DNA of 64,000 nt from Nostoc linckia FACHB-104 (GTDB lineage Bacteria; Cyanobacteriota; Cyanobacteriia; Cyanobacteriales; Nostocaceae). Positions 1 to 64,000 of this stretch are shown here, in pieces; positions within the stretch are counted from its first letter, which is position 1; every line of letters starts with the position of its first letter. Location of the stretch: NCBI RefSeq assembly GCF_014696615.1, contig NZ_JACJQJ010000005.1:62001-126000 (forward strand), written 5' to 3'. The notes under the pieces were generated by a model. That model was not told the DNA's origin. It worked only from the letters and a program-made list of their open reading frames with translations, and ran no database searches. A program made the position numbers and the translations under genes.

Positions 1-385
1 TGCGATCGCTTGCATTTTCTCCCGGTAATTTATCGGCTAGGGTAATTGCGCCACTATTAATCATGGGATTGCGGGGGTAACCGCGATCGCTAATTAATTG
101 ATCTAGAGAATTAAATGGCGCATCTGAGGGTTCCACTCCTACCCATCGCAAAACCTTCTCCGCACCGAAATGTTCTAAGAGATAGAGTAGAGAAAAGGCT
201 TTGATTACACTCATAAGGGGAAACACACAACGGGTATCACCTAAGCTGTAAGTTTGTCTCGTACCACAACAGATGTGAACCGCAAACCAATCAGGGTTAG
301 CCATATTCAATCGGGGAGTGCGATCGGCGACTCTTCCGCGATCGGCTTGGGATTTGGCTTGTTGTACCCAAGCAGATAACTCCAT
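1..385 (-). CDS. glsA: Glutaminase (GlsA family), 5' part only
   Basis: Read from an ATG at 385 towards the left edge, where the gene is cut; 128 codons are visible. The family hydrolyses L-glutamine to glutamate and ammonia in the cytoplasm and is usually about 300 residues, so more than half lies outside. Visible signatures are the serine-hydrolase-like Ser-x-x-Lys in FPLMSVIKAFSLLYLLEHFG (the general base/nucleophile pair of the family) and the NPMINSGAI stretch about 60 residues later. It is divergent from the thioredoxin/NHL gene at 613. The symbol is a family-level choice; the missing C-terminus prevents checking the rest of the active site. Confidence 0.8.
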   Translation of the reverse strand, partial: MELSAWVQQAKSQADRGRVADRTPRLNMANPDWFAVHICCGTRQTYSLGDTRCVFPLMSVIKAFSLLYLLEHFGAEKVLRWVGVEPSDAPFNSLDQLISDRGYPRNPMINSGAITLADKLPGENASDR

Positions 386-489
386 CGTGGTGATTGCTGT
401 CAGTCCTTTCAAAATAGATACAGCCCTTGCAATATTTCTCGATAAAGTAAAAAGGGAAGTAAACCTAACAGATGAGAATACCCAATGTG

Positions 490-536
490 TAGGCGTTGGC
501 GTAGCCTCTCGCAGAGAAGCACGTCGCAGACATAGC
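490..536. repeat. Interspersed cyanobacterial palindromic repeat
   Basis: Lies in the 227-bp gap between the divergent glutaminase and thioredoxin/NHL genes. It contains GCGTAGCCTCTCGCAGAGAAG-like bases, with CTCTCGCAGAGA forming a small dyad. This type of sequence is scattered through Nostocales genomes; the only function suggested is as a mobile or structural repeat. Confidence 0.5.
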
Positions 537-612
537 CCATTGAATTTGTATTGGTTAATAGGCAGGATGCTTATTTATATTATGTTGTTTTATTTGGAAT
601 TTTAGATTATTT

Positions 613-2130
613 ATGATACCCCGTGTGAGAGCGCCAGAATTCCCACAAAATAGTACTTGGTTTAATACCGATACACCATTATCTATTAAGCAACTCAAAG
701 GCAGAGTCGTAATTTTAGATTTCTGGACATACTGTTGTATAAATTGCCTGCATATCTTACCAGACTTAAAATATTTAGAACAAAAATATAAAGATAGTCT
801 TACAATTATTGGCGTTCATTCTGCGAAGTTTGATAACGAAAAAGAAACTGAAAATATTCGCCAAGCAATCTTGCGTTATGACATTGAACACCCTGTTTTA
901 GTAGATAGTGGTTTTCGGGTTTGGCAAGAGTATACCGTTCGTGCTTGGCCGACTTTAATGATTATCGATCCACAAGGTTATGTAATTGGCTATGTTTCTG
1001 GTGAAGGACATCGTAATGCTTTAGATGAGCTACTTGAAAAACTAATTTTTGAACACAAAGAAAAAGGTACGATCAATTTTCAAGAACTCAGCCTAAGTTT
1101 AGAAAAGCAGCGTCAACCATTAATTACGCCTTTAGCTTTTCCTGGTAAAGTCTTAGCGACATCAGCAGGTTTATTTATTGCTGATTCTGGTCATCATCGC
1201 TTGGTAATGAGTAGCTTAGAAGGCGAAATTATACACATTATTGGTACGGGTAAATCTGGTTTAACTGATGGTAATTTCAGTGAAGCTGAGTTTTCTTCAC
1301 CTCAAGGAATGGCGTTTGATGCAGATAATCAAATTCTCTATATTGCTGATACAGAAAACCATGCTTTGCGGCGAGTTGATTTACAACGCCAAGTTGTAGA
1401 AACCATAGCGGGAACTGGTGAACAAAGTCGTAATATTCACCCTGATGGTGGTGTTGGGTTAGAAACTAAATTAAATTCGCCTTGGGATTTGGTGAAGATA
1501 GGAAATACTCTATTTATTGCGATGGCTGGGCCGCATCAAATTTGGGAAATGAATTTAGAAACTAGTGTAATTAAAACTTATGCTGGTACTGGTGCAGAAG
1601 GTTGTGTTGATGGTTCATTAACTGAATCTGCTTTTGCTCAACCCAGTGGAATTAGTAGTAATGGCGAAGAATTATATATTGCTGATAGTGAAATAAGTTC
1701 AATTCGCGGTGTGGGAATTGTGGAACCGCGTTTAGCTAGAACTGTGTGCGGTAGTGGAGATTTATTTGGCTTTGGTGATGTTGATGGACAGGGTGAAAAT
1801 GTCCGCTTACAGCATTGCTTAGGAGTGGAATATGCAGATAATTTTTTGTGGGTAGCAGATACTTACAATCACAAAATTAAATTAGTTAGTCCTAGCACAG
1901 GTAATTGTCAAACAATTTTGGGTGATGGTTTCATGGGTTTGCAGGATGGACAAGGTAAGAATAGTAGATTTTTTGAGCCTTCAGGATTGAGTTTTTTGGG
2001 TTCAAAGTTATATATTGCTGATACGAATAATCATGCTATTCGTTATGTTGATTTGAGTTCATTTGAGGTGACAACACTAAAGTTTAAAGGTTTGTGTGCG
2101 CCAGATATTTGTGTTCCGTCTAATTTTTAG
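613..2130 (+). CDS. Thioredoxin-like / NHL-repeat protein (NHLRC2-like)
   Basis: 505 residues. Residues about 1-150 form a thioredoxin/TlpA-type fold with the redox motif C42-I-N-C45 inside FWTYCCINCLHILP and the cis-Pro region RAWPTL. From about residue 165 to the end there are NHL/beta-propeller units, visible as repeated GTG.SG..DG and LYIADT.NHA.R signatures. The arrangement matches the NHLRC2 family, whose biochemical role is not settled; a thiol-disulfide activity tied to a propeller interaction domain is inferred. No signal peptide is seen, so it is probably cytoplasmic. It stands alone, with repeats on both sides. Confidence 0.8.
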   Translation: MIPRVRAPEFPQNSTWFNTDTPLSIKQLKGRVVILDFWTYCCINCLHILPDLKYLEQKYKDSLTIIGVHSAKFDNEKETENIRQAILRYDIEHPVLVDSGFRVWQEYTVRAWPTLMIIDPQGYVIGYVSGEGHRNALDELLEKLIFEHKEKGTINFQELSLSLEKQRQPLITPLAFPGKVLATSAGLFIADSGHHRLVMSSLEGEIIHIIGTGKSGLTDGNFSEAEFSSPQGMAFDADNQILYIADTENHALRRVDLQRQVVETIAGTGEQSRNIHPDGGVGLETKLNSPWDLVKIGNTLFIAMAGPHQIWEMNLETSVIKTYAGTGAEGCVDGSLTESAFAQPSGISSNGEELYIADSEISSIRGVGIVEPRLARTVCGSGDLFGFGDVDGQGENVRLQHCLGVEYADNFLWVADTYNHKIKLVSPSTGNCQTILGDGFMGLQDGQGKNSRFFEPSGLSFLGSKLYIADTNNHAIRYVDLSSFEVTTLKFKGLCAPDICVPSNF

Positions 2131-2141
2131 GATGATATTCT

Positions 2142-2166
2142 CACGCAAAGGCGCAAAGGCGCAAAG
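2142..2166. repeat. Short tandem repeat (GGCGCAAA unit)
   Basis: Three consecutive copies of an 8-base GGCGCAAA-like unit directly after the NHL gene. This is a typical short tandem repeat of heterocystous cyanobacteria, with no coding potential. Confidence 0.7.
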
Positions 2167-2197
2167 TAAATCTTAAGTAACCCACTGCCGCGTGAAT

Positions 2198-2263
2198 GGT
2201 GCGTTAGGCGCTAGGATAGTTATTTAGTGACAAATGATATTGGAAATGAGCGCCTAACACACC
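2198..2263. repeat. Inverted repeat of the GTGCGTTAGGCGC family
   Basis: Left arm GGTGCGTTAGGCGCT at 2198-2212 pairs with AGCGCCTAACACACC at 2249-2263 (14 of 15 positions) across a 36-nt spacer. The same family of arms recurs near 8578, 19015 and 41582 in this window. It may act as a weak hairpin between two same-strand genes, or be a relic of a small mobile element. Confidence 0.65.
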
Positions 2264-2303
2264 CTACATTAATCTTATTTTTACTTTATAAATAACCTCT
2301 TAC

Positions 2304-2660
2304 ATGACTATGAAGTTAATTCTCCATATTACGCAACTTGGACAATGGGAAGAGGCGAAAATACTCGGAAGCTATCGCGCTGATTCTCTGGATACTGAAG
2401 GTTTTATCCACTGTTCGGAAGCTAGTCAAATAGTCAAAGTTGCAAATAGATTTTTCAAGCATCAAAAGGGATTAGTAATACTGTTTATTGATGCTGATAA
2501 AGTTACGGCTGAAGTGCGTTATGAGGAGGCGGAAATAGGTGAATTATTTCCTCATATTTATGGAGAGTTAAATATTGATGCAGTGTTTCAGGTGATTGAT
2601 TTTGAATCGGAGGAAGACGGTTTGTTTTATTTACCGCCAGAGGTTGTAAATTTAGGTTAA
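2304..2660 (+). CDS. DUF952 family protein
   Basis: 118 residues, the usual length for DUF952. The family signature is visible: ILHIT..G.WE near the N-terminus, then DTEGFIHCSEASQ..KVANRFF, and PHIYGELNIDAV near the C-terminus. Conserved His and Cys residues in FIHCSE suggest a small-molecule pocket, but no activity is established for the family. ATG at 2304 is followed by a second in-frame ATG two codons later; either could be used. It stands alone between a repeat-rich gap and the large kinase. Confidence 0.8.
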   Translation: MTMKLILHITQLGQWEEAKILGSYRADSLDTEGFIHCSEASQIVKVANRFFKHQKGLVILFIDADKVTAEVRYEEAEIGELFPHIYGELNIDAVFQVIDFESEEDGLFYLPPEVVNLG

Positions 2661-2851
2661 CTAACCGCGCAGCCAGAAATACGAAAAGTCTGATAAATGA
2701 AGAGTTTGCCGCTAACAAACGCTTAAAAATGCTGAGTAGTAATACCTGATAATTATTGCTTGCGTAAATGTATGTAAATTATTATATTCTGCCTTTCTAG
2801 TTGGGAAATATAGGAAGTGAGCGCCCAACTCTAGGGAAAGGAGAAACGATA

Positions 2852-5800
2852 GTGTTAACTTCGATAATACCAGGTTATGACTTACTAGAAATTATATCTG
2901 AAGGAATTAACACAACTGTTTACCGGGCTAGGTCGCAAAAAAACCAGCAGCGTGTAGTTCTAAAAGTTCTCAAGGCTGAATATCCCTCTTTTGAGCAAAT
3001 TACTCGCTTCAAGCACGAATATAAAACTACAGAAAATCTTAACTGCGAGGGTATTGTTAAAGTTTATAGCCTAGAGAGCTATCAAAATCGACTAGTGTTA
3101 GTAGCAGAAGACTTTGGTGGTATCAGTCTTAAACAGTTTCTCTCTTTGCAACACATTGGTGAAGCTTCTTTTTTAAAGATTGCTGTGCAATTAGCTAAAG
3201 CATTGTTATCGCTACATCAGAATCGCATTATTCATAAAGATATTAAACCTGCCAATATTATTGTTAATCCCCAGACTGGGATTGTTAAAATTACAGATTT
3301 TAGTATTGCATCACATTTAGATAAAGAAACACCGCAACAGACAAATTCTCATCAATTGGAAGGGACAGTTGCTTATATGTCTCCTGAACAAACCGGGAGA
3401 ATGAATCGTGCTGTCGATTATCGCAGTGATTTTTATTCTTTGGGGATTACATTCTATGAGATGCTAACTGGTCAATTACCTTTTGTAACTGACGATTTAC
3501 TGGAGATGTTTCACTCTCATATTGCCAAGCCAGTTACACCAATTGCACAGTTGAAACCAGAAGTTTCTAAAACAATCGCGGCGATTGTGATGAAATTAAT
3601 AGCAAAAAATGCTGAAGACAGATATCAAAGCGCATTAGGACTATTAGCAGATTTAGAATTTTGTCTTGAGCAATTAGAAACTACAGGTAATATTCCTGAT
3701 TTTACCCCCGGACAACGCGATCGCACTTCTCAATTACTTATCCCCCAACAATTATATGGCAGAGAAGCGGAAGTTATTACCTTGCTGCAAGCATTTGAGC
3801 GTATTAGCCAGGGGAAAAGCGAAATCATGTTGGTTTCTGGCTACTCTGGGATTGGTAAATCATCGCTGGTGAATGAGGTACATAAACCTATCATCAGACA
3901 GAGGGGTTATTTTATTGATGGGAAATTCGATCAATTTAAACGGAATATCCCCTACGCTTCTGTAATTCAGGCTTTTCAATCTTTAATACAGCAATTATTA
4001 ACTGAAAGTAGCGACAGGTTAACAGCCTGGAAAGAAAAACTGCTGCAAGCGCTGGGTAGTAATGGTCAAGTAATTATTGATGTGATTCCCGAAGTAGAAT
4101 TAATCATTGGTAAACAGCCTGAAGTTCCACAGTTAGGCGCAGCTGAAAGCCTCAATCGCTTTCATCGTCTATTTCAGTCTTTTATTCAAGTTTTTGCTCA
4201 ACAATCCCATCCTTTAGTATTATTTCTCGATGATTTACAATGGGCTGATTCTGCTTCTTTAAAATTAATTCAAGTCTTAATGACTAATCCAGATAGTCAT
4301 TACTTACTATTAATTGGTGCATATCGAGATAACGAAGTCGGCCCCAGCCATCTATTGATTAAAACTTTAGAGGAAATTGCCCAAGCTGATACATTTATTA
4401 ATAGTATTGTGTTACGTCCATTAGAATTACCTTATATCTATCAACTGCTAATAGATACTTTAGGAGATTCTGAAAAAATCCTAGAATTAGCAAAAATTTT
4501 ATTTAATAAAACTCAAGGTAATCCTTTCTTTTTAACCCAACTAATTAAAGCACTCTACCAAGAAAATCTGCTGCAATTTGATTTTCACAAAGGAATTTGG
4601 TGTTGGGATATACAGCAAATTCAAACGAAGAATCTTGTAGATAAAGATGTTGTCGAGTTAGTTGCTAGAAACATTCAAAAGCTGCCGGAAGCTACGCAAA
4701 CAGCCTTACAATTAGCAGCTTGTATTGGCAACCGTTTTAGTTTAGATGTATTGGCAACTGTTAGCACCAATAATCTGCAAAGATTAGCGCAAGCCCTGCA
4801 ACCTGCTTTGCAATTAGGTCTAATTTTACCCCTGAATAATGAATATCGAATACCTTTACTCTTTGCCACTGAAGAGTTAGCTGTTTTAGACTTTGATGAC
4901 TCTCATATTAGCTATAAATTTTTGCACGATCGCGTCCAACAAGCTGCCTATTCTCTCATTCCCAACCATCAAAGAAAAGTTACGCATTTAAAAATTGGGC
5001 AGCAGTTGTTACAAAATACACCTGCTGAGCAATTAGAGGAAAACATTTTTGATATTATTAATCAACTGAATGTGGGTGCTAGCTTAATCAGCAAGCCCTC
5101 CCAGAAGCAACATTTGGCGGAGTTAAATTTGCTGGCTGGGAAAAAAGCCAAAGCCGCAACCGCTTATTTAGTGGCGATCGCCTATTTAAATACTGGTATA
5201 AAACTTTTAGCAGCAGATAGCTGGTTCAGTGAATATGACTTGACTTTAGCCTTGATGGTGGAAGCCGCAGAAGCAGCATATCTCGGTGGTGATTATCAGT
5301 TGATGGAGAATTTAGCTAGTCAAGTATTACAAAATGCCCGCACCCTACTTGATAAAGTGAAAATTTATGAGGCGAAGATTCAGGCTTATGTTGCCCAAAG
5401 TAGACAACCGGAAGCAATCAAAACGGCTTTAACTGTCTTAGAACTTTTGGGTGTAAGGTTCCCTGATGCGCCTAGCCAAGCAGATATAACTGAAAGTCTA
5501 CAAGCAACGCAACTAATATTAGACGGAAGAAGTTTTGAGGATTTAATCGATCTACCAGCAATGACAGATCCGCAAATCTTAGCAGTGATGCGGATTATCG
5601 CCACAGTGACGGCGGCTGTATATCAAGCAGTACCGATGTTGTTACCCTTAATTGTCTTTAAGCAGGTAAGACTATCAGTACAATATGGCAACGCCCCAGT
5701 TTCTACTCTCGCCTACGCTTGGTATGGAGTGATTCTTTGTGGAGTCATCGGGGATATTGATGCAGGCGATCGCGCTGGGAAACTTGCATTAGGTTTGCTA

Positions 5801-8269
5801 TCAAATCTCCAGGGTAAAGCGCTGCAAACTAGTACTTTCAATATGATTTACCCGTTCGTGAAGCCGTGGAAGCATCATATTCGTGAGTCGCTACTACCTT
5901 TATTAGATGCACATCACACAGGCTTAGAAACAGGGGATTTAGAATACTCAGCTTACTGTGCCTACAATTATTGCAGCCTTTCTTACTTCCTAGGCAAGGA
6001 ACTGAAAACCTTAGAACCAGAGATGGCAATTTACAGCCAAGTTTTAGATAAAATCAAGCAGGAAGTAGCCCATAATTATCTCAAAGTATTTCGCCAATCT
6101 GTATTACATCTCATTAGTGATTTTTCCTTAATTGGCAAGGTGGCAGGTGTAGCATATAACGAAGAAATCATGCTACCGCTACATTTGCAAGCTAATGATC
6201 GCTATGCCATTGGTACTTTATACGTCAACAAATTAATTCTCTGTTATCTATTTGGCGAGTATCAGCAAGCCGCAGAAGTAGCTGATTTAGCGAAAGAATA
6301 TTTAGATGGGGTAACTGGTTCATTTATGGTGCCAGTTTTCCACTTTTATGATTCTCTCACCCAGCTGGCGATGTTAGCCCACACTCCAAGTTCAGAAAAA
6401 GAACCTTTGTGGTTGCGGGTGGTTGCTAACCAAGAAAAGCTGAAAACATGGGCAAATCATGCACCCATGAATCACAAGCACAAGTATTGCTTAGTGAAAG
6501 CCGAGTACCATCGCGCCCTGGGTGAGTATTTAGAAGCGATGGAATATTATGATTGCGCCATTGCTGGTGCTGCTGAACATGGTTACATTCAGGAAGAAGC
6601 CCTAGCAAATGAACTCGCCGCCGAAATGTACATATCAATGGGTAAGAAAAAAATTGCCCAAGTTTACATGACAGAAGCTTACTATGGTTACCACCGTTGG
6701 GGTAGTACTGCCAAAGTCAAACACCTAGAAAAACAATACCCCGACTTAATTCTTCGCAGCAATAATGCGATGTCTACGACGGGCTACGCCTACGCTTCTA
6801 CTGGTAGCATCTCTAGAACATTCAAATTAGATGCATCTCTCAGTTCGCACTCAACAACTAGTAGCGGTATCAACCTGGATATCGCCACAGTAGTCAAAGC
6901 GAGTGAGGCGATTAATAATGAAATCTCCTTAGAAAGTTTACCGCGCACGCTGCTACATATCATTTTAGAAAATGCTGGTGCCCAAAAAGGTTGCTTAATT
7001 TTAGTCAAAGATGAGCAACTAATTATTGAAGCTATTGATAGTAGTATGGTTGATTCGCAAATTATTTTGCTATCAACTCCTGTAGAAGAAAGCGAACTGG
7101 TACCCAAAAAGCTGATCAACTATGTAGCGAGAACTCAGCAACCTTTGGTAATTAGAGATGCCAAACTTGATCCGGTTTCTAATAAAGATACATACATCCA
7201 AAATCATGAATGTAAATCAATATTATGTGTGCCTATTTTTTATCAAGCCAAATTCATTGGCATATTTTACCTAGAGAATAATTTAATTACTGGTGCATTT
7301 ACTCCCGAACGCCTAGAACTGTTAAAAATACTGTCTTCTCAAGCTGCGATCGCGCTTAAAAATGCCCGTCTCTATGCCAAAGAACAAGAAAAATCTCAAG
7401 ATTTAGCCGCAGCATTATTACAACTGCAACAAACCCAAAGCCAACTTGTACATACAGAAAAAATTTCCTCTTTAGGACAGTTAGTAGCGGGAGTCGCCCA
7501 TGAGGTAAATAATCCTGTTAGCTTTATTTTTACTAACCTAACTCATGCCAAGCGCTATATCGAAGACTTAATTAATTTACTACATCTTTATCAACAGTAT
7601 CTATCTAATCCCCCAGCAGAAATTACAGAGGAAATTGAAGCTATAGATTTAGATTTTGTTTTAGAAGACTTACCAAATATGATTTCTTCTATGAAAGAGG
7701 GAACCCATCGGATTCGAGATATTATGCAATCTCTACGCAATTTCTCACGCAAAGATGGCTTAGATAAAAAGGCGGTAAATATTCATGAGGGTATTGAAAC
7801 CACGCTGATGATTTTATCCCATCGTTTAAAGGCTTATCCTCATCGTCCAGCAATTCAAGTAGTTAAGAATTATAGTGATTTACCCTTTATTGCTTGTTAT
7901 CCTGGGCAATTAAATCAGGTATTTATGAATTTGCTAGCCAATGCTATTGATGCTTTAGAAGAGTCTAATGAAGGCAAGAATTATGCTTTTATAGAACAGC
8001 ATCCCAATGTCATCACAATTTCTACCACAGTCAGCGATCAACAAGTAAAAATTTCGATTGCTGATAATGGGATGGGAATTCCAGAGTCAGTCAAGGAAAA
8101 AATTTTTCAAGCGTTTTTTAGCACTAAGCCAGAAGGGAAAGGTACAGGTTTAGGACTATCTATTAGCCATCAAATAGTTACCAAAGTCCACAATGGTACT
8201 TTTGAATGTGTTTCTTCCCCTGGTGAGGGTGCAGAATTTATTATTCAGATTCCTATTGATAGGAATTAG
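2852..8269 (+). CDS. HstK-type Ser/Thr kinase-AAA-GAF-histidine kinase
   Basis: 1805 residues from GTG 2852, preferred because AAAGGAGA (2837-2844) sits just upstream; an in-frame TTG at 2801 lacks this. Order: Ser/Thr kinase about 10-270 (Lys38, H128-K-D130, DFS 149-151 instead of DFG, then a SPEQTGRMNR activation segment); AAA/NACHT-like ATPase with P-loop GYSGIGKS 330-337; long helical TPR-like region about 600-1330; GAF about 1365-1503; coiled coil; HisKA with phospho-acceptor H1550 (VAHEVNNP); HATPase_c with an N-box near 1695, DNGMG from 1738 and GTGLGLSI. This is the architecture of Anabaena HstK proteins. Signal and partner response regulator are unknown; no receiver domain is present. 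Two paralogues lie in this window. Confidence 0.88.
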   Translation: MLTSIIPGYDLLEIISEGINTTVYRARSQKNQQRVVLKVLKAEYPSFEQITRFKHEYKTTENLNCEGIVKVYSLESYQNRLVLVAEDFGGISLKQFLSLQHIGEASFLKIAVQLAKALLSLHQNRIIHKDIKPANIIVNPQTGIVKITDFSIASHLDKETPQQTNSHQLEGTVAYMSPEQTGRMNRAVDYRSDFYSLGITFYEMLTGQLPFVTDDLLEMFHSHIAKPVTPIAQLKPEVSKTIAAIVMKLIAKNAEDRYQSALGLLADLEFCLEQLETTGNIPDFTPGQRDRTSQLLIPQQLYGREAEVITLLQAFERISQGKSEIMLVSGYSGIGKSSLVNEVHKPIIRQRGYFIDGKFDQFKRNIPYASVIQAFQSLIQQLLTESSDRLTAWKEKLLQALGSNGQVIIDVIPEVELIIGKQPEVPQLGAAESLNRFHRLFQSFIQVFAQQSHPLVLFLDDLQWADSASLKLIQVLMTNPDSHYLLLIGAYRDNEVGPSHLLIKTLEEIAQADTFINSIVLRPLELPYIYQLLIDTLGDSEKILELAKILFNKTQGNPFFLTQLIKALYQENLLQFDFHKGIWCWDIQQIQTKNLVDKDVVELVARNIQKLPEATQTALQLAACIGNRFSLDVLATVSTNNLQRLAQALQPALQLGLILPLNNEYRIPLLFATEELAVLDFDDSHISYKFLHDRVQQAAYSLIPNHQRKVTHLKIGQQLLQNTPAEQLEENIFDIINQLNVGASLISKPSQKQHLAELNLLAGKKAKAATAYLVAIAYLNTGIKLLAADSWFSEYDLTLALMVEAAEAAYLGGDYQLMENLASQVLQNARTLLDKVKIYEAKIQAYVAQSRQPEAIKTALTVLELLGVRFPDAPSQADITESLQATQLILDGRSFEDLIDLPAMTDPQILAVMRIIATVTAAVYQAVPMLLPLIVFKQVRLSVQYGNAPVSTLAYAWYGVILCGVIGDIDAGDRAGKLALGLLSNLQGKALQTSTFNMIYPFVKPWKHHIRESLLPLLDAHHTGLETGDLEYSAYCAYNYCSLSYFLGKELKTLEPEMAIYSQVLDKIKQEVAHNYLKVFRQSVLHLISDFSLIGKVAGVAYNEEIMLPLHLQANDRYAIGTLYVNKLILCYLFGEYQQAAEVADLAKEYLDGVTGSFMVPVFHFYDSLTQLAMLAHTPSSEKEPLWLRVVANQEKLKTWANHAPMNHKHKYCLVKAEYHRALGEYLEAMEYYDCAIAGAAEHGYIQEEALANELAAEMYISMGKKKIAQVYMTEAYYGYHRWGSTAKVKHLEKQYPDLILRSNNAMSTTGYAYASTGSISRTFKLDASLSSHSTTSSGINLDIATVVKASEAINNEISLESLPRTLLHIILENAGAQKGCLILVKDEQLIIEAIDSSMVDSQIILLSTPVEESELVPKKLINYVARTQQPLVIRDAKLDPVSNKDTYIQNHECKSILCVPIFYQAKFIGIFYLENNLITGAFTPERLELLKILSSQAAIALKNARLYAKEQEKSQDLAAALLQLQQTQSQLVHTEKISSLGQLVAGVAHEVNNPVSFIFTNLTHAKRYIEDLINLLHLYQQYLSNPPAEITEEIEAIDLDFVLEDLPNMISSMKEGTHRIRDIMQSLRNFSRKDGLDKKAVNIHEGIETTLMILSHRLKAYPHRPAIQVVKNYSDLPFIACYPGQLNQVFMNLLANAIDALEESNEGKNYAFIEQHPNVITISTTVSDQQVKISIADNGMGIPESVKEKIFQAFFSTKPEGKGTGLGLSISHQIVTKVHNGTFECVSSPGEGAEFIIQIPIDRN

Positions 8270-8411
8270 CAATCAGGTAATCTTATAATCCAATACAGTT
8301 CAGTTAAGAAAATTAATTGACAAAGAAGCTAAAAAACTAGCTACTCAACACAAAACTCAACAATAATTTTGGAGGGGGTTTGGGGGACGCAACCGTCACC
8401 CAATCGGGGGT

Positions 8412-8430
8412 TTGGGGGAGAATCCCCCAA
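8412..8430. repeat. Perfect 8-bp hairpin TTGGGGGA/TCCCCCAA
   Basis: Arms at 8412-8419 and 8423-8430 with a 3-nt loop. It lies in a G-rich stretch that repeats GGGGGTTTGGGGG. There is no proper T-tract, so terminator function for either convergent gene is possible but unproven. Confidence 0.5.
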
Positions 8431-8577
8431 TTGATCTAGCTTTTTCCACAAGTGACAAATCAATCACTAATAATCTTATATGAACTGTATTTTCATATAA
8501 TATACTTTGGAATAGGTTGGTAATTGGTAATAGTAAAAATTCAATACCCAATATTACAATACCGTTGAGAATTAAAT

Positions 8578-8605
8578 GGTGCGTTGCGCTGCGCGACAAC
8601 ACACC
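8578..8605. repeat. 28-nt palindrome, copy 1
   Basis: GGTGCGTTG followed by a 10-nt centre and CAACACACC. The same 28-nt layout is found at 19015-19042 with one base change in the right arm and one in the centre. It is an interspersed small palindrome. Confidence 0.65.
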
Positions 8606-8613
8606 CTACTTTT

Positions 8614-8734
8614 AGGGACTTCCAGAAATTAAATTATTCAATCAGCAAGGGCGAAGATATTGAGCAAATTCTGTCTCTCCCTCTGCTCCCTCTGCTACCC
8701 TAGCGACAGTATATTTTTTTAGTTGGAAGTCCCT
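8614..8734. mobile_element. MITE-like element, copy A (121 bp)
   Basis: Ends AGGGACTTCC and GGAAGTCCCT are perfect 10-bp terminal inverted repeats. The interior contains CTCCCTCTGCTCCCTCTGCT. A second copy in opposite orientation lies at 60642-60752 and aligns along its length, including ends and the CTCTGCTCCCTCTGCT core. There is no coding capacity, so it would need a transposase in trans. The right end abuts the stop codon of the AAA+ gene (8734-8736). Confidence 0.7.
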
Positions 8735-11181
8735 TATTCGGTTAATCCCCATTCCAACTTTAGCGTTTCTAGTTTGGGATTTTTTACACTCAATCTTTTA
8801 CATTCATCCAAAAATTCTTTTACCTGTTCTTCGTTGAGAGTTAAACCACCTTCTTGCAGATTATGAATGTAAGTGATGATATCAGCAGTTGTTAGAGATG
8901 CACTGATTTCTTCTAGTAAAACTGCATTTCTCACTTCTCTACATACCAATTCGATATCAGATGAGGTAAACCTGGTACTCTTTTCGGCTAGCATTTCAAA
9001 GTTAATTATTTGATTGAAATCAATTTTTGCTAGATAATGTTGGAATAACTCTATCCTTTCCTTTTGATCGGGGGGAAAAATAGGAATTTTCCAATCTAAT
9101 CTACCAGAACGCTTTAAGGCGCTATCTATACCACTTAAATAATTTGTCGCGCCAATCACAATCACATTGCTATTTCGCAAATTATTTAATTCTATCAATA
9201 ATTGATTAATTGTGGCTTTTTGGTCTGTATGGGCGTTATCTTCATTACGGTTAAAGCCAATACTATCTAACTCATCAATAAATAAAACTGAGGGAGATTT
9301 CTTTTTCGCTTGAGCAAAGATATCTCGAATATTTTTCTGACTTTGACCTATCCATACACTGATAATATCCGCAGGCGAGAATTTAAAAAAATATCTGCCA
9401 GATTCATTAGCGAATGCATTCGCTAAAAGAGTTTTACCGCATCCAGGTAATCCATAGAAGAGAATCCCGCTAATCGCATCTTGATAGCCTTTAGATTGTA
9501 GCCTCAAAAGTTTGGTTAATTTTTCCTTTTCTTCCTTCAAACCTTTAACTTGGCTAAAATCAAGCTTGGTTTCTGGGAGGCGTTGAGTTAAGGGATAAGT
9601 CTGGACTAAACTGCGTTTTTTAGCTGCATATTCAAAAGCTGGATATTCAAGCGCATCAAAAGATACTGGTACTAATTGATGATTTTCATAATCTGGTGCC
9701 ATAACGACAATTTTAAAAGTATCATCATAATAACCAGCTAGTTTATATTCAAGAACTTCTTTAATCTTTTTAATTTGGTAAGAGTTACGCGCAATTTCAA
9801 AACCAGGAAATACTAACCACACAGTATGTAGTTTATTCGGCCAGACTTTGGATTTTTGTAAAATTCTTCTGAGTGAATCCAAGAAAAGATTATTATCTTG
9901 AAATTCTTGATACTTCAGAGTTTCGATTTCCACAATTACCTGATTATCTACATATACAGGGATGATTTCGCTGTGATATTCTTCATACTCATAGCTATCT
10001 TCATCATCGCTGTTTTCCTGGTCTTTGGAACTTAATTCTACTTCACAGCGAATTTTAGACAAATCATAGCCTAAAGCTTCTAAGGTTTTAATCGCAAAAT
10101 ATTTGAGATAAATATATTCTGTACTTTCTTCTCGCCACTTCAAACTATAAAAATGTTCGGCTTTCATGCCGATTAATAGCTGAGAATCAGCCAATATTTG
10201 CGCTTTTTGTAATTCTAGAAAGTAATTTAATAAAGATACCTCATCTTCTTCCATCTCATAACACGGAAGTTCTAACAGGAGACGGAAATGAGCATAAATT
10301 TCTTCTTTATGCTGAATAGCAGTTTCGTTGGGATATTTGCATCGCAGAGTAAAGGTAAAAGGAATTTTACTAGCTACCCTATCTACTAAATAACCTAAAG
10401 CATCTTCTTGTTGCTGTGCTTGAATTTCTGATACAGGTGGGCAATGAAATACTATAAATAATTGTTCAGAATTATATTTATTGGCGTAGACTGATATCTG
10501 TTCAAACTGCTCATCAAATTTTTCGCAATCTAGTAAATCTAAACCAGTAGTGCCGAGAATGACACTAGTCATTGTAGAAAAATAAAAGTGATAAATATTA
10601 GCACCAGATAGGGAATAATCATCATCGTCATTATCGTCATCAGTAGTAATATTTGTATTAAATTTTTGATTCGATGCTGTAGGAATGTTATTATTACCTC
10701 TATATTGATATTTTCTAATTAATTCATAATTTAAAATTTTAGTCACAACATCAGAAAAGAAATCTTCTACTTGGGGAATGAGAAAAATTCCCACTGGTTG
10801 ATTTGAGTCTAAACAAGCCTGAAACCTTTCATATTCTTGCTCAGAACCGAAATCAAATAAGTAATAGAAAAAGTCATGCTTCACTGGAAATGCTGCACTC
10901 AATTTACTAAAAATTGGTTGCACATCAGCAATTTGCACATCAGGAGTGACATCTTTAAGAGAAATAGCCAGTTTAGTATCTAAGGGAATATACAAATCAA
11001 ATAGGGGATCTGTGCAAAGTCCCAATTCAGCTAGCGCATGATTAAAATTATCTACAAAAGCTTGACTGCGACGCTGGTAGCCCAACTGTTCCATAATGGT
11101 TTTAACGCGTAGGCTTTTTTGAGTTCTACCAGTTCGCTGAAGTTCATTCTTAATTGAGCGTAAGTAGCCTGTATATGACAT
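8734..11181 (-). CDS. AAA+ ATPase with unrecognised N-terminal half
   Basis: 815 residues from ATG 11181. The C-terminal third is a classical AAA domain of the FtsH/Cdc48 type: Walker A GLPGCGKT 577-584, Walker B VLFIDELD with D636-E637, then GATN and RSGRLDWKI sensor/arginine-finger regions. The first 550 residues match no family I can name. They include a helical start resembling a winged helix, acidic tracts (TDDDNDDDD; SDDEDSYEYEE) and a segment with alternating strands and helices around VYVDNQVIVEIETLKY that faintly recalls a PD-(D/E)XK nuclease core. Its same-strand neighbour 226 nt upstream is the caspase-like/EAL fusion. Role as unfoldase or remodeller is inferred. Confidence 0.75.
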   Translation of the reverse strand: MSYTGYLRSIKNELQRTGRTQKSLRVKTIMEQLGYQRRSQAFVDNFNHALAELGLCTDPLFDLYIPLDTKLAISLKDVTPDVQIADVQPIFSKLSAAFPVKHDFFYYLFDFGSEQEYERFQACLDSNQPVGIFLIPQVEDFFSDVVTKILNYELIRKYQYRGNNNIPTASNQKFNTNITTDDDNDDDDYSLSGANIYHFYFSTMTSVILGTTGLDLLDCEKFDEQFEQISVYANKYNSEQLFIVFHCPPVSEIQAQQQEDALGYLVDRVASKIPFTFTLRCKYPNETAIQHKEEIYAHFRLLLELPCYEMEEDEVSLLNYFLELQKAQILADSQLLIGMKAEHFYSLKWREESTEYIYLKYFAIKTLEALGYDLSKIRCEVELSSKDQENSDDEDSYEYEEYHSEIIPVYVDNQVIVEIETLKYQEFQDNNLFLDSLRRILQKSKVWPNKLHTVWLVFPGFEIARNSYQIKKIKEVLEYKLAGYYDDTFKIVVMAPDYENHQLVPVSFDALEYPAFEYAAKKRSLVQTYPLTQRLPETKLDFSQVKGLKEEKEKLTKLLRLQSKGYQDAISGILFYGLPGCGKTLLANAFANESGRYFFKFSPADIISVWIGQSQKNIRDIFAQAKKKSPSVLFIDELDSIGFNRNEDNAHTDQKATINQLLIELNNLRNSNVIVIGATNYLSGIDSALKRSGRLDWKIPIFPPDQKERIELFQHYLAKIDFNQIINFEMLAEKSTRFTSSDIELVCREVRNAVLLEEISASLTTADIITYIHNLQEGGLTLNEEQVKEFLDECKRLSVKNPKLETLKLEWGLTE

Positions 11182-11407
11182 TTGCTATGTTTTGGTCGTA
11201 ATTGTTAAGCAAGCATCTCCAAGGGAGACAAATTTATAATTCCCAAGTGAGATACACACTTAACTTACACAGGCGATTACTTATTGATGCGATCGCAACA
11301 ATACCCAGATCCTTGCTGAAGGCGACATATTGACTCCCTATCTTTGACATACGCCTCAGCTATTCTGGAATCTAAATCTTATGGGCTGCATACCCACCCT
11401 CATGAGT

Positions 11408-13669
11408 TCAATGTGGTTTTTCTAAAATTAGCTTTTTCAAATCATCATATTTTTCTTTACTCAAACGATAAATTTCAGGGCTAGGTTTGCCAACAATATG
11501 CCCTTGAATGTAATTCACGCCAAGTTCCTTGAGGCGGTATAAGCTAATAGGAGTAGTTTCATCTATACCTTCTACAATTACATGAGATGGATTCAGGTTA
11601 TTTGCCCCAACTAATTCATGAACAAAGCGGATAATAACATCAGAAGATTGATGATATAAAATATTTCGATCTATTTTGACATGAGAGGGGTGTAATCCTG
11701 CTAAGCGAGAAACTGAAGCATAGCCAACTCCAAAATCATCAATTGCAAATCGAATATGCAGTTGTTTAACGTATTCTATCAATTTAGTTTTAAAAAAGGT
11801 TAAAGGTACTTGCAATCGATGACCATTATTAAACTGTGGTAATTCTGTTTTTTCAGAAATTTCTAATATGAGGTTTCTGGGAGTAATAATTTTATCTTTA
11901 ATTACCTGACGAACTGTTTCAAAGTAAGCTGTTCTGATTAAAGACTCGGGATAAACATTAACTGATAGCGGTGCTATCTCATCTGCTCTATTTTGTTTTG
12001 ATTTCTTTCTTGCTTCTTGGTAAATGGTTGTAGCAGTTCTCAGAAAATACTGGTCAAGTTCAATAGTAAACCTTGTACCCCACATTTCTGCAGCTTGAAA
12101 TAAATCTATAGGAACTGTTAAAGTTTCAGGTTCTCTAGCTAAAGCCTCCCAACTACTAATAAATAATTCATCAGCATCTAAGTGTAAAACAGGCTCAAAA
12201 TGAACAATCATCCTTTGAAGACGGTCGCAGAATAATTGAAATCTTCTTTCATATAGATGTTCTGATACAAAGCCGAAATCTCTTTTTAAATCATCAAGTA
12301 TATGAGCTTCTACTAATGCGGGTTTAAGTGATAGTTTCTGGCTAGCGTTGTAAAAGCTAGCTAAAATACGCCCGTATACATCTCCCAAAAGATAAGAATC
12401 TTGAGATATACCACAAACTACTATAACCTCTGCTTCTGGTAACCCTCTCAAAGGTATGAGTACAAAAGCTTTAACTACACCATTTTTATCTTCATGCAAC
12501 CGATATATACCATGATAAGAAGGGTTGAAAATAGATAAACGTGAAACAGCAGGTAAAATATGTAAGTTTAAAGTATTAAAATAAAAACTACTATCTATAT
12601 CGTTATAAGGGCTACTGTGTGATTTAACTGACCAATTATCTTTATTATCAATAGTAAGTATAAATACAAAATCAGCCTTAGAATTATGCTTAATTATATT
12701 TAATATTTGAGAAGTATTATTATTAGATTTTAAAGTTTCATTTACTAAATTGGTAAATTGTTGGATTAAATTTGTAATGAAGTCTTCATAAGGTTCTAGA
12801 AAGTTACGAAGCTGGAATGTTGGTGCTTCTAGGTTGTATGTATCTCCCGATGGTTTTACTGTAGCTAACCTGACTTCCCTCCAGCTATGATTTTGAAAAT
12901 CTTCCAGATTTTGTTGTGTGGTTATATTTTGGGTTTGAGCAATAACAACATCAAATCCTTCATCCTTCAAGACAATTATTTTAGGTTTCATGCTGAAAGC
13001 ATTTTCTTCTAATCGCTCACAAGCATATTTATGTAACTCACGTGCTGCAATTTTACCATCTTGGTCTAAGTCCCCTGCTCCTGTTTCTATTCCCTCTACT
13101 AAATAACGTGTGTAAACGGAAATATCAGATCCTTGTTGTTCAAAAGAATATTGAGTGGAACTAGAAGATGCAAGAACAACCCTCCCTTCAGCACCAAGTT
13201 GACTCTGTAAATCGACCGAACCATCATCTTTTGCTATTAATGAAGGGTCAAATGCTGCACTAAAGCAACAGTCAAGAATAATTACCTGTCGTTTAGAACG
13301 ACTATTATTCATTTGGTCATGAACAAAACTTGCAGCAACAGCAGTTGATTTAATTAGTTGATTCTTTAAGTTTGTGCGGGTGATGCGAGTAGAAAAATAA
13401 AATCTACCGTTTTCATCCTTGATTCCATGTCCTGAAAAATACAGCAGTAGTATATCTTCTTTATCACGACCAGAAAAAAACGTTTCAATTTCAAATTGCA
13501 TAGTGTGAGTGTCAGAGTTGAGCAATATTTTCACCTCATCAAACCCACCTATTTTGGGATTCTGCAACACTCGCTGCATAGCTTTGACATCTTTAACAGC
13601 AGCCTGAAGGGGATTTAGCCCAGACTCATACTCACTTACGCCAATTAGCAATGCTATTTTCTTAGTCAT
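11408..13669 (-). CDS. Caspase-like (C14)/EF-hand/EAL fusion protein
   Basis: 753 residues from ATG 13669. Residues 1-230 are a caspase/metacaspase-like peptidase: ALLIGVSEY start, catalytic His81 in YFSGHG and Cys135 in ILDCCFS. A complete EF-hand-like loop (D200, D202, D204, G205, I207, E211) follows inside the same domain. Residues about 280-465 look like a GAF-type sensor. The C-terminal 270 residues are an EAL cyclic-di-GMP phosphodiesterase domain, with E508-A-L510, conserved N in NVYPESL, E in LEISE, D644-D-F-G647, VKID and YIQGHIVGKP. Key residues for both enzymes look intact. Such a protein could link c-di-GMP and Ca2+ to proteolysis; that is inference. The AAA+ gene follows on the same strand. 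Confidence 0.8.
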   Translation of the reverse strand: MTKKIALLIGVSEYESGLNPLQAAVKDVKAMQRVLQNPKIGGFDEVKILLNSDTHTMQFEIETFFSGRDKEDILLLYFSGHGIKDENGRFYFSTRITRTNLKNQLIKSTAVAASFVHDQMNNSRSKRQVIILDCCFSAAFDPSLIAKDDGSVDLQSQLGAEGRVVLASSSSTQYSFEQQGSDISVYTRYLVEGIETGAGDLDQDGKIAARELHKYACERLEENAFSMKPKIIVLKDEGFDVVIAQTQNITTQQNLEDFQNHSWREVRLATVKPSGDTYNLEAPTFQLRNFLEPYEDFITNLIQQFTNLVNETLKSNNNTSQILNIIKHNSKADFVFILTIDNKDNWSVKSHSSPYNDIDSSFYFNTLNLHILPAVSRLSIFNPSYHGIYRLHEDKNGVVKAFVLIPLRGLPEAEVIVVCGISQDSYLLGDVYGRILASFYNASQKLSLKPALVEAHILDDLKRDFGFVSEHLYERRFQLFCDRLQRMIVHFEPVLHLDADELFISSWEALAREPETLTVPIDLFQAAEMWGTRFTIELDQYFLRTATTIYQEARKKSKQNRADEIAPLSVNVYPESLIRTAYFETVRQVIKDKIITPRNLILEISEKTELPQFNNGHRLQVPLTFFKTKLIEYVKQLHIRFAIDDFGVGYASVSRLAGLHPSHVKIDRNILYHQSSDVIIRFVHELVGANNLNPSHVIVEGIDETTPISLYRLKELGVNYIQGHIVGKPSPEIYRLSKEKYDDLKKLILEKPH

Positions 13670-14035
13670 GGTTAACTAATGTCTGTATTGACATGTATAC
13701 GGTATTTGCACCAGTTAAAAAGGTTACTGCTACTTAAGATAATTTTGACACATGTAAATTCACGCGTTCATGAGGCGTTATAAAATATTGTAAAGTAATG
13801 TAATGCAATGTAAAGCGCTTATAAGTATTTTTGAGAATTTAAACAAGACTATAGAGAAAAGGATGAAAAACAGGACAACGAAGCAGAGAATGAGAAGAGA
13901 AATTAAGTAATCACTCTCGGTTTTTGCATAGGAGCTTAAGTAATAAAAAAGGAAGAGATACAAGCATTGATGATCTCTCCCCCTCTTAATAATTATTGAT
14001 TTATCAGCGATTTGCCTAATTTATACGTATTATCT
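13670..14035. other. Intergenic region between caspase-EAL and hcp
   Basis: 366 bp, AT-rich, upstream of the caspase-EAL start and downstream of hcp. It contains the probable hcp terminator (13945-13981) and a GTAATGTAATGCAATGTAAAG run of near repeats around 13795-13815. A 61-codon minus-strand frame here is hydrophobic and low-complexity and was not accepted as a gene. Confidence 0.6.
13945..13981 (-). terminator. Probable Rho-independent terminator of hcp
   Basis: Read on the minus strand: GGGAGAGAT (13981-13973), a 13-nt loop, ATCTCTTCC (13959-13951), then six T (13950-13945). It lies about 55 nt after the hcp stop. Confidence 0.6.
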
Positions 14036-15670
14036 TTAGCCAAGACAAGCAGCTAAATCTTGTTCTGGGGTAGTGATGAGTTTAAGATTGTATGTCTCGG
14101 AAAGTAACTTCGCAACATTGGGTGTGAGGAAAGCAGGAAGCGTGGGGCCGATGCGAATATTTTGAATACCCAGGTAAAGTAGAGTTAATAGCACTGCGAT
14201 CGCTTTTTGTTCGTACCAAGATAGTACCAATGACAATGGTAGTTGATTGACATTGACGTGGAATGCTTGGGCTAAAGCGACAGCAATTTGAATGGCAGAG
14301 TATGCATCGTTACATTGTCCTAAATCTAGCAATCTGGGAATACCACCGATATCACCGAGTTGCTTGTCAAAGAAGCGGAACTTACCACAGCCTAGAGTCA
14401 TGACTACGCAATCACTAGGAATAGTTTCGACTAAATCTGTGTAGTAATTGCGTCCTGGTTTCGCGCCATCACAACCACCAACTAAGAAGAAGTGGCGAAT
14501 ATTACCTGATTTCACCGCGTTAACCACAGTATCAGCTACACCTAAGACGGCATTGCGGGCGAAACCTGTAGTTACTGTACCGCGATCGCTCTCTTCTACA
14601 AAGCCGGGTAATGCCAAAGCCTTATTAATAATCGGTGTAATGTCGCGAATACTAACGTGTTGTAAACCAGGATAACCTACAGGCCCCAAGGTAAATACTT
14701 TATCTTTGTAAGTTTCATGAGGAGGCATGAGGCAGTTGGTTGTCATTACAATTGCACCAGGGAAATGCTCAAACTCATGGGTTTGATTTTGCCATGCGGT
14801 GCCGTAATGTCCATACAGGTGAGGATAAGTCTGTTTTAGCTGGGGATAGCCATGTGCAGGTAGCAATTCGCCGTGAGTATAAACTTTAATCCCGGTTTCG
14901 GCTGTTTGCTCTAGAATAGCGCGCAAGTGGAGTAAATCATGCCCTGATACGAGGATGGCTTTACCAACTGTCACGCCTAGAGTCACAGGAGTAGGGGTAG
15001 GATGCCCAAAAGTATTGGTATTACCAGCATCCAGCAATTCCATTGCTTTGAGGTTCATCTTACCTACTTGCAATGTGATGTCTAGCCATTCTTGCAAACT
15101 CTTATCTTGGGCATCGAGATTAGCTAGGATTTCATGGAAAAATACATATAAATCTTCGTCATGCTGCCCCAGTTCTAAAGCATGGAAAGCATAAGCAGCT
15201 ACGCCTTTAAGACCATATAATATTGTGAGCTTGAGTGAGAAAATATCTACATTTTTAGCAGATTGGCCAATAAACTCAAATTCTAAGTCTTTTCCTTGTT
15301 TAATTAGCTGTTGTTGATCGCCAGCAGGTTGGAAATTTGCGATCGCAGAATTTACCGCAGCATTACCTGTTGTTTGAATTTGTAACTTCAGACTCTCACG
15401 TAAAGCGATCGCGCGATTCACAAACGCGACAAAATCATCAGCCGAGAAATTCACATTCGTCAGCGTCGAAAACAGCATTTCACAGGTGAACTCATCTTGA
15501 TCGCGAGTAGTAATACCGAGAGATTTAGCTTGCAGCGCTACTTGCGACAACCCCCGCAGACAATGCACCAGTAAATCTTGTAATGCATCTACCTCTGGAC
15601 TCTTACCGCAGGCTCCCCACTGATAACATACATCACCACGGGTTGTTTGTTCACACTGATTACAGAACAT
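14036..15670 (-). CDS. hcp: Hybrid cluster protein (hydroxylamine reductase)
   Basis: 544 residues. The N-terminal cysteines C3-x2-C6-x8-C15-x5-C21 match the class I pattern that binds a [4Fe-4S] cluster. Later cysteine-rich motifs TNCLMPPHE, GGCDGAKPGR, LGCGKFRFF and LGQCNDAYS supply the hybrid Fe-S-O cluster ligands. Hcp proteins act in NO and hydroxylamine detoxification under low oxygen; the physiological reaction is debated. The start ATG at 15670 has GGAG about 10 nt upstream on the minus strand. An FNR/Dnr-type palindrome sits 58-71 nt upstream. The gene is divergent from hoxU, which places it beside another oxygen-sensitive Fe-S system. Confidence 0.93.
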   Translation of the reverse strand: MFCNQCEQTTRGDVCYQWGACGKSPEVDALQDLLVHCLRGLSQVALQAKSLGITTRDQDEFTCEMLFSTLTNVNFSADDFVAFVNRAIALRESLKLQIQTTGNAAVNSAIANFQPAGDQQQLIKQGKDLEFEFIGQSAKNVDIFSLKLTILYGLKGVAAYAFHALELGQHDEDLYVFFHEILANLDAQDKSLQEWLDITLQVGKMNLKAMELLDAGNTNTFGHPTPTPVTLGVTVGKAILVSGHDLLHLRAILEQTAETGIKVYTHGELLPAHGYPQLKQTYPHLYGHYGTAWQNQTHEFEHFPGAIVMTTNCLMPPHETYKDKVFTLGPVGYPGLQHVSIRDITPIINKALALPGFVEESDRGTVTTGFARNAVLGVADTVVNAVKSGNIRHFFLVGGCDGAKPGRNYYTDLVETIPSDCVVMTLGCGKFRFFDKQLGDIGGIPRLLDLGQCNDAYSAIQIAVALAQAFHVNVNQLPLSLVLSWYEQKAIAVLLTLLYLGIQNIRIGPTLPAFLTPNVAKLLSETYNLKLITTPEQDLAACLG

Positions 15671-15699
15671 AAGTCTTTCACTCCAATCTTTATGCCTTT

Positions 15700-15741
15700 A
15701 GAGTATTGACAATTTGCAAGTAAAACCTTGATCTAAGTCAA
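15700..15741 (-). promoter_or_regulatory. FNR/Dnr/HcpR-type box and class II-like promoter of hcp
   Basis: The palindrome TTGATCTAAGTCAA (15728-15741) fits the CRP/FNR-superfamily half-site rule TTGAT-N4-GTCAA used by FNR, Dnr and HcpR regulators. A -10-like TACTCT on the minus strand (15705-15700) would put the start near 15693, so the box centre falls close to -41.5, the class II activator position. The match is seen in the sequence; the identity of the regulator is inferred. Confidence 0.55.
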
Positions 15742-16151
15742 GAGAATCTGCAAAGTTTGGTAAAGATATCAGTGGAAAAACGGGGAAAGGGAAAAAGGGG
15801 AACAGGGGAAAGGAGCAAAGTAAGAAGCTATAAGTTTTATCCTGTAAGCTTTTTAGCAAATAAAATTTCCAGTTAAAAATACTTAACTAAGTAAATTGAA
15901 CATTGTTGTCCTGAATTTATTTTTTGAATTAGCATTAAGCTGCCTTGACTCTAACGCCACACATTTTTCCGTCCAGACTGTTAACCGTCAACAGTCAACA
16001 GTCAACTAACTACTTGAGTTTTCGCTGCAAATGATACAACTTCATCATTTGTTATCTTCACAAGTTCCTCAAACTCTTTGCCTATAACTCAAGGCGCAGG
16101 GTATTTAAGACGCTTAAGGCTAAAGGCTAATTCTGATAGAGACTAGAAGCA
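15742..16151. other. hcp-hoxU divergent intergenic region
   Basis: Besides the regulatory sites listed separately, it contains a purine-rich GGGGAAAGGGAAAAAGGGG stretch (about 15781-15810) and a CAACAGT-type heptad repeat near 15978-16008. No gene is evident. Confidence 0.6.
16058..16088 (+). promoter_or_regulatory. Shared upstream element of hoxU plus -10-like TATAAC
   Basis: TCACAAGTTCCTCAA (16058-16072) is identical to the sequence at 19558-19572 in front of hoxW, and flanking bases also agree (ATC-y before; pyrimidine tract after). A -10-like TATAAC lies at 16083-16088. It could be an activator/repressor site or part of the promoter. Known cyanobacterial hox regulators are LexA and AbrB-type proteins; I cannot assign this motif to either. 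Confidence 0.5.
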
Positions 16152-16868
16152 ATGTCAGTAAAAACTTTAACAATTAATGACCAATTAATTAGCGCCCGTG
16201 AGGAGGAAACTATCCTCGACGCGGCGCGAGAGGCGGGGATTCATATCCCGACTTTGTGCCACTTAGAAGGAGTCTCAGATATAGGTGCTTGTCGGCTGTG
16301 CTTGGTAGAAATTGCCGGTAGCAATCGCCTTTTACCAGCTTGCGTTACCAAGGTGGGAGAAGGCATGGAGGTAAAAACAGATTCAGAACGGTTGCAAAAA
16401 TACCGCCGCACAATTATTGAAATGCTGTTTGCGGAAGGCAATCACGTTTGTTCTGTATGCGTCGCCAATGGCAATTGTGAATTACAAGACTTGGCGATTG
16501 AGATGGGTATGGATCATGTGCGTCTCAATTATCATTTCCCCGATCGCAAAGTTGATGTTTCTCACGATCGCTTCGGTGTTGACCATAACCGTTGTGTTCT
16601 TTGTACACGTTGCGTCCGTGTTTGTGACGAAGTTGAAGGCGCACATACTTGGGACTTGGCAGGTAGAGGTTCTAATTCCCATGTAATTACTGATTTAAAT
16701 CAGCCTTGGGGAACTTCAAGCACTTGTACTTCCTGCGGTAAATGTGTGAATGCTTGCCCCACAGGTGCAATTTTTTACCAAGGTTCCAGCGTCGGTGAAA
16801 TGAAACACGATCGCGCAAAACTAGAGTTCCTTGTCACAGCACGGGAGAAAAAACAATGGTTCGTGTGA
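16152..16868 (+). CDS. hoxU: Bidirectional [NiFe] hydrogenase diaphorase subunit HoxU
   Basis: 238 residues, normal length. Cofactor ligands are all visible: [2Fe-2S] at C36, C47, C50, C64; an H98/C100/C103/C109 cluster in [12 protein letters not shown]; and two [4Fe-4S] sets at C148/C151/C154/C158 and C192/C195/C198/C202. HoxU passes electrons between the NAD(P)H-oxidising HoxF/HoxE part and the HoxYH hydrogenase, homologous to the N-terminal part of complex I NuoG. The stop overlaps the start of hoxY by 13 nt, implying translational coupling. hoxE and hoxF are not upstream here, consistent with the split hox arrangement of Anabaena-type strains. Confidence 0.96.
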
Positions 16869-17398
16869 AATTTGCAACGGTTTGGCTAGGCGGTTGTTCT
16901 GGCTGTCATATGTCATTTCTCGATTTAGATGAATGGCTGATTGATCTAGCAGAACAGGTAGATGTAGTTTATAGCCCCTTCGCTGATATCAAACAATATC
17001 CAGAATGGGTGGATGTAGTCTTAGTAGAAGGCGCGATCGCCAACGAAGAACATTTAGAAATTTTGCACACAGTTAGAGAGCGATCGCAAATTCTCATTTC
17101 CTTTGGAGACTGTGCTGTTACTGGTAATGTTACTGCTTTACGCAATCCTTTAAGCACTGAATCCGTGCTGCAAAGTTGTTATATAGAAGCCGCCGATCTT
17201 CACGGTTCCATACCCAACGCACCAGGAATTGTCCCACCATTATTAGATAGAGTACAGCCAGTACACACCCTCGTCCCAGTAGATATTTATTTACCAGGTT
17301 GTCCCCCTTCCGCCGATAGAATTCGCGCCGTACTAGAACCTTTATTGAAAGGCGAAAAACCACATTTAGAAGGACGCGACTTACTAAAGTTTGGTTAA
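16856..17398 (+). CDS. hoxY: Bidirectional [NiFe] hydrogenase small subunit HoxY
   Basis: 180 residues. Cysteines C14 and C17 (GGCSGCHMS), C86 (GDCAVTGN) and C149 (LPGCPPSAD) are the ligands of the proximal [4Fe-4S] cluster. It pairs with HoxH to form the catalytic hydrogenase module in the cytoplasm or at the thylakoid surface; there is no Tat signal, as expected for this soluble type. The ATG lies inside the last codons of hoxU. A 119-bp repeat-bearing gap separates it from hoxH. Confidence 0.96.
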
Positions 17399-17404
17399 TT
17401 CAAA

Positions 17405-17480
17405 TGGCATAGGGCATAGGGCATGGGCATTGGTAATTTATTCTCCCCCTGCTCCCTGCTCCCTGCTCCCTGCCCCCCTG
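17405..17480. repeat. Heptad short tandem repeats between hoxY and hoxH
   Basis: Two blocks: GGCATAG-type heptads (GCATAGGGCATAGGGCATGG) at about 17407-17426 and CCCTGCT heptads (three and a half units) at about 17445-17480. This is the STRR type known from Calothrix and Anabaena. It sits inside what should be one transcript and could alter processing or translation of hoxH. Confidence 0.75.
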
Positions 17481-17517
17481 CCTCCTCAATCCCCACTCCC
17501 CACTCCCAACAACATTT

Positions 17518-18966
17518 ATGTCTCAAAAAATCATCATCGATCCAGTCACCCGTATTGAAGGACACGCCAAAATATCGATTTATTTGGATGATACGGGACA
17601 AGTTAGCGATGCACGGTTTCATGTTACCGAGTTTCGCGGATTTGAAAAATTTTGTGAAGGTCGTCCTTTCTGGGAAATGCCAGGAATTACGGCGCGCATT
17701 TGTGGTATTTGTCCGGTAAGTCACTTATTGGCTTCCGCAAAAGCAGGCGATCGCCTCCTCTCTGTAACAATTCCTAAAACCGCAGAAAAAATGCGTCGTC
17801 TCATGAATTTGGGGCAAATTGTCCAATCTCATGCTTTGAGTTTCTTCCACCTCAGCGGCCCGGATTTACTCTTAGGAATGGATAGCGATCCCCAAAAACG
17901 CAACGTCTTTGGTTTAATTGCTGCTGAACCAGAAATCGCCCGTGGCGGAATCCGCTTGCGTCAATTTGGACAAGAAATTATTGAAATCTTAGGTGGGCGC
18001 AAGATTCACCCATCCTGGGCGGTTCCCGGTGGTGTGCGCGAACCCTTATCACCAGAAGGACGCGCCCATATTCAAAGCCGCATTCCCGAAGCGCGAGAAA
18101 CAGTCATCAATGCGTTGGGAATGTTTAAGAAGTTACTCGAACCCTATGAAAAAGAAGCCCAAACTTTTGGTAATTTCCCCAGCTTATTTATGGGATTAGT
18201 TACACCTGAAGGTTTATGGGAAAACTATGACGGCAATCTGCGGTTTGTAGACAGCGACGGTAATATTATTGCCGATAAACTCGACCCTAGCCGCTATTAC
18301 GAATTTATTGGCGAAATCGTCCAGCCTGATTCTTATTTAAAATCTCCTTACTATCGTCCTTTAGGTTTTCCTAATGGCAATGGTAATCAATCAGAAAGTG
18401 GTATGTACCGAGTCGGGCCATTAGCACGATTGAATGTTTGTAGCCATATTGGTACACCTTTAGCGGATGCAGAGTTAAAAGAATTTAGAGATAAAGGTAA
18501 AGGCACAGTTACCTCATCATTCTTCTACCATTACGCCAGATTGATTGAAATTTTGGCATCTATCGAGCGTATTGAAATTTTACTCGATGACCCAGATATT
18601 TTATCAACTCGACTACGTGCTGAGGCGGGAATTAACCAATTAGAAACCGTCGGTGTTAGTGAAGCACCACGCGGTACATTATTCCACTTTTATCAAATAA
18701 ATGAAGATGGATTAATTCAAAAAGCCAACTTAATTATTGCCACAGGTCAGAATAATTTAGCAATGAATCGTACCGTCGCGCAAATTGCTAAACATTTTAT
18801 TCACGGCCCAGAAATTCCCGAAGGAATGTTAAATCGTGTGGAAGCAGGTATTCGTGCTTTTGACCCTTGTTTAAGCTGTTCAACTCATGCAGTGGGACAA
18901 ATGCCGTTGCATATTGAATTAGTTGGTGTTGATGGTACAGTTGTCAAAGAAGTTTGGCGGGATTAA
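17518..18966 (+). CDS. hoxH: Bidirectional [NiFe] hydrogenase large subunit HoxH
   Basis: 482 residues. NiFe-site cysteines are C62/C65 in [10 protein letters not shown] and C451/C454 in DPCLSCSTH. The protein ends with a 25-residue extension after His457, the classical site for removal by the maturation protease HoxW once nickel is inserted. Glu in RIEGH near the N-terminus is the conserved proton-path region. Function: reversible H2 oxidation coupled to NAD(P)H or ferredoxin. The start ATG at 17518 gives the usual [16 protein letters not shown] start. The operon partners are hoxU and hoxY upstream; hoxW follows about 650 nt downstream under its own leader. Confidence 0.96.
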
Positions 18967-19014
18967 TCCTTATCTAGTTCGTAATTCATAATTTGTAATT
19001 AATGCGAATTGTAG

Positions 19015-19042
19015 GGTGCGTTGCGCTGGGCGACAACGCACC
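19015..19042. repeat. 28-nt palindrome, copy 2
   Basis: GGTGCGTTG, a 10-nt centre and CAACGCACC: perfect 9-bp arms. It has the same layout and length as the element at 8578-8605. It lies about 50 nt after hoxH. Confidence 0.7.
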
Positions 19043-19221
19043 ATTAACGAATGTCTCTAAAACCCAAATCTTTTCATAGCCGTAACACACCCTATTTAAA
19101 ATTTACCTTGATAAATGCTTTCTAAATCTCACTCAAATGAGTGAAATTTCCGCATTAACACTTAAAGTTAATTACTAATACCAATTCAAATAATGTTTGC
19201 GACACATCAATGTATTCTAGA

Positions 19222-19242
19222 GGGCATGGCAGTGCCATGCCC
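19222..19242. repeat. GGGCATGGCA palindrome
   Basis: GGGCATGGCA, central G/T, and TGCCATGCCC form a 10-bp perfect dyad followed by CCTAC. This is a common interspersed palindrome in these genomes. It could form a hairpin in the hoxH 3' region. Confidence 0.65.
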
Positions 19243-19557
19243 CTACAATCTGTCGCGTTCTTTTTTCAAAATGGTATAAATTTAAAATCACCAAAAAGTT
19301 AAATCATAATTAAAAATTTTGCTTTTAATTTCTGATGGCGATCGCCATCAACCGAGAAATTTATATAAGAATAATTAATGTTATAAAACACATATATGTA
19401 GTTTCCGAAAATATAACTGTAGTTACACTTTTTTATTTTTTCTCCACCTGAGATTAAGTTTTTCTATAAAACTATCTAAACAGCTACTCTTTACGCAATT
19501 TGCTATTGACAGATAATGTCTAAAACGAGTTAACTTTATTTGTGCCGACCTACATCC

Positions 19558-19588
19558 TCACAAGTTCCTCAACTTTTTTACTTAACTT
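19558..19588 (+). promoter_or_regulatory. Shared upstream element of hoxW
   Basis: TCACAAGTTCCTCAA (19558-19572) is identical to the site in front of hoxU. A -10-like TAACTT lies at 19583-19588, at the same distance as TATAAC in the hoxU copy. The element ends 45 nt before the hoxW ATG. Confidence 0.5.
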
Positions 19589-19616
19589 AACAATAGATGA
19601 GGCAGAGCACAAAACA

Positions 19617-20054
19617 ATGAGTAATGTAGTAGCGATCGGTTATGGTAATGATTTACGCAGTGATGATGGTATTGGACAACGTGTAGCTCATGCCTTGGAT
19701 TTTAAAAACGTCAAATCTTTGGCTGTTCACCAACTCACTCCAGAACTTGCAGATACTTTAGCAAGTGCTGATTTAGCAATTTTTATTGATGCTTGTGTAG
19801 CTTCCGAAAGTACTGAAGTGCAAGTAAAACCCCTCTCTCCAGAATTTTCTAATGTTATTGCCGGACATACAGCAGATCCGCGATCGCTTTTAGCATTAAC
19901 ACAAGCACTTTATGGTTATTGTCCCCCAGCTTGGTGGGTAATTGTTCCCGGAGAAAATTTTGCCATAGGCGATCGCCTTTCAGAATTTGCAGAAACAGGC
20001 GTGGCGATCGCTTTAGAAAAAATTACGCAAATTATTAATCAAGATTACAGGTAG
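19617..20054 (+). CDS. hoxW: HoxH maturation protease HoxW
   Basis: 145 residues from ATG 19617, chosen because the family begins directly with VIGYGN-x-LRSDDG. An in-frame GTG at 19542 would add 25 unrelated residues and would overlap the shared upstream element. Nickel-sensing ligands of the HycI/HybD family correspond to D16 (in LRSDDG), D58 (IDAC) and H84 (AGHTADP). It cleaves the C-terminal extension of HoxH after nickel loading. The acyl-CoA synthetase/GNAT gene begins 9 nt downstream, so the two are probably co-transcribed. Confidence 0.92.
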   Translation: MSNVVAIGYGNDLRSDDGIGQRVAHALDFKNVKSLAVHQLTPELADTLASADLAIFIDACVASESTEVQVKPLSPEFSNVIAGHTADPRSLLALTQALYGYCPPAWWVIVPGENFAIGDRLSEFAETGVAIALEKITQIINQDYR

Positions 20055-20063
20055 TCGCAACTC

Positions 20064-22868
20064 ATGCAAAATACAATTAATTCTACTATCGAACCTGCCT
20101 ACGATATTCTCCGCACCGAGAAAGCTAATCCCCTTGATTTCATCTTTGCACCGCGCAATGTAGCTGTTATTGGTGCTACCGAAAAACAAGGTAGTGTGGG
20201 ACGGACTTTGTTATGGAATTTAATTAGCAGTCCTTTTGGTGGTACTGTTTTTCCCGTCAATCCTAAACGTAATAGCATCCTGGGAATCAAAGCCTACCCA
20301 ACAATCTTTGATGTGCCAGAAAAAGTAGATTTGGCAGTAATTGCTACTCCAGCAGCCACAGTTCCCAATATTATTGCTGATTGTGTCAAAGTAGGCGTAA
20401 AAAGCGCTATTATCCTCAGCGCAGGTTTTAAAGAAGCTGGGCCAGAAGGGATCGCTTTAGAACAGCAAATTCTGCAACAAGCCCGTCTCGGTAATATGCG
20501 GATCGTTGGCCCCAACTGCTTGGGTGTGATGAGTCCCCAATCTGGACTGAATGCCACCTTTGCTAGTGCTATGGCGCGTCCTGGTAACGTCGGCTTTATT
20601 AGTCAAAGTGGAGCGCTTTGCACAGCCATTCTCGATTGGAGTTTTCGGGAAAACGTTGGTTTTAGCGCCTTCGTTTCCCTAGGTTCCATGCTAGATGTAG
20701 GCTGGGGCGATTTAATTTATTATCTGGGTGACGATCCCCATACAAAAAGTATTGTAATTTACATGGAATCTGTGGGTGATGCCCGGTCATTCCTCTCAGC
20801 AGCTAGAGAAGTAGCTTTAACTAAACCAATTATTGTAATTAAAGCCGGTCGTACCGAAGCCGCCGCCAAAGCCGCAGCTTCTCACACAGGAGCATTAGCA
20901 GGTAGTGATAAAGTTTTAGATGCTGCTTTCCGCCGTTGTGGTGTCCTGCGCGTCAACAGTATCTCTGACTTGTTCGATATGGCAGAGGTGTTAGCCAAAC
21001 AACCCCGTCCCAAAGGCCCACGCCTGACAATTCTCACCAACGCTGGCGGCCCTGGTGTTTTGGCTACCGATGCGTTAATTTCATCCGGTGGCGAAGTTGC
21101 ACCAATTTCCGAACAAACTCGCACCGCCCTCAACGAATTTTTACCTACCCATTGGAGCCACGACAACCCCGTTGATATTTTGGGTGATGCTGATCCCCAA
21201 AGATATACCAAAGCTTTAGAAATTGCTGCTCAAGATCCTAATAGTGATGGCTTATTGGTGATTCTGACACCGCAATCGATGACAGATCCCACCGCTACAG
21301 CCGAACAACTGAAACACTATGTAGAAAGTTCACAGCAAAAATCTCAGCCAGTTAAACCCATCCTGGCCAGTTGGATGGGAGGTGCAGATGTAGCAGATGG
21401 GGAGATGATTTTAAATCGTCAAAGTATCCCGACTTACGCTTATCCAGATACGGCGGCGCGTGTATTTAGCTATATGTGGCAATCTAGCTATAACTTGCGC
21501 GGTATTTATGAAACTCCGGTATTACCAACTATCGATTCTGCTTCTGGTATCCCCAATCGCCAATATGTGAATAAAATCATCCAAACTGCCAGACTAGCAG
21601 GGCGGACTATTCTCACCGAGTTTGAATCGAAGGAAATCTTAGCGGCTTACGGTATTCCTGTAGTTGGTACTTGTATTGCTCGCAATGAGGAGCAAGCGGT
21701 TGAATGCGCGGAAAAATTGGGCTATCCTGTCGTTCTGAAGCTTTTTTCGCACATTATTACCCATAAAACCGATGTCGGCGGTGTGCAATTAAATATCACC
21801 GATGCAGAAGCCGTCAGACGCGCATATCGCGCTATTGAATCTGCCTTACAAGAGAAGGTACAAACCGATCCTCATTACGCAAAACTCGGCAGCGAAAATC
21901 CAGATATCTTCTTGGGTGTTACCGTGCAACCAATGGTGAAAACCCACGGTTATGAACTCATCATTGGTAGTAGCCTCGATCCGCAATTCGGGCCAGTATT
22001 GCTATTTGGTACAGGCGGACAACTAGTAGAAGTTTTCCAAGATAGAGCGATCGCCCTTCCACCCCTCAACTCTACCCTAGCGCGGCGGATGATGGAGCAA
22101 ACGCAAATTTATAAAGCGCTAACAGGCGTTAGAGGGCGTAAGAGCGTAGATATGGAAGCTTTGGAACAATTAATGGTGGCATTTAGCCAATTAGTTGTCG
22201 AACAACGCTGGATTAAGGAAATTGATATTAACCCCTTGCTAGCTTCCGAAGAACAATTAATTGCCTTAGATGGGCGGATTATCCTCCATGATGTCGATAT
22301 TACAGAAGAACAACTACCAAAATTAGCGATTCGCCCCTATCCTACACAGTACATAGGACGATGGACGATGAGAAATCAAACTCCAGTTACCATCCGTCCT
22401 ATCCGTCCCGAAGATGAACCTTTAATGGTGCAATTCCACCACACCCTCTCAGAGGAAAGCGTTTACTTCCGGTATTTCCACCTCATTAAATTAAGTCAAC
22501 GAGTCGCCCACGATCGCCTCACAAGGATTTGCTTTATCGACTACGATCGCGAAATTGCCTTAGTAGTGGAAGCGCAAAACTCCACCAAAGAAGCCAAAGA
22601 AATCTTAGCAGTAGGGCGCTTAAGTAAAGTACATGGCACCAACACCGCCGAATTTGCCATTGTGGTAAGCGATCGCGTTCAATGTCAAGGCGTAGGTACA
22701 GAATTACTCGGACGACTCATCGAAATCGGGCGAGATGAGCAACTCAGTAAAATTACGGCTGATATATTATCAGAAAATCATGGAATGCAAAAAGTCTGCG
22801 AAAAACTTGGTTTCCGCATTCAACGCACCGCAGATCCTACAGTAGTTAAAGCCGAGTTTGATTTGTAG
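20064..22868 (+). CDS. ADP-forming acyl-CoA synthetase / GNAT fusion (Pat-like)
   Basis: 934 residues. Order: CoA-binding domain about 25-120, succinyl-CoA-ligase-like domains about 160-460 with candidate phospho-histidine H274 in [13 protein letters not shown]-grasp about 500-720 (including [10 protein letters not shown]), and a GNAT acetyltransferase about 765-930 with acetyl-CoA loop [10 protein letters not shown]. Proteins of this layout are either ADP-forming acetate-CoA ligases or lysine acetyltransferases (Pat/PatZ). Retention of H274 leaves room for real synthetase activity, giving ATP plus acetate from acetyl-CoA in fermentation. Close coupling to hoxW (9 nt) supports a role in the same anaerobic metabolism or in acetylation control of it; both are inferences. 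Confidence 0.87.
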
Positions 22869-22935
22869 TCAATTGGCCTTTGTCATTCGTCATTTGTAAT
22901 TAGCCCAATTCCACCACCGGTTGAATTCAATTATA

Positions 22936-22984
22936 AAAATACCCTTCTCCCTCAAGTTCAAAATAGGGAATAAGGGTATTTTTA
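22936..22984. terminator. Bidirectional terminator between convergent genes
   Basis: AAAATACCCTT (22936-22946) pairs perfectly with AAGGGTATTTT (22972-22982); inner CTCCC and GGGA can extend it. T-runs follow on both strands. It fits the convergent acyl-CoA synthetase and TPR genes. Confidence 0.8.
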
Positions 22985-23064
22985 TCTGCGTTTATCTGCA
23001 GTTAATTTTCCAATGGTAGAATTTCATGGATTTACGAATTACGAACTACTAATTACGAATTATT

Positions 23065-24333
23065 TTAATTATTGCGATCGCGCTCTAAATCAGCAATCAC
23101 CTTTTGCAAATACCACTCTTCTGGCATTTGTGGATAATAATCTTTTTTCTGCTGAATTAAGCGTTGAGCGATTTCCCACTGTCCCCCAACCATGCGTAAC
23201 AAACGCTGACGTAGCAAGTTATATTTTTGGTTTTGGTTATCGGGTAGAGATTTTTGAATCTTGGTGAGGCTATTTAAAACCTGGTGATAATTGTCCCAAT
23301 CTTCTTTTTCTAAAAAAATACTGATTGCTTTTTGATAATCGTCCCTAGCTGCTAACATCTCTTCCAACAAAGTATGAGTAATCCCGCGATTATAGTAAGC
23401 TTGAGCATCATCAGGATTGATTGATATCGCTTGGCTGTAGTCTTGAATTGCACCCAAATAATTGCTCATAGCGCGATAAGCATTACCCCTAGCCACAAAA
23501 ACCAAAGCATCCTGGGGTTGAAGTTGTAGCGCTTGGTTAAAATCCGCGATCGCACCTTGATAATCAGCTAGTAAATAACGTGCTTTCCCCCGGTTGCGAT
23601 AGACAATTGCATCGTGGAAATCTAGCCGCAGTGCTTGGTTAAAATCTGCGATCGCTTCTTGATAGTTACCCATTTTGCAACGCACTACGCCACGACAGCA
23701 GTAAGCTTGTGCATCTTGTGGATCGGCTTGTAACACCCAGTTTAAATCTTCGATGGCTTCGCGGGTGTCTCCTTTTTCTGCCTTATCTAATAATTGCGTA
23801 AAATAGTCTTTTTCTGATTTAATAGTGATATTCGGAATATTTTGCTTCAAAACAGGAGATTTTTCTGGAGGCTGTAGTTCTTTGATTCTTTCCAAACACA
23901 GGCGGCAATTTTCTTTATCTTTCTGCTCTAGGTATAATTCTGCGGCCTTTTTAAAATTGGCGATCGCTTCTTGAATATACCCCTGTTTCCGCCGCACCAT
24001 ACCTCGCAAGCTATGAGCAGCTGCGTAATTATAATTGAGACGAATGGCATATTCTACATCTTCCAACGCACCCGGCAAATTTTTCAACGCCACTCTAGCC
24101 AAGGCGCGAGAATAGTATGCTGCTAAACTTTGAGGATTTTGCTTCAAAGCCTCAGTGTAATCGGAAACAGCTTGCAGAATTGCCCCGGAGTCATAATATG
24201 CTAGCCCCCTTTGCAAGTAAGCTTCAGGAAAGAAAGGTGTAACTTGCAAAGCACGATTAAATTCTTCAATGGCTCCAGCGTAGTCTTTTTGTTTCGCTTT
24301 TTCCAACCCTCGGTAATAAAATTCGTCACTCAT
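23065..24333 (-). CDS. Tetratricopeptide repeat protein
   Basis: 422 residues, nearly all TPR. At least ten 34-residue units are visible from residue 1 to about 350, with typical A..Y..RG.A....G....A..DY..A signatures. They fall in two blocks split by a charged linker about 150-185 (KSPVLKQNIPN). No signal peptide, membrane segment or catalytic domain is seen. It is probably a scaffold protein with an unknown partner. ATG at 24333 opens onto a long non-coding gap. Confidence 0.82.
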   Translation of the reverse strand: MSDEFYYRGLEKAKQKDYAGAIEEFNRALQVTPFFPEAYLQRGLAYYDSGAILQAVSDYTEALKQNPQSLAAYYSRALARVALKNLPGALEDVEYAIRLNYNYAAAHSLRGMVRRKQGYIQEAIANFKKAAELYLEQKDKENCRLCLERIKELQPPEKSPVLKQNIPNITIKSEKDYFTQLLDKAEKGDTREAIEDLNWVLQADPQDAQAYCCRGVVRCKMGNYQEAIADFNQALRLDFHDAIVYRNRGKARYLLADYQGAIADFNQALQLQPQDALVFVARGNAYRAMSNYLGAIQDYSQAISINPDDAQAYYNRGITHTLLEEMLAARDDYQKAISIFLEKEDWDNYHQVLNSLTKIQKSLPDNQNQKYNLLRQRLLRMVGGQWEIAQRLIQQKKDYYPQMPEEWYLQKVIADLERDRNN

Positions 24334-24691
24334 GGCGTTGATGAACTGAACTCAGTTAATTGATGACTACAGAAGTATTCACCGTGACTCTAACTCATTT
24401 CTCACTGCCATTATGATGTAAGCTTAAGTTTAATGCATATAAGCGCGCTTCATTTTGCTTTTTTAGAGTTTGCCATCCCCCTTGAGAGCGATATTATTTG
24501 TACTGATAATAATTTTTTAAAAAAGTAGTAAATAATACTTTAAATTATGTCATGCAACTATACGTACAATTGAGTATTATCTGTCTGTGACATTAGCTTT
24601 TGCGTACTTTCTTCGTTGATGAAGCATAGCAGGATAGCTTGATAGTAAAAATAATGTCATGCTTTCTTGACATTTACTAATAAATACATAG

Positions 24692-24735
24692 AAAATCAAC
24701 CATCGCAAACATAGTGTTTGCAATGGTTGATTTTT
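24692..24735. terminator. Strong orphan hairpin with T-runs on both sides
   Basis: Arms 24692-24711 and 24715-24734 pair at 19 of 20 positions around a 3-nt loop, followed by TTTTT on the plus strand and TTTT on the minus. No annotated gene ends here; it may end a small RNA or insulate the divergent genes. Confidence 0.6.
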
Positions 24736-24875
24736 AAATCTGAGATTAAGTCACGATTTAGCTGTAATACTGATGGGATATACGGTCTCAGATCTTAACG
24801 CTAATTAGTTATATAAAAATTAAATGATTTTGAAGTATATATAGTACGCTGGAATACATTTCTTACTTAAGCGTA

Positions 24876-24905
24876 AATGTATTAAAATGTGTTTTTTAAT
24901 ACATT
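24876..24905. repeat. 12-bp perfect AT-rich inverted repeat
   Basis: AATGTATTAAAA (24876-24887) and TTTTAATACATT (24894-24905) around 6 nt. It could be a protein-binding dyad or a weak hairpin. Confidence 0.5.
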
Positions 24906-24998
24906 GAATCAAAAATAACTTAATCTTGTATAGTAATTACCGAAAACTACAGTTATCTTTTTCCGTAAAACATTAAAAAATAATATATATAAGTCAAT

Positions 24999-25037
24999 TA
25001 TGTAAGTAGATTACGTAAGTAGATTACGTAAATAGAT
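24999..25037. repeat. Three tandem 13-bp repeats
   Basis: Units TATGTAAGTAGAT, TACGTAAGTAGAT and TACGTAAATAGAT in direct succession, about 465 nt upstream of the terpene synthase start. They look like iterated binding sites. The spacing GTA-N7-TAC inside them misses the NtcA rule by one base. Confidence 0.65.
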
Positions 25038-25501
25038 TAATCTTTAGGGTTGACATCCAATCCAGTGAAATTCAAACTTACATATTGAAAAGACACAGAA
25101 AGAGCTATTTTTTAGCTCTATTACTATTGTGCAGATGTATTGCATATATCAACAGATATTTCTAATCATATCTGGCAACTTCCTCAATTACTCTAGGATT
25201 AAATATCGCTGACTTCTATAAAAGCTACTGTCCATATACCTAAGTTTTCCAACAAGTCAGTCATCTAAATCTAGCTGATTTTCAAGCTATTTAGCTTTAG
25301 CATAGGACTTTTTTACAACTTAAGTATCGGTCTGCAAGCGAATATTAGTTACTGGCGAATACAAACAATTCGCTAGCAAGTATGTAATATCGATATTCCC
25401 TTGATTTTTTCTAGTATTGATCCATTCAAAAATGGCCCTTAGCTAACTTAATTACGAATTTGTAATTAAGACACTCAAATATTTGTGTTCCTGGAGAAAT
25501 C

Positions 25502-26470
25502 ATGGAAAAGTTTGTTTTACCAAATTTATACTGCCCATTCCCAACGCGTATAAATCATCATGTTGAAGTTTTAGCAGACTATTCTATGGAATGGGTATTG
25601 CGCTACAAACTTATGGATAGAGAGTCACTTTATAAAAAGTTTTCTAAAGCAAAATTTTATTTACTGAGTGCAGGTGCTTATCCTGATTGTCAGCTTGAAG
25701 AATTAAAGATTGCTAATGACGTAATTAGTTGGTTATTTATTTGGGATGACCAATGTGATGTGTCTGATTTAGGCAAAAAACCAGAATTACTCAATAGTCT
25801 ATGTAACAGATTTATAGAAATATTAAATGGTGCAGAACTTACTCCTGATGATTTACCTCTAGGATTTGCCTTAAAAAACATCAGACAGCGAATTATCAAT
25901 CGAGGTAACATCGCTTTTTTCCATCATTTTGTTCACAATTTTGAAGATTATTTCTACGGGTGTATTGAGGAGTCAAATAATCGTGCAAAACTCATAATAC
26001 CAGATTTGCAACAATATATTGAAATCCGTAGTTCCAATGCTGGCGCTGCTCTTTGCCTTAACTTAATTGAGTTTTGTAACCGAGTAACCATTCCTTATAA
26101 GTTACGAAATAATTCGATTCTCAAGAGCCTAACCCAAATGACTATTAATATTCTTGGGTGGTCAAATGATATCTTTTCAGCGCAGAGAGAAATGGCTAAT
26201 GGTGAAGTTCATAATCTAGTCGTAATCTTATATTCTCAACAGAAAAAAAGCATAAATGAAGCATTAAAAGCAGCTGCAGAAATGCATGATTTAGAAGTTA
26301 AAAAGCTTACGGAGCTATCAGCAAATATGCCCTCTTTCGGTACAGAAGTAGATGCTGAAGTTACAAAGTATATTTCTGGACTCTACTCCTGGATACGTGG
26401 AAATCTTGACTGGTACGCCCATTCTGAACGTTATCAAATTGCAGAAAGAATTGAGTTAGTTGCCTCTTAA
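25502..26470 (+). CDS. Sesquiterpene synthase (class I terpene cyclase)
   Basis: 322 residues. The Asp-rich metal motif is D82-D-Q-C-D86 after WLFIW. The NSE triad is N222-D-I-F-S226-A-Q-R-E230, and a C-terminal SERYQ carries the conserved Arg-Tyr. Together these bind three Mg2+ and the diphosphate of the prenyl substrate, most likely farnesyl diphosphate. Length and motifs match the single-domain Nostoc enzymes paired with CYP110 P450s (germacrene-A or selinene-type products); the product cannot be read from sequence. GGAGA lies 5 nt before the ATG. The P450 begins 20 nt downstream, so a two-gene operon is likely. Confidence 0.88.
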   Translation: MEKFVLPNLYCPFPTRINHHVEVLADYSMEWVLRYKLMDRESLYKKFSKAKFYLLSAGAYPDCQLEELKIANDVISWLFIWDDQCDVSDLGKKPELLNSLCNRFIEILNGAELTPDDLPLGFALKNIRQRIINRGNIAFFHHFVHNFEDYFYGCIEESNNRAKLIIPDLQQYIEIRSSNAGAALCLNLIEFCNRVTIPYKLRNNSILKSLTQMTINILGWSNDIFSAQREMANGEVHNLVVILYSQQKKSINEALKAAAEMHDLEVKKLTELSANMPSFGTEVDAEVTKYISGLYSWIRGNLDWYAHSERYQIAERIELVAS

Positions 26471-26490
26471 TACAATCTACTTTTAGAACT

Positions 26491-27894
26491 ATGAATAACC
26501 AGATACAACGACCTAATCTGCTAAAAACTCACCCAACTATTCAAAAGCTTCAATGGATTATTGATCCTGTAGGATATTTAGATAGGGCAGGTCAGGAATA
26601 TCCCGATATGTTCACAGGTGATGTAGTTGGTTTTGGTGGTACCACAGTATTTGTACACCATCCCCAAGCTATTCAAGAAATTTTTACTAATTCTCATAAA
26701 AAGTTTGCGGCTCCAGGCGAATTAAATAGAACTTTGCAGCCCATACTTGGAGATTATTCGCTATTTATGTTAGGAGGCGATCGCCACAAGCGGCAAAGAA
26801 AGCTAATGATGCCTCCTTTTCATGGAGAAAGGATGCGTAGCTATGGTGAGCTAATCGTTAATATTGCTAACCAAGTTTTTCGCCAACTCTCAAATCAGCC
26901 TTTTTTGGCTCAGACTGTCACTCAAGATATTTCCTTGCAAATTATGTTGCAAGCAGTTTTTGGTTTATCTGAAGGAGAAATTTATCAACGTATCAAGCAA
27001 TTAGTAATTGATTTAATTTCTGATGTATTTGGCTCTCCCCTCACTTCTAGTTTGTTGCTGTTCCCTAGCTTGCAAAAAGATTTAGGTATGTGGAGTGCTT
27101 GGGGCAAGTTTTTACGTTGTCGTCAGCAATTAGATAAATTACTCTTTGCAGAGATTGCACAACGCCGTTCTCATCCCGATCCCGATCGCATTGATATCCT
27201 CTCCTTGCTTATGTCTGCTAGAGATGAAGAGGGAGAAGCAATGACCGATCAAGAATTGCGTGATCAACTGATGACTCTTTTGGTTGCTGGACATGAAACC
27301 ACTGCAACAGCAATGGCTTGGACTTTTTATTGGATTCACTATTTACCGGAAGTACGGGAAAAGCTACTGCAAGAATTAGATAATTTGGGTAACTCACCAG
27401 ATCTCACGAGCATACTCCGCGCACCATATCTTAATGCTGTCTGTAATGAAAGTTTGCGTATTTACCCTGTAGGACTGTTTACCACACCCAGAATAGTGCA
27501 AGAAACTACAGAATTGCTAGGACATCGTTTAGAGGTGGGTACGATTATATCTGCTTGTATTTATCTCACTCACCACCGTGAAGATTTATACCCAAATTCT
27601 CACGAATTTACCCCAGAACGCTTTCTTGAACGTACATTTTCTCCATCTGAATTTATACCATTTGGTGGTGGCGTTCGTGGTTGTCTTGGTCAAGCTTTAG
27701 CTATGTGTGAAATGAAGCTAGTACTAGCAACAATTCTATCTAGCTACAAACTATCATTAGTAGATTCACAACCAGAAAAGCCCCAACGTCGAGGTGTAAC
27801 TGTTGGGCCTGCAAGAGGAGTCAAGATGAACATTCAAGGACGACGTACACGTGCTAAATCTCTAGTACCTGCTACTGCTACATCCGCCATTTAA
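26491..27894 (+). CDS. Cytochrome P450 (CYP110-like)
   Basis: 467 residues. I-helix oxygen-binding motif A266-G-H-E-T270, ExxR at E320-R323, and heme loop FGGGVRGC with the axial Cys398. There is no N-terminal membrane anchor, so it is a soluble bacterial P450 needing ferredoxin partners. The start is 20 nt after the terpene synthase stop, and in Nostoc the CYP110 enzymes oxidise the neighbouring cyclase's sesquiterpene. The C-terminal tail of about 25 residues after the core is basic and serine-rich. Family CYP110 is assigned from context and overall resemblance, not from a score. Confidence 0.9.
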   Translation: MNNQIQRPNLLKTHPTIQKLQWIIDPVGYLDRAGQEYPDMFTGDVVGFGGTTVFVHHPQAIQEIFTNSHKKFAAPGELNRTLQPILGDYSLFMLGGDRHKRQRKLMMPPFHGERMRSYGELIVNIANQVFRQLSNQPFLAQTVTQDISLQIMLQAVFGLSEGEIYQRIKQLVIDLISDVFGSPLTSSLLLFPSLQKDLGMWSAWGKFLRCRQQLDKLLFAEIAQRRSHPDPDRIDILSLLMSARDEEGEAMTDQELRDQLMTLLVAGHETTATAMAWTFYWIHYLPEVREKLLQELDNLGNSPDLTSILRAPYLNAVCNESLRIYPVGLFTTPRIVQETTELLGHRLEVGTIISACIYLTHHREDLYPNSHEFTPERFLERTFSPSEFIPFGGGVRGCLGQALAMCEMKLVLATILSSYKLSLVDSQPEKPQRRGVTVGPARGVKMNIQGRRTRAKSLVPATATSAI

Positions 27895-27911
27895 TCTTAA
27901 GTAACGACGCA

Positions 27912-28012
27912 AAATTAATTACAGTCATTGCGATTGCTACCCTGCGGGAACGCTAAGCGAAGCTATACCGCAGGCTTTACGCTACATTCGCAATGACATT
28001 GTGTAATTAATT
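27912..28012. repeat. Long interspersed inverted repeat between P450 and kinase
   Basis: Outer arms AATTAATTACA (27912-27922) and TGTAATTAATT (28002-28012) and inner arms GTCATTGCGA (27924-27933) and TCGCAATGAC (27988-27997) are perfect. The core resembles the GCGTAGC/CGCTAAGCG repeats of Nostoc. It may serve as a terminator for the convergent genes. Confidence 0.7.
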
Positions 28013-28083
28013 ATGTTTACTTGACAGCCTAAACGAAAAAAATGTGACACTTGCGTAAGTGCTATTTATTTCTGGGTAGTCCC

Positions 28084-31000
28084 TTACTGTTGTATTGGTA
28101 TCTCAATAATAAACTCTGTGCCTTGTCCTAGCACAGAATTACAAATTAACTGTCCCTGGTGCTTTTCTACAACTACTTGATAACTAATAGATAAACCTAA
28201 GCCTGTACCGCTACCAACTGGTTTAGTGGTAAAAAATGGATCAAATATTTTCTGACGTACTACTTCGTTCATTCCACAACCATTATCAGCAATGCGAATT
28301 CGTAGCGTATTTGAGTCTTTGAATTCACTGCGGATGTTAATTTGTGGTCTAGTTAATTGTTCAGCGTCTTTTACTACTGATTTTTGACTATTCAATATTG
28401 ACTCTTCTAAAGCATCAATTGCATTATTGATGATATTCATGAATACCTGATTCAGTTGACCTACATGACAACTCACTAAAGGTAGTTTTGCGTATTCCTG
28501 AATAACTTCAATCTTAGATAGTTCGCTATTTTCATGAAGTCGGTGTTGTAAAAGCATCAAAGTATTATCAATACCTTCATGAATATCTACAGATTTCATT
28601 TCTGCTTCATCAAGGCGGGAAAAATTACGTAAACCTAGAACAATATTACTAATTCTAGAACTTCCCAGTTTCATAGAATCAAGAATCTTGAGTAAGTCCT
28701 CGGCTAAAAACTCTAGATCAATTTCTGCTTTTTTCTGTTGAATTCTAAGTAGGGGATTAGGAAACTCTTGGTTATAAATATCAATCAAATTTAGCAAATC
28801 TTTAACATACTCACTAGCATGAGTAATATTGCCATAAATAAAGTTAATAGGGTTATTAATTTCGTGTGCAATTCCTGCGACTACTTCCCCCAATAAAGAC
28901 ATTTTTTCACTTTGAATTAATTGCGTCTGTGTCTGCTGCAATTGTTGCAAAGCTTGTTGCAAATTTTGATTTTTATCTTTGAGTTCTTGTGTTCTCTCTG
29001 CTATTTTTTCCTCTAAATTAGAATTGTAATCTTCCAATCGGTGATTAGTTTGTGCCAAATTATGGTAAAGCATGGCATTTTCTAAAGAGATGGCAGCTTG
29101 AGTAGTTAATAGTTGGAGAACATTAATGCGATCGCGTGTAAAAGCTCCGGTAGTCAGATTATTTTCTAAATACAGAATACCTAGTAATTTAGCCTGATTA
29201 ATAATTGGCAAGCATAACAAGCTCTGTGGTTTTTCTCTAATAATATAAGGATCTCCTACTAAAAATGATATCTTCTTAACATCATCAATGACAAAGATTT
29301 CTCGATGACGTTTGACATAGTTAATCAAAGTTACAGGTACATCAACACTAGACTCTAAAATAATTGACGGAAAGAATGTAGAGATAGAGTCAGAAATCGA
29401 ACTGAGACTTACTGTTGCAACTTTTAATTCTCCGCTATCACCTTCGTTTAAAACTAAAGCCGATTTAGAAGCACCTGCATTCTCCATCACAACCTGCATC
29501 AATATTGACATCAATTTCTCCAGATCAATTTCTCCCGAAAGTGCTTGAGAAACTTTGATAACAGCGGCTAAATCTAGCGAGTCAGAAATACTTGTTTGAG
29601 AACCAATCAAAGTCTGGTGAAGACTTTGATGATCAATGGATTCTTGGGTAGTAGTAGAAATTTTTTCATTTGCTGTCTGACTTTGTTTTTCTGGCTGGAG
29701 TATAGATGCAAGTAATTGAGGATAACTTGTCACCAAATCATCAACTTTGGCTTTTGCTCCCCAGCGACTATAAGCATAATAAGAATCAGTGATATAGATT
29801 TTGGCTATTTTCTCTTTACCCCATGCGAGATAGAATCTAGCTGCCAGCTCGTAAGCCAAAGCTTCTTCATTGATGTACTCATTTTCTTTAGCCTGACAAA
29901 TAGCGCGATCGTAATAATTTATAGCTGCGAGATATTCACCTGTAACACGATACCTTTCAGCCTCTACTAAATAAAATTTATGTAAATAATTCATAGGGGC
30001 ATGGTGTGCCCATTGCTGCATTTTTTCCTGATTAGATGTCACCTTAGACAATATTTTTTGTTGTTCAACTTGCTCAACATCAAAATATACCGCTAACTGG
30101 ACTAGGGAATCATAAAAATGGAAAAGAGGAAAAACTACTTGTCCTATCCCGCCTTCTAAATACTGTTCTGCTAATCTAGAAATTTGAACTGCTTGCGAAA
30201 AATCTCGAAAAAGATAACATAGATGTAGTTTACTGACATATAAATATAAAAGTCCAGCTACATCATTTAATTCCACATGAGTTTGGATACTTTTATTTTC
30301 ATTATAAGCTTGACCGACTAATATACAAGGATTATCTACGTATCCCAGCAGATTTAAAACTAATTGATGGTAAATTGCATTATAATAAAATGCTCTTTCT
30401 TGGTTAATTTTTTGGATAGCTTTACTATAATTAGCCAGTTCCATCTCCAAGTCTGTCAGTTCTTTACCAATGAGATATGAAAAGCAAGAATAAGAATATA
30501 GAGCATAAGATGCAAATTCTAAATCCCCTGTTTCTAATCCAGTAGAGTAAGTTTCTAATAAAGGTTGTAACGCTTCTCGATTATGTTCTTTCCAATGCCT
30601 AATTAAGACATTAAATACTTCCATTACCCTAGCTTTAACTTCTCTAGGATTAAACTTGAACACTATGTTTAAAGCCAGTTTGCCGAATTTATAGCCACTT
30701 TCAATATCTCCTATGATGCCGCAAAGCATTAACCCATAGGTAACATAGGCAAATGCAGACAAGGGAGCATTACCATTTTGCAGAGATATTTCAATTTGTT
30801 TAATTACAATTAATGGGAATAATTCTGGCATTACAGCATAAGCCGCAGCAAGTAACCCCGATAAAATTCTCATGACAGCAAGTGATTCAGCTTCTACCAT
30901 CTCTGGTAAATCAATTAATTCTTCGATTCGCTTCCCACTTAAATTTGATGTTAGGTTTGCCATCGCTAGCTGAATATCCGATTGGCTCGGATTTTCTGGA

Positions 31001-33786
31001 AATTTTACTCCCAATAGTTGCAAAAAGCTTAATCCAGTCTTCACAGCTTCTAGTGCTTGATTTCTTGCTCCATAGGCTAGAATTTGAATTTCATAGACTT
31101 TCACTTTCTCTAGCAAAGTTTTAGCCTGTAATAAAACTACATCGACTAATTGCTCCATCTGCTCAAATTCACCAGCTAAATAAGCAGCTTCTGCCGCTGT
31201 TTGATACAAACTTAAAGTTAATGTATATTTGCTACTCCACCTATCATTTGGTAGCAGTTCAATTCCTATTTTTAAATATTTAATTGCTGCGGTATAAGCG
31301 GTTGCTGCTAAAGCTTTAACTCCTGCCATTAGATTCATTTGTGCTAGCTCTTCACGCACATGCGAATCTGTAATTAATTCCACAGCAATATTTAATTGAT
31401 TAACAAGTTGAAAAATTTTCTCATCTCGTTCTTCATCTGGAGTATTAGACCACAGTAATAGCCCAATTTTCAGGTGAATTGGCTTTCTTTGGTCTTCAGG
31501 AATCAAAGAATAAGCAGCTTGTTGTACTCTATCATGTATAAATTTATATTTAGGAGTTTGGAAATTACTAGCTGATGATTGCTGTAAAGTTGGGCTAATA
31601 GAACTGTCTACTGAAGTATGACCTTCTTGAAACAACTTATATAGCTCAGTCTGAGGTAAAATTAGCCCTTCATGTAATGCTGACCATAATTTTGATGCAG
31701 TTTCAACTACAGATTTATCATTGACGATCGCCAAAGTTTTCAAGTCAAATTCGTTACCAATACAAGCAGCAAGTTGCAAAACTTCTTGGGTGAATATTGG
31801 CAACTTTCCTATTTGTAGTGCCATAAATTCTACGACATCATCTGTTAGCACTAATGTCTGTAGAGTTTCTAAATCATATTGCCAAGTGCTAGTTTCAAAA
31901 TTAAAGTTAATTATATTATCTTGATGTAATGATTTCAAAAATTGATTAGTAAAGAAGGGATTACCTTTGGTTTTAGAAAATACCATTTGGCTGAGAGCCA
32001 CAGCTTTCTCTTCTCGACAATGCAGAGTATCTGCAATTAAGCGATTTACATGAGCTTGATTTAAAGGAGATAGAGTAATTTGATTAATAGTTACTCCTAA
32101 ATTTTTCATTTCTTTGATTGTCAAAGAAAGTGGGTGTGCCTGAGCCACTTCATTATCACGATATGCTCCAATAATTAGCAAACCACCTTCAGTGCGATCG
32201 CTATTTAATGTCTGTGTCTCCTCTACTTTCCAAACCTCTCCTTCAAAAATGGGATTCCAAATATTTTCTCTACTTTCCACAGACAATAAAGCAGAATTAT
32301 TATTGTCTGCTTTATTTGGACTCATTAACAATTGAATAAACTTCAAAGACGCTGTATCTGCCCATTGCAAGTCATCCAAGAACATTACTAGAGGATGTTC
32401 TTTAGTACTAAATACCTGTACAAATCTTTGAAACAGTAAATTAAACCGATTTTGAACAGCACCACCAGATAGTTCCGCAACAGGTGATTGTTGACCAACA
32501 ATATATTCTAGTTCAGGAATCACATCAATAATTACCTGAGCTTGTTCACCTAAAACAGCAAGAATTTTGTTGCGCCACTTCTGAACCTGAACATCTGTCT
32601 CTAGCAGTAATTGCCCAATTAAATCTCGAAATGCTTGCACTAGTCCCGACAAAGGAATATCCCTTTGGAACTGATCGAATTTACCTTTAATAAAGTAACT
32701 CTGTTGCCGCACAATTGGCTTATGAACTTCGTTAACCACAGCAGTTTTACCAATTCCAGAGAACCCAGCAACTAATATCATTTCTGTAGTTCCCTTGTTG
32801 ACACGCTCAAAAGCTGCTAATAAAGTAGCAATTTCTGCTTGGCGACCATAAAGTTTTTCTGGAATAACAAAACGGTCTGAAATATCTTTCAGACCTAATT
32901 CAAAGCTTGCAATCGAGCCAGTGTCTTGCAATTGCTTAAAACAAAATTCTAAGTCATACCTGAGTCCGTAAGCACTCTGATAGCGGTCTTCAGCATTTTT
33001 AGCTATCAACTTGTCGATAATATCAGACAAAATGGGCGGAATTTTGTGATTTGTACGGCTAGCTTTTGGCGGTTGTTTAGCGATATGACAATAAACTAAA
33101 TCCATCGCGTCGGTACTAGTAAAGGGTAACTGTCCAGTTAGGAGTTCAAAGAAAGTTACACCTAAAGAATAAAAATCGGTGCGGTAGTCAATACCTCTGT
33201 TCATTCTTCCTGTTTGCTCAGGAGATATATAAGCTAGCGTTCCTTCTAGAACATTAGGATTTCTTAAAGATTGAATTTCTCTAGATAAGAGAGTTGCAAT
33301 GCTAAAGTCAATAACTTTAACTTCCAGAGTGCTGGGGTGAATTAGAATATTGGCAGTTTTGATGTCTTTGTGAATGATGCGGCTACGATGTAGTTCTTCA
33401 AGCGTCAATGTGATTGCTATAGCAATAGGAAAAAACTCGTTCAAAGACAGACAGTATCGTTCTGCACTTTTGTAACTCTGTACCCAATTTTTCAGCGATA
33501 TACCCCCGAAATCTTCCATGATTAAGGCATAGCTGTTATTATAAGTCTCTTGACTTAATGGTTTAACTATTCCGGATATTTTTAGGTTTTTGGTAATTGT
33601 GTATTGATTGCGGAACTGGGCAATTTCTTGGAAAGTTGGCAACTCATTCCGCATTAATTTAATAATTACAGTTCTCTTGTCTTGTTCTCTAATAGCTCGA
33701 TATACTAGGGTTTTGCTGCCACTGTAAATTTGTTCTGTAATTCGATATCCAGGAAGGGCAAATATTCTATCAGATAATATATACAT
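28084..33786 (-). CDS. HstK-type Ser/Thr kinase-AAA-GAF-histidine kinase, second copy
   Basis: 1900 residues with the same layout as the 2852-8269 gene. Kinase about 10-280 (Lys43, H139-K-D141, DFS 160-162); AAA/NACHT-like P-loop GFSGIGKT 341-348, with an extra insert near the following ATPase strands (around SPNKADNNNSALL); TPR-like region to about 1350; GAF about 1415-1575; long coiled coil (EEKIAERTQELKDKNQNLQQ); HisKA H1641 in IAHEINNP; HATPase DNGCG from 1834 and GSGTGLGLSIS. No receiver domain. It is convergent with the terpene synthase-P450 pair; related clusters in Nostoc carry a hybrid kinase beside these genes, so control of terpene production is a possible role (inference). Confidence 0.88.
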   Translation of the reverse strand: MYILSDRIFALPGYRITEQIYSGSKTLVYRAIREQDKRTVIIKLMRNELPTFQEIAQFRNQYTITKNLKISGIVKPLSQETYNNSYALIMEDFGGISLKNWVQSYKSAERYCLSLNEFFPIAIAITLTLEELHRSRIIHKDIKTANILIHPSTLEVKVIDFSIATLLSREIQSLRNPNVLEGTLAYISPEQTGRMNRGIDYRTDFYSLGVTFFELLTGQLPFTSTDAMDLVYCHIAKQPPKASRTNHKIPPILSDIIDKLIAKNAEDRYQSAYGLRYDLEFCFKQLQDTGSIASFELGLKDISDRFVIPEKLYGRQAEIATLLAAFERVNKGTTEMILVAGFSGIGKTAVVNEVHKPIVRQQSYFIKGKFDQFQRDIPLSGLVQAFRDLIGQLLLETDVQVQKWRNKILAVLGEQAQVIIDVIPELEYIVGQQSPVAELSGGAVQNRFNLLFQRFVQVFSTKEHPLVMFLDDLQWADTASLKFIQLLMSPNKADNNNSALLSVESRENIWNPIFEGEVWKVEETQTLNSDRTEGGLLIIGAYRDNEVAQAHPLSLTIKEMKNLGVTINQITLSPLNQAHVNRLIADTLHCREEKAVALSQMVFSKTKGNPFFTNQFLKSLHQDNIINFNFETSTWQYDLETLQTLVLTDDVVEFMALQIGKLPIFTQEVLQLAACIGNEFDLKTLAIVNDKSVVETASKLWSALHEGLILPQTELYKLFQEGHTSVDSSISPTLQQSSASNFQTPKYKFIHDRVQQAAYSLIPEDQRKPIHLKIGLLLWSNTPDEERDEKIFQLVNQLNIAVELITDSHVREELAQMNLMAGVKALAATAYTAAIKYLKIGIELLPNDRWSSKYTLTLSLYQTAAEAAYLAGEFEQMEQLVDVVLLQAKTLLEKVKVYEIQILAYGARNQALEAVKTGLSFLQLLGVKFPENPSQSDIQLAMANLTSNLSGKRIEELIDLPEMVEAESLAVMRILSGLLAAAYAVMPELFPLIVIKQIEISLQNGNAPLSAFAYVTYGLMLCGIIGDIESGYKFGKLALNIVFKFNPREVKARVMEVFNVLIRHWKEHNREALQPLLETYSTGLETGDLEFASYALYSYSCFSYLIGKELTDLEMELANYSKAIQKINQERAFYYNAIYHQLVLNLLGYVDNPCILVGQAYNENKSIQTHVELNDVAGLLYLYVSKLHLCYLFRDFSQAVQISRLAEQYLEGGIGQVVFPLFHFYDSLVQLAVYFDVEQVEQQKILSKVTSNQEKMQQWAHHAPMNYLHKFYLVEAERYRVTGEYLAAINYYDRAICQAKENEYINEEALAYELAARFYLAWGKEKIAKIYITDSYYAYSRWGAKAKVDDLVTSYPQLLASILQPEKQSQTANEKISTTTQESIDHQSLHQTLIGSQTSISDSLDLAAVIKVSQALSGEIDLEKLMSILMQVVMENAGASKSALVLNEGDSGELKVATVSLSSISDSISTFFPSIILESSVDVPVTLINYVKRHREIFVIDDVKKISFLVGDPYIIREKPQSLLCLPIINQAKLLGILYLENNLTTGAFTRDRINVLQLLTTQAAISLENAMLYHNLAQTNHRLEDYNSNLEEKIAERTQELKDKNQNLQQALQQLQQTQTQLIQSEKMSLLGEVVAGIAHEINNPINFIYGNITHASEYVKDLLNLIDIYNQEFPNPLLRIQQKKAEIDLEFLAEDLLKILDSMKLGSSRISNIVLGLRNFSRLDEAEMKSVDIHEGIDNTLMLLQHRLHENSELSKIEVIQEYAKLPLVSCHVGQLNQVFMNIINNAIDALEESILNSQKSVVKDAEQLTRPQINIRSEFKDSNTLRIRIADNGCGMNEVVRQKIFDPFFTTKPVGSGTGLGLSISYQVVVEKHQGQLICNSVLGQGTEFIIEIPIQQ

Positions 33787-34249
33787 TGCAGCAGAGTTAA
33801 TAATATTATGGTTCTAAGTTAGTATTCCCTTTAAAATACTCTTATTATCACAAGATGCTTATAAATACTAGCTCTTACCCAGAGGCACTGACATTGCAAG
33901 CATCAGTATTTTTACTCAAATATATTTATGCAAATTTGATATTTTTTATAAGGTTATCTGGAAATGATAAATCATTAATAAAAAATGCAACTATATTTGT
34001 GTGTTCTGCTTCGCTCTTCCCTAACCAAATTAGTAACTCTGCAATATCTAGATGGAGTTATAAGTCTTAGTTATGCTCTATTTTCAAACCGTTCCTTATC
34101 TGCTTAGATAGATTGAATATAGTATTGATGTTTAAGAAAAATTGAGATTTATCTCTATTTATTAGGAAAGACTATAAGTATTATTTATTAATTTGCAAGC
34201 TTCAGTGTATTCACTAATATTTATAAGACTTAGAAATAATTTTTAAAAG
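33787..34249. other. Intergenic region upstream of second HstK gene
   Basis: AT-rich. A 71-codon plus-strand frame (33855-34070) shows no recognisable family and has no good ribosome site; not accepted. No RNA gene or clear promoter seen. Confidence 0.5.
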
Positions 34250-34300
34250 GTTAGCTCTCTCACTTATTTCACAAGTGAGAGAGCTAACTTTAGTTTATTT
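34250..34300. terminator. Perfect 16-bp terminator hairpin
   Basis: GTTAGCTCTCTCACTT (34250-34265), a 7-nt loop and AAGTGAGAGAGCTAAC (34273-34288). A T-rich tail occurs on both strands. On the minus strand it lies 77 nt past the dioxygenase stop. Confidence 0.8.
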
Positions 34301-34364
34301 CCTTGAAATTACAGCCTACAGTTAAAATCTACAGTTCCTAGTTTTTGAAAAATTGTATTTTTAC

Positions 34365-35033
34365 CTACTCGATTAGCAAACTTGGAGAAGTCAGCACAAA
34401 CACATCTCTTGTGCCTGGGGCTGGTATTTCTGGTTTAATGGGAGTAGTAAAATGGAAAAACTCATGATCATTGACTAATAAAAGTTCTCCAGGATACAAA
34501 ATTTTGTTAAAAATAGGTTTTTCTTTCTTGGCAGTATATAAATGTGTTTCTCCTCCGAGAATATTGTCTCTAGCCACAGAGAAGATACCTATAAAATCAG
34601 TTCCATCCTGATGAATTCCTTCCGGTGCTGGATTACCCAAATTATCTGGTGAACAGGTAGTTCTAATTTGGTGTACTCCTATTTCTGCCTCTGGATGAAG
34701 TTTACAAGAATCAGTAAATGCTAAAACAAGATTTTTAAATATATCAAGTTCTATGAGTGCATCATCTAATTCTGCAAACTCTCTTTTAAGGTCTCCTAAT
34801 AACGGATTGTAGTTTTTGCTCTGGAAGAGATGACCATGAGGTAATTTAATTAATTTATCCTCAGAAACAGTGAACCGAGATAATCTTCTAGAGCGATAGT
34901 TGCCTTTGATGTAAGGATCAATAGGCATATCGTTAAAAAATGGTTTAAACCCTTCTAAATTAATAGAATTTACTTTTCTGACGGTAAACAGAAAAGCATA
35001 TTCTAATTCCGTGGCTCCCCAGACTTTTTGCAT
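34365..35033 (-). CDS. 2-oxoglutarate/Fe(II) dioxygenase (amino-acid hydroxylase type)
   Basis: 222 residues. The facial triad is clear: H141 and D143 in GIHQDGTDF and the distal H194 in EFFHFTTP; R209 in GTRDVFVLT would bind 2-oxoglutarate. The pattern matches the 2OG-Fe dioxygenase family typified by Bacillus L-isoleucine dioxygenase, which hydroxylates free aliphatic amino acids. Substrate here is unknown. No biosynthetic gene cluster flanks it: a strong terminator follows and a 535-nt gap precedes it. It starts with MQKVWGATELEYAF from ATG 35033. Confidence 0.75.
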   Translation of the reverse strand: MQKVWGATELEYAFLFTVRKVNSINLEGFKPFFNDMPIDPYIKGNYRSRRLSRFTVSEDKLIKLPHGHLFQSKNYNPLLGDLKREFAELDDALIELDIFKNLVLAFTDSCKLHPEAEIGVHQIRTTCSPDNLGNPAPEGIHQDGTDFIGIFSVARDNILGGETHLYTAKKEKPIFNKILYPGELLLVNDHEFFHFTTPIKPEIPAPGTRDVFVLTSPSLLIE

Positions 35034-35568
35034 AGGATTTACCTACTTGCACTTTGCAATCCTCCCGCTTCTTTCTCTTAGGAGGCTGATAATATCTAGT
35101 TTATGCTACTTTTTATTAAATTGTCGTAAAAATAACTACATAAATTGTCAATTAATGATATGGAAGTATGAATTTGAATAAAATCTACCCCTAGCAGTAC
35201 TAGAGGAGAACCAAAGTATATTTATTATTCCTTGGGCGTGTCAGTACCAAAAATTACATAGCTATTTTCAGCGATTGACTGACTCACCAACCCTAAACGT
35301 TGAAATATTTATGACCACCAGCTTTGGCGAATTGGTATAACTTACCAACTTCAGGTAGTAAGTTTCGACGCGTCAAGAATTACTGACTCAAACTTCTACC
35401 AAACAAGTGCAATCACAAGCCTGAGAGAGTTTAAATATAGCCAAATCAAAGTATATTGATGAGAGGCAAATTATAAAGAAAAAATTAAAATTTAGAGCTT
35501 GCCAAAAGCAGACTCAGACAAATTTTTTCGCCTGTGCATTTCTAATATATTGATGGCGCATCACTTAA
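35034..35568. other. Divergent intergenic region, dioxygenase/sfsA
   Basis: 535 bp, with no coding frame. A small dyad AACTTAC...GTAAGTT occurs near 35338-35365. Nothing else was recognised. Confidence 0.5.
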
Positions 35569-36294
35569 ATGATTGATTGGCTTTATAAATACCCACCTCT
35601 TTATCCAGGTATTTTACTCAAGCGCTACAAGCGCTTTTTTGCTGATGTTCAACTTGCTTCTGGGGAGGTAGTAACAGCACATTGTCCCAATACAGGGCCA
35701 ATGACTGGAGTATCAACTATTGGCAGTTTGGTACAACTTTCACTCAGTGATAATCCTAACCGCAAACTAGCCTACACTCTAGAATTAATTCAGGTGCATG
35801 ATAATGAACCAACTTGGGTAGGTGTGAATACTGCCTTGCCAAATCGGGTAATTAAGTTAGCTTTAGCAAAACGTCTGTTTCCAGAATTAGGTGACTATAA
35901 CCACATCAAAGGAGAGGTGGTTTATGGCCAAGATAAAAAAAGCCGCGTAGATTTCTTCTTGACAGGAAGCGACCAAGAACGCCCAATTTATGTAGAGGTG
36001 AAAAATACTACTTTCGCAGAAGGGAGACTAGCACTATTTCCTGACACCGAGACCACAAGAGGACAAAAGCACTTACGAGAACTGATGGCGCTATTACCTC
36101 TAACCCGTGCGGTGATGCTGTATTTTATTAATCGCGGCGATTGTAGCGAGTTTGCTCCTGGAGATATTACAGATCCTATATATGGTAAGTTGTTGCGGGA
36201 TGCGATCGCACTTGGTTTGGAAGTATTACCCTGCCGTTTTGATGTCTCCCCAGAAGGTATCCGTTATTTAGGTTTAGCAAAACTGAAAATTTAG
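35569..36294 (+). CDS. sfsA: SfsA family DNA-binding / putative nuclease protein
   Basis: 241 residues, typical length. The family hallmarks are AHCPNTGPMTG near residue 37 and a PD-(D/E)XK-type core formed by D128 (SRVDFFL), E143 and K145 (YVEVKN), followed by FPDTETTRGQKHL. E. coli SfsA was named for stimulation of maltose fermentation genes and binds DNA; nuclease activity is predicted from the fold. ATG 35569 gives the usual short start before YPPLYPGILLKRYKRF. It stands alone and is followed by a perfect palindrome. Confidence 0.9.
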   Translation: MIDWLYKYPPLYPGILLKRYKRFFADVQLASGEVVTAHCPNTGPMTGVSTIGSLVQLSLSDNPNRKLAYTLELIQVHDNEPTWVGVNTALPNRVIKLALAKRLFPELGDYNHIKGEVVYGQDKKSRVDFFLTGSDQERPIYVEVKNTTFAEGRLALFPDTETTRGQKHLRELMALLPLTRAVMLYFINRGDCSEFAPGDITDPIYGKLLRDAIALGLEVLPCRFDVSPEGIRYLGLAKLKI

Positions 36295-36307
36295 TTAACA
36301 GTTGGAG

Positions 36308-36327
36308 AGACGCGATTAATCGCGTCT
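36308..36327. repeat. 20-bp perfect palindrome (AGACGCGATTAATCGCGTCT)
   Basis: Perfect self-complementary sequence 14 nt after sfsA, between convergent genes. It is an interspersed palindrome common in cyanobacteria and may give a weak hairpin terminator. Confidence 0.7.
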
Positions 36328-36362
36328 GTACTCAAGAGTATCTTGAATGTCTTTCACAGTTT

Positions 36363-37259
36363 TTAATTCTCCCGTTCACGAAACCATTGCAGACGACGCT
36401 CAAACCGTTCTAGACTGTCTGGGTGTTGCTGTCCAATAATGTAGTTCCAAAGAACAGTTTGAAAAGTGCGCGCCTCAATAAATAAATTCAAGACTGGCTC
36501 ATCAATTTTGACACCGTAGCCTTGAAGTGCAGCATCCGACCACTCAACATCCTTTCCCAAAACATGGGATGCTGCCACAAGAGATGCAATATCCCAAAAA
36601 ATTGGAGCAATAAATGTGTCTTCCCAGTCAGCCCATAATACACCGCGTGTAGTATTCAATACATTTGATGGGTTAGAATCGCCATGAACTGCTTGCATGG
36701 GTAGCTGTAATTGCTGGAACTGAGTTTTTAATCTTTCGTTCACTCGTTGCAGCATATTTGTATCCGCAGAACTGAATACCCCCTCATTTTGGAGTTGGGA
36801 GAAAATTTGCTCTGACTCAGATAAGGCATCAAGAACAGGAAGCTCACCTTGAAAGTTTACCAGTGCTTCATGACACTCACGCAGTGCCCGTCCCGCAAGA
36901 GTTGGGTTTACTGGCTCGTCTAATTCTTCAACAAATTCCCAAAAGCTTAACACTAAACCATTGTGATGATACGGCCCGGGTGCCACCACAGTGCTAGGAG
37001 GTATAATAGGCGCACCTCTCATAGCGAGATGACTTGCAACTGCAATCTCTCGTTTTAGCCATGCATCGCCTTTACGGACTGTCCCCGTTGTCGTTGCCAC
37101 TCTTGCCACCACTGGAGTGGGGTGCAGATGGACTAGCAAGTTGCTATGGTCTGCTAAAACAATTGCTCTATCAAAGTTAATACCTTGCTTTTGAGCAACC
37201 TCGCATAGAGTTTGTATGGCAGTCTGCACGTTAGCTGTATCAACCATCTCCGTCATCAT
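36363..37259 (-). CDS. Aminoglycoside phosphotransferase (APH) family kinase
   Basis: 298 residues. Catalytic loop H192-G-D194-SNPSN199 and metal-binding D211 in LWADWEDT are intact. The N-terminal lobe is short, with V-A-R-V near residue 52. The family covers antibiotic, choline, fructosamine and other small-molecule kinases, so the substrate is not assigned; antibiotic resistance should not be assumed. Starts with MMTEM, so the second ATG is equally possible. It is followed downstream by convergent sfsA and preceded by a repeat-filled gap. Confidence 0.78.
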   Translation of the reverse strand: MMTEMVDTANVQTAIQTLCEVAQKQGINFDRAIVLADHSNLLVHLHPTPVVARVATTTGTVRKGDAWLKREIAVASHLAMRGAPIIPPSTVVAPGPYHHNGLVLSFWEFVEELDEPVNPTLAGRALRECHEALVNFQGELPVLDALSESEQIFSQLQNEGVFSSADTNMLQRVNERLKTQFQQLQLPMQAVHGDSNPSNVLNTTRGVLWADWEDTFIAPIFWDIASLVAASHVLGKDVEWSDAALQGYGVKIDEPVLNLFIEARTFQTVLWNYIIGQQHPDSLERFERRLQWFREREN

Positions 37260-37359
37260 TGAACCTATTTAACGCACCATCCATATAAGATATCGCTCTT
37301 CACAATGATGTTAGGTGTTTAGTTTTTGGTGTTGGCGAGGCAAGGGAGACAAAGGGCAT

Positions 37360-37435
37360 ACAGGAGAAATAAAAAATGCCCATTACCAACTAATTACCAA
37401 TTACCTAATGCCCAATGCCCAATGCCTCATGCCCA
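37360..37435. repeat. Short tandem repeats (AATGCCC / AATTACC heptads)
   Basis: Repeats of CAATTACCAA- and AATGCCC-type units in the 178-bp gap after the fructokinase gene; STRR type, non-coding. Confidence 0.65.
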
Positions 37436-37437
37436 AT

Positions 37438-38415
37438 TTATATTTGATGAGACGCAAGAAACGCTTCGACTTCAGCGGCAGTTGGTTGGGAAGCGATCGC
37501 TCCTGGTTTAATGGTGGTTAATGCTCCTACAGCACTGGCATAGGTAACAATCCGTTTTGCTGTTTCTGCATTTCCCAAACCTTGGATACCATGCTGAAGT
37601 AGTTGGTGAATAAATCCTGCTAAAAAGCTATCCCCTGCACCTGTGGTATCTACTACAGGTATAGAAAATGATGGTAATTGGCCTTCGTTCTCTGCCAAAC
37701 AATAGGCGCAACCATTTTCGCCATCTGTTATTAGTACTCCTTCAACTGAATCTAGGCGATAAGTTATTGCGCCAGCATCATGTGTACCAAATAACCATTC
37801 TGCTTCTTCTTTGGAAAGTTTGAGAAAGTCAACTTGCTTAAATAATTCTGCTATTTTTTGGCGAGCAATATTCTCATCGTGCCAAAATACAGGTCGCCAA
37901 TTCACATCCAGCACAATTTTCAGGTCGTAATACACTGCCAATTCTAGGGCGCGGTGAATTGCTTTTTCACTTTCGGGATAAGCTAATTCCAAAGTACCTA
38001 AAACCAGAAAATCTGCTTCTTGAAATAAAGAACGAGGCAATTGTTCTGCTTGCAGACGAGTATCGGCAAATTCAGTAGTATCATATTTACCAAATCCTGC
38101 AAAAGAGCGATCGCCGGCTAAATCCCTTACCACATATACTTGCCTGGTTGGCGCTGTGGCATGGCGTTGCACTCCTGTTGTATCGACACCTACATCTTTT
38201 AAGAGCGTTACCAGTGTATTTCCTGGTTCATCTTCACCAACAGATCCAATAAAACCAGTTGGTGTCCCCAGCTTTACTAAAGCACAGGCTACGTTAGCTG
38301 GTGCCCCTCCGGGGTAAGGAGTCCACGACTTAACTTCTTCTAGCTTTAGCCCCAATTGATCGGCTAAACAATCAAACAAAACTTCACCGAGGCACAAAAC
38401 ACGGGGATTACTCAT
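37438..38415 (-). CDS. PfkB-family sugar kinase, fructokinase-like
   Basis: 325 residues from ATG 38415, chosen because the family starts right at VLCLGEVLFDCLAD. An in-frame ATG at 38514 would add 33 residues of no evident family likeness. Substrate-binding GGAPANVACALVKLG lies near residue 40, and the C-terminal PfkB signature DTTGAGDSFLAGF contains the catalytic Asp. Phosphorylation of fructose (or another ribokinase-family sugar) with ATP is the likely reaction. No sugar operon surrounds it. Confidence 0.82.
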   Translation of the reverse strand: MSNPRVLCLGEVLFDCLADQLGLKLEEVKSWTPYPGGAPANVACALVKLGTPTGFIGSVGEDEPGNTLVTLLKDVGVDTTGVQRHATAPTRQVYVVRDLAGDRSFAGFGKYDTTEFADTRLQAEQLPRSLFQEADFLVLGTLELAYPESEKAIHRALELAVYYDLKIVLDVNWRPVFWHDENIARQKIAELFKQVDFLKLSKEEAEWLFGTHDAGAITYRLDSVEGVLITDGENGCAYCLAENEGQLPSFSIPVVDTTGAGDSFLAGFIHQLLQHGIQGLGNAETAKRIVTYASAVGALTTIKPGAIASQPTAAEVEAFLASHQI

Positions 38416-38770
38416 TTCATTTTCGGGTTGCGATTTTGGAGTCAGATTTTCCAGTATAAAATCTACAATAATCTTCACTCTCTGTCGCCAGTCCTTCATA
38501 GAATGAAATGGCAATTTTTGCTACTCATATTAAGATGTATATGCTTTTGTTAACTGCATTTATTAGTATCAGTAGGGCGGGGAGTGTAATTAATTCGTTA
38601 GCATTAATTAATACTCGTATACTGTCAATTACATTACCAAGATCCATAAATAAAAAGAAAATAATGGAAATTATCATGCTAATGACCCTGAAAAGGCCTG
38701 CCTACAAAAGAATCTTCTAGAATTAGAAAGAGCGATTAAGTACATATACCAAGGGAGGATAGAATAAGTC

Positions 38771-39034
38771 ATGGCTGCTGGCGAGTCTCAGACCCCTGTT
38801 AGTCTGTCAGACAGAGAACTGCAAATTATCGACTTAGTGGCCGCTGGCTTAACTAACCAAGAGATTGCAGGAAAACTGGAAATTAGCAAACGCACAGTTG
38901 ATAACCATATCAGCAATATTCTCACTAAAACCCAGACCGAAAACCGAGTAGCTCTTGTGCGCTGGGCATTACAGTGGGGAAAAGTCTGTTTGAATGATGT
39001 CAATTGCTGTCCTCTGCCTAACCATAACGATTAG
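38771..39034 (+). CDS. pedR: Small LuxR-type regulator, PedR-like
   Basis: 87 residues, consisting almost only of a GerE/LuxR helix-turn-helix (LSDRELQIIDLVAAGLTNQEI, residues 12-32; recognition helix around SKRTVDNHISNIL). A strong GGGAGG lies ahead of the ATG. Size and the cysteine-rich tail (C73, C79, C80) match PedR of Synechocystis, a redox-responsive regulator that senses photosynthetic electron transport through Cys80 and thioredoxin. Presence of Cys at position 80 here supports that identity. No receiver domain is present. The assignment rests on length and motif only. Confidence 0.72.
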   Translation: MAAGESQTPVSLSDRELQIIDLVAAGLTNQEIAGKLEISKRTVDNHISNILTKTQTENRVALVRWALQWGKVCLNDVNCCPLPNHND

Positions 39035-39499
39035 ACAAGTTGCTAGTCAGAACGCGAATGATGGTGTCTAATCTGGACAACATTTGTTGCGTTATCATGT
39101 TCAAGTTCTTTTGGTTTATAGCCTAGGCAAATTAGACGCTTGAGTGAGAGTTCTCCTCTTCACGCCGTTATTCCAGTGTGAACCTCTACCAAAATCAGCG
39201 TCGAAATTCAGCAGATCTCAAGATGGGCTATTGATGCTCCTCACAAGGGATTCTTTCCACTATCGGTAGAGTTGTCCTGACTTTACCGATGGAAAGTTCT
39301 CTTTTGCCCATCATTAAAGAATAATTTGGTGTTGGGTGTTTAGTGTTGGGTGTTTGGTCTTTGGGGTTTGGTGTTAGTGATTTCCCCATTACCCATTACC
39401 CAACCCCAATTCAATAAAAATTAGCAATAATCTTTAAGTTCAAGCGCTACATTTGAAAGAAATCTATGTTGCTCCATCATTTTGGGGAGCAGTGTTTCT
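39035..39499. other. Intergenic region after pedR with structured segment and repeats
   Basis: Contains a nested hairpin structure at 39222-39312 and, from about 39330 to 39410, GGTGTTGGGTGTTTAG-type repeats mixed with CCCATTACCCA units. No coding frame. Confidence 0.55.
39222..39312 (+). ncRNA. Candidate structured RNA downstream of pedR
   Basis: Outer stem GATGGGC (39222-39228) with GCCCATC (39306-39312) encloses a long hairpin, CTTTCCACTATCGGTA against TACCGATGGAAAG (39253-39296, one-base bulge). Pairing is seen directly; expression is not known. It could also be a complex terminator of pedR. Confidence 0.35.
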
Positions 39500-40234
39500 A
39501 TGAATAATTCTACTTCTGTTCAAAGTGGCTCCTCTCCCTTTGACTTTTTCAGGTTTGATGTGACTCTACCTTTTATTGACAACGTTCCGCAGGTTACAGA
39601 AAACACCTTTGTAGGAAAAGATTCCGCATCTACGTCTACCAACTTTCATAAACCTACACAAGATGCTGAACTACTCAGGCAGCTATCATTTATACCTGGA
39701 TTGAAAGAAATTTTGATGCTGCGACAAGTTCATGCTTTAGAACACGCTACTGTTTGGGTGTTGAGTGAATCAAAAAGTGTTTATGCTTCTTCTGGTACAG
39801 AAGCTACCACTGTGCAAGTTGATAACGAATTATTAGGTGGTTTGTCTACAGAACAAGGATTTTACCTGTATGGAGAAGTAAATATTAGTGATTTACGCCG
39901 CGCAGTCACTCTGGCTTTACATCGCCTTACCAATGGCGAATGGGATTTAGCTGTACATCCCCGCTGCGGGACAAATTTATCTGTAGCCATGCTGTTAACT
40001 GCTGGACTAGCTGTCGGCGTAAATCTTCTGCTACCGTTCCGACCAATTGAGCAACTCATAGGTTTGGGGCTAGCAGCTACAACAGCAGCTGAACTCGCAC
40101 CAGATTTAGGTTCTATGGCACAGCGCTATTTAACAACTGCGATTCCTTTTAACCTCAAAATTGAAAATATTATTCGTAAACGCGATGTTTGGGGACGTGA
40201 AGCACACTTTATTAAAGTGACTTGGCAGGAGTAA
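39500..40234 (+). CDS. DUF6391 family protein
   Basis: 244 residues from ATG 39500, with GGGGAG about 11 nt upstream; an in-frame TTG at 39482 is less likely. The conserved core starts at LRQLSFIPGLKEILMLRQVHALEHATVWVL, followed by EQGFYLYGEV and HPRCGTNLSV. A hydrophobic stretch (VAMLLTAGLAVGVNLLLPF) is probably one membrane segment. The N-terminal 70 residues are polar and variable. The family is conserved in cyanobacteria, with no established function. Confidence 0.7.
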   Translation: MNNSTSVQSGSSPFDFFRFDVTLPFIDNVPQVTENTFVGKDSASTSTNFHKPTQDAELLRQLSFIPGLKEILMLRQVHALEHATVWVLSESKSVYASSGTEATTVQVDNELLGGLSTEQGFYLYGEVNISDLRRAVTLALHRLTNGEWDLAVHPRCGTNLSVAMLLTAGLAVGVNLLLPFRPIEQLIGLGLAATTAAELAPDLGSMAQRYLTTAIPFNLKIENIIRKRDVWGREAHFIKVTWQE

Positions 40235-40485
40235 ACTAACCTGATCCAATATTCATCCATCTGAACAATAAAAGTTAGGAAATAGGGGCTAGAGAAGAAA
40301 GATTTCCATGCCTCCGTTGTGTGATTTACGACGTGAATATTCAGTTGAAGCCTAAATATTACAAATGCGTAACACACTCTCAAAAATTTAATGTTTACTT
40401 TATCAATGAACTTGAAAATAACGGATTTGCTACTAAGATAGTGAATTACTGTTATCAGTTCATGAATTCAAGAGAACTATACATA

Positions 40486-41487
40486 ATGAGAAAGCTTTAC
40501 TTCTTACTGCCAGGAACAGATGGTAAATTTGCCTGTGGGGGTCTTTGGGCAGAATTAAAAACAGTTAATTTGGTGCAGCAGATTTGTAGTGCTGAAGTTG
40601 TAACCTACCGTCAACGAGAAACAGGCAAACTGTTTATAGATGATTTGCTGAAGGAGAAAGATTTAGATAATGTAATTTTTGTGGTTAGTTGGGGATTTGA
40701 TATAACTAAACTTGTTATCAAGCTTAAGCCATATAACGTTGTTTATCATGCCCACAGCGCAGGTTATAACTTCCAACTTTCTCCGAGTATTCCTATTATC
40801 ACGGTGAGCCGTAATACAATGGGATATTGGGGACAAAAGTGTCCTAATTCTTTAATTTATTATTTACCCAATCAAATTTCTGATGAATTTAAAAATTTCA
40901 ATATACAGCGCGATATAGATGTTTTAGTTCAGGCACGTAAATCTTCAGAATATTTAATGCAAAAATTAATTCCTGAACTACAGAAAAAATGTAATGTTTT
41001 TGTAGTTAATTCTTATGTAGAAGATTTGCCAGGTTTATTCAATCGGGCTAAAATTTACCTTTATGATTCTGCTGAATATTGGGCACAACAGCGTGTAAGT
41101 GAAGGATTTGGCTTGCAACCAATGGAAGCTTTAGCTTGTGGCTGTCAAGTATTTTCTAGCGTTAATGGTGGGCTATCAGATTATTTAGATCCAGGCTTTA
41201 ATTGCTACAAAATTGCTGCATATTCTCAAGAATTTGATGTTCACCGGATATTGAAATTACTTGAATCATCTGTAAAACCTACTTTACCTGAACAATTTTT
41301 TGCAGAGTATCGCTACGAAAATATTATTAAGCGGTTACAAGTTATTTTAGATGAATTAAATGAATTTTTTGATCATAAAATTCAGCAGCCATCTAATATT
41401 CAAAGTTTAACTAAGATGCGTTTAGCTAAATTACTCACGAAAAGCATTTATTTTAAGATACGCAAAAAATATTTTCGTGGCTTGTAG
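40486..41487 (+). CDS. Glycosyltransferase, GT-B fold (GT4-like)
   Basis: 333 residues from ATG 40486 (MRKLYFLLPGTD), which starts the Rossmann-like first strand; an upstream in-frame start at 40321 adds 55 residues without family features. The C-terminal half carries the retaining EX7E motif E206-GFGLQPM-E214 followed by ALACGCQVFSS, and VSEGFG is typical. The N-terminal GGLWAELK resembles the Gly-rich acceptor loop. Donor and acceptor are unknown; there is no neighbouring polysaccharide cluster. The basic C-terminal tail (KIRKKYFRGL) could touch membranes. Confidence 0.75.
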   Translation: MRKLYFLLPGTDGKFACGGLWAELKTVNLVQQICSAEVVTYRQRETGKLFIDDLLKEKDLDNVIFVVSWGFDITKLVIKLKPYNVVYHAHSAGYNFQLSPSIPIITVSRNTMGYWGQKCPNSLIYYLPNQISDEFKNFNIQRDIDVLVQARKSSEYLMQKLIPELQKKCNVFVVNSYVEDLPGLFNRAKIYLYDSAEYWAQQRVSEGFGLQPMEALACGCQVFSSVNGGLSDYLDPGFNCYKIAAYSQEFDVHRILKLLESSVKPTLPEQFFAEYRYENIIKRLQVILDELNEFFDHKIQQPSNIQSLTKMRLAKLLTKSIYFKIRKKYFRGL

Positions 41488-41796
41488 AAATACTAGCAGC
41501 GAAAATTATAGAGTTTGTCGGGTAAATGAAATCAATAGCTATAGGCATCTGATTTGATTTATGAAAAAATCTCAGTAATGTATTGTGCGTTAGGCGTAAA
41601 CCGTAACGTACGAAAAGCTTTGCAAGCGGTGCGTTACGCTGACGCTAACGCACCCTACGTAAATTTCAAAAATTAAACATGAGTCCTATAGATAACTGTA
41701 GTAATATTTAATAAAAATCATTGAAATGGTGTAAAAATTAAGCTATTATACCAAAAATATTAAGTAATAACCGAAGTAAAAATTAGAGAAAATTAT
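41488..41796. other. Intergenic region with GTGCGTTAG inverted repeat
   Basis: 309 bp. From 41582 to 41658 lies a larger repeat beginning GTGCGTTAGGCGT and ending GCTAACGCACCCTACG, whose ends are complementary. No coding frame. Confidence 0.6.
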
Positions 41797-42534
41797 ATGA
41801 CCCAAAGTTTAGAAGTGCAAGAATTTGTCATAGCGATCGCAGTTAGGCAGCAGCATAACCCCGCGGTTCTGACACCAGACTTTCTCAAATATAGTGGTAT
41901 TGTTCCTAGCGATTGGGAACTAGCCAGACAGCCCATTGTGACAAACTCTGCATCTCAAGTTGTCTATCAAAATGGTATCAGTATAATTGCAGAAGTTAAT
42001 AGAATTGTTTTCTCAGAGCCAATTCCTACTAAAGAATTGCAAGATGTATCTATTCCTGCAATAGCTCGCAAGTATGTTGAGACACTAACTCAAGTTAATT
42101 ATCAAGCAGTTAGTATTAGTTTTAGAGGTTATATAATTTTCGAGCAGAACAACATAGCCCGTAACTACATCTTTGGTAAACTACTACAATCAGGCCCTTG
42201 GAAAGAGTTTGGTACCACACCTGTACAAGCTGCATTGCGGTTTATTTATACCCTGCAAGATACGCAACTATTCTTGGATGTTAATGAAGTTGGGTTACAA
42301 TTACCCGACAAAACCCAAATTCCAGCAATTTTATTCTCTGCTAATTTTAGCCATGCGATCGCTCAAGACGATTTGAAAGCGCGTTTAGCTAGCCTAGTTC
42401 AAGTTATAGGTAAATGGCAGGCTGACTTAGCAACTTACAAAGAAGTAGTTAATACCAAATTTTTAGGCTCACAGAATTATCAAATCAACGTAGCACCAGA
42501 TGAGCCTTTGATATTTCCTAAAGAAGTAATTTAA
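41797..42534 (+). CDS. Conserved-looking hypothetical protein
   Basis: 245 residues; family not recognised. It has no signal peptide or membrane segment and a mixed alpha/beta look. Features include VLTPDFLKYSGIVPSDWELARQP near the N-terminus and PIPTKELQDVSIPAIARKYVETL in the middle. The first segment resembles proteins that compute a fit between two partners' residues, but nothing catalytic stands out. Codon use looks like its neighbours. A terminator follows. Confidence 0.6.
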   Translation: MTQSLEVQEFVIAIAVRQQHNPAVLTPDFLKYSGIVPSDWELARQPIVTNSASQVVYQNGISIIAEVNRIVFSEPIPTKELQDVSIPAIARKYVETLTQVNYQAVSISFRGYIIFEQNNIARNYIFGKLLQSGPWKEFGTTPVQAALRFIYTLQDTQLFLDVNEVGLQLPDKTQIPAILFSANFSHAIAQDDLKARLASLVQVIGKWQADLATYKEVVNTKFLGSQNYQINVAPDEPLIFPKEVI

Positions 42535-42578
42535 TTGCTGAATTCTAGAAAATCTCAAAATTTAATTTTGTAAAAGCG

Positions 42579-42622
42579 GGGTAACAGTAAAGGAAAAAGA
42601 ACTTTACCGTTATCCTTTTTTT
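42579..42622 (+). terminator. Rho-independent terminator
   Basis: GGGTAACAGTAAAG (42579-42592) and CTTTACCGTTATCC (42602-42615) pair at 12 of 14 positions, followed by seven T (42616-42622). It serves the hypothetical gene upstream and overlaps the stop of the convergent gene. Confidence 0.8.
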
Positions 42623-43022
42623 ATTTCCTCTCAGCACAACCATCAAAAACCTGATTACCCAGAATCAACGTTGCTGAGTAAGGATAGTTTTTATCTGACA
42701 TTCCATCACTACAAGCATCGACTTGCTTGATAATTAATATACTATTTCGCTTATCTTTTAAGCGGTAAACACGCACTAAATCTGCCGGACGGCCCTGTGC
42801 TGTTAAAGGTTGAGTGTAGGGAAAGGTTTGTTTTGGCTTATCAGGCGAAGAGTAAATAATTGCGCTTTTGCTCACAGTTACGCTCCAAAATGGTTCTGTA
42901 CCCCTAGCAATGAACTCTTCACTCTTGTTATTTTGTGCAACAACGAGATTATTGCTATACATCGATAACAAAGTGATTCCCAGCCCAAAAAACGTAATGG
43001 ATGAGAGGCAGGTTTTCATCAT
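42621..43022 (-). CDS. Secreted COG3650-like small protein
   Basis: 133 residues. An N-terminal signal peptide (hydrophobic SITFFGLGITLLSM, likely cleavage near VVAQ) is followed by ARGTEPFWSVTVSKSAI, a hallmark of COG3650-type proteins, and two cysteines (ACSDG, FDGCAE) that could form a disulfide. Probably periplasmic or lipoprotein-associated, function unknown. It is divergent from the J-domain gene 40 nt away. Confidence 0.7.
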   Translation of the reverse strand: MMKTCLSSITFFGLGITLLSMYSNNLVVAQNNKSEEFIARGTEPFWSVTVSKSAIIYSSPDKPKQTFPYTQPLTAQGRPADLVRVYRLKDKRNSILIIKQVDACSDGMSDKNYPYSATLILGNQVFDGCAERK

Positions 43023-43062
43023 AAATTGAGGTTTACAATATTAAGAAAAACTTGATCGCAAG

Positions 43063-43629
43063 GTGACTCAATCAGCCGTGAATCAAAATGGGGCAATGCC
43101 ACAAAGCAGCGAACCCACATATTACTCCCTGCTAGGACTGCATCCCTCGGCATCGGTAATCGACATCCGTCGAGCGTACCGAGAACTGAGTAAACGCTAT
43201 CATCCTGATACTACCGATTTACCTGCTACTCTTGCTACAGCTAAATTTCAGCGCCTCAATGAAGCATACGCTACTTTGAGTAACCCAGAACGTAGGTTAA
43301 ATTACGACTTAAAAATCGGCTATTCCCGCTTTGGAGTTATTCAAGCACCTGCCGATTTGAACCATCCTGTGCAGAAAACCTATGACTGGTCAAAATCTGC
43401 TTACCTAGATGCTAGCGATCGCCCACTCTCATCGGGCGAAATCTTTGCATTATTTATTTTAGGGTTAACGTTTTTGGGTTGTCTGTTACTCGCGATCGCT
43501 ATTGGTTTAACCCGTGGTGAAGCGGCTTTTCAAACACAACAGCTACCACAATCTCCCACAAGTCAACAGCAAATTCACCAAATAGCGCCATCAGTTAGCG
43601 TTTTGGGAATTTCAAATTACTTTTGTTAA
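43063..43629 (+). CDS. Membrane-anchored J-domain protein
   Basis: 188 residues from GTG 43063; an in-frame ATG at 43096 is the alternative. J-domain about 18-85 with H47-P48-D49 intact, so it can stimulate a DnaK ATPase. A single membrane segment (FALFILGLTFLGCLLLAIAIGL) lies about 128-150, and the tail is Gln/Ser/Pro-rich. It has no Gly/Phe or zinc region, so it is a class C (type III) J protein. The DUF3143 gene follows 21 nt downstream. Confidence 0.85.
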   Translation: MTQSAVNQNGAMPQSSEPTYYSLLGLHPSASVIDIRRAYRELSKRYHPDTTDLPATLATAKFQRLNEAYATLSNPERRLNYDLKIGYSRFGVIQAPADLNHPVQKTYDWSKSAYLDASDRPLSSGEIFALFILGLTFLGCLLLAIAIGLTRGEAAFQTQQLPQSPTSQQQIHQIAPSVSVLGISNYFC

Positions 43630-43650
43630 TGTGTAATTTTAAACTTAATC

Positions 43651-43923
43651 ATGTCTTTTCTTCCCCCTGACGCTCCCCTATATAACCATACCCTGCCGCA
43701 AATTGAGCAGTGGCTTAAAGACCAAGGCTGTCAACAAAATGAAGCAGAGTTACATTGTTGGCACGTACAACGCCCTAATTGGCAAGCTGATCTCTCCCTT
43801 GATGTTGAGCAGCTAACAGTGCGCTATATCGAAGCTGGAGAAAATCACCAAGACATATTACGTTCATTCAAATATTCCCTCAGTCGGGAAGATATTGAAC
43901 AAGCGGTTTTTGCTGGGCCATAA
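43651..43923 (+). CDS. DUF3143 family protein
   Basis: 90 residues, full length for DUF3143. Conserved features are LPQIEQWLKDQGC near residue 16, CWHVQRPNWQADL, and the C-terminal KYSLSREDIEQAVFAGP. Cytosolic, function unknown, restricted to cyanobacteria and plastid relatives as far as I know. Probably co-transcribed with the J-domain gene. Confidence 0.8.
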   Translation: MSFLPPDAPLYNHTLPQIEQWLKDQGCQQNEAELHCWHVQRPNWQADLSLDVEQLTVRYIEAGENHQDILRSFKYSLSREDIEQAVFAGP

Positions 43924-44000
43924 GGAATGGGGTAATGGGTAATTGGTAATTGGTAAGGTGTCTTTTATTTTATCTTCCTCATCTCCCCAATCCCCAATCC

Positions 44001-44750
44001 CTATACCGCACCAAACCGCCGATCCCGTTTCTGATAAGCACATAAGGCGCGGTGAAATTCTACACGGTCAAAATCTGGCCAGAGTGTTTCAGTAATATAA
44101 AATTCTCCATAAGCCATTTGCCATAAAAGGAAATTTGAAAGGCGCATTTCGCCACTAGTACGTATTAATAAATCTGGATCGGCAATACCGGCTGTGTAAA
44201 GATGGCGTTCAAAGACCGCTTCATCAATTTCATCGGGTTGGAGTAGACCTTGTTGAACTTTTTGCGCGATCGCCCGACAAGCCTGCAAAATTTCTTGTCT
44301 TCCACCATAATTTGTGGCCACTGTAAACCGGATACTGCGGTTATCCTTAGTTTCTGCCATTGAACGGGAAATTTCTTCTTGAAGCGATCGCGGTAGTGCA
44401 TTCAAATTCCCTACGAACTGAATTTGTACATTCTCTTCAACCATTTCCCGCAGTTCTTGGCGTAATACTCTTTGAAATAGAGTCATCAAAAAATCAACTT
44501 CTTCTTGGGGTCTTTTCCAGTTTTCTGTAGAAAAAGCATAAGCCGTTAACGCCTGAATTCCCCAATCTTTACAACAACGCAGCAAATCTTTAAGTGCATC
44601 TACTCCCCGCTTATGACCCATAATCCGGGGTAGACCTTGACGTTTAGCCCATCGACCATTGCCATCCATAATCACCGCAACGTGCTTGGGCAGTAATTCT
44701 CGTTTTAAGCCAGGGGGCAAATCTTGTAATTCAGTTTGTTGTGCTTTCAT
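44001..44750 (-). CDS. uppS: Isoprenyl (undecaprenyl) diphosphate synthase
   Basis: 249 residues. The cis-prenyltransferase signature [17 protein letters not shown] carries catalytic D29; the C-terminal [15 protein letters not shown] is also intact. It condenses isopentenyl diphosphate onto farnesyl diphosphate to form the undecaprenyl carrier for peptidoglycan and glycans. The start overlaps the stop of cdaA by 4 nt, showing translational coupling. Confidence 0.95.
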
Positions 44751-45691
44751 TTTTTATCTCGAGAAGCGGTCGTTCGCGTAGCGCGTCGAAGACGTGGTAA
44801 TCCGAGTAACCGTGAAACTAGCGCTAATGCCTTAGTATTAATCTGACGACCCAAGCTTAACAAACCAGGAGCCACAGCTTCCCGATCTACCGTTGGGGAT
44901 AAAAGAGCTTCTAAAGACTCCTTTAGTTTCCTAATCGTCAGCGGTCTATTGAGAATTCCTCTTTCAGCTAAGGAAATAGAACCAGTTTCTTCTGATACAA
45001 CAACACAGATGCAATTTTCGACCCGCTCAGTAATTCCCATCGCAGCCCGGTGGCGTGTACCCAACTGGCGCGAGGCTGTGCGTCCCGAAAGTGGTAAAAT
45101 TATACCCGATGCAATAATCCGTGAGCCACGTATCAAGGTTGCCCCATCGTGTAATAAAGTTTTCGGTTGAAATATAGTTTGTATTAATTCTTTAGTAACC
45201 TCAGCATTCAGTTTCACTCCAGGTACAGAAAAATCTCGCTCGTCAATTGGGCCTGTTGTTTCCACAATCAATAAAGCGCCAATCCGATTTTTCGACAATT
45301 CTTTGACAGCATCAACAATTTCATCAATTACACTGTCAGATTTAGGTACTGCCAAACTGGAGGGATGAAACAACTGGCGGAATTCGCCACGCCCTAATTG
45401 TTCTAAAAAACGCCGAAACTCTGACTGGAGTGCCACTGCCATTGCTACAGCACAGCCAATAACCAACTTTTCTAGTACGAAATTTAAGAGTGGTAGCCCC
45501 AATCTGTTACTGAGTGCTGAGGCTAACATTAAAATAATAAATCCCCGTACCATCCACAGCGTTCGGCGCTCACTAATAATAACTAGTATCATGTACGTCA
45601 GCGCCAATACTAATACGATATCCAGAGTCCCAAGCAGCAAGGACTGCGACCATCCCAGGTTTGTCAGCCATTGCTTCCACCAATCTCTCAT
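44747..45691 (-). CDS. cdaA: Diadenylate cyclase CdaA
   Basis: 314 residues. Three N-terminal membrane segments (about 17-40, 46-62, 70-90) and a DAC domain with D182-G-A184 and R213-H-R215, the ATP-binding and catalytic motifs. It makes cyclic di-AMP from two ATP at the membrane. The C-terminal extension after about residue 270 is longer than in Bacillus CdaA. It lies in a lysA-cdaA-uppS order on the minus strand, overlapping uppS by 4 nt. No CdaR-like partner is adjacent. Confidence 0.93.
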
Positions 45692-45813
45692 GACATCTGG
45701 ATTAATATTTTGCCTCTAAATACAGTGAATTAATAGTCCAGAGTCAAGAGTTAAAAGTCAAGAGCGAACATTTATTAACTCTGGACTTTGGACATTTGAC
45801 CTTGGACGTTGAA

Positions 45814-47217
45814 CTATTTCTTTAGTCTTTCTGGTAGGCAATCTTGCCTAATTAAGTCCTGATAAGTTTCGCGCTGCAAAATTAAATTTGCTTCGCCGTT
45901 TGAGACCACAACAGCTGCTGGTCGGGGCAAGCGATTGTAGTTAGATGCCATACTGTAATTGTAAGCACCAGTTCCCATAACTACGAGAATATCCCCAGGT
46001 TCAGTTTGTGGGAGTTGGGCATTTTTAATCAAAATATCCCCAGATTCACAGTGCTTGCCAGCAATTGTGACAGTTTCTGTCAAGGGAGCAGAAATTTTGT
46101 TAGCAACCACAGCCCGATACTCTGATTGATAAGTAATGGGTCTTGGGTTGTCTGACATACCCCCATCAACTGCTATGTAAGTACGGATTTCCGGAATTAT
46201 CTTAGACGATCCTATTGTATAAGCAGTTACACAAGCTGTGGCAATAAGCGATCGCCCTGGTTCTGATAGTAACTTAGGCAAAGGTAGATTTTCTGCTGCA
46301 CAAGCTGTTTGTACTATTTCACAAATCGCTTTTACCCACTCATCAATACTTGGTGGATCGTCTGATTCTACATACCGAATTCCTAAACCACCACCAACAT
46401 TTAGCTCTGTCACATTTAAACCGTACTTGGCTGCATCGCGCAACCACTGCACCATAACAGCCGCTAAATCCTGATGGGGCTGGCGTTCAAAAATTTGGGA
46501 ACCAATATGAGCGTGTAAACCTGCACAGTTCAAGGCTGATTGCTTACTGACAAAGGTAAATACCTCATCCAAATCGTTTGGATCGAAGCCAAATTTACTG
46601 TCTAAGTGTCCCGTGCGGATGTATTCATGGGTATGACACTCAATACCTGGCGTTAAGCGCAACATAATGCGAATTGTTAGAGAAGAAGCATTTTCTCCTT
46701 GCTCCTCTGCTATTTCTACCAAGGTTTTTAACTCATACCAGTTATCCACCACAATGGTGACACCAGACTCAATTGCTAAAATTAGCTCTGAGCGAGATTT
46801 ATTATTCCCGTGAAGATAAATTTTTTCTGGACTAACCCCAGCATTGAGAGCAGTGTAGAGTTCTCCCCCAGATACAACATCAATTCCCAAGCCTTCATCA
46901 GCGACGATCGCACAAACTGCTAGACAATTCCAAGCTTTGGAAGCATAAAGTACTTGAGATTCTCCCTGGTAATATTGCTTGAAAGCATCTCGATATTGCT
47001 GACAAGCCGAACGCAGGGTTTCTTCATCTAAAATATATAAAGGCGAGCCAAACTGCTTGACTAGGGTTGTGATATCACACCCACCAATTTCTAGGCAGCC
47101 ATGATTATTTACTTTAGCCGTCAAGGGTAAAAGTTCTTGATTAGGCGAAGTGCTACGCCGTGCAGGTAAATATTGACTACCAGCCTGTTGAACCCCAGTG
47201 GGGTGAGTCGATACCAT
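45814..47217 (-). CDS. lysA: Diaminopimelate decarboxylase
   Basis: 467 residues. The PLP lysine is K94 in YASKAWNC; HIGSQIF, the glycine-rich NVGGGLGIRY and active-site CESGDIL follow in order. It converts meso-diaminopimelate to L-lysine, the last step of lysine synthesis. The first 35 residues are a polar extension; M1 at 47217 is the only clear start. It is 122 nt upstream of cdaA and divergent from rimI (91 nt apart). Confidence 0.95.
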   Translation of the reverse strand: MVSTHPTGVQQAGSQYLPARRSTSPNQELLPLTAKVNNHGCLEIGGCDITTLVKQFGSPLYILDEETLRSACQQYRDAFKQYYQGESQVLYASKAWNCLAVCAIVADEGLGIDVVSGGELYTALNAGVSPEKIYLHGNNKSRSELILAIESGVTIVVDNWYELKTLVEIAEEQGENASSLTIRIMLRLTPGIECHTHEYIRTGHLDSKFGFDPNDLDEVFTFVSKQSALNCAGLHAHIGSQIFERQPHQDLAAVMVQWLRDAAKYGLNVTELNVGGGLGIRYVESDDPPSIDEWVKAICEIVQTACAAENLPLPKLLSEPGRSLIATACVTAYTIGSSKIIPEIRTYIAVDGGMSDNPRPITYQSEYRAVVANKISAPLTETVTIAGKHCESGDILIKNAQLPQTEPGDILVVMGTGAYNYSMASNYNRLPRPAAVVVSNGEANLILQRETYQDLIRQDCLPERLKK

Positions 47218-47308
47218 AACTATAAGAGTTGTCCTTGTTCAAATTATGGGCGTGAGTGAGTCTCCCGATTCCCAGTTTACAAAGGGTTTGTAATCTTATC
47301 CAATAACT

Positions 47309-47860
47309 GTGATCTCATTAGAGTTAAAACTTCAATCACTGACATCAGACGATCTCAGCGCAATCCTAGAACTGGATAAAGCTTGTTTTGGGGGTCTTTG
47401 GACAGTGGAAGGCTACCAACGAGAGTTAGACAGTCCCAACAGTGTTTTACTAGGCTTATTTTCCCCAGCCTCTAGCTTGAGTTTGCTAGGAATGGGCTGT
47501 TTTTGGTCAATTTTAGAAGAAGCCCACATTACGATTTTGGCAGTACATCCCCAATATCACTGTCAAGGTTTAGGACAAGCTTTACTTTATTCCCTTCTCA
47601 AGACAGCTAGCGATCGCGGTTTGGAGCGAGCTACCCTCGAAGTTCGAGCTTCCAACCTAGCGGCTATATCTTTATATCAAAAATTTGGCTTCAAAACAGC
47701 TGGGCGACGACGGCGGTACTATCAGGACAATGGCGAAGACGCTTTAATTCTTTGGCTTCCCGAACTCCAATATCCCCAATTTCAAACAACTTTGCTGCAA
47801 TGGGAAACAATGGTACGCGATCGCCTCCACAAATCCTCTTGGCAATTTCGCTTTTCGTAA
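47309..47860 (+). CDS. rimI: Ribosomal-protein-alanine N-acetyltransferase RimI
   Basis: 183 residues from GTG 47309. GNAT fold with acetyl-CoA loop CQGLGQALL, then ATLEVRASNLAAISLYQKFGF, the RimI hallmark. It acetylates N-terminal alanine of ribosomal protein S18; broader substrates are possible. The C-terminal 30 residues (QYPQFQTTLLQWETMVRDRL) extend past the usual RimI end. Divergent from lysA. Confidence 0.88.
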   Translation: MISLELKLQSLTSDDLSAILELDKACFGGLWTVEGYQRELDSPNSVLLGLFSPASSLSLLGMGCFWSILEEAHITILAVHPQYHCQGLGQALLYSLLKTASDRGLERATLEVRASNLAAISLYQKFGFKTAGRRRRYYQDNGEDALILWLPELQYPQFQTTLLQWETMVRDRLHKSSWQFRFS

Positions 47861-48502
47861 ATTGGTGTTTGTCATCGGTAATTTGTCATTGGTTCATTGG
47901 TAATGGGTAATTGGTAAGCTGTTCCACATTTACTTGTACATTGACTTGATTAGGCTGTTGACCGTTGACCGTTGACAGTCAACAATCACCACGAGTAGTT
48001 ATGCAATTTATAAGGTGTATTAGCTTAATAGAAATTTCTCCTCTGCTTCCTCATCCCCAATTTCCATTCCCCAAAATTCCTGAGTGCCATGTAACTTTTG
48101 ATGACTTTGCGGTTGACTTTTGGTCATCTTCATGAAAAAAATACATTTTCTTCAAGAAAATTTGATGAGTATTATTTATTTTTAAAACTTATTCAATTGA
48201 AAAAATAAATACATTTTTAATAATTCTTGACTTCATCAAATAGATATGTTAAGAATAAATGTTTGGAAGTGGCTGTAAAACTAGACTTCCAGTGCTTTTT
48301 TGCGGGCAATCAGAGCTAAAAACGCTGTTTCTCTTGTTCTCCTCAGTACAACAGCCACATAAAAGTAATAAATATTCAGGAATTACGCCATCAAATTGGG
48401 TGATACCACTTGGATATCTTGATTTTTTTATACAGATATCCAAAAGCTTGGCCTGTGCTAAAATCAGCGTACCGGCACGACGCAGGTGATGGGAAAAATG
48501 CC
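47861..48502. other. Intergenic and leader region of clpC
   Basis: Begins with STRR heptads (GTTGACC units, about 47955-47985). A candidate promoter with TTGACT (48227-48232) and TAAGAA (48250-48255) at 17-nt spacing would give a leader of roughly 240 nt to the clpC ATG. Short frames here overlap clpC or lack family likeness. Confidence 0.45.
48227..48255 (+). promoter_or_regulatory. Candidate sigma-70-type promoter of clpC
   Basis: TTGACT -35 and TAAGAA -10 with 17-nt spacing. It is the best-looking pair in the clpC upstream region. Not verified. Confidence 0.35.
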
Positions 48503-50971
48503 ATGTTTGAACGCTTCACAGAAAAAGCTATTAAGGTAATCATGCTGGCCCAAGAAGAGGCCCGCCGTTTAGGCCACAATTTCGTCGGCACTGAACAGAT
48601 CCTCCTGGGTCTGATTGGTGAAGGGACGGGAGTGGCGGCCAAGGTGCTGAAATCAATGGGTGTCAATCTCAAAGATGCCCGAATTGAAGTAGAAAAAATC
48701 ATAGGCCGGGGTTCGGGCTTTGTTGCTGTGGAAATTCCCTTTACGCCACGGGCAAAGCGGGTTCTGGAACTATCTTTAGAAGAAGCGCGCCAATTAGGCC
48801 ATAACTACATTGGCACCGAGCATCTGCTGTTGGGCCTGATCCGAGAAGGGGAAGGTGTAGCAGCCAGGGTGTTAGAAAACCTCGGCGTGGATCTATCGAA
48901 GGTACGAACCCAAGTCATTCGGATGTTGGGCGAAACAGCTGAAGTCACCCAAGGAGGCCCCTCTGGGCGCACCAAAACTCCAACCTTGGATGAATTTGGT
49001 TCCAACCTCACCCAAATGGCAACGGACAACAAACTCGATCCTGTGGTGGGACGCGCCAAAGAAATCGAGCGAGTTATTCAGATATTGGGTCGCCGGACAA
49101 AAAATAACCCAGTGCTGATTGGTGAACCAGGGGTTGGTAAAACAGCGATCGCTGAAGGTTTAGCGAGCCGCATTGCCAACAAAGATGTCCCCGACATCCT
49201 GGAAGACAAGCGCGTAGTCACGCTGGATATTGGTTTACTTGTAGCCGGAACCAAGTACCGGGGTGAATTTGAAGAACGCCTGAAGAAAATCATGGACGAA
49301 ATTCGTCAGGCGGGCAATGTAATTCTCGTCATTGACGAGGTACACACCCTGATTGGTGCAGGTGCAGCCGAAGGCGCAATCGACGCTGCGAACATCCTCA
49401 AGCCAGCTTTGGCTAGAGGTGAGTTGCAATGTATTGGTGCGACCACCCTAGATGAATATCGCAAACACATCGAACGGGATGCAGCATTAGAGCGCCGCTT
49501 CCAACCAGTAATGGTAGGCGAACCCTCAGTTGATGAAACAATTGAGATTTTGTACGGTCTGCGCGATCGCTACGAGCAACACCACAAACTGAAAATTTCC
49601 GATGAAGCTTTGGTGGCGGCAGCTAAATTATCTGATCGTTATATTAGCGATCGCTATCTGCCAGATAAAGCCATCGACTTAATCGACGAAGCAGGTTCCA
49701 GAGTCCGGTTGATTAACTCCCAATTGCCCCCCGCAGCCAAAGAGTTAGACAAAGAACTGCGCCAAATCTTAAAAGAAAAAGATGATGCAGTTCGCTCCCA
49801 AGACTTCGACCGCGCTGGAGAACTGCGCGATCGCGAAATGGAAATCAAAGCCGAAATTCGCGCGATCGCTCAAAGCAAAACCAATGGCTCTGGTAACGAA
49901 GGTCTAGAACCCGTAGTTACAGAAGAAGACATTGCCCACATCGTCGCATCCTGGACGGGAGTTCCGGTGAACAAGCTCACCGAATCCGAATCCGAGAAGC
50001 TGTTGCACATGGAAGACACCCTACATCAGCGCCTAATTGGACAAGAAGACGCTGTGAAGGCAGTTTCCCGAGCAATTCGCCGCGCTCGTGTCGGTTTAAA
50101 AAATCCCAATCGACCCATCGCCAGCTTTGTCTTCTCAGGCCCCACCGGCGTAGGTAAAACTGAATTGGCGAAATCTTTGGCTTCTTACTTCTTCGGTTCC
50201 GAAGAAGCAATGATTCGCCTAGATATGTCGGAATATATGGAGCGTCACACCGTCAGCAAACTGATCGGTTCACCTCCAGGTTACGTTGGCTATAACGAAG
50301 GCGGTCAGCTAACCGAAGCAGTGAGACGCAGACCTTACACCGTGGTGCTATTCGACGAAATCGAAAAAGCTCACCCCGATGTCTTCAACATGCTGCTGCA
50401 AATCTTAGAAGACGGTCGCTTAACCGATGCTAAAGGTCGCACCGTAGACTTTAAGAACACTCTGTTGATTTTGACATCTAACATCGGTTCCAAGGTAATT
50501 GAAAAAGGTGGTGGCGGTATCGGCTTCGAGTTTGCAGACGATGCTAGCGAATCGCAATACAACCGCATTCGCTCCTTGGTGAACGAAGAACTGAAGCAAT
50601 ACTTCCGTCCAGAGTTCCTCAACCGTTTAGATGAAATTATCGTCTTCCGTCAGTTGAGCAAGGCCGAAGTTACAGAAATTGCCGACATCATGCTCAAAGA
50701 AGTATTTGGTCGCCTGACCGAAAAAGGTATCACCTTAGAAGTCACCGACCGCTTCAAAGACCGCCTCATCCAAGAAGGCTACAGCCCCAGCTACGGCGCA
50801 AGACCATTACGTCGAGCAATTATGCGCTTGTTAGAAGATAGCTTGGCTGAAGAGATTCTCTCTGGTCGCATTAAAGATGGCGATACAGCCCTGGTTGATG
50901 TTGACGAAAACGGTAACGTTCAAGTCAGTTCTCAACAGCGTCGGGAATTATTATCCCAAGGTGCTGAGTAA
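48503..50971 (+). CDS. clpC: ATP-dependent Clp protease ATPase subunit ClpC
   Basis: 822 residues from ATG 48503 ([22 protein letters not shown], the invariant ClpC start); an upstream in-frame start at 48410 adds 31 odd residues. Two Clp_N repeats about 1-145, AAA1 with GEPGVGKT about 213, a UVR motif in the middle ([19 protein letters not shown]), AAA2 with GPTGVGKT about 550 and the D2-small domain. It unfolds proteins for ClpP/ClpR in the cytosol and is essential in cyanobacteria. A terminator follows 50 nt later. Confidence 0.97.
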
Positions 50972-51017
50972 AATTTAAAATTTAAAATTTGGGATTAAAT
51001 CTCAAATTTAAAAATGC

Positions 51018-51051
51018 AAACGGTAGAGTATTAATTGCTCTACCGTTTTTT
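51018..51051 (+). terminator. Rho-independent terminator of clpC
   Basis: AACGGTAGAG (51019-51028), a 9-nt loop and CTCTACCGTT (51038-51047), with T continuing to 51051. Perfect 10-bp stem. Confidence 0.85.
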
Positions 51052-51125
51052 GTAGGAAATAGGCGATCGCATAAAATTAGCTCTGAGATAGAATCAAGGT
51101 AAATTAGAAATTTAGGAGTAAGAGC

Positions 51126-51398
51126 TTGCAAGCCATACTTTTAAGCCATGAAGAAGTTGCTAAACTTGCCAAAGAACTTTATGAAAATGGCATTCGTCAA
51201 CAAGTAGAAACACCAGAAAATATCGGTAAAATGGTGATTATTGATATAGAAACAGGTGAATATGCTGTTGATAAAATAGGGATAGAATCAGCTAAATATT
51301 TACGTAATAAAAATCCACTTGCTCGACTTTTTGGTATTCGCATAGGTTATAAAGTTGCGGCTTCTTTTAGTGGAGAAATGGAGCGTGATTATCGGTGA
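51126..51398 (+). CDS. Small protein partnered with retropepsin-like protease
   Basis: 90 residues from TTG 51126, supported by TAGGAG 8 nt upstream; no in-frame ATG is near. It is mostly helical at the N-terminus (EEVAKLAKELYENGIRQQV), followed by a beta-rich middle with GKMVIIDIETGEYAVD and a basic patch RNKNPLARLFGIRIGYK. Its stop overlaps the next start by 4 nt, so the two products are made together. I recognise the pairing from cyanobacterial genomes, where it resembles an antitoxin-like small protein, but no function is established. Confidence 0.65.
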   Translation: MQAILLSHEEVAKLAKELYENGIRQQVETPENIGKMVIIDIETGEYAVDKIGIESAKYLRNKNPLARLFGIRIGYKVAASFSGEMERDYR

Positions 51399-51760
51399 TT
51401 TCTGGGATTATTAAAAATGGACGTGCGACTGTCAACATAATATTTAGACTCCCAAATCAACCAGATTTTAGTATTGAATTTGTTATCGATACAGGGTTTA
51501 CAAATTTTCTTTCTCTACCTCCAGCAGCAGTAGCCGTGTTGGGTCTTCCGTTTGTTTATGATATGTATGTAAATTTAGCTAATAATAGTAATGTCATTTT
51601 GCCAGTACATCAAGCGATGATTATTTGGAATGGAGAAGAACGGGAAGTTGATGTACTGGCTACTAGAAGATTACCTCTATTGGGTACTGCTTTACTTGAT
51701 GAATATGAACTGGTAATTCAGTTTACTGAAGGTGGTTTAGTAACAATTGAAGAGTTATAG
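51395..51760 (+). CDS. Clan AA (retropepsin-like) aspartic protease
   Basis: 121 residues from GTG 51395. A single aspartyl-protease signature D32-T-G34 in FVIDTGFTNFLSLP and a C-terminal LLGTALLDEYEL match the one-domain retropepsin-like fold that works as a dimer. There is no signal peptide, so it is cytosolic. The substrate is unknown; the overlapping 90-residue partner is the first candidate. Confidence 0.75.
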   Translation: MISGIIKNGRATVNIIFRLPNQPDFSIEFVIDTGFTNFLSLPPAAVAVLGLPFVYDMYVNLANNSNVILPVHQAMIIWNGEEREVDVLATRRLPLLGTALLDEYELVIQFTEGGLVTIEEL

Positions 51761-51928
51761 TGCAGTTTCATCTATATATTTCCTATCTACAGCATTGCGA
51801 TTGTTATCCCAAGATTGTATATCTGGGGAAATTTTAGATTTGGGATTTGAAATTCAAATTTAAAGCTTTACTTTGTATGGATTAATTACCGCAATCTCTT
51901 CTGCAAAAATTTGGTGTATGCAAATAAG

Positions 51929-52050
51929 AAAAACCGACTGGCTGTATCGCTCTACCAGTCGGCAACTAGCTTACCTTACTTTTCAGAAGGAGACAATAAG
52001 ACAACAAAACGGATAATGTTCTAAAACCTTGCCTTATTTTTGCAACAATT
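51929..52050 (-). ncRNA. Candidate minus-strand small RNA
   Basis: On the minus strand CCGACTGG (51962-51955), a 13-nt loop and CCAGTCGG (51941-51934) are followed by TTTTTC, a textbook terminator, yet no minus-strand gene precedes it. The upstream limit is a guess based on the dyad at 52056-52074. Not matched to a known family. Confidence 0.4.
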
Positions 52051-52055
52051 AAAAT

Positions 52056-52074
52056 TAGGTATTTAAATTACCTA
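52056..52074. promoter_or_regulatory. TAGGTA-N7-TACCTA dyad
   Basis: Perfect 6-bp arms; another TACCTAAAATT follows at 52083. Possible operator for the candidate sRNA or for lepB. Confidence 0.35.
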
Positions 52075-52217
52075 TTTGCTATACCTAAAATTGTGCTTGT
52101 ATCGAATCAGACAGGCTATAGTTCATTTTCAGCGCTTTTGCTTATAATTGGTAGATGCGATAGCCCAATTAATAATGCTTGTATGGGTTTAATGCAGAAC
52201 CCAACTTGATTACAAGT

Positions 52218-52263
52218 ATACCTTGAGTGCCAAAATAATCAAGGTATTTGTACCACTTTTTTT
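52218..52263 (+). terminator. Hairpin plus T7 in the lepB leader
   Basis: ATACCTTGA (52218-52226) pairs with TCAAGGTAT (52239-52247), and seven T follow at 52257-52263. It ends 18 nt before the lepB ATG, so it may terminate or attenuate read-through into lepB. Confidence 0.4.
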
Positions 52264-52280
52264 ACTGGCTGAAAAATTCT

Positions 52281-52853
52281 ATGACTCCTCACGAAAGTGA
52301 AGCAAAAGATAGCCCAGCGTCATCAAAAATATGGCGTAGTTGGCAAGAAAATCTAACTCTAGTTGCGATCGCGTTATGTTTGGCCTTTCTGATCCGCACT
52401 TTTATCGCCGAACCGCGCTTTATTCCTTCGGACTCAATGTTACCCACCTTACACACAGGCGATCGCCTGGTTGTGGAAAAAATCTCTTATAAATTTCATC
52501 CGCCTAAAACTGGGGATATTATTGTTTTTCAGCCACCAGAAGAACTGCAACGCCGAGGATATCCTAAAGACCAAGCTTTTATCAAGCGGGTGATTGGTGA
52601 ACCGGGAGAGGTTGTGAGTGTTGCTCATGGTAAAGTTTACCTCAACGGTCAAGCCTTGCAGGAAGACTATATTGCTGAACCACCAAATAATCCTTACCCA
52701 CCAAAAACAGTTCCAGAAGGCGAATTTTTTGTCATGGGTGACAATCGTAACGATAGTAATGACTCTCGTTACTGGGGTTTTTTACCCAGAAAAAATATTA
52801 TTGGTCGAGCCACATTTCGTTTTTGGCCCCTTGACCGCTTTGGGTTTATTTAA
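52281..52853 (+). CDS. lepB: Signal peptidase I
   Basis: 190 residues from ATG 52281; an in-frame TTG at 52248 lies inside the leader hairpin region and is unlikely. One membrane segment about 25-42 precedes FIPSDSMLPTL with nucleophile S52; general base K102 is in AFIKRVIGEPGE; GDNRNDSNDSRYWGF completes the family boxes. It cleaves signal peptides of exported and lumenal proteins at the plasma or thylakoid membrane. An IS element lies 92 nt downstream. Confidence 0.94.
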   Translation: MTPHESEAKDSPASSKIWRSWQENLTLVAIALCLAFLIRTFIAEPRFIPSDSMLPTLHTGDRLVVEKISYKFHPPKTGDIIVFQPPEELQRRGYPKDQAFIKRVIGEPGEVVSVAHGKVYLNGQALQEDYIAEPPNNPYPPKTVPEGEFFVMGDNRNDSNDSRYWGFLPRKNIIGRATFRFWPLDRFGFI

Positions 52854-52859
52854 AACTAG

Positions 52860-52940
52860 GGTTTAGGGACTAGAGATTAGAAATTAAAAGTAGCTTTTCT
52901 AGTTAATATATTGTTCCTAGTCCCCAATCTCCAATCCCCA
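52860..52940. repeat. GGGACTAG/CTAGTCCCC interspersed repeat
   Basis: Begins TAGGGACTAGAGATTAG and ends CCTAGTCCCCAATC, with complementary ends. A similar unit lies at about 56501-56600. Non-coding. Confidence 0.6.
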
Positions 52941-53030
52941 ACTTAAACCTCGTCCATCTTGAAAGCTGGAGTTTTGTCACGCATGGTACTATCCTAAGTT
53001 TTAGAAGTGGTGATTGAGGTTGGTACAAGG

Positions 53031-53291
53031 ATGTTGAGCGTTGACTTGAGTAGTTGGGGTGAAAGTGCAGAAGCTTTAAGAGAAAAAGCATTGAGAGCAG
53101 AGCATCCCCGTAGTCGTGAGCGATTTATGGCACTATATGAGATTAGTGGCGGCAAAAGTGCAACTCAAGTGGGACGGGAAACAGGGCGTAACCCACAAAC
53201 GGTAATGGAATGGGTGCATCGTTACAATGAAGCCGGTCCAGAGACACTAGTTTACCAACGTAGCGGTGGGCATCCCCCCCTTTATCTATAG
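53031..53291 (+). CDS. IS630 transposase, N-terminal HTH part (orfA)
   Basis: 86 residues from ATG 53031. Contains the winged/helix-turn-helix DNA-binding segment (SGGKSATQVGRETGRNPQTV, then EWVHRYNEAG) that recognises the element ends. Ends in frame at 53291 just after a run of seven C (53274-53280). A -1 shift there continues as PPLSIEIEQALDQQ into the catalytic part, so either programmed frameshifting or a 1-base deletion explains the split. Confidence 0.8.
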   Translation: MLSVDLSSWGESAEALREKALRAEHPRSRERFMALYEISGGKSATQVGRETGRNPQTVMEWVHRYNEAGPETLVYQRSGGHPPLYL

Positions 53292-53329
53292 AGATAGAAC
53301 AAGCATTAGATCAGCAGATTCGGGATGCG

Positions 53330-54136
53330 TTGAAATTAGCCGCAACTCCGCCCCAACAACGTCTTGAGCAACCTCAACCCCGTTGGACTTTAAAGCGTTT
53401 AGTCTCGTGGATCAAAGCCCAATTAAATATTGATTGCTGTCGCGATACTGTTCGCAAAACCCTCAAAGGGTTGGGATTGTCTTGGAAGAAAGCTCGTAAG
53501 CTACTAAATAAGGCAAACCCCAAAAAACGTGGCGAGTTTCTCTTAACTCTCAAGGGTTTACTCGATGATGCCCTCCAAAATGGGCAGATGCTAATTTACA
53601 TCGACGAGGCTCATATTCACCTTGATACCGATGAAGGTTACGGTTGGTCGATTAAAGGCGAGCGGTTTTGGGTGAGTTCCTCTTCTCCCGGAAGAACCAA
53701 GGTATCTTTCTATGGGATCTATATCTATAATCTGGCTGAAGTCAGAATTTTTCCCTATGACACCGCCAATGGTCTCAACACTATTGATGTCCTCAATACC
53801 CTCAAAACCGAATTCCCTTTTCACCCCATGACATTGATTTGGGATGGCGCTCCTTATCACCGCTCACAGATAGTTAAAGATGCGGCCGCAACACTGGATA
53901 TAAAGATAGAACCATTACCCGCTTACAGCCCGGACTTTATGCCTGTAGAACATCTGTGGCAGTGGTTACGCTCAGATGTTACTTATCATGCTTGCTATGA
54001 GCGTCAGTCTGACCTGATTGAACAGGTCTCGGCTTTTCAACAACGAATTAACGCTTCTCCCAATACAGTGGCGGATCGTTTATGGGTGACAACTCATCTC
54101 AAACCTGATGAGGAAAAACTACGGGTTTCAACTTAG
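53330..54136 (+). CDS. IS630 transposase, catalytic DDE part (orfB)
   Basis: 268 residues in the visible frame. Catalytic triad: D in YIDEAHIHLD, D in LIWDGAPYHRS and E in SPDFMPVEHLWQWLR. The frame is open back to the C-run, so its real N-terminus is fused to orfA by the shift. The core looks intact; activity depends on whether the -1 shift works. Confidence 0.85.
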   Translation: MKLAATPPQQRLEQPQPRWTLKRLVSWIKAQLNIDCCRDTVRKTLKGLGLSWKKARKLLNKANPKKRGEFLLTLKGLLDDALQNGQMLIYIDEAHIHLDTDEGYGWSIKGERFWVSSSSPGRTKVSFYGIYIYNLAEVRIFPYDTANGLNTIDVLNTLKTEFPFHPMTLIWDGAPYHRSQIVKDAAATLDIKIEPLPAYSPDFMPVEHLWQWLRSDVTYHACYERQSDLIEQVSAFQQRINASPNTVADRLWVTTHLKPDEEKLRVST

Positions 54137-54143
54137 ACGAGGT

Positions 54144-54677
54144 TTAAAACCTGAGATAATACATTAATTGCGCGATCGCATCTGCTGGAAGTGCCAAGCG
54201 CTGCTGGAAATCCACTAAGCTACGATAAGGGCCAGCAGCTAAACGATTTTGCACTACAGCTTGCGCCAGAGATATATCGATAAAAGGTATTTTTGCTAGG
54301 TGTTCAACTGTTGCTAAATTGGGATTAATTAAAGGTGCTGGACATTCTAAAGATTCTTCGTCATAGTAAGCAAAATTAAGCAGTGGTTTGATTGGCTGTA
54401 ATCGCTGCACAGGAATAGCCAAAGCCGCAGCAATATCTTCTATACAATAAAATTTAACACCGGAACGTGAAAGTTCTACGAGCGATCGCGCTTGATGAAT
54501 GGAAAACCCAGGTAAGCGTAACCAATCATCTACAGTTGCTTGATTAGCATCAATGTGAATCCCTAGTTGGATCGCCAGCTGAATTTCTTCCCCAGATTGC
54601 AGTCTATAGTAAGGGTCATTGAGGAGCTGGGTACGGAGTTTTTGTAACCTGGGGTTGAAAGATAGCCAGTTTTTCAT
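54144..54677 (-). CDS. ComEA-like helix-hairpin-helix protein
   Basis: 177 residues. Two HhH units: IDANQATVDDWLRLPGFSI..AR near residue 42 and INPNLATVEHLAKIPFIDI..AQ near 117, the pattern of ComEA-type DNA-binding modules. There is no signal peptide, unlike true ComEA, so a role in DNA uptake is uncertain. The stop codon (TAA, 54146-54144) uses the TA target and first base of the IS; the original C-terminus may have been a little different. It follows the TM2 gene by 13 nt. Confidence 0.75.
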   Translation of the reverse strand: MKNWLSFNPRLQKLRTQLLNDPYYRLQSGEEIQLAIQLGIHIDANQATVDDWLRLPGFSIHQARSLVELSRSGVKFYCIEDIAAALAIPVQRLQPIKPLLNFAYYDEESLECPAPLINPNLATVEHLAKIPFIDISLAQAVVQNRLAAGPYRSLVDFQQRLALPADAIAQLMYYLRF

Positions 54678-54690
54678 ACTTTTTCTGGTG

Positions 54691-55074
54691 TCAAGAAATT
54701 TGGTCTAGCATCTGGCGGCGCTTTTGCTCAAATTCGTACTCTGAAATTAATCCATCTTGGCGCAGCTTATCTAATTCTCGCAAAGCATCTGCGATCGCTC
54801 CTACTTGATTGCTTACCTGCTGTGAATTTTTGATTGCTGACTTACCAAAATTGAAATTGCGATCAAAAGCTTCTTCATCCTGAGCCAAATACCAAACCCC
54901 TTCAATAGCACTGGCTACTTTGGGTATAGGAGTCCAGGAAAGCAAAACATACAATATTCCCCAGACAGGCTGTCCCAGATAAAACTTATGTAATCCTGAA
55001 ATGGTCAGCGTGCCAGAAAAAGCTAAAATGGCGGCAACGCTGCGGCTTTTTCGCTTGGTCAACATATTCCGCAA
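54691..55074 (-). CDS. TM2 domain / SHOCT domain protein
   Basis: 127 residues. A TM2 domain (residues about 12-60) contains GLHKFYLGQ and two hydrophobic segments; the C-terminal LRELDKLRQDGLISEYEFEQKRRQML is a SHOCT motif, probably for oligomerisation. A small membrane protein of unknown role. The start at 55074 (MRNML) could equally be three codons later. It is probably co-transcribed with the HhH gene 13 nt downstream. Confidence 0.8.
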   Translation of the reverse strand: MRNMLTKRKSRSVAAILAFSGTLTISGLHKFYLGQPVWGILYVLLSWTPIPKVASAIEGVWYLAQDEEAFDRNFNFGKSAIKNSQQVSNQVGAIADALRELDKLRQDGLISEYEFEQKRRQMLDQIS

Positions 55075-55606
55075 TTTACCACTAGTACATTACCTACAAT
55101 TAGATAGTCATCGTAGCAAAGCACCTGAATAAATGCAGCTAGTTATTTGGTGTTTGCCGTTGGGTGTTTAGCATTGGACTTCATTAGCTATTACTCAATC
55201 CCCAATTTCCTTAGCCACGATGAGAAGACGCAAACAAAATTAACTTTACCATTGGCTTTGCTGCCTTTTGCCTATTCTCTACAGCAAATATTTATACTTC
55301 CCCTATTCTATATGAATCTATTTTATTGATTTTTGCTATAGCTTATCAGTTCTCAATAAGTAGGCTATATTCAAATAACCTAGATACCGAGGAATTGCTC
55401 AAACTGATTGTATTTCCTAGCATTTATTTCTATATATTATGTAATATAATATATTACATAAACTTGGGCTAGGGAAATCTCCTAAATAGCAACAATTTGA
55501 GCCAGAATTTTCGTTCAACTTAGTCTTAGTCAAAAAAAATAAAATTCTCGGTTTTTAGTTTACCGAATAGTTGCAAAATATCCACCTGTTGTTACTAAAA
55601 GCACCG
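55075..55606. other. Intergenic region with 23-bp AT palindrome
   Basis: Short frames here show no family likeness. The notable feature is a 23-bp palindrome at 55438-55460; a GGTGTTTGCCGTTGGGTGTTTAG repeat fragment occurs near 55148. Confidence 0.5.
55438..55460. promoter_or_regulatory. 23-bp palindrome, arms TATGTAATATA/TATATTACATA
   Basis: Perfect 11-bp arms around a single A, about 147 nt upstream of the TPR gene start. A candidate operator or AT cruciform. Confidence 0.4.
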
Positions 55607-56026
55607 ATGCCCCTAATTCCGAAACTTAGAGAAAAACCAGTGGAACAGAAAGTAGACCCAAAAAATCATGTTCAGCCTGTTGAAAACAACTATGCGGATC
55701 GTCACTACCAGAGGGCTGTTCAGTATGCCAACCAAAGCAACTGGCCAAGTTGTGTGCAAGAGCTACGTGAAGCTATCAAATTAGAGCCGAAAATTAGTGA
55801 CTATCATGCATTACTCGGTGTTGCATATTTCCAGCAGAATTTTCCGGGAATGGCAACAGTTTATATTCGCCAAGCATTAAAACTAAATCCCCAACACCCT
55901 GTAGCGTTAAAATACGCTGCCAAGCTGAACGTTAAAGAATCTCAACCTGCAAATCCTAAATCAGCAGCAATTTCTGTAGGTATTGCCTCAGTATTAAGCC
56001 TGTTTACTTCACGCTCAGAATCTTGA
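55607..56026 (+). CDS. Small TPR protein
   Basis: 139 residues from ATG 55607, favoured over an in-frame TTG at 55571. Two TPR units lie about 33-100 (YQRAVQYANQSNWPSCVQEL; YHALLGVAYFQQNFPGMATV), followed by a short tail with a weakly hydrophobic VGIASVLSLF. It may act as an adapter; partner unknown. The DUF1825 gene follows 137 nt later. Confidence 0.65.
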   Translation: MPLIPKLREKPVEQKVDPKNHVQPVENNYADRHYQRAVQYANQSNWPSCVQELREAIKLEPKISDYHALLGVAYFQQNFPGMATVYIRQALKLNPQHPVALKYAAKLNVKESQPANPKSAAISVGIASVLSLFTSRSES

Positions 56027-56163
56027 GTCAAGTGTTGAAATTTCCCTAAAGAACCGTAAAGGAACCGAAGCTTATTCCCTAGAGTATTGCCCTAGATTAG
56101 AATAAAAATATAAGCAAAACCATAATTTGCTGAGTGTTAGCACTCAGTTGAATATTAAACAAA

Positions 56164-56487
56164 ATGGGATTCTTTGACTCTGAGATAGTTCAGCAAGAAG
56201 CAAAACAGCTGTTTGACGATTATCAAGCACTAATCAAGCTTGGCAATAGCTACGGCAAATTTGACCGTGAAGGGAAAAAGCTGTTTATTGAGCAAATGGA
56301 AGCCATGATGGATCGATATCGCATCTTTATGAAGCGCTTTGAGCTATCAGAAGATTTCATGGCACAAATGACTATGGAGCAGATGAAAACTCAACTAGGT
56401 CAGTTTGGAGTTACGCCCCAACAAATGTTTGACCAAATGCATCTTACTCTACAACGGATGAAAGCAGAATTGGAAAAACAATCATAG
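56164..56487 (+). CDS. DUF1825 family protein
   Basis: 107 residues, the full length of DUF1825. It starts MGFFDSEIVQQEAKQLFDDY and is all helical, rich in Met and charged residues (EQMEAMMDRYRIFMKRFELS). Conserved across cyanobacteria, function not established. A dyad CTGAGTG..GCACTCAG sits just upstream (56132-56149). Confidence 0.85.
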   Translation: MGFFDSEIVQQEAKQLFDDYQALIKLGNSYGKFDREGKKLFIEQMEAMMDRYRIFMKRFELSEDFMAQMTMEQMKTQLGQFGVTPQQMFDQMHLTLQRMKAELEKQS

Positions 56488-56500
56488 GATTTCAGGGCTA

Positions 56501-56600
56501 GAGGTTAGGGACTAGTACTGCTACTTTGGAAGTCAAAAGTTAAAAACTGTATATTAATTAAGCTCCTAGTTCTTAGTCCCCAGTCTCTATTCCCTAGTCT
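56501..56600. repeat. GGGACTAG/CTAGTCCC interspersed repeat, second unit
   Basis: TTAGGGACTAGTAC at the left and CTTAGTCCCCAGTC at the right, followed by two TCTCTATTCCCT units. It resembles the unit at 52860-52940. Lies between convergent genes. Confidence 0.6.
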
Positions 56601-58532
56601 CTATTCCCTGTCATTCGTTTTAGGACGGGTAAACTGGGAGGGCGATTTAAAATTTTCTACTGGTACATTCTTCAGAGCTTTTTGCATAAAATCTCGCCAG
56701 ACGGGGGCTACCATCACCCCACCGGTAGCACCACTAGCCAATTGCCGATTATCGTCTCTACCTACCCAAACTGCAGTTGTTAACTGAGGTACTGTACCCA
56801 CAAACCAAATATCCTTTTCTGAGGATGTTGTACCAGTCTTACCAGCAGCTGGACGACCTATAGCAGCATTTTTACCAGTACCATCAGTAATTACAGATTG
56901 CATAACATTGATAATTGCTGCCGATGCCCAAGGATCTAGGACTAGCTGAGGTTTCGGTGTGTTATCCAATAAAACATTTCCGCTACTATCGGTAACACGG
57001 GCAATTACCGTTGGTGGTGACTGCCAGCCATAATTGGCAAAGGTTGCATAGGCACTAGCCATTTCTAATGGTGTAACTCCAATTGCGCCTAGAGGCAAAG
57101 AAGTTACCGGCTCCATCGGACTCATGATTCCCAAAGTGCGGCAAGTTTCGATGACTTTATTCATCCCGATAGACTTACCAACTTTGATGACGGGGATATT
57201 GCGAGATTGGGCAAGAGCAGTGCGAATTGACATTGCTCCAGAAAAACCACCATCATAGTTTCTGGGATAGTACCAACCATCGCCATCTCGATAGCTAACT
57301 GGAGCATCTATCACCGTTGTGTCTGGTGCAAACTTTCCAGTAGCAAAGGCAGCGTAGTAAACAAACGGCTTGAAAGAAGATCCTGGCTGACGTTGAGCTT
57401 GAGTAGCACGGTTAAATTCGCTAGTTTTGGCATCTACGCCTCCAACCAAAGCTTTGACAAAATGTGTTCGGGGATCGATTGCCACCAGAGCCATTTGGTT
57501 TCTAGATAAGCCTTGATCTCGAAGTCTTTCATGCCAAGTAGCAACAGTTTGCTCTGCCATCTTTTGAAACTCAGCATCAACTGTAGTTTGGACTCGCATA
57601 CCTCCCTTCAGCAACGCTTCTCGCCCGAACTTCTTCGCCAACTCCTGAGATACAGTATTAGTTACATAAGGTAAAGCGCTACCTTGAAACGACCTGATTT
57701 TGCCTAGTTTAATTTCTTGCTTGAGGGCATCATCGTACTCTTGCTGGCTAATCCAGTTCAAGTCCAGCATCCGCCCTAAAACTTCTTTTTGTTTTTGTTT
57801 TGCCAACTTCATGCTGACAAAGGGGCTAAATTCTTCTGGTGCTTGAATTAAACCGGCCATCATCGCCGATTCACCCAAAGTTAAATATTCTGAAGATTTA
57901 TTAAAGTAACTGCGTGCTGCGGTTTGTACTCCATAGTTGTTATGACCCCAATAAACTTGATTGAGGTACATTTCTAAAATTTGGTCTTTAGAGAGAATTT
58001 GCTCTAAGCGAATAGCCAGAACTGCTTCAGCTATTTTGCGGGTAAAGGCACGCTTTTGAGACAGAAAGATATTTTTCACCAACTGCATGGTGATGGTAGA
58101 GCCACCTTCTTTCACTCCACCAGCTATGGAGTTAACAACGATCGCACGTCCTACACCTGTAGGATTAATACCGTGGTGGTTGTAGAAATGGCCATCTTCG
58201 CTTGCTAATACTGCCCGTTTTAAATTGGGAGAAATTTTATCTAAGGGCATAACTTCGCGGTTAGCTTCCCCATGAACACTAGCTAACAGCTTGCCTTTAA
58301 TATCATAAATATAAGTAGTTTCTGAAGGAAAGAAGTTACGTAATTGCCTAACATCTGGCAAGTTACGGAAACTAATAGCCAAGCCCACCAATCCCCCCGC
58401 TACAATTGAGCTTGTCAGCATTGTGATTGATAAGAGAGTTCCGCCAGCTACCTGACCTACTCCTTTCAAAAACTCAAAACCTGATGAAGCCTTAGTTTGT
58501 GGCTCCTTGTCTTCAAAAGTCCTAGACGACAC
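56601..58532 (-). CDS. Class A penicillin-binding protein (PBP1A family)
   Basis: 643 residues. An N-terminal membrane anchor (about 31-55), then a GT51 glycosyltransferase with catalytic E112 in SEDGHFYNHHG, and a transpeptidase with S385-SF-K388, S443-R-N445 and K565-T-G. It polymerises and cross-links peptidoglycan on the outer face of the plasma membrane. The C-terminal tail is short and polar. Divergent from tyrS. Several class A PBPs usually exist in these bacteria, so no number is assigned. Confidence 0.93.
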   Translation of the reverse strand: MSSRTFEDKEPQTKASSGFEFLKGVGQVAGGTLLSITMLTSSIVAGGLVGLAISFRNLPDVRQLRNFFPSETTYIYDIKGKLLASVHGEANREVMPLDKISPNLKRAVLASEDGHFYNHHGINPTGVGRAIVVNSIAGGVKEGGSTITMQLVKNIFLSQKRAFTRKIAEAVLAIRLEQILSKDQILEMYLNQVYWGHNNYGVQTAARSYFNKSSEYLTLGESAMMAGLIQAPEEFSPFVSMKLAKQKQKEVLGRMLDLNWISQQEYDDALKQEIKLGKIRSFQGSALPYVTNTVSQELAKKFGREALLKGGMRVQTTVDAEFQKMAEQTVATWHERLRDQGLSRNQMALVAIDPRTHFVKALVGGVDAKTSEFNRATQAQRQPGSSFKPFVYYAAFATGKFAPDTTVIDAPVSYRDGDGWYYPRNYDGGFSGAMSIRTALAQSRNIPVIKVGKSIGMNKVIETCRTLGIMSPMEPVTSLPLGAIGVTPLEMASAYATFANYGWQSPPTVIARVTDSSGNVLLDNTPKPQLVLDPWASAAIINVMQSVITDGTGKNAAIGRPAAGKTGTTSSEKDIWFVGTVPQLTTAVWVGRDDNRQLASGATGGVMVAPVWRDFMQKALKNVPVENFKSPSQFTRPKTNDRE

Positions 58533-58705
58533 GGCGATTTCACTTCCTCACTTGTAAATAGAACTGTAATTGATTTGGCGAAGCAAGGCGGTTGATTTTT
58601 TGCAATTATAGTAGTTTGGCAGATAAGAGAACGGACAAATTGCCAGTGAATACAACCAACTTAACTTCTTCAGCCCAAAGTTTAATTAATAGCGAATCTC
58701 CTAGC

Positions 58706-59902
58706 ATGGCGCAAGATTTTGCTTGGTTGCGTCGTGGTGTTGTGGAAATCTTCCCACAACCAACAGATGTTGACAGCGAAAGTGAAACTTTAGAAAAGCG
58801 CTTGGCAACTACAAGCAGACCTTTAAGGGTCAAATTAGGCATTGATCCAACCGGTGCTGATATTCATCTTGGTCATAGCATACCGGTACGAAAACTGCGA
58901 GCTTTTCAAGATGCTGGTCATACAGCAGTGCTAATTATTGGTGATTTTACGGCTCGCATTGGCGATCCTACTGGTAAATCTGAGGTACGTCGCCAACTGA
59001 CACAAGCAGAGGTAGCGCAGAATGCTCAGACTTATCTTGACCAAGTACGCCCTATATTGGATTTTGACACACCTGGCAGATTAGAGGTACGTTATAACTC
59101 CGAATGGCTCTCACGTCTAGATTTAGGGAAAATTTTAGAATTACTTTCCACGATGACTGTGGGGCAGATGTTAGCCAAGGAAGGATTTGCAGAACGTTAT
59201 AAAAAAGAGAATCCAATTTTCCTCCATGAGTTCCTTTATCCATTGATGCAGGGATATGATTCTGTGGCGGTTGAGGCTGATGTGGAGTTAGGCGGAACTG
59301 ACCAAAAATTTAATATTGCGGTGGGGCGAGATTTACAACGCCATTTTGGGCAAAAGCCTCAGTTTGGGTTATTGCTGCCCATTTTGATTGGTACAGATGG
59401 CGTGCAAAAAATGTCTAAGTCTTTAGGTAATTATGTGGGATTATCGGAACATCCCTCAGAAAAATATCAAAAATTGCAGGGAACTCCAGATCAACTGCTG
59501 GAACAGTATTTTGAGCTACTGACAGATTTTGCGTTGGATACACTTCCGCAAAACCCACGCGATCGCCAATTACTTTTAGCATGGGAAGTTGTGAAACAAT
59601 ATCATGGCGAAGCTGCGGCCAATCAAGCAAAAGAAGCTGCCGATAGTGGTGGGAAAAAAGGTGCTATTCCAGAATTCTCCTTGGCTGAAATTCCCCAGTT
59701 TCCTGTAAAGTTGGCTTATTTGCTCAATGTCAGCGGCTTGTGCAAAAGTAGCGGCGAAGGTAAGCGCAAAATTCAAGAAGGTGGGGTTTACCTGGATGGC
59801 GATCGCATTACTAATGTTGATACCACTTTTACCCAACCTGATGAGCTAGCTCACAGAGTTTTGCAAGTAGGAAAAAACAAGTTTGTGCGCTTAGTACCTT
59901 AA
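58706..59902 (+). CDS. tyrS: Tyrosyl-tRNA synthetase
   Basis: 398 residues from ATG 58706 ([17 protein letters not shown]), chosen because earlier in-frame TTG/GTG starts (58592 and near 58646) add a Ser/Thr-rich stretch without family likeness. Class I signatures: H54-LGH-S and K235-M-S-K-S239; a C-terminal S4-like RNA-binding domain ([17 protein letters not shown]). It charges tRNA-Tyr. pyrF begins 29 nt downstream. Confidence 0.94.
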
Positions 59903-59931
59903 TGTATGAAATGAACCGCCGATAAACGCCG

Positions 59932-60657
59932 ATGAAAGCCGAGCAGCGAATTATTGTACCTTTGGATGTACCAGATATAGCTAGTGCGATCGCTCTTGTG
60001 GAACAGCTTCCGCAAGTCAATTTCTGGAAAGTTGGTTTAGAACTGTTTACTAGCACTGGCCCAACTATTCTCGCAGAGCTAAAATCCCGACAAAAGCAGA
60101 TTTTTCTGGATTTAAAGTTTCACGACATCCCCAATACTGTTGCTGGCGCTTGTCAGGCGGCGGCTCGTTATGGGGTGGATCTATTAACAATTCATGCTAC
60201 TGCTGGTAAGGATGCCCTGAAAGCAGCAACCGCAGCAGTACAAACAGGGGCAGCACAAGCAGGTGTAAAACCGCCAAAATTAATTGCTATTACGCTGTTG
60301 ACGAGTATTTCTGCTAGGCAGTTGGCGTTTGATTTAAAAATTCCCTTGGAATTGCCAGAATATGCTTTGTCAATGGCACTACTAGCTCAAGAAACAGGTT
60401 TAGATGGCGCAGTTTGTTCCCCTCAAGAGGTAGCACAACTGCGGCAAACCTGTGGGGATGATTTTCTCTTCGTTTGTCCTGGCGTTCGTCCGGCTTGGGC
60501 AGACAAAGCAGATCAAAAGCGATCGCTCACCCCAGCACAAGCCATTAAAGCTGGGGCAGATTATTTAGTAATTGGTAGGCCAATTACTGCTGCGGCTGAA
60601 CCTGAGTTAGCCTGGAACAGAATTATTGAGGAGATAACTCAAGGGACTTCTAAATAA
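59932..60657 (+). CDS. pyrF: Orotidine 5'-phosphate decarboxylase
   Basis: 241 residues. The active-site tetrad is in D60-L-K62-FHD65-IPNT, and VCPGVRPAW plus [10 protein letters not shown] form the phosphate loop. It makes UMP in pyrimidine synthesis. ATG 59932 starts directly with the first strand (RIIVPLDV). The last three codons and stop lie inside a MITE-like element beginning at 60642, so the natural C-terminus has probably been replaced by element sequence. Confidence 0.94.
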
Positions 60658-60752
60658 AAAATATCCTATGGCTGTTTTAGCAGAGGGAGCAGAGGAGGAA
60701 TATAATTATCGCCTTTGCTCTCAAAACTCGATAATCTAATTTTTGGAAGTCC
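60642..60752. mobile_element. MITE-like element, copy B (111 bp)
   Basis: Ends AGGGACTTCT and TTGGAAGTCC. When reversed it aligns with copy A at 8614-8734, including the CTCTGCTCCCTCTGCT core and ATATTTTTT-like stretch. It overlaps the pyrF 3' end and supplies its stop codon. Confidence 0.7.
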
Positions 60753-60818
60753 AAAGAGGCATAAAACAGAAATATTACCTCTTCAAGAAGCGATGGGCGA
60801 TCGTTTCCACAACCAAGC

Positions 60819-61484
60819 ATGAAAATCATTCCCCATTACCCCTTATCCCCAGAGGGGGCCCCGAGTTCCCCAGTCCCCTTTTCCCAAAAAAGTCGCTTCT
60901 GGCTAATAGTTTTTAGCTTTTGGCTAGTACTATTTAACAGTGTTGATAACTTAGCATTTTCGCAGAACTCTTCTGTATCTAAGGATCAGGTGAGGTCTGC
61001 TTGTACTGAGCAAAATATCGAATCTTTAACTACCTGGCTGTTACGTTATTTACCTAGTTATACCAATCGCGTTACTCAACGTGCGCGCCGTCGTAGCCGA
61101 AGTAGTGAAGTTTACAGTTATATGCTGCTAGCAGGTAGGCCTGAGTTTACACCCTTACCTTTAAATCCGGGGATTGACACTCCAGAGACAGCAAAGACTG
61201 CTGCGTCAGGAGTTGATCAAGTTTTCTTCACTACTTTAGAACGGCAGTATCTAGGGGGTAAAGCCGTGGAATTAGAAGAGTTCCACTGGCTGTTGTTGAC
61301 TAAAACTCAAAATGGTTGGCGTTTAGTAATGATGTTTACTCAAACTGATGCATCTGTTCCTGGACAACCAACATCACCACCAAGGGATAGTAGTAACAGC
61401 GCTACTGCTCAAGCGATTAAAATTTGGCTACGGGATTGTGAGGCGGGAACTGTGCGAATGGGTACGATTAAAGGAAATCAGTAA
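60819..61484 (+). CDS. Secreted or membrane-anchored hypothetical protein
   Basis: 221 residues; family not recognised. A hydrophobic segment at about 27-45 (FWLIVFSFWLVLFN) is probably an uncleaved anchor or signal, ending near FSQN. The exported part has a basic motif RARRRSRSSEVYSYM, GVDQVFFTTLERQY, and paired cysteines (C62, C210) that could form a disulfide. The central part looks like a small beta domain. Convergent with the third HstK gene. Confidence 0.65.
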   Translation: MKIIPHYPLSPEGAPSSPVPFSQKSRFWLIVFSFWLVLFNSVDNLAFSQNSSVSKDQVRSACTEQNIESLTTWLLRYLPSYTNRVTQRARRRSRSSEVYSYMLLAGRPEFTPLPLNPGIDTPETAKTAASGVDQVFFTTLERQYLGGKAVELEEFHWLLLTKTQNGWRLVMMFTQTDASVPGQPTSPPRDSSNSATAQAIKIWLRDCEAGTVRMGTIKGNQ

Positions 61485-61534
61485 CACACAAGGAATAGCA
61501 TTTTGCAGTGAGAAATTGGTTTGGGGAAAAGGTG

Positions 61535-61583
61535 AAAGGCGAAAGGGTAAGGGTTTTTAATTTCATTTTCGCCTTTTATTTTT
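61535..61583. terminator. Terminator between convergent genes
   Basis: AAAGGCGAAA (61535-61544) pairs with TTTCGCCTTT (61567-61576), followed by TATTTTT. It serves the secreted-protein gene. Confidence 0.65.
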
Positions 61584-61592
61584 GTGCTGAAT

Positions 61593-64000
61593 TTAGTCAT
61601 TATTGCCATAGATAGGAATTTGAATTTCAAATTCTGTACCTCTACCTGGTACAGAATTGACATTAATGAAACCTTCGTGTTTTTCAACAATAATTTGACG
61701 AGCGATCGCTAATCCTAAACCTGTACCTTTACCAACGCCTTTAGTAGTAAATAAATGGTCGAAAATCTTTTCTTTAATTTCTTCCGTCATTCCTAGTGCA
61801 TTATCAGCAATAGAAATTTTGACGCTTTGATTTTGAACAGATGTTGTAATTGTAATGATGTTAGGATTGTCTTGAATATCTGTAAAGCTCCGTCCAGTAT
61901 TTGACTCATCTAAGGCATCAATAGCATTGGCTAAAATATTCATAAATACCTGATTTAATTGTCCAGGTAAGCATTCTATTTTGGGGAGTTTTCCATAATT
62001 AGTAACTACTTCAATTGCTGGACGTTGTTCGTTAGCTTTAAGGCGATGTTTAAGAATTAGAATTGTACTATCAAGTCCTTCATGGATATTAAATTTAACT
62101 TTGTAATCTTTATCGGCACGAGAGAAAGTTCTTAAACTAGTACTGATGTTGCTGAGGCGATTACAGGCAATTTCCATTGAATTCATTACCTTAGGTAAAT
62201 CTTCCAGTAGGTAATCTAAATCGATTTCTTCAGCATGATTGATAATTTCATCACCAGGATTTGGCAACCTTTGCTGATAAAGTTTCAAATGGGTAATAAT
62301 ATCTGCAAAGCTGGGTTTAGTTTGAGTGAGGCTAGCAGAAATAAAGCCTAGGGGATTATTCATCTCATGGGCTACCCCTGCAACTAAATTCCCCAATGCT
62401 GACATTTTTTCGCTTTGGACTATTTGTAGTTGAGCTTGTTGTAAATCTTGTAATGCTTGTTGCGCCTGTTGGTAAATTCGCGCATTTTCTAATGATATAG
62501 CTGCTTGGGAAGAAAGTAAGTTAAGCACTTGCAGGCGGTCATTAGTAAATACTCCTTGAGTCAGTTTATTTTCTAAATAGATAATCCCTACTAAATGACC
62601 TTGGTTAATAATTGGCGTACAGATAACACTCTTAGGCTGATGCTTCAACATATATTCCCCGATTACGCCAGGAATATTAGTTTCTAAATTATTGATAATT
62701 ACAGTCTGTTGAGTATTCTTGACATAATAGATAATTTTTATGGGAACATCTTGGCAAGTATCTAGGGGCTGTGAATTCAGGATAGTTTGGACTTGAGATT
62801 GGGAATTTTCCTGGTAGGAAATAAAGGTAATTGCTCTGACTTGCCAAGTATCCTCTAAGGGAAGAATCAGTGCAGATTTTTTTGCGCCAGAGGTTTCTAG
62901 GATAATCCGGGTAAGGTTGGCAATTAATTCATCTAATTGAATGGAACTAGAGATGGCTTGAGCAGCTTTGAGGACAGAGGTAAAATCTAAGGCATCAGAA
63001 ATATTAGTGCTAGAAGAGTTTGTACATAAAGAATTTCCCGAAACAACAATAGTAGGAATAGTTTCTAGCAGCGGATTGAAGCGGTGTTCTTGTTGTTGGA
63101 CAATTGGTTGTAGTAGTTGTGCATAGCGTTTTTCTAAGTCATCTGTTTTTGCTTTAGCTCCCCAATGGGCATAACAGTAATAAGCTTCCTGCATGTAAGC
63201 TTCGGCAACTTTTTCTTTACCCCAGTTGAGATAGAATTTCGCAGCAAGTTCATTAACAAGGGCTAATTCTTGAAGGTAGCCATTTTCTTTAGCTTGGTTA
63301 ATAGCATCATCGTAGAGATTGAAAGCAGCAAATTCTTTTTTTAAAACCCGATTTATTTCTGCCTCAATCAAGTTATATTTATGCTGATAATTGCTTGGGG
63401 CGAACTCTGCCCATTTCTGCATTTGCTGTTGATTTTCTGATACTTTTTTGAGATATTCTTGCTTTTGTTCTGCATCAGCATTAGAGCAGAGGCTAAGTAA
63501 ACTTAGTGATTGATAAAAATTTCTCAGAGGAATAATTGCTAAACCAGTTGCTCCAGCTTCATATTCTTCAAACTTTTTAGCAAACTCACAAGCCTCTTGG
63601 TATTCTCCAAAGAAATAAGACAATAATGTTTTTGCTAGATAAACATAACAAATACCGTTAATATTTCTGTATTCAATTAATCCAGATAGGTCTGTTTTTT
63701 CATTAAAGGCAGAACCAATCAGCAGCTTAGGTTCATTAACTTTACCTTGTAAGTTTAAGACAGTCTGTCTCCAGATTTTACCCCAAATTAAGGATACATC
63801 TTGCTTAATTTCTGCCATGAGGTTGCAATACTTGAATGATTCTGACTCAGCAAAATCTAGATGTTCTCCCGCCCAAAAGAGAAACTGGCAATAGCAATTG
63901 GCGCAATAACCCACATATTCTAAATTCCCCGTTTCTAAGCCGCTTACTAGACCTTCTTGGAATAATGGTAATGTAGATTTGATTGGGTCTTTCCAGTGTT
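61593..64000 (-). CDS. HstK-type kinase, third copy (5' end outside window)
   Basis: Reading is open to the right edge: the codons before the internal GTG at 63914 encode [14 protein letters not shown], aligning with the same region of the other two HstK proteins, so the true start lies outside and the Ser/Thr kinase and ATPase are expected there. Visible parts are the end of the TPR-like region, a GAF domain, HisKA with the phospho-acceptor His in [13 protein letters not shown] (codon 62367-62369) and a HATPase domain ending [14 protein letters not shown]. The ATP-binding G1 box reads DNALGM where the other copies have DNG-x-G, a change worth noting. No receiver domain. Confidence 0.85.

Follow-up and report, generated by a model that had tools for sequence, protein, structure and literature searches.

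Among the closest described systems is the EACC1-caspase "System 4" (Kaur et al. 2020, PMC7159879), characterized there as a two-gene conflict system with C-terminal domains of as many as 50 kinds and with EACC1 as the proposed membrane-inserted activator of the caspase. The section of that article on the system makes no mention of EAL, and the whole-word count for EAL in its main text is 0; the main text of PMC8195603, on the EACC2-caspase systems, gives whole-word counts of 0 for both EAL and c-di-GMP. The main text of an orthocaspase census (PMC8283722) reports, among 473 cyanobacterial orthocaspases, two with EAL and one with GGDEF, EAL being confined to one list entry and Table 1. Within the open-licence literature searched, this census alone pairs EAL with peptidase C14 or metacaspase as whole words, PMC7475262, which reviews the caspase homologues of cyanobacteria, yields counts of 0 for EAL and c-di-GMP, and a functional account of a caspase-EAL fusion was not found. 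In the initial annotation of the locus studied here, such a fusion was not known to be characterized, which holds for its function in the literature searched, whereas the pairing with EAL as such is already tabulated in the census.

For the second messenger, the main text of PMC13075795 describes that c-di-GMP below about 50% of the wild-type level ends the viability of Anabaena PCC 7120 through the receptor CdgR, and that an emergency cyclase, Alr3599, restores c-di-GMP at the lethal threshold; CdgR is identified in the text of PMC12313861 as the ComFB homologue Alr3277. Caspase homologues are numerous in multicellular cyanobacteria, but little is known of the processes that they switch on. 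Here, we analyzed a stretch of 64,000 nt from Nostoc linckia FACHB-104 (contig NZ_JACJQJ010000005.1, positions 62,001 to 126,000), referred to as the window, in which a caspase-like peptidase and an EAL domain are encoded by one gene.

Domains of the caspase-EAL protein

A single open frame of 753 codons, with an ATG start and without internal stop, spans exactly positions 11408-13669 (-) of the window and encodes a protein of 753 aa. Its residues 1-246 (12932..13669 (-)) constitute a caspase module of the EACC1-associated type: Pfam Peptidase_C14 matches residues 3-221 (E 2.8e-22, 80.0 bits, cut-off 21.4), NCBIfam NF047832 ("caspase, EACC1-associated type") matches residues 6-222 with 160.9 bits against a cut-off of 140, and the PADLOC model "caspase" matches with E 6.2e-17. 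The His-Cys dyad of orthocaspases and peptidase C14 is supplied by H81 (codon 13427-13429 (-), in SGHG) and C135 (codon 13265-13267 (-), in LDCCFS). Also within the module lies an EF-hand-type loop, residues 200-211 (DLDQDGKIAARE; 13037..13072 (-)), which follows the pattern D200-x-D202-x-D204-G-K-I-x-x-x-E211.

The C-terminal residues 485-753 (11411..12217 (-)) form a predicted EAL phosphodiesterase domain, matched by Pfam EAL over residues 484-729 (E 2e-26, 93.2 bits, cut-off 31.3) and by EAL sequences of the PDB, of which MucR (5m1t) is closest. The domain contains E508-A-L (E508 codon 12146-12148 (-)) and D644-D-F-G (D644-D645 codons 11735-11740 (-)), and alignment to the PDB sequences finds the metal- and substrate-binding residues in place, i.e., all eight of the active-site set, which we take to be E508, N571, E603, D644, D645, K665, E700, and Q722. 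The C14 and EAL profile scores are far above chance. Thus, the presence of C14 and EAL in one polypeptide, first read from the letters and the translation, was borne out by matches above the Pfam and NCBIfam cut-offs, and both dyad residues, the loop, and the two EAL motifs are where they had been placed; the EACC1-associated type of the caspase and the recurrence of the middle and EAL domains with several peptidases and EAD4, described below, had been missed. The EAL domain is diverged, scoring 96 bits to Pfam EAL compared with 228-273 bits for the other six EAL domains of the host, in which we counted 7 EAL, 11 GGDEF, and 2 ComFB-family matches altogether. The fusion is not an assembly artefact, as full-length relatives, 88, 83, and 72% identical over the best segment, occur in other genomes with names (Calothrix membranacea FACHB-236, Nostoc sp. 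106C, Mastigocoleus testarum BC008, and a Mastigocoleus MAG).

Between the two enzyme domains, residues 285-484 (12218..12817 (-)) form an uncharacterized middle domain without a Pfam family above cut-off in the 47 members scanned. With E up to 1 as the limit, the 47 together matched 21 Pfam families, none of them a GAF model, and two members showed a faint match to iSTAND (E 0.022). An AlphaFold2 model of this domain built from seven sequences was usable (pLDDT 68.5, pTM 0.70). Its Foldseek matches in the PDB were weak (best E 3.8e-4, TM about 0.4), with a dual-sensor histidine kinase at the head of the list and Rag GTPase complexes, Rag/longin-type chains, GAF domains, and phytochromes lower down. 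The GAF-like middle of the initial annotation is therefore a possible fold, hinted at by weak matches of the model to GAF chains but not by a profile. The only matches of the middle-domain profile to PDB sequences were to dUTPases (best E 0.049) and were taken as chance. A model of the full-length protein from seven sequences was discarded (pLDDT 41.4, pTM 0.30), so that, of the structure predictions, which had been recommended as a check, the middle-domain model alone was used.

Partners of the caspase module and of the middle+EAL unit

The host genome (9.4 Mb) contains 31 C14 matches. Residues from about 3 to 246 of the fusion are 41-66% identical to the N-termini of many other proteins that diverge beyond this point, which set the edge of the module near residue 246. 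We gathered 43 such paralogues from the host and its relatives and scanned 20 of them with Pfam. Fourteen had a partner domain above cut-off: GUN4 in six, FGE-sulfatase and periplasmic-binding-like domains in two each, and amidase_3, TPR, WD40, and Clp_N in one each. No partner reached the Pfam cut-off in the other six, two of which showed matches below it, to EAD9 and DUF3288. In one relative (L023 250-2238 (-)), an N-acetylmuramoyl-L-alanine amidase domain is joined to the same caspase module, and in two others (L060 950-3469 (-) and L166 704-3238 (-)) the module is combined with periplasmic-binding-protein-like domains and has an EACC1-like gene upstream. Position 81 is His in 42 and position 135 Cys in all 43 paralogues. 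The EF-type loop motif is found in 38 of the 43 as well as in all 21 fusions of this caspase type to EAL (see below); therefore, the loop is a feature of the caspase rather than of the fusion. The motif behind the suggested Ca2+ response is not peculiar to this protein.

Most of the 14 partner domains look like sensors or scaffolds. By analogy with them, the middle and EAL domains may be the sensor and the caspase the effector, so that the level of c-di-GMP, by binding or turnover, would gate the proteolysis of other proteins. A GAF-like middle domain, weakly matched as it is, would be a usual sensory module. We consider this direction possible but less likely than not, considering how the EAL domain is retained across genomes.

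A survey of proteins containing both domains, likewise recommended beforehand, was run in Nostocaceae with residues 285-484 as the query, and it revealed that the pairing of C14 with the middle and EAL domains (the middle+EAL unit) recurs. The unit is present in 51 of 217 genomes at 52 places, as one genome, 38% contaminated, holds two; for sorting, one copy per genome was used. It is fused to the same EACC1-associated caspase type (C14a) in 21 genomes, to a second C14 type (C14b) in four, to CHAT in three, and to EAD4 in one (G029), whereas it stands alone in 21 and is truncated by a contig end in the last (G025). The C14b fusions comprise three genes and a plasmid copy in G002, a 757-codon frame across the record start of Tolypothrix PCC 7712 plasmid NZ_CP063797.1 (L085 with L182). 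Two of the CHAT fusions are intact genes (L128 3176-5215 (-) and L129 3155-5173 (-)), combining the CHAT peptidase-like domain with a distant middle+EAL unit, and the third, G017, is broken, its first piece matching CHAT. In the EAD4 case (L084 6012-7922 (-)), this adaptor domain was identified by Pfam with E 7.1e-18. Three of the 21 standalone cases (G115, G113, and G024) are followed on their strand by another caspase gene, which contains GUN4 in the two cases scanned, and a fourth (G199) has an EACC1-like gene downstream.

Beyond the family, an order-wide sample of 388 genomes, which contains members of Nostocaceae too, had the middle domain in 11, 10 of them inside the family and one outside (G394, a 528-codon frame without a long N-terminal domain). 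A middle-domain match was not found in phages. On plasmids, 980 records gave some match but none had a single place covering 80% of the query; the best match was again NZ_CP063797.1, with its C14b fusion running across the record start.

EAL-derived c-di-GMP receptors usually lose active-site residues. Here, all eight are present in 50 of the 51 copies, fused or not, and the G017 piece shows all seven that it covers. This is more than binding would require and speaks against the EAL domain being a sensor only, as do the retention of the unit as a standalone protein in 21 genomes and the EAD4 fusion, which has no protease and fits a recruited signaling enzyme. Because of the intact active site in nearly all copies, the standalone forms, and the EAD4 fusion, we favor the effector direction, in which the phosphodiesterase is under the control of the caspase; the sensor direction is favored by those partners of the caspase module that resemble sensors. 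Of the two directions that the initial annotation had left side by side, a protease tuning the phosphodiesterase thus appears favored over c-di-GMP tuning the protease, though the many sensor-like partners lend the latter some probability.

History, selection, and neighboring genes

In a tree of the unit (50 rows, G017 excluded), fused and standalone forms are intermixed, and six changes are needed to account for the C14a label, at least three of them forced by well-supported branches. The caspase tree comprised the 21 fused and 43 other caspases, several rows being long-branched. Here, the fused caspases are scattered: a main group of 17, which also contains two other proteins, a second set of G212, G214, and G218, and finally G078. 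A single clade for all 21 was rejected (p-AU 4.7e-12), so the unit joined different caspases or had its caspase exchanged. For the main 17, the AU test gave p 0.025, but this hypothesis was named after viewing the tree and is not relied on. The trees fit both caspase exchange by recombination and repeated new fusion, which cannot be told apart from them. Loss of the caspase also occurs: Tolypothrix FACHB-123 and Calothrix brevissima NIES-22 have a unit without caspase, the alignment of which nevertheless starts within the caspase tail, at residue 236. Just upstream of it, Tolypothrix FACHB-123 retains a caspase remnant (residues 65-90, E 1.5e-4), and the same place in Calothrix brevissima NIES-22 gives a match at chance level only (E 0.8).

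These two cases, together with the intermixing in the unit tree, are what one would see if a promiscuous caspase module had been fused by accident to a phosphodiesterase that works as a housekeeping enzyme and to which the caspase contributes little. The fusion in G166 (L132 3161-5446 (+)), in which Ser replaces the catalytic Cys135, points the same way. However, all 21 C14a fusions retain H81 and 20 of them retain C135, and the pairing recurs with C14b and CHAT. Recurrent pairing with two C14 types, CHAT, and EAD4 argues that the link was selected rather than accidental. In three pairwise comparisons of the window with relatives, dN/dS was 0.066-0.092 for the caspase, 0.061-0.121 for the EAL domain, 0.162-0.206 for the middle domain, and 0.434-0.527 for the linker, values that are rough for the widest pair, where dS approaches or exceeds 1. 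Selection seems to have maintained both enzyme domains, and of the four parts it is the caspase that shows the lowest dN/dS (0.066) in the closest pair, which speaks against a caspase of little consequence. An accidental fusion therefore seems improbable to us.

The linker, residues 247-284 (12818..12931 (-)), is the fastest-evolving part, and in the alignment of the 21 fusions it has no invariant Lys or Arg. Release of the phosphodiesterase by the protease was one of the original suggestions; autocleavage between the domains as its route is not upheld by this alignment. The two basic residues K147 and R163 are invariant in all 21 fusions, but they lie behind the catalytic Cys and ahead of the p10 part, and the role of R163 may be structural.

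Compared with the nearest relative, that of Calothrix membranacea at L075 7565-9829, the synonymous divergence of the window fusion is 0.11 in the caspase, 0.54 in the middle domain, and 0.38 in the EAL domain, which suggests recombination near the domain border. In the same comparison, hcp, hoxH, and part of 20064-22868, all in the vicinity, are at 0.11-0.18 and the AAA ATPase at 0.28.

The 815-aa AAA ATPase (8734-11181 (-)) adjoins the fusion. Being on the same strand at a distance of 226 nt and matching PADLOC IetA with E 3.9e-37, it raises the question of a defense component in which the fusion would work with this IetA-like neighbor. Its score for the anti-phage ATPase of NCBIfam is 113 bits of the 510 asked, though, and among the flanks of seven distinct fused relatives it lies beside the fusion only in Calothrix membranacea (L039 and L075), not in L041, L045, L076, L077, or L078 (L040 ends too early to show it). 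A conserved operon with the ATPase was dropped after this comparison of flanks, and we regard such a defense partnership as very improbable. Elsewhere in the window, 2801-8269 (+) encodes a hybrid of 1822 aa with Ser/Thr kinase, AAA_16, GAF, and histidine kinase parts.

As for the other gene of the EACC1-caspase system, no EACC1-like match was detected within 1500 nt upstream of the fusion in the window (E up to 0.01). The fusion itself has the layout of the 3′ gene of that system, an N-terminal EACC1-type caspase with a variable domain behind it, but a 5′ gene encoding EACC1 is missing from the window. Six of the 21 fused relatives have an EACC1-like gene immediately 5′ of the fusion, and two more, the two Mastigocoleus genomes, have an EACC1-like remnant there. 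Such a gene also lies 5′ of 25 of the 43 paralogues, three of which give no more than a short partial match. Of the three relatives' proteins that were scanned, two stayed below the Pfam EACC1 cut-off of 23.6 bits, at 16.8 and 19.5 bits, and the third had no match; the name "EACC1-like" is tentative for this reason.

Possible role and comparison with described systems

As far as comparative data can tell, the fusion is real, conserved, and recurrent. We tentatively read it as a solo (EACC1-less) derivative of the two-gene EACC1-caspase conflict system, whose variable C-terminal domain would be a regulated c-di-GMP phosphodiesterase, an interpretation to which we give nearly even chances. It builds on what the comparisons show, namely the predicted catalytic sets, the caspase module, a swappable unit recurring with C14, CHAT, and EAD4, and purifying selection. 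The trigger of the caspase could be Ca2+ via the EF-type loop, or perhaps a stress or invader signal once relayed by EACC1. The triggered caspase, by cleavage or a change of shape, would then switch the attached phosphodiesterase. A drop in c-di-GMP would leave CdgR/ComFB ligand-free, upon which the cell would shrink, stop growing, or die. That the fusion protein makes use of the CdgR viability threshold we infer by analogy with Anabaena. Several observations weigh against this reading: the window has no EACC1-like match upstream of the fusion, none of the Lys or Arg residues of the linker is invariant, the sensor- and scaffold-like partners of the paralogues would make EAL a sensor too, and the unit stands alone in 21 of 51 genomes. 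Moreover, the kill step is taken from another species, where the emergency cyclase Alr3599 would oppose a draining effector.

In its strongest form this would be caspase-triggered suicide or dormancy, in which the phosphodiesterase is unleashed, c-di-GMP falls below the lethal threshold of CdgR, and those cells of the filament that are infected or damaged die or stop. We think this rather unlikely. If true, suicide or dormancy by draining a housekeeping second messenger, built repeatedly with different caspase-like peptidases, would be a new pathway. A protease-gated phosphodiesterase could thus act on cell fate, and since the substrate of the attached domain is defined and measurable and its lethal threshold has been measured in a related organism, a link from caspase to cell fate is directly testable.

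The Anabaena threshold, as presented in the main text of PMC13075795, also concerns filamentous cyanobacteria, and the host of the fusion has the two ComFB-family matches; however, a protease is absent from the pathway described there, the count for "caspase" in that text being 0. With the cyanobacterial orthocaspases of the census (PMC8283722), the protein shares the His-Cys dyad and a multidomain architecture. The EACC2-caspase systems, as outlined in PMC8195603, are also cyanobacterial and combine a constant caspase with a variable C-terminal domain, but there the caspase comes after the EACC2 domain. Unlike the EACC1-caspase pairs, the fusion in the window is without an EACC1-like upstream gene, yet it resembles what PMC7159879 describes of them in its N-terminal EACC1-type caspase, its variable C-terminal domain, and the EACC1-like 5′ gene of some relatives. 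With EAL phosphodiesterases such as MucR (5m1t) it has all eight active-site residues in common, and it differs from them in a diverged EAL domain with a peptidase joined to its N-terminal side.
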